From Candidatus Cloacimonadota bacterium (GTDB lineage Bacteria > Cloacimonadota > Cloacimonadia > Cloacimonadales > Cloacimonadaceae): DNA of 8,020 nucleotides. The notes beneath the pieces were generated by a model. It did not search any database. It saw only the letters and a program-made list of their open reading frames with translations, and had not been told where the DNA came from. This document shows, piece after piece, positions 1 through 8,020 of this stretch; the stretch's first letter is position 1; the number at the start of each line of letters is the position of its first letter. The stretch is from positions 1 to 8,020 of the forward strand of contig JAAYQD010000254.1 of assembly GCA_012519465.1 (NCBI GenBank). The letters are read 5' to 3'. A program made the position numbers and the translations under genes.

Positions 1-349
1 AGATCTGCTCCACCGTGTATTTGCCATCTTCCCAATAGCCCAATCCAATCAGGAAAGCGAGGGTATTGCCACGCCCCAGCCCGGTGGTTTCCAGATCCAA
101 CACCAAGAAGTCTTCCGGCTGCCAAGAGGTGTCTGTATTCAGTTTTGCCCAGGTCAAGATCACCTCTGGCAATACTTTGGGGTACAGGGGCAGCCCTTCC
201 GGGGTTTCGCCCTCCCAGGTTTGACGGATATAATAGACAGGATCCTCTTTGTGGGCGGAATACTCCCCCTCCACCATCGCTTGCAATGCTTCGCGGGTGA
301 GCTGTTTGAGATCCAGGGAATACGTATCCTTATCCAAGTTCATATCCAT
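1..349 (-). CDS. YprB-like ribonuclease H-fold protein, N-terminal part (cut by window edge)
   Basis: The first 116 codons are visible; the gene continues beyond base 1. Near the end of the visible part, residues 81-105 read FLVLDLETTGLGRGNTLAFL followed by IGLGY. This matches the first exonuclease motif (Asp85, Glu87) of the DEDD ribonuclease-H-like domain in YprB-type proteins, whose members typically read D-x-E-T-T-G-L followed by an AFLIGLGY-like segment. That family is predicted to bind two metal ions and cut nucleic acid, but its physiological role is poorly known. Residues 1-80 form a polar leader, with a YYIRQTWEG segment at 39-47. The start at 349 is chosen because AGGGTGG lies 5 bases upstream; the next ATG, two codons later, is an alternative. 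The gene is divergent from the marR-like gene. The remaining catalytic motifs lie outside the window, so activity cannot be judged. Confidence 0.75.
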   Translation of the reverse strand, partial: MDMNLDKDTYSLDLKQLTREALQAMVEGEYSAHKEDPVYYIRQTWEGETPEGLPLYPKVLPEVILTWAKLNTDTSWQPEDFLVLDLETTGLGRGNTLAFLIGLGYWEDGKYTVEQI

Positions 350-390
350 GAATACCACCCTAATGGGCGGGGCTGCCTTGTCAATAAGGA

Positions 391-421
391 ACTATAATTT
401 TGCTGCTTTTTGCCCTGCCAA
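391..421 (-). promoter_or_regulatory. Candidate sigma-70-type promoter for the YprB-like gene
   Basis: Read on the minus strand there is TTGGCA (421-416, five of six matches to TTGACA), a 19-base spacer, and TATAGT (396-391, five of six matches to TATAAT). It lies about 40 bases before the start codon at 349. The spacer is longer than the ideal 17 bases and the promoter consensus of this organism is unknown, so this is a tentative call. Confidence 0.3.
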
Positions 422-441
422 ACCTGTTATCTTCCTCATTA

Positions 442-500
442 ACCACCCTTGTCTCTCCTTTGTCTCGGCAAGGGTGAGACAAGGGTGGTACAAGGGTGGC
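442..500. repeat. Phased 11-bp repeat array forming a 14-bp inverted repeat
   Basis: Three head-to-tail 11-base units with core CAAGGGTG lie at 468-478, 479-489 and 490-500. Two units in the opposite orientation lie at 442-452 (ACCACCCTTGT, exact complement of the 479-489 unit) and 453-463 (CTCTCCTTTGT, diverged). As a result 442-455 and 476-489 are a perfect 14-bp inverted repeat around a 20-base loop. A weaker further copy (GCAAGAGGTGG) is at 507-517. The 11-base period places each unit on about the same face of the helix, as expected for cooperative protein binding. The stem could alternatively form a hairpin in RNA. The array lies between two divergent genes and is not followed by a T-run, so it is not an obvious terminator. 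Confidence 0.8.
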
Positions 501-538
501 TCATAGGCAAGAGGTGGGGAGGGGGATGGAAAATAATA

Positions 539-582
539 GTTGACAAGACAACGAATGAGGAAAGCTTGGTTGCCTTAACAAC
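539..582. promoter_or_regulatory. Twin palindromic sites, probable MarR operator
   Basis: Two copies of GTTG-N6-CAAC are centred 30 bases apart, at 539-552 and 569-582. MarR-family dimers commonly bind palindromes of this size with TTG/CAA half-sites, and their genes are usually autoregulated. The second copy ends 22 bases before the start codon of the MarR-like gene, so binding would be well placed to block transcription of the marR-MATE operon. A TTGACA hexamer overlaps the first site (540-545), but I see no good -10 element 16-18 bases after it, so the promoter itself is not assigned. Confidence 0.4.
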
Positions 583-604
583 TAATTTGTGATGGAAATA
601 AGTA

Positions 605-1051
605 ATGAAAAAGAGTATAGGACGCCTTGTTTCAATCCTTTACAGGAAGAATCAGGTGTATCTGGATATAGCCTTAAAGCCGCTGAATATCACGGCGGCG
701 GAATTGCCCTTCATCGCACGTCTCTTTGCGCGTGATGGTGTTTCTCAAGAGTATCTATCATCTTATCTGTCAATAGATAAGGCGGCCACTGCCAAGGCGG
801 TGAAGTCCTTGGCATTAAAGGGTTACGTGCGCAAAGACAAAAACCCCTCTGATAAGCGGGCAAACCAGATTTATATCACGGAATATGCCCTCAAGCAAAA
901 AGATGAGATTATGAAGAGGCTTCGTGAATGGACGGAGATCTTGACCCAAGGCATTGATAAGGCAGAGGTTGACACGATGCATACCGTTTTGGATAAGATG
1001 GTGAATCGGGTTGAAGACTGGGAAGCGCGCAGGCACGGGGAGGACGCATGA
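605..1051 (+). CDS. MarR-family transcriptional regulator
   Basis: This is a 148-residue protein, the usual length for MarR regulators, which bind palindromic DNA as dimers and release it on binding small, often toxic or phenolic, ligands. An N-terminal helix (MKKSIGRLVSILYRKNQVYL) leads to a winged helix-turn-helix. Residues 46-75 hold the helix-turn-helix (VSQEYLSSYLSIDKAATAKA then VKSLALKGYV). Residues 76-90 form the wing, with the family's D-x-R signature at Asp83-Lys-Arg85. Residues 94-140 are helical and probably dimerise. The stop overlaps the start of the MATE gene as ATGA, so the two are co-transcribed and translationally coupled. This arrangement resembles mepR-mepA in Staphylococcus, where MepR represses its own operon; the palindromes upstream suggest the same here. 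Ribosome-site match before the ATG is weak (GGAA about 9 bases upstream). The effector ligand cannot be inferred. Confidence 0.93.
   Translation: MKKSIGRLVSILYRKNQVYLDIALKPLNITAAELPFIARLFARDGVSQEYLSSYLSIDKAATAKAVKSLALKGYVRKDKNPSDKRANQIYITEYALKQKDEIMKRLREWTEILTQGIDKAEVDTMHTVLDKMVNRVEDWEARRHGEDA
1037..1051 (+). promoter_or_regulatory. Ribosome site and ATGA overlap coupling marR-like and MATE genes
   Basis: GGGGAGGA (1037-1044) lies just before ATG at 1048, inside the last codons of the upstream gene. The upstream stop TGA (1049-1051) overlaps that ATG. This fixes the MATE start and implies reinitiation coupling. Confidence 0.85.
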
Positions 1052-2499
1052 ACGAACTGAATAATCCTCTGGGTATAGAGAAAACCTCCACGCTGTTACG
1101 CAAGTTTTCCATCCCTGCCATCATCGGGATGGTGGTGAGTGCGCTGTATAACGTGGTGGATCGCATCTTCATCAGCAATGCGCCGGATATAGGCGAGCTG
1201 GGTTTGACGGGTATCACCATCGGCTTCCCCATCATGATTTTACAATTGGCGGTGGCGCTCTTGTTTGGCATCGGCGGAGCCACCTTGTTCTCCATCAAAT
1301 GTGGACAAAACAAGCCCAAAGAGGCTGATGAAATCTTGGGCAATACCTTCACGATGTTACTGCTGAGCGGATTGTTGTTCACAGTTCTGGGCATCTCCTT
1401 TCATGCGCCGATACTCAGGATGTTTGGTGCCAGTGAGCAGGCATTGCCATACTCAATGGCATATATGGGGATCATCTTTTATGGTTCCGTGTTCCAGATG
1501 ACCAGCCTGGGACTGAACCATCTGATGCGCGCCAATGGCAAGCCCAATCTGGCGATGATCACGATGTTTATGGGGGCAGGCACCAATATAGTGTTGGATT
1601 ATGTCTTCATCTTCATCTTCAAGATGGGGATGGCAGGTGCGGCGCTGGCTACCATCATTTCACAGGCGGTATCGATGACATGGATACTGGCAAACTTTAT
1701 CAAGAAAGACAATCCTCACCGCATCCAACTGCGCTATATGATGCCCAAATGGGCGCACGTAAGGCGCATCGCCAGCTATGGAACGCCCAGCTTCATGCTG
1801 CAAAGCGTGAATAGCCTGCTGCATTTAATACTCAATACCAAGCTGGCATTCCATGGTCAGGAATTGAGCATCGGAGTGGCGGGGATAGCATACAATGGGG
1901 GAGATTTGGCTGTGGCTGCCATGGGGATAGTGAATAGCGTGCAAACCATTCTGTTGATGCCCATTACCGGTTTGAACCAAGGTGTGCAGCCCATAGTGAG
2001 TTTCAATTTTGGTGCCAAAAAGTATCAGCGGATCAAATCCACGGAGTTTCAGGCGATGACTGCCGCCACGATCATTGTGGTGGTAGGATGGCTGATTACG
2101 CGGCTCTTTTCCTCACAGATAGTCACGCTTTTTAACCCCGATAGGGAACAGGGATTGATGAGTTTTGGCACTTTTGCCGTTTATACTTGGTTTTGGGGCT
2201 TGCCTTTGGTGGGCATGCAGATCTTGGGGGCAAATTTCTTCCAAGCCATCGGGCGTCCCGCAATAGCAATGACACTCACGCTCACGCGGCAGGTGTTGCT
2301 TTTGATCCCTGCCATCCTGGTGTTTTCACGCATCTGGGGGCTGAATGGCATTCTCTATGCGGCTCCCTTTGCCGATATCGTTTCAGCGGCGATTACCGGT
2401 ACCAGTTTCTACTTTGGATTGCGTGGTCTCTTGAGGAAAGGAGAGAAGGAGAGGGAGCTTGCAGCGCAAGCGTTGGGTGCTCAGGCAGCGAGCAGTTGA
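1048..2499 (+). CDS. MATE-family efflux antiporter, MepA-like
   Basis: This 483-residue inner-membrane protein has about twelve hydrophobic segments (roughly 21-42, 55-82, 98-118, 135-155, 168-192, 195-216, 243-263, 285-306, 336-355, 370-395, 405-428 and 433-458), the normal MATE plan of two six-helix halves. It should export organic cations or drugs in exchange for sodium or protons. Family signatures seen are NPLG at 6-9, SALYNVVDRIFI at 31-42, the half-1 motif R161-ANGKPNLAM, LDYVFIFIFKMGMAGAA at 183-199, AYNGGDLAVAAMGI at 281-294, GLNQGVQPIVSFNFGAKKY at 308-326, and QAIGRP at 399-404. The NPLG-type N-terminus and GGDLA segment fit the MepA-like branch better than NorM. A polar Ala/Glu-rich tail follows residue 462. 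Its coupling to a MarR gene supports drug-inducible efflux; the actual substrate is not shown by sequence. Confidence 0.93.
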   Translation: MNELNNPLGIEKTSTLLRKFSIPAIIGMVVSALYNVVDRIFISNAPDIGELGLTGITIGFPIMILQLAVALLFGIGGATLFSIKCGQNKPKEADEILGNTFTMLLLSGLLFTVLGISFHAPILRMFGASEQALPYSMAYMGIIFYGSVFQMTSLGLNHLMRANGKPNLAMITMFMGAGTNIVLDYVFIFIFKMGMAGAALATIISQAVSMTWILANFIKKDNPHRIQLRYMMPKWAHVRRIASYGTPSFMLQSVNSLLHLILNTKLAFHGQELSIGVAGIAYNGGDLAVAAMGIVNSVQTILLMPITGLNQGVQPIVSFNFGAKKYQRIKSTEFQAMTAATIIVVVGWLITRLFSSQIVTLFNPDREQGLMSFGTFAVYTWFWGLPLVGMQILGANFFQAIGRPAIAMTLTLTRQVLLLIPAILVFSRIWGLNGILYAAPFADIVSAAITGTSFYFGLRGLLRKGEKERELAAQALGAQAASS

Positions 2500-2520
2500 G
2501 AGATGCGGGGTACAAATAGA

Positions 2521-2542
2521 GAAAGCGGCATCAGCCGCTTTC
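2521..2542. terminator. Shared hairpin between convergent genes
   Basis: GAAAGCGGC and its perfect complement GCCGCTTTC make a 9-bp stem with a 4-base ATCA loop, 21 bases after the MATE stop and 27 bases beyond the stop of the convergent NlpC/P60 gene. On the minus strand it is followed by the moderately T-rich TCTATTTGT; on the plus strand there is no real T-run. It therefore looks best as a terminator for the minus-strand gene, and possibly a weak or protein-assisted one for the MATE operon. Confidence 0.7.
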
Positions 2543-2569
2543 CATAACTTGTAAACTGTAAACTGGATT

Positions 2570-3181
2570 CTAATTCCAGCTCAGCAAATTCTCCAACTCC
2601 GGAATACGCCCTGCATGCAGGAAGCGTTTGCCGTAGTAACTATTGGGATAGCTGTCTATCACTATCCCGCGGCTGGAGCTATGCATCATCTTAATCTGAC
2701 CGCCTGTGGTGTCTATCACCATGGTCACGTGTCCCACGGTTTTGGATGAAGCCGATCTCCCGGTAAAAAAGAGCAGATCGCCCTTTTGTACATCATTGAT
2801 GGAGATGCGGCTGGTGAAGGATGACATTTGGCGGGAGGTGCGGGGCAGCTTGACGCCTTCCAAAGAGTAGATATAGCCCACAAAGCCGCTGCAATCCATG
2901 ATATCGCCTTTGGGATTGCGGAATTTATAGGGGCGTCCCAGATATTGGCGCCCGTTTTCTATTACTTTATCCACGAGGTTTTCTTTGATGAGAAATGGAT
3001 GACGTTCCCGGATCAGAACCCTGATCAGGTTTTCCACTTCATCATCCACTTCGATGATGGTTGGGTTGGCAAAGGCCGTGGCAACAGAGCTCATGATAAA
3101 AAAGACTATCACCAATACGCTAAAGCGGATGCGCCTCAGCAGGGTCATTGCCGGTAGCGCGTTATATAACTTGTTAATCAT
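2570..3181 (-). CDS. Exported NlpC/P60 cysteine peptidase (peptidoglycan endopeptidase)
   Basis: The protein has 203 residues. Residues 12-38 look like a Sec signal: Arg-rich start (LLRRIRF), hydrophobic core (SVLVIVFFIM), small residues before a likely cleavage after Ala38 (AFA/NP). Residues 39-67 are a short linker. An NlpC/P60 domain fills about 70-195: Cys97 in the family motif D-C-S-G-F, LPRTSRQM at 112-119, KGDLLFF at 133-139, His151 in GHVTMVID, and His167 in MMHSSSRG. These are the expected catalytic Cys, His and third polar residue. Relatives cut peptide stems of peptidoglycan, usually between D-Glu and the diamino acid, in wall growth or turnover. No SH3 or LysM targeting domain is visible, so it is a minimal form. 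The start is uncertain: neither Met1 nor Met12 has a good ribosome site; Met12 would give a more typical signal-peptide length. The gene begins 81 bases after the importer operon, with no clear terminator between them, so read-through is possible. Confidence 0.9.
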   Translation of the reverse strand: MINKLYNALPAMTLLRRIRFSVLVIVFFIMSSVATAFANPTIIEVDDEVENLIRVLIRERHPFLIKENLVDKVIENGRQYLGRPYKFRNPKGDIMDCSGFVGYIYSLEGVKLPRTSRQMSSFTSRISINDVQKGDLLFFTGRSASSKTVGHVTMVIDTTGGQIKMMHSSSRGIVIDSYPNSYYGKRFLHAGRIPELENLLSWN

Positions 3182-3262
3182 AATGTATTTACGTGTCTCA
3201 CATTTGTTTTGTTTTTGATATGGTTATGAGTATGATGCAATATCCGTTCCAGAAGCCCCTGG

Positions 3263-5131
3263 CTACTTCTCCATGGGAACCACAATTCCTTTAATGATAA
3301 TGTTTTGGAAGAATACGAATACCGCCAGAGTGGGAATGGCAGCTATCACCAAAGCGGCATATCCCACGCTCACGCTGGCGCGTTGCATCAGGTTGTAAAT
3401 ATGCACCATGAGCGTCCACATGGATTGATCCTGACACACGATGAAGGCAAAGAGGAAATTGCGGTAGGCGGCGTTGAATGCACCCAGGGCAATCACAGCC
3501 AGGATGGGTTTGGAGAGCCAGAGGGTGAATTGCCAGAAGAGGCGAAATTCTCCCGCTCCATCCAGGGAGGCGCTCTCGTATATCTCCCGCGGGAGGCTAT
3601 CAAAAAAGCCCTTCAACAGAAAGATGAAATAACCATCTGCCGCGGCTGGCAGCACCAGCGCCCAGAAGGTATTGAGCAGGTTCAGTTTCTTCAGCATCAG
3701 GAAATTGGGAATGCCCATCACCATCGCTGGAAACGCCATGGTGAGCATGAACAGCATGATAAATTGATAGCTAAAACGCGGTTTGAAGCGGCTGAGCGCA
3801 TAGGCGGCCAGGGGATTCACCGTGATTGCCATCAGGATGGAAAGCAATACGTAGATGCCGGTATTGCGCAGGGAGCGCGCATCACTTAGCATCTGATCCA
3901 ACGCCATCTTATAGTTGCGGCTGATGAATTCCCAGCGGATGGCGCTTTTGCGCTCCTTGAAGCTATAATAATCCTGTTCCACTGTGGGGAAGGCGATCTC
4001 CTGCCAATCTAAGAGCTTGATCTGCCATGCATCCTCCAGCTGGGAGAGGCTGTGGTACTTATCCTCCAGCCAGTGGCGCCAATCCCATGCCAGGCTGCTG
4101 ATCCTGATATGCTCCGGCTGTGCCTGGTTTTGCACAAAGAAGCTGAGATCCTCCTGTACCACACCTCCGTCTGGCACTCGGTCTGGAATGGTGATATCGG
4201 CAAAAGAGCTGTAGGTAGCGTTCCACGTCTGATTGAGCAGCGTGATATTGTCGTATTTATCCCTCAGGCTGGCCTGGAATGCCGGCATCGCGCTGGCATC
4301 AATGCTGAGGTGGTTGATATTGATGATTTCCCGGGCATAGCGCAGCCAGGGTTCCCGCAGGTGATGCCCCTGGGGCGGACAGCTCTCTGGCAGCTGCAAT
4401 TGGTTCCAGGAGGTATAATTGCTGCCGTGTTCCGCGTTGTATTTATCCAAATCCCCACCATAAGCGGGGATGATTTCACTATTCACAAAGGCGCCATCTG
4501 GATTTACAAACAGCTTTTGATACAAAGGAACCGCCTGCTTGAACTCTCTGAAGCGCCCCAGATAGCCTTCCTGGGAGCTGGCAAACAGCCGGCGCATAAT
4601 CTCCTTTTCTTCCACCACTATTTCTTCCCAGCTCACCGCTCCCGTGCCATAGCGCTTGTTAAATTCCACCAGAGAGTTGGAATTCTCATCTCTCAGCATC
4701 TTGCGGTATTGCCGCTGTGCCAGGGGATAGACGCCTCTGCCGTAGTGTTCTGCCACATAATAGTGATACACGCCATAATCCGCCGTTTTGATGAATTCCA
4801 CCCAATCCTGATAGACAGCCGGATTGGGCTGTGCCGGAAGTGTCACCTCAGAAAAGGAAATCCAGCTCCCGGGATAGTTGTCCATCAGGCGGCTGCTTTC
4901 CTCGTTATACCTGCTTTCCAGATACTTTTGATAGAGGGGTTCATCTTGAAAGAGATAGGGCGGGATCAGCTCCATGCGGGTGCCATCCACTCCACTTTTG
5001 ATGGAGGAAGACAGCATCAGGGCAAAAGGATAAAGCATGGTGAGTGAGCCCAAAATCAAGAGCAGGTGCATGCTGAGATTGAGGATGCGGGTCTTGGGAT
5101 CGCGGCGCGCCACTTTGCCGATTATGCTCAC
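3263..5131 (-). CDS. MalG-type ABC sugar permease with a large repeat-containing periplasmic insert
   Basis: A 622-residue protein, more than twice the usual 270-300 of MalG-type permeases. Residues 21-43 are the first membrane helix (ending MLYPFALMLSSS). Residues about 44-420 are a hydrophilic, aromatic-rich insert. The rest (about 424-622) has five more helices. The ATPase-contacting EAA loop reads EIYESASLDGAGEFRLFWQF from residue 516, matching the family pattern E-A-A-x-x-D-G-A. In this family the loop after helix 1 faces outward, so the insert should be extracytoplasmic. I chose the GTG at 5131, which overlaps the upstream stop as GTGA and follows GGGAGGA; the longer ORF from an ATG at 5224 lies inside the upstream gene and adds 31 Gly/Gln/His-rich residues unlike a permease N-terminus. 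It should pair with the fused permease upstream. The nearest precedent for a big permease loop is the P2 loop of MalF, but that is in the partner subunit and at another position. Confidence 0.9.
   Translation of the reverse strand: MSIIGKVARRDPKTRILNLSMHLLLILGSLTMLYPFALMLSSSIKSGVDGTRMELIPPYLFQDEPLYQKYLESRYNEESSRLMDNYPGSWISFSEVTLPAQPNPAVYQDWVEFIKTADYGVYHYYVAEHYGRGVYPLAQRQYRKMLRDENSNSLVEFNKRYGTGAVSWEEIVVEEKEIMRRLFASSQEGYLGRFREFKQAVPLYQKLFVNPDGAFVNSEIIPAYGGDLDKYNAEHGSNYTSWNQLQLPESCPPQGHHLREPWLRYAREIININHLSIDASAMPAFQASLRDKYDNITLLNQTWNATYSSFADITIPDRVPDGGVVQEDLSFFVQNQAQPEHIRISSLAWDWRHWLEDKYHSLSQLEDAWQIKLLDWQEIAFPTVEQDYYSFKERKSAIRWEFISRNYKMALDQMLSDARSLRNTGIYVLLSILMAITVNPLAAYALSRFKPRFSYQFIMLFMLTMAFPAMVMGIPNFLMLKKLNLLNTFWALVLPAAADGYFIFLLKGFFDSLPREIYESASLDGAGEFRLFWQFTLWLSKPILAVIALGAFNAAYRNFLFAFIVCQDQSMWTLMVHIYNLMQRASVSVGYAALVIAAIPTLAVFVFFQNIIIKGIVVPMEK
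3986..4858 (-). repeat. Five degenerate 66-75-residue protein repeats in the permease insert
   Basis: Within the insert of the MalG-type permease, an eight-residue signature recurs: SFSEVTLP (4858-4835), SWEEIVVE (4633-4610), SWNQLQLP (4411-4388), SFADITIP (4207-4184) and DWQEIAFP (4009-3986). Distances between successive copies are 75, 74, 68 and 66 residues. Several copies are preceded by a matching helix-like stretch: YLESRYNEES, FNKRYGTG, YNAEHGSN, LRDKYDNITLLNQTW and LEDKYHSLSQLEDAW. After the signature come aromatic-rich segments such as WVEFIK, WLRYAR and FFVQNQ. I infer repeated small domains. The K-Y-x-x-x-x-x-L-N-x-x-W pattern followed by S-[FW] recalls a segment of some GH42-type beta-galactosidases, where it lies near the sugar-binding barrel. 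That likeness is from memory and untested. Confidence 0.65.
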
Positions 5132-5141
5132 AAATCCTCCC
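5128..5141 (-). promoter_or_regulatory. Ribosome site and GTGA overlap fixing the second permease start
   Basis: On the minus strand GGGAGGA (5141-5135) precedes GTG (5131-5129), which overlaps the stop TGA (5130-5128) of the upstream gene. The strong site and the 4-base overlap decide the start and imply translational coupling, giving matched amounts of the two permease halves. Confidence 0.8.
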
Positions 5142-7575
5142 TGCCCACGGCCCTGAATTCCATGCGTGAGATGTGCTTGATCTGCAGCACGGTAAAGCCC
5201 ATCAACAGCAGACTCAGCATCCACGCCATGGTGGTTGCCAAGCCGAATTTCAGATAGAGATAGGCTTTTTCAAAGATGAGAAGATCTGCCACGCGCGTAG
5301 CCTCGTTCGGTCCGCCAAAGGTCATCACCAGGATGAAATCGCTGGATTGGGCAGCCACGATGAAGGCGGCTATCAGCTGGATGATGATAAGTGCCCTTAG
5401 GCTGGGGAAAACGATGTGGCGCAGCTTTTCCCCAAATCCGGCACCGTCTATATCCGCCGCCTCATACAGCTCGTTGGGGATGTTTTTCAAAGCTGCCAGA
5501 TAGATGAGGGAGCCGGGCCCCATCCCTGCCCAGATTCCGGGCAATACCACACACAGCATGGCGAGGCTTTCATCGCGTATCCATTGGCTCTTGGGCAAGC
5601 CCACGGCGGTGAGCAGTTGGTTCAAAGCTCCTGCATCTCCGGGAGCATAAAGCAGCTTCCACAAGTAAATTACGATCACGCCGCTAATCACCGCAGGCAG
5701 ATAAAAGATCACCCGATAGATGAGCTTGGCGTGGGAAACCTCCTGCAGCATGATGGCGAGGATGATGGGCGGGAAAAAGCCCAGGCCCAGGGAGAGCGCC
5801 ATATAGTATAGGGTTTTGCCCACGGATGCCCACCAGCTGGGATCAAACAGCACTTCCGCTAAGTTGCCAAAGCCCACCCAGGGGCTGGCTCCCACCAGCT
5901 TATAATCCTGAGCCGCCATCACGGAACCGGATATCAGCGGGATGTATTTCCACATCACGATGCTGATCACGGCAGGCGCCAAAAGCAGGCTTATCCAAAA
6001 GAGGCGCTTCTTGCCGCCTGTGGATGAGGGCTTGGTTTGGGGCGAGAGTATCTTCCACACCCGCCACAGGGTGAGGATGAAGGCAAAGAGGATGAGAGCG
6101 GCGATCACGGCTGCCAGCCTCTCCCGTTTTAGCCTGATGTTATCCGGCAGCACGCCAATCATCTCCTGATTGGTGCGGTCTTGCGCGGCTTGCAGCACCT
6201 TCATGATGGCTTTGGCGCGCACTGCGGGGTCTTTGCCTAATTTGCCCTGCCTATCCAGCTTGATCAATTCATCAAGCGGATAGGTCATAAATTCATATAC
6301 TTTCTGACAGTTATCGCCATAAGGCTCCGGCTTGCCCTCGCGCATGGCGGTCTCAAAGGTCTGCAGCCAGCCCTCAGGCGCATAGCGCAGGTATTCCTCA
6401 TAGCCATAACGCTTTAGGAACACGGGATTCTGCAATTTGCCATAGCCGCTTTCCACCATCACCTTGAGGCGTATCTGCCGGGCTTCCTCACTGTCATAAA
6501 ACTTGATATATTCCCAGGCGGCTTCCCTCACCAAAGCGGGGTCTCTATCCCCCAGCCCGGCGTTATTGCTGATGCCCGCACCGCTAAAGATGCCCATCAT
6601 GCGGCAATTGATCTCGCTGCCGCCCTTGCCGGAGGGTCCTGTGGGACTGGGCGCAAAGCCATAGAGATTGGGATCATATCGCCCGCCCATATTCTGCTGG
6701 GAAAGATAATCGTTGCGCATGGCAATCTTGCCTTCCGACCACAGGTAGCCCCAATCCCCCTCCCGCATGGCATAGCCGTCCTGGGGGCGTCCATTGGCAT
6801 CCGTCCAGGGCGTGTTCAAAAGTGCCAGATAGTATTCAATCGCCTGCACTCCCGCCTCACTGGCAAAGCTGGCAAGCCACACCTTCCTCTCTGCGTCCCA
6901 CACCACGGCATCCCCGCCGGCAGCCCACAACAGCGGCAGCCAGTCATAAGCCGCCTGCGGACCAGACGCCAACACGGTACCATAGCTGTTGGAAGCAGGA
7001 TCGCTGAGCCTTGCCGCATATTGCAGGAATTCCTCCCAATCCTGGGGAGCCTTGTTGGGATCCAGTCCCGCTCGCTTGAATACATCCTTGCGATACATCA
7101 GTACACGCACCAGGGTCTCATAGGGCAACATCCAGATGCGTTCTTCTTTCTCCCCCTTCAAACTGCGCTTGATCACCTGCCACACTGGCTTTTCCACCCG
7201 CAAATCCATCAATTCCGGCTTCTCGCGGGCAATGAATTCATCCAAGGGGTAGAGGAAGTTGTTTTGGATATAAGTATCACTCTGTCTAAAGTTTACATAA
7301 AGGATATCAGGCGCCACTCCGCCGGCTATGGCCATCAAGGGACCTGCATCCAGATCCATATTTTCGATGCGGATACCGGAAAATGCCCGCAGCTCGATAT
7401 GGGGAAACCTTTGCCTAAATGCCTGCACCACCGCGGCATTAGCCTTGGAATTGGCGTCTGTGGCACGCGGATCCGGCAGTTCAAAAACCTTGAGCACAAT
7501 CGGCTCACGCCGCACTGCCGGCAAGCTGCCACACAGTGCCGCCATCATCAGAAGAATAAAGATAAATCTACGCAT
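5128..7575 (-). CDS. Fused solute-binding protein and MalF-type ABC permease
   Basis: The 815-residue protein joins two importer parts normally made separately. Residues 1-20 are a signal-like segment (RRFIFILLMMAAL). About 26-470 is a family-1 extracellular solute-binding domain: FRQRFPHIEL at 53-62, GGVAPDILYV at 85-94, YPLDEFI at 109-115, YRKDVFKRAGLDPNKAPQDW at 161-180, WAAGGD at 217-222 and AAWEYIKFYDSEEA at 352-365. A helix at 487-507 and a short Ser/Thr/Lys linker lead into the permease, with six further helices between about 525 and 800. Its EAA loop, ELYEAADIDGAGFGEKLRHI from residue 702 then VFP, is canonical for ATPase docking. Cys15 lacks a proper lipobox, and a lipid anchor would be redundant given the membrane domain. 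It likely imports a carbohydrate; the ligand is unknown. It is first in the operon with the repeat-bearing permease; no ATPase gene is nearby. The ribosome site before ATG 7575 is weak (GGCGGAT, about 7 bases away). Confidence 0.93.
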   Translation of the reverse strand: MRRFIFILLMMAALCGSLPAVRREPIVLKVFELPDPRATDANSKANAAVVQAFRQRFPHIELRAFSGIRIENMDLDAGPLMAIAGGVAPDILYVNFRQSDTYIQNNFLYPLDEFIAREKPELMDLRVEKPVWQVIKRSLKGEKEERIWMLPYETLVRVLMYRKDVFKRAGLDPNKAPQDWEEFLQYAARLSDPASNSYGTVLASGPQAAYDWLPLLWAAGGDAVVWDAERKVWLASFASEAGVQAIEYYLALLNTPWTDANGRPQDGYAMREGDWGYLWSEGKIAMRNDYLSQQNMGGRYDPNLYGFAPSPTGPSGKGGSEINCRMMGIFSGAGISNNAGLGDRDPALVREAAWEYIKFYDSEEARQIRLKVMVESGYGKLQNPVFLKRYGYEEYLRYAPEGWLQTFETAMREGKPEPYGDNCQKVYEFMTYPLDELIKLDRQGKLGKDPAVRAKAIMKVLQAAQDRTNQEMIGVLPDNIRLKRERLAAVIAALILFAFILTLWRVWKILSPQTKPSSTGGKKRLFWISLLLAPAVISIVMWKYIPLISGSVMAAQDYKLVGASPWVGFGNLAEVLFDPSWWASVGKTLYYMALSLGLGFFPPIILAIMLQEVSHAKLIYRVIFYLPAVISGVIVIYLWKLLYAPGDAGALNQLLTAVGLPKSQWIRDESLAMLCVVLPGIWAGMGPGSLIYLAALKNIPNELYEAADIDGAGFGEKLRHIVFPSLRALIIIQLIAAFIVAAQSSDFILVMTFGGPNEATRVADLLIFEKAYLYLKFGLATTMAWMLSLLLMGFTVLQIKHISRMEFRAVGREDL

Positions 7576-8020
7576 AAGCTATATCCGCCCTATTGATTAC
7601 AAGATGCATATTCTGTCAAGTAAAAGCAGATTCCTGGCATTTCCCGCCATTTTTTCATTCGCCAGATACCTCCCTCTATAATACATAGGGAAACGCGGGG
7701 GAAAAATGAGAATGCTATTCAATGAGGATTGCTTAACCGACAGAACGGTATGCCGATACAAAATAGTAGTAATAATTCATAGATGACATATATTGCTGCG
7801 CCCTAAAAGTAAATTTATTCTGATGCCCATCTTCATGTTCATAGCCTGCCCAAGGCATAAAATATTGCCTCTCCAAGACTCGTATCCTATTCTTATGGCG
7901 TTAGTTGGTCTGAACTGGCGTCTCTGGTGAGACTCAAAAAGGAATCTATATCTCATTGAAAAAACATATCTTGGTCATCTTAATTAAAAATAAGATCAAC
8001 GGATAATTACCGAGACTCAT
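7576..8020. other. Non-coding, A+T-richer stretch upstream of the importer operon
   Basis: No long reading frame is present on either strand, and base composition is visibly more A+T-rich than the importer genes. On the minus strand TTGACA at 7619-7614 lies about 40 bases before the importer start, but the best hexamer 17 bases on (TCAATA) is poor, so the operon promoter is not settled. On the plus strand a perfect TATAAT (7677-7682) is followed by GGGGGAA and a 26-codon frame at 7706-7786 (starts MRMLFNED) with no recognisable features. Minor structures are a 5-bp hairpin GTCTC/GAGAC at 7920-7933 and AGACTC at 7876, 7930 and 8013. On the minus strand a frame is open from the window edge to a stop at 7946-7948; it is too short to judge as a gene end. 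Confidence 0.6.

What the first reader, a model, noticed from the sequence alone, without database searches (positions are those of the whole stretch)
3986..4999. Sugar-importer permease carrying a five-repeat extracytoplasmic module after helix 1
Seen: about 375 hydrophilic residues separate the first and second membrane helices of a MalG-type permease, and a signature [SD][FW]xx[IVL]x[hydrophobic][PE] recurs five times at intervals of 75, 74, 68 and 66 residues. Known: MalG-type permeases are about 280 residues with a short outward loop here; the known large loop (P2 of MalF) lies in the partner and touches the binding protein. Inference: this is a separate tandem-domain module that may bind glycan, guide the tethered binding protein or contact the cell wall. 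The resemblance of the unit to a segment of GH42-type enzymes hints at a carbohydrate-binding origin, without evidence of catalysis.
Basis: partly seen in the sequence, partly recalled or inferred. Interest (0 to 1): 0.7.

Follow-up and report, generated by a model that had tools for sequence, protein, structure and literature searches.

The report
Sugar importer with enzyme-derived repeat arm
A bacterial sugar-importer subunit carries, in a loop predicted to lie outside the membrane, five tandem copies of a roughly 70-residue unit that shares sequence with one piece of GH42-type sugar-cutting enzymes, and this array likely holds the permease-tethered binding protein over the channel during uptake of probably mannose-containing oligosaccharides.

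Summary
Observation confirmed. Profile comparison, a unit HMM and a confident model of the module alone (pLDDT 91.7, pTM 0.88) support five units, R1 most weakly. The unit is homologous to one segment of GH42/GH14/GH50/GH167 enzymes, just after the acid/base residue; no unit keeps a conserved glutamate there (R1 has an Asp). Searches gave 770 and 2171 hits, with names from Cloacimonadota and Armatimonadota; fetched loci add Delongbacteria and Firestonebacteria. Five- and seven-unit forms exist. A binding-protein-MalF fusion lies next upstream in 31 of 33 loci; all 44 of 124 phylum genomes with the permease have the fusion (46 do). GH38 and GH20 genes follow in 20 of 33 loci, GH130 in 16 of those; the window's genome has the set on another contig. 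Best reading: an importer of N-glycan-type oligosaccharides whose MalG loop carries a glycosidase-derived repeat scaffold that likely docks the tethered binding protein. Repeats, kinship and neighbours are shown; docking and substrate are inferred. New variant of a known kind.

The parts
3263..5131 (-). MalG/UgpE-type permease with repeat loop, 622 aa, GTG start
   Evidence: PF00528 at residues 442-616, PF02449 at 280-329
5135..5141 (-). Shine-Dalgarno-like GGGAGGA before the GTG start
   Evidence: inspection
5006..5086 (-). transmembrane helix 1 (residues 16-42)
   Evidence: hydropathy; helix 12-44
4754..4945 (-). repeat unit R1 (residues 63-126)
4508..4753 (-). repeat unit R2 (residues 127-208)
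4301..4507 (-). repeat unit R3 (residues 209-277)
4100..4300 (-). repeat unit R4 (residues 278-344), best GH42 match
3941..4099 (-). repeat unit R5 (residues 345-397)
3266..3862 (-). remaining membrane domain (residues 424-622)
3506..3577 (-). EAA-type coupling loop (residues 519-542)
   Evidence: inspection; motif recalled
5128..7575 (-). binding protein fused to MalF-type permease, 815 aa; stop overlaps the MalG start (GTGA)
   Evidence: PF01547 at 80-366, PF00528 at 619-795
6133..7506 (-). solute-binding domain of the fusion (residues 24-481, bounded by the two hydrophobic helices)
6040..6132 (-). hydrophobic helix that tethers the binding domain (residues 482-512)
   Evidence: hydropathy

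Best explanation
This MalG-type permease carries five tandem copies of a GH42-related unit between its helices 1 and 2, and the array is predicted to stand outside the membrane as a rigid helical scaffold that likely docks the binding protein tethered to the partner permease, in an importer probably used for N-glycan-type manno-oligosaccharides. Shown by sequence: the units, their homology to one segment of GH42/GH14/GH50/GH167 enzymes, the absence of a whole catalytic domain, the binding-protein-MalF fusion next door, and GH38/GH20/GH130 genes beside the operon in 20 of 33 fetched relatives. Predicted: the fold of the module and its location outside. Inferred: that the array does here what the P2 loop of MalF does in E. 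coli, that units 1-2 form the contact region, that the one OB_MalK-type ATPase found in the genome drives the importer, and that the imported oligosaccharide is trimmed in the cytoplasm by GH38 and GH20 and its beta-mannosyl core cleaved by GH130.
For: Repeats: and in 120 distant relatives. GH kinship: Pfam (E 1.1e-6; 1.4e-13 in L011); PDB profile; all 40 rows shown are glycosidases or a glucosyltransferase, each aligned within module residues 228-298 (R4). Tethered partner: fusion next upstream in 31 of 33 loci, the other two contigs beginning inside MalG. Of 124 phylum genomes the repeat permease is in 44 and the fusion, full or partial, in 46, all 44 shared; the two extra are G009 (fusion match cut at residue 504) and G063 (only a C-terminal piece of the permease). 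At least eight pairs of hits share the same longest-contig length (by eye), which suggests co-location in distant lineages. Conservation (mean entropy, 42 relatives): R2 0.84, R1 1.15, R3 1.54, R4 1.58, R5 1.90 bits; membrane domain 0.23. Substrate: GH38 then GH20 after MalG in 20 of 33 loci, GH130 in 16 of those 20 (tblastn; Pfam on samples); GH38-GH20-GH130-CBM9 in the same order on contig C240 of the own genome; GH130 at E<=1e-40 in 37 of the 44 genomes with the permease and 3 of the other 80. GH130 is nearest TM1225 and UHGB_MP, GH38 nearest Ams1. One OB_MalK match in the genome; a MalK gene next to the fusion in 3 of 33 loci.
Confidence: 0.47

Rival explanations
1. The array is a glycan-binding arm: the GH-derived units, or a groove along them, likely hold an oligosaccharide and pass it to the binding protein.
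For: GH kinship; W+Y+F make up 14.7% of the module; tandem copies would give avidity; glycosidase genes beside the operon; 6ptm, a GH42 enzyme, lacks the Trp182 loop as the units do; Asp49 in R1.
Against: No conserved Glu at the acid/base place in any unit and no acidic residue there in R3 or R4; the five-residue loop present in 1kwg and 9ta3 is absent; R4-R5, which are most like GH42, are more variable than R1-R2.
Confidence: 0.22
2. The array is a spacer or anchor that likely contacts peptidoglycan or an outer-membrane partner and lines the importer up with an uptake pore.
For: Confident extended run of units in the model; unit number differs between five and seven forms, as a ruler might; a CBM9 protein with a signal-like N-terminus lies in the gene set; an NlpC/P60 gene follows in the window.
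Against: Of 33 loci, NlpC/P60 was found next to MalG only in L009, 97% identical to the window (L010 holds only 417 bases there); Pfam reported no wall-binding family in the permease.
Confidence: 0.15
3. The loop is a decayed GH42 enzyme fused into the permease, with no present role.
For: Some records call relatives beta-galactosidase.
Against: The best of two Pfam stretches covers only GH42 positions 149-203 of 376, while profiles show repeated units; invariant residues lie in the module, and it folds confidently in prediction.
Confidence: 0.05
4. Substrate alternative (compatible with any role of the array): the importer takes up another sugar, and the GH38/GH20 link is regional.
For: In L011-L013 the glycosidase set is absent nearby and a pyrimidine nucleoside phosphorylase gene lies upstream; GH130 homologues also act on plant mannan oligosaccharides (names); L039 has other putative glycosidases.
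Against: The own genome keeps the four-gene set on another contig; GH38 plus GH20 would not be needed for plain beta-mannan (inference).
Confidence: 0.3

Closest known systems
E. coli maltose importer MalFGK2-MalE (MalG)
   Same: PF00528 membrane domain, EAA-type loop, MalF-type partner, family-1 binding protein, a MalK-type ATPase in the genome
   Different: MalG has no large outer domain and the large loop P2 is in MalF (recalled; P2 around MalE in passages of PMC8134467). Here the loop is in the MalG-type subunit after helix 1, helical and repetitive, and the binding protein is fused to MalF.
GH42 enzymes (6ptm, 1kwg, 5dfa) and related GH14, GH50 and GH167 enzymes
   Same: The unit is homologous to the segment after the acid/base strand
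   Different: No whole barrel and no conserved acid/base Glu; copies in a row inside a permease
NgtS / ABC-NG N-glycan transporter of Streptococcus pneumoniae (PMC5215778, outline and abstract seen)
   Same: ABC import of N-glycan fragments is the function proposed here
   Different: The abstract mentions neither a repeat module nor a fused binding domain; no NgtS entry was recognised among the 21 PDB hits of our fusion at E<=1e-4
OpuA-type importers with fused binding domains (PMC11065425, search listing only)
   Same: Binding domains joined to the transporter (fusion recalled)
   Different: Glycine betaine importer; not a sugar importer with a repeat array

Membership tests
MalG/UgpE-type ABC sugar permease (PF00528) | BPD_transp_1 membrane domain above cut-off | tested here: met
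   40.7 vs 26.4 bits
MalG/UgpE-type ABC sugar permease (PF00528) | EAA-type coupling loop with the conserved DGA | tested here: met
   residues 519-542, inspection; motif recalled
MalG/UgpE-type ABC sugar permease (PF00528) | partner permease and binding protein in the operon | tested here: met
   fusion overlapping by GTGA; next upstream in 31 of 33 loci
MalG/UgpE-type ABC sugar permease (PF00528) | dedicated MalK ATPase | tested here: inconclusive
   one OB_MalK match in the genome, on another contig; linked in 3 of 33 loci
Named equivalogs MalG or UgpE | NCBIfam cut-off | tested here: not met
   58.3 of 261 and 73.7 of 297 bits
GH42 glycoside hydrolase | whole catalytic domain (376 positions) | tested here: not met
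   best stretch covers positions 149-203
GH42 glycoside hydrolase | acid/base glutamate | tested here: not met
   no unit has a conserved Glu at the offset; R1 has Asp49, R5 Glu in 38 of 67 rows one position away, R3 and R4 no acidic majority; Glu141 and its number are recalled
GH42 glycoside hydrolase | nucleophile glutamate | tested here: not met
   its region lies outside the matched stretches (position recalled)
MalF P2-type docking loop | large outer loop in MalF itself | tested here: not met
   the loop is in the MalG-type partner after helix 1
MalF P2-type docking loop | contact with the binding protein | not testable with these tools
   no complex prediction available
N-glycan importer (NgtS-like function) | linked N-glycan enzymes | tested here: met
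   GH38 and GH20 in 20 of 33 loci, GH130 in 16 of these; not linked in the window itself, where the set is on another contig
N-glycan importer (NgtS-like function) | binding domain binds N-glycan fragments | not testable with these tools
   needs a binding assay

The most novel reading that the evidence does not exclude
A non-catalytic piece of a glycosidase barrel was multiplied in tandem and built into a MalG loop to make a modular arm that grips a covalently tethered binding protein; changing the number of units (five or seven) tunes its reach. This would be a new way for ABC importers to hold their binding protein, used by little-known anaerobes to scavenge N-glycans.
Probability: 0.33. 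Interest if true: 0.75.

Novelty: new variant of a known kind. Interest (0 to 1): 0.58.

Why it matters
In the maltose system the large outer loop near the binding protein sits in MalF. A broad family that instead places a glycosidase-derived repeat array in the MalG-type subunit, next to a binding-protein-MalF fusion in every locus where the upstream side could be seen (31 of 31), offers a natural test of how such importers position their binding protein. It also gives a candidate substrate for transporters of Cloacimonadota and corrects records that name some of these permeases beta-galactosidase.

Tried and rejected
Whole GH42 fusion: rejected, since the best match covers positions 149-203 only. 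Repeats by chance: rejected by profile, HMM and model. NlpC/P60 as part of the system: rejected; among 33 loci found beside MalG only in L009. Other uses of the unit in the own genome: only this protein plus one weak hit at C288 (E 0.16). Unit HMM on controls (the fusion, own GH38 and GH20, the MalG-type protein of contig C368, and reversed sequences): nothing at E<1; in L032 it found five of the expected seven. Full-length model: most of the membrane domain after residue 438 is under pLDDT 50, so nothing is drawn from that part. Foldseek gave no significant whole-module match and the VIA-align rows cover one unit, so whether the whole array has a relative in the PDB stays open. Literature: nine searches listed no paper whose shown title or abstract start describes such a permease; this is limited to the held library, those words and the listed rows. 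Read: passages of PMC8134467 and PMC10154615, outline and abstract of PMC5215778; all others as listings only. Tree of residues 398-622 of 67 permeases (of 120 listed, of 770 hits): at least two changes between five- and seven-unit forms; labels were set by length (under 640 aa five, otherwise seven), while HMM hits in the 30 long proteins tested were six or seven.

Changes made on checking: the Trp182-loop argument was weakened (6ptm lacks the loop too) and Asp49 in R1 is now told, so docking went from 0.50 to 0.47, the glycan arm from 0.20 to 0.22 and the novel case from 0.35 to 0.33.

Full report
What was checked. The window holds, on the minus strand, a fused binding-protein-MalF gene (7575-5128, 815 aa) and, overlapping it by GTGA, a 622-aa MalG-type permease (5131-3263) with a Shine-Dalgarno-like GGGAGGA. 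Pfam finds BPD_transp_1 at residues 442-616 of the permease and, above its cut-off, Glyco_hydro_42 with the best stretch at 280-329. NCBIfam scores it far below the MalG and UgpE equivalog cut-offs. Hydropathy puts helix 1 at 16-42 and the next at 424-447, so about 380 residues lie between. The positively charged N-terminus puts this loop outside (inference by the positive-inside rule). The other seven PF00528 frames found outside this operon in the genome are 279-332 aa.

The repeats. Because it was drawn from this sequence, I tested the units without it. An alignment of 42 relatives (of 120 listed, of 770 hits) was cut into five segments and compared as profiles: 98.5% (R4/R5), 96.5% (R3/R4 and R3/R5), 89.6% (R2/R3), 76% (R1/R4), 70% (R2/R4) and 55% (R2/R5); R1/R5, R1/R3 and R1/R2 gave 10, 6 and 0.1%. 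Every pair with one of two membrane-domain controls was below 2%. R1 is thus joined to the set mainly through R4. An HMM of the units from 14 of the 42 sequences finds five units in the window protein and six or seven hits at E<0.5 in each of 30 longer relatives, the sixth unit often degenerate; the best of 31 reversed sequences had E 1.3. In the 120 listed relatives of a Firestonebacteria member, 71 show five units, 37 four, 11 three and 1 two at E<0.01, and 0 of 120 reversed sequences show any.

Structure. Modelled whole, the module has pLDDT about 90 but most of the membrane domain is under 50. Modelled alone with 30 sequences it reaches pLDDT 91.7 and pTM 0.88. R1-R4 read helix, helix, short helical turn, helix, short strand; R5 runs into the helix before membrane helix 2. 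The units were not superposed.

Distribution. The window protein gave 770 hits and a 36%-identical Firestonebacteria protein 2171; both searches scored only about 8000 candidates and list 120, and hits beyond those listed were not checked for units. Names include Cloacimonadota and Armatimonadota; fetched loci add Delongbacteria and Firestonebacteria. Of 124 genomes of the phylum, 44 hold the repeat permease (best E 8e-103 or better); G063 has only a C-terminal piece and was not counted. The fusion, full or partial, is in 46, including all 44. Proteins with both binding-protein and permease domains also bear names from Armatimonadetes, Firestonebacteria, Phycisphaeraceae, Tepidisphaeraceae and NPL-UPA2 (their MalG neighbours were not seen). 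Five- and seven-unit forms change at least twice on a tree of the membrane domain.

Context and substrate. Of 33 loci, 31 have the fusion next upstream; the other two begin inside MalG. In 20 loci (L014-L033) a GH38 alpha-mannosidase gene follows MalG and a GH20 gene follows that; GH130 follows in 16 of the 20 (the contigs of L020-L022 end first, L026 shows none within reach). L034 and L040 have GH38 within 3.3 kb. L011-L013, L035-L037, L039 and L041 show none of these; L038 has CBM9 and GH130 upstream but no GH38; L009 and L010 hold under 600 bases downstream (tblastn; Pfam on samples from five of these loci). In L017 the GH38, GH20 and GH130 proteins begin without a hydrophobic stretch and the CBM9 protein with one (inspection), so the sugar is likely taken up whole and degraded inside. 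The window's genome keeps GH38-GH20-GH130-CBM9 in the same order on contig C240. GH130 at E<=1e-40 is in 37 of 44 genomes with the permease and 3 of 80 without (Fisher p 6e-21, not corrected for ancestry). GH130 is nearest TM1225 and UHGB_MP and GH38 nearest Ams1. GH38 and GH130 act on the N-glycan core (PMC10154615, passages), and ABC import of N-glycan fragments is known in Streptococcus pneumoniae (PMC5215778, abstract). In Delongbacteria L038, CBM9, GH130 and MalK genes precede the fusion.

Mechanism. The pairing of the module with a covalently tethered binding protein, the higher conservation of R1-R2 than R5 and the lack of a working active site argue for a protein-contact scaffold. In simulations of the maltose system the P2 loop of MalF moves as a rigid body around MalE (PMC8134467, passages). 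I commit to a docking scaffold at 0.47, with a glycan arm (0.22) and a spacer or anchor (0.15) as rivals. The substrate is a separate question; another sugar remains possible (0.3).

Verdict. Real, conserved, and a new variant of a known transporter type; the array's job is the open question.

Noticed in passing
window 605-2499 (+): MarR-like regulator ORF (by inspection, no family call) overlapping a MatE-family efflux gene, convergent with the transporter operon.
   Followed up: no
window 2570-3181 (-): NlpC/P60 protein, 81 nt downstream of MalG on the same strand; found next to MalG in only one of 33 fetched loci (L009).
   Followed up: partly
L011 4197-5552; also L012 and L013: Pyrimidine nucleoside phosphorylase gene directly upstream of the fusion in three loci; meaning unknown.
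   Followed up: partly
L019 6025-8001: The fusion seems to lack residues 434-647, including the tether helix (659-aa frame); the same pattern appears in G036. Deletion or assembly fault.
   Followed up: no
L039 50-4722: Two putative glycosidase genes (GHL15 and GHL6 families) upstream of a seven-unit member, suggesting other sugars for some members.
   Followed up: no
L038 2725-5560: Cluster CBM9 - GH130 - MalK directly before the fusion in a Delongbacteria locus, giving a linked ATPase.
   Followed up: partly
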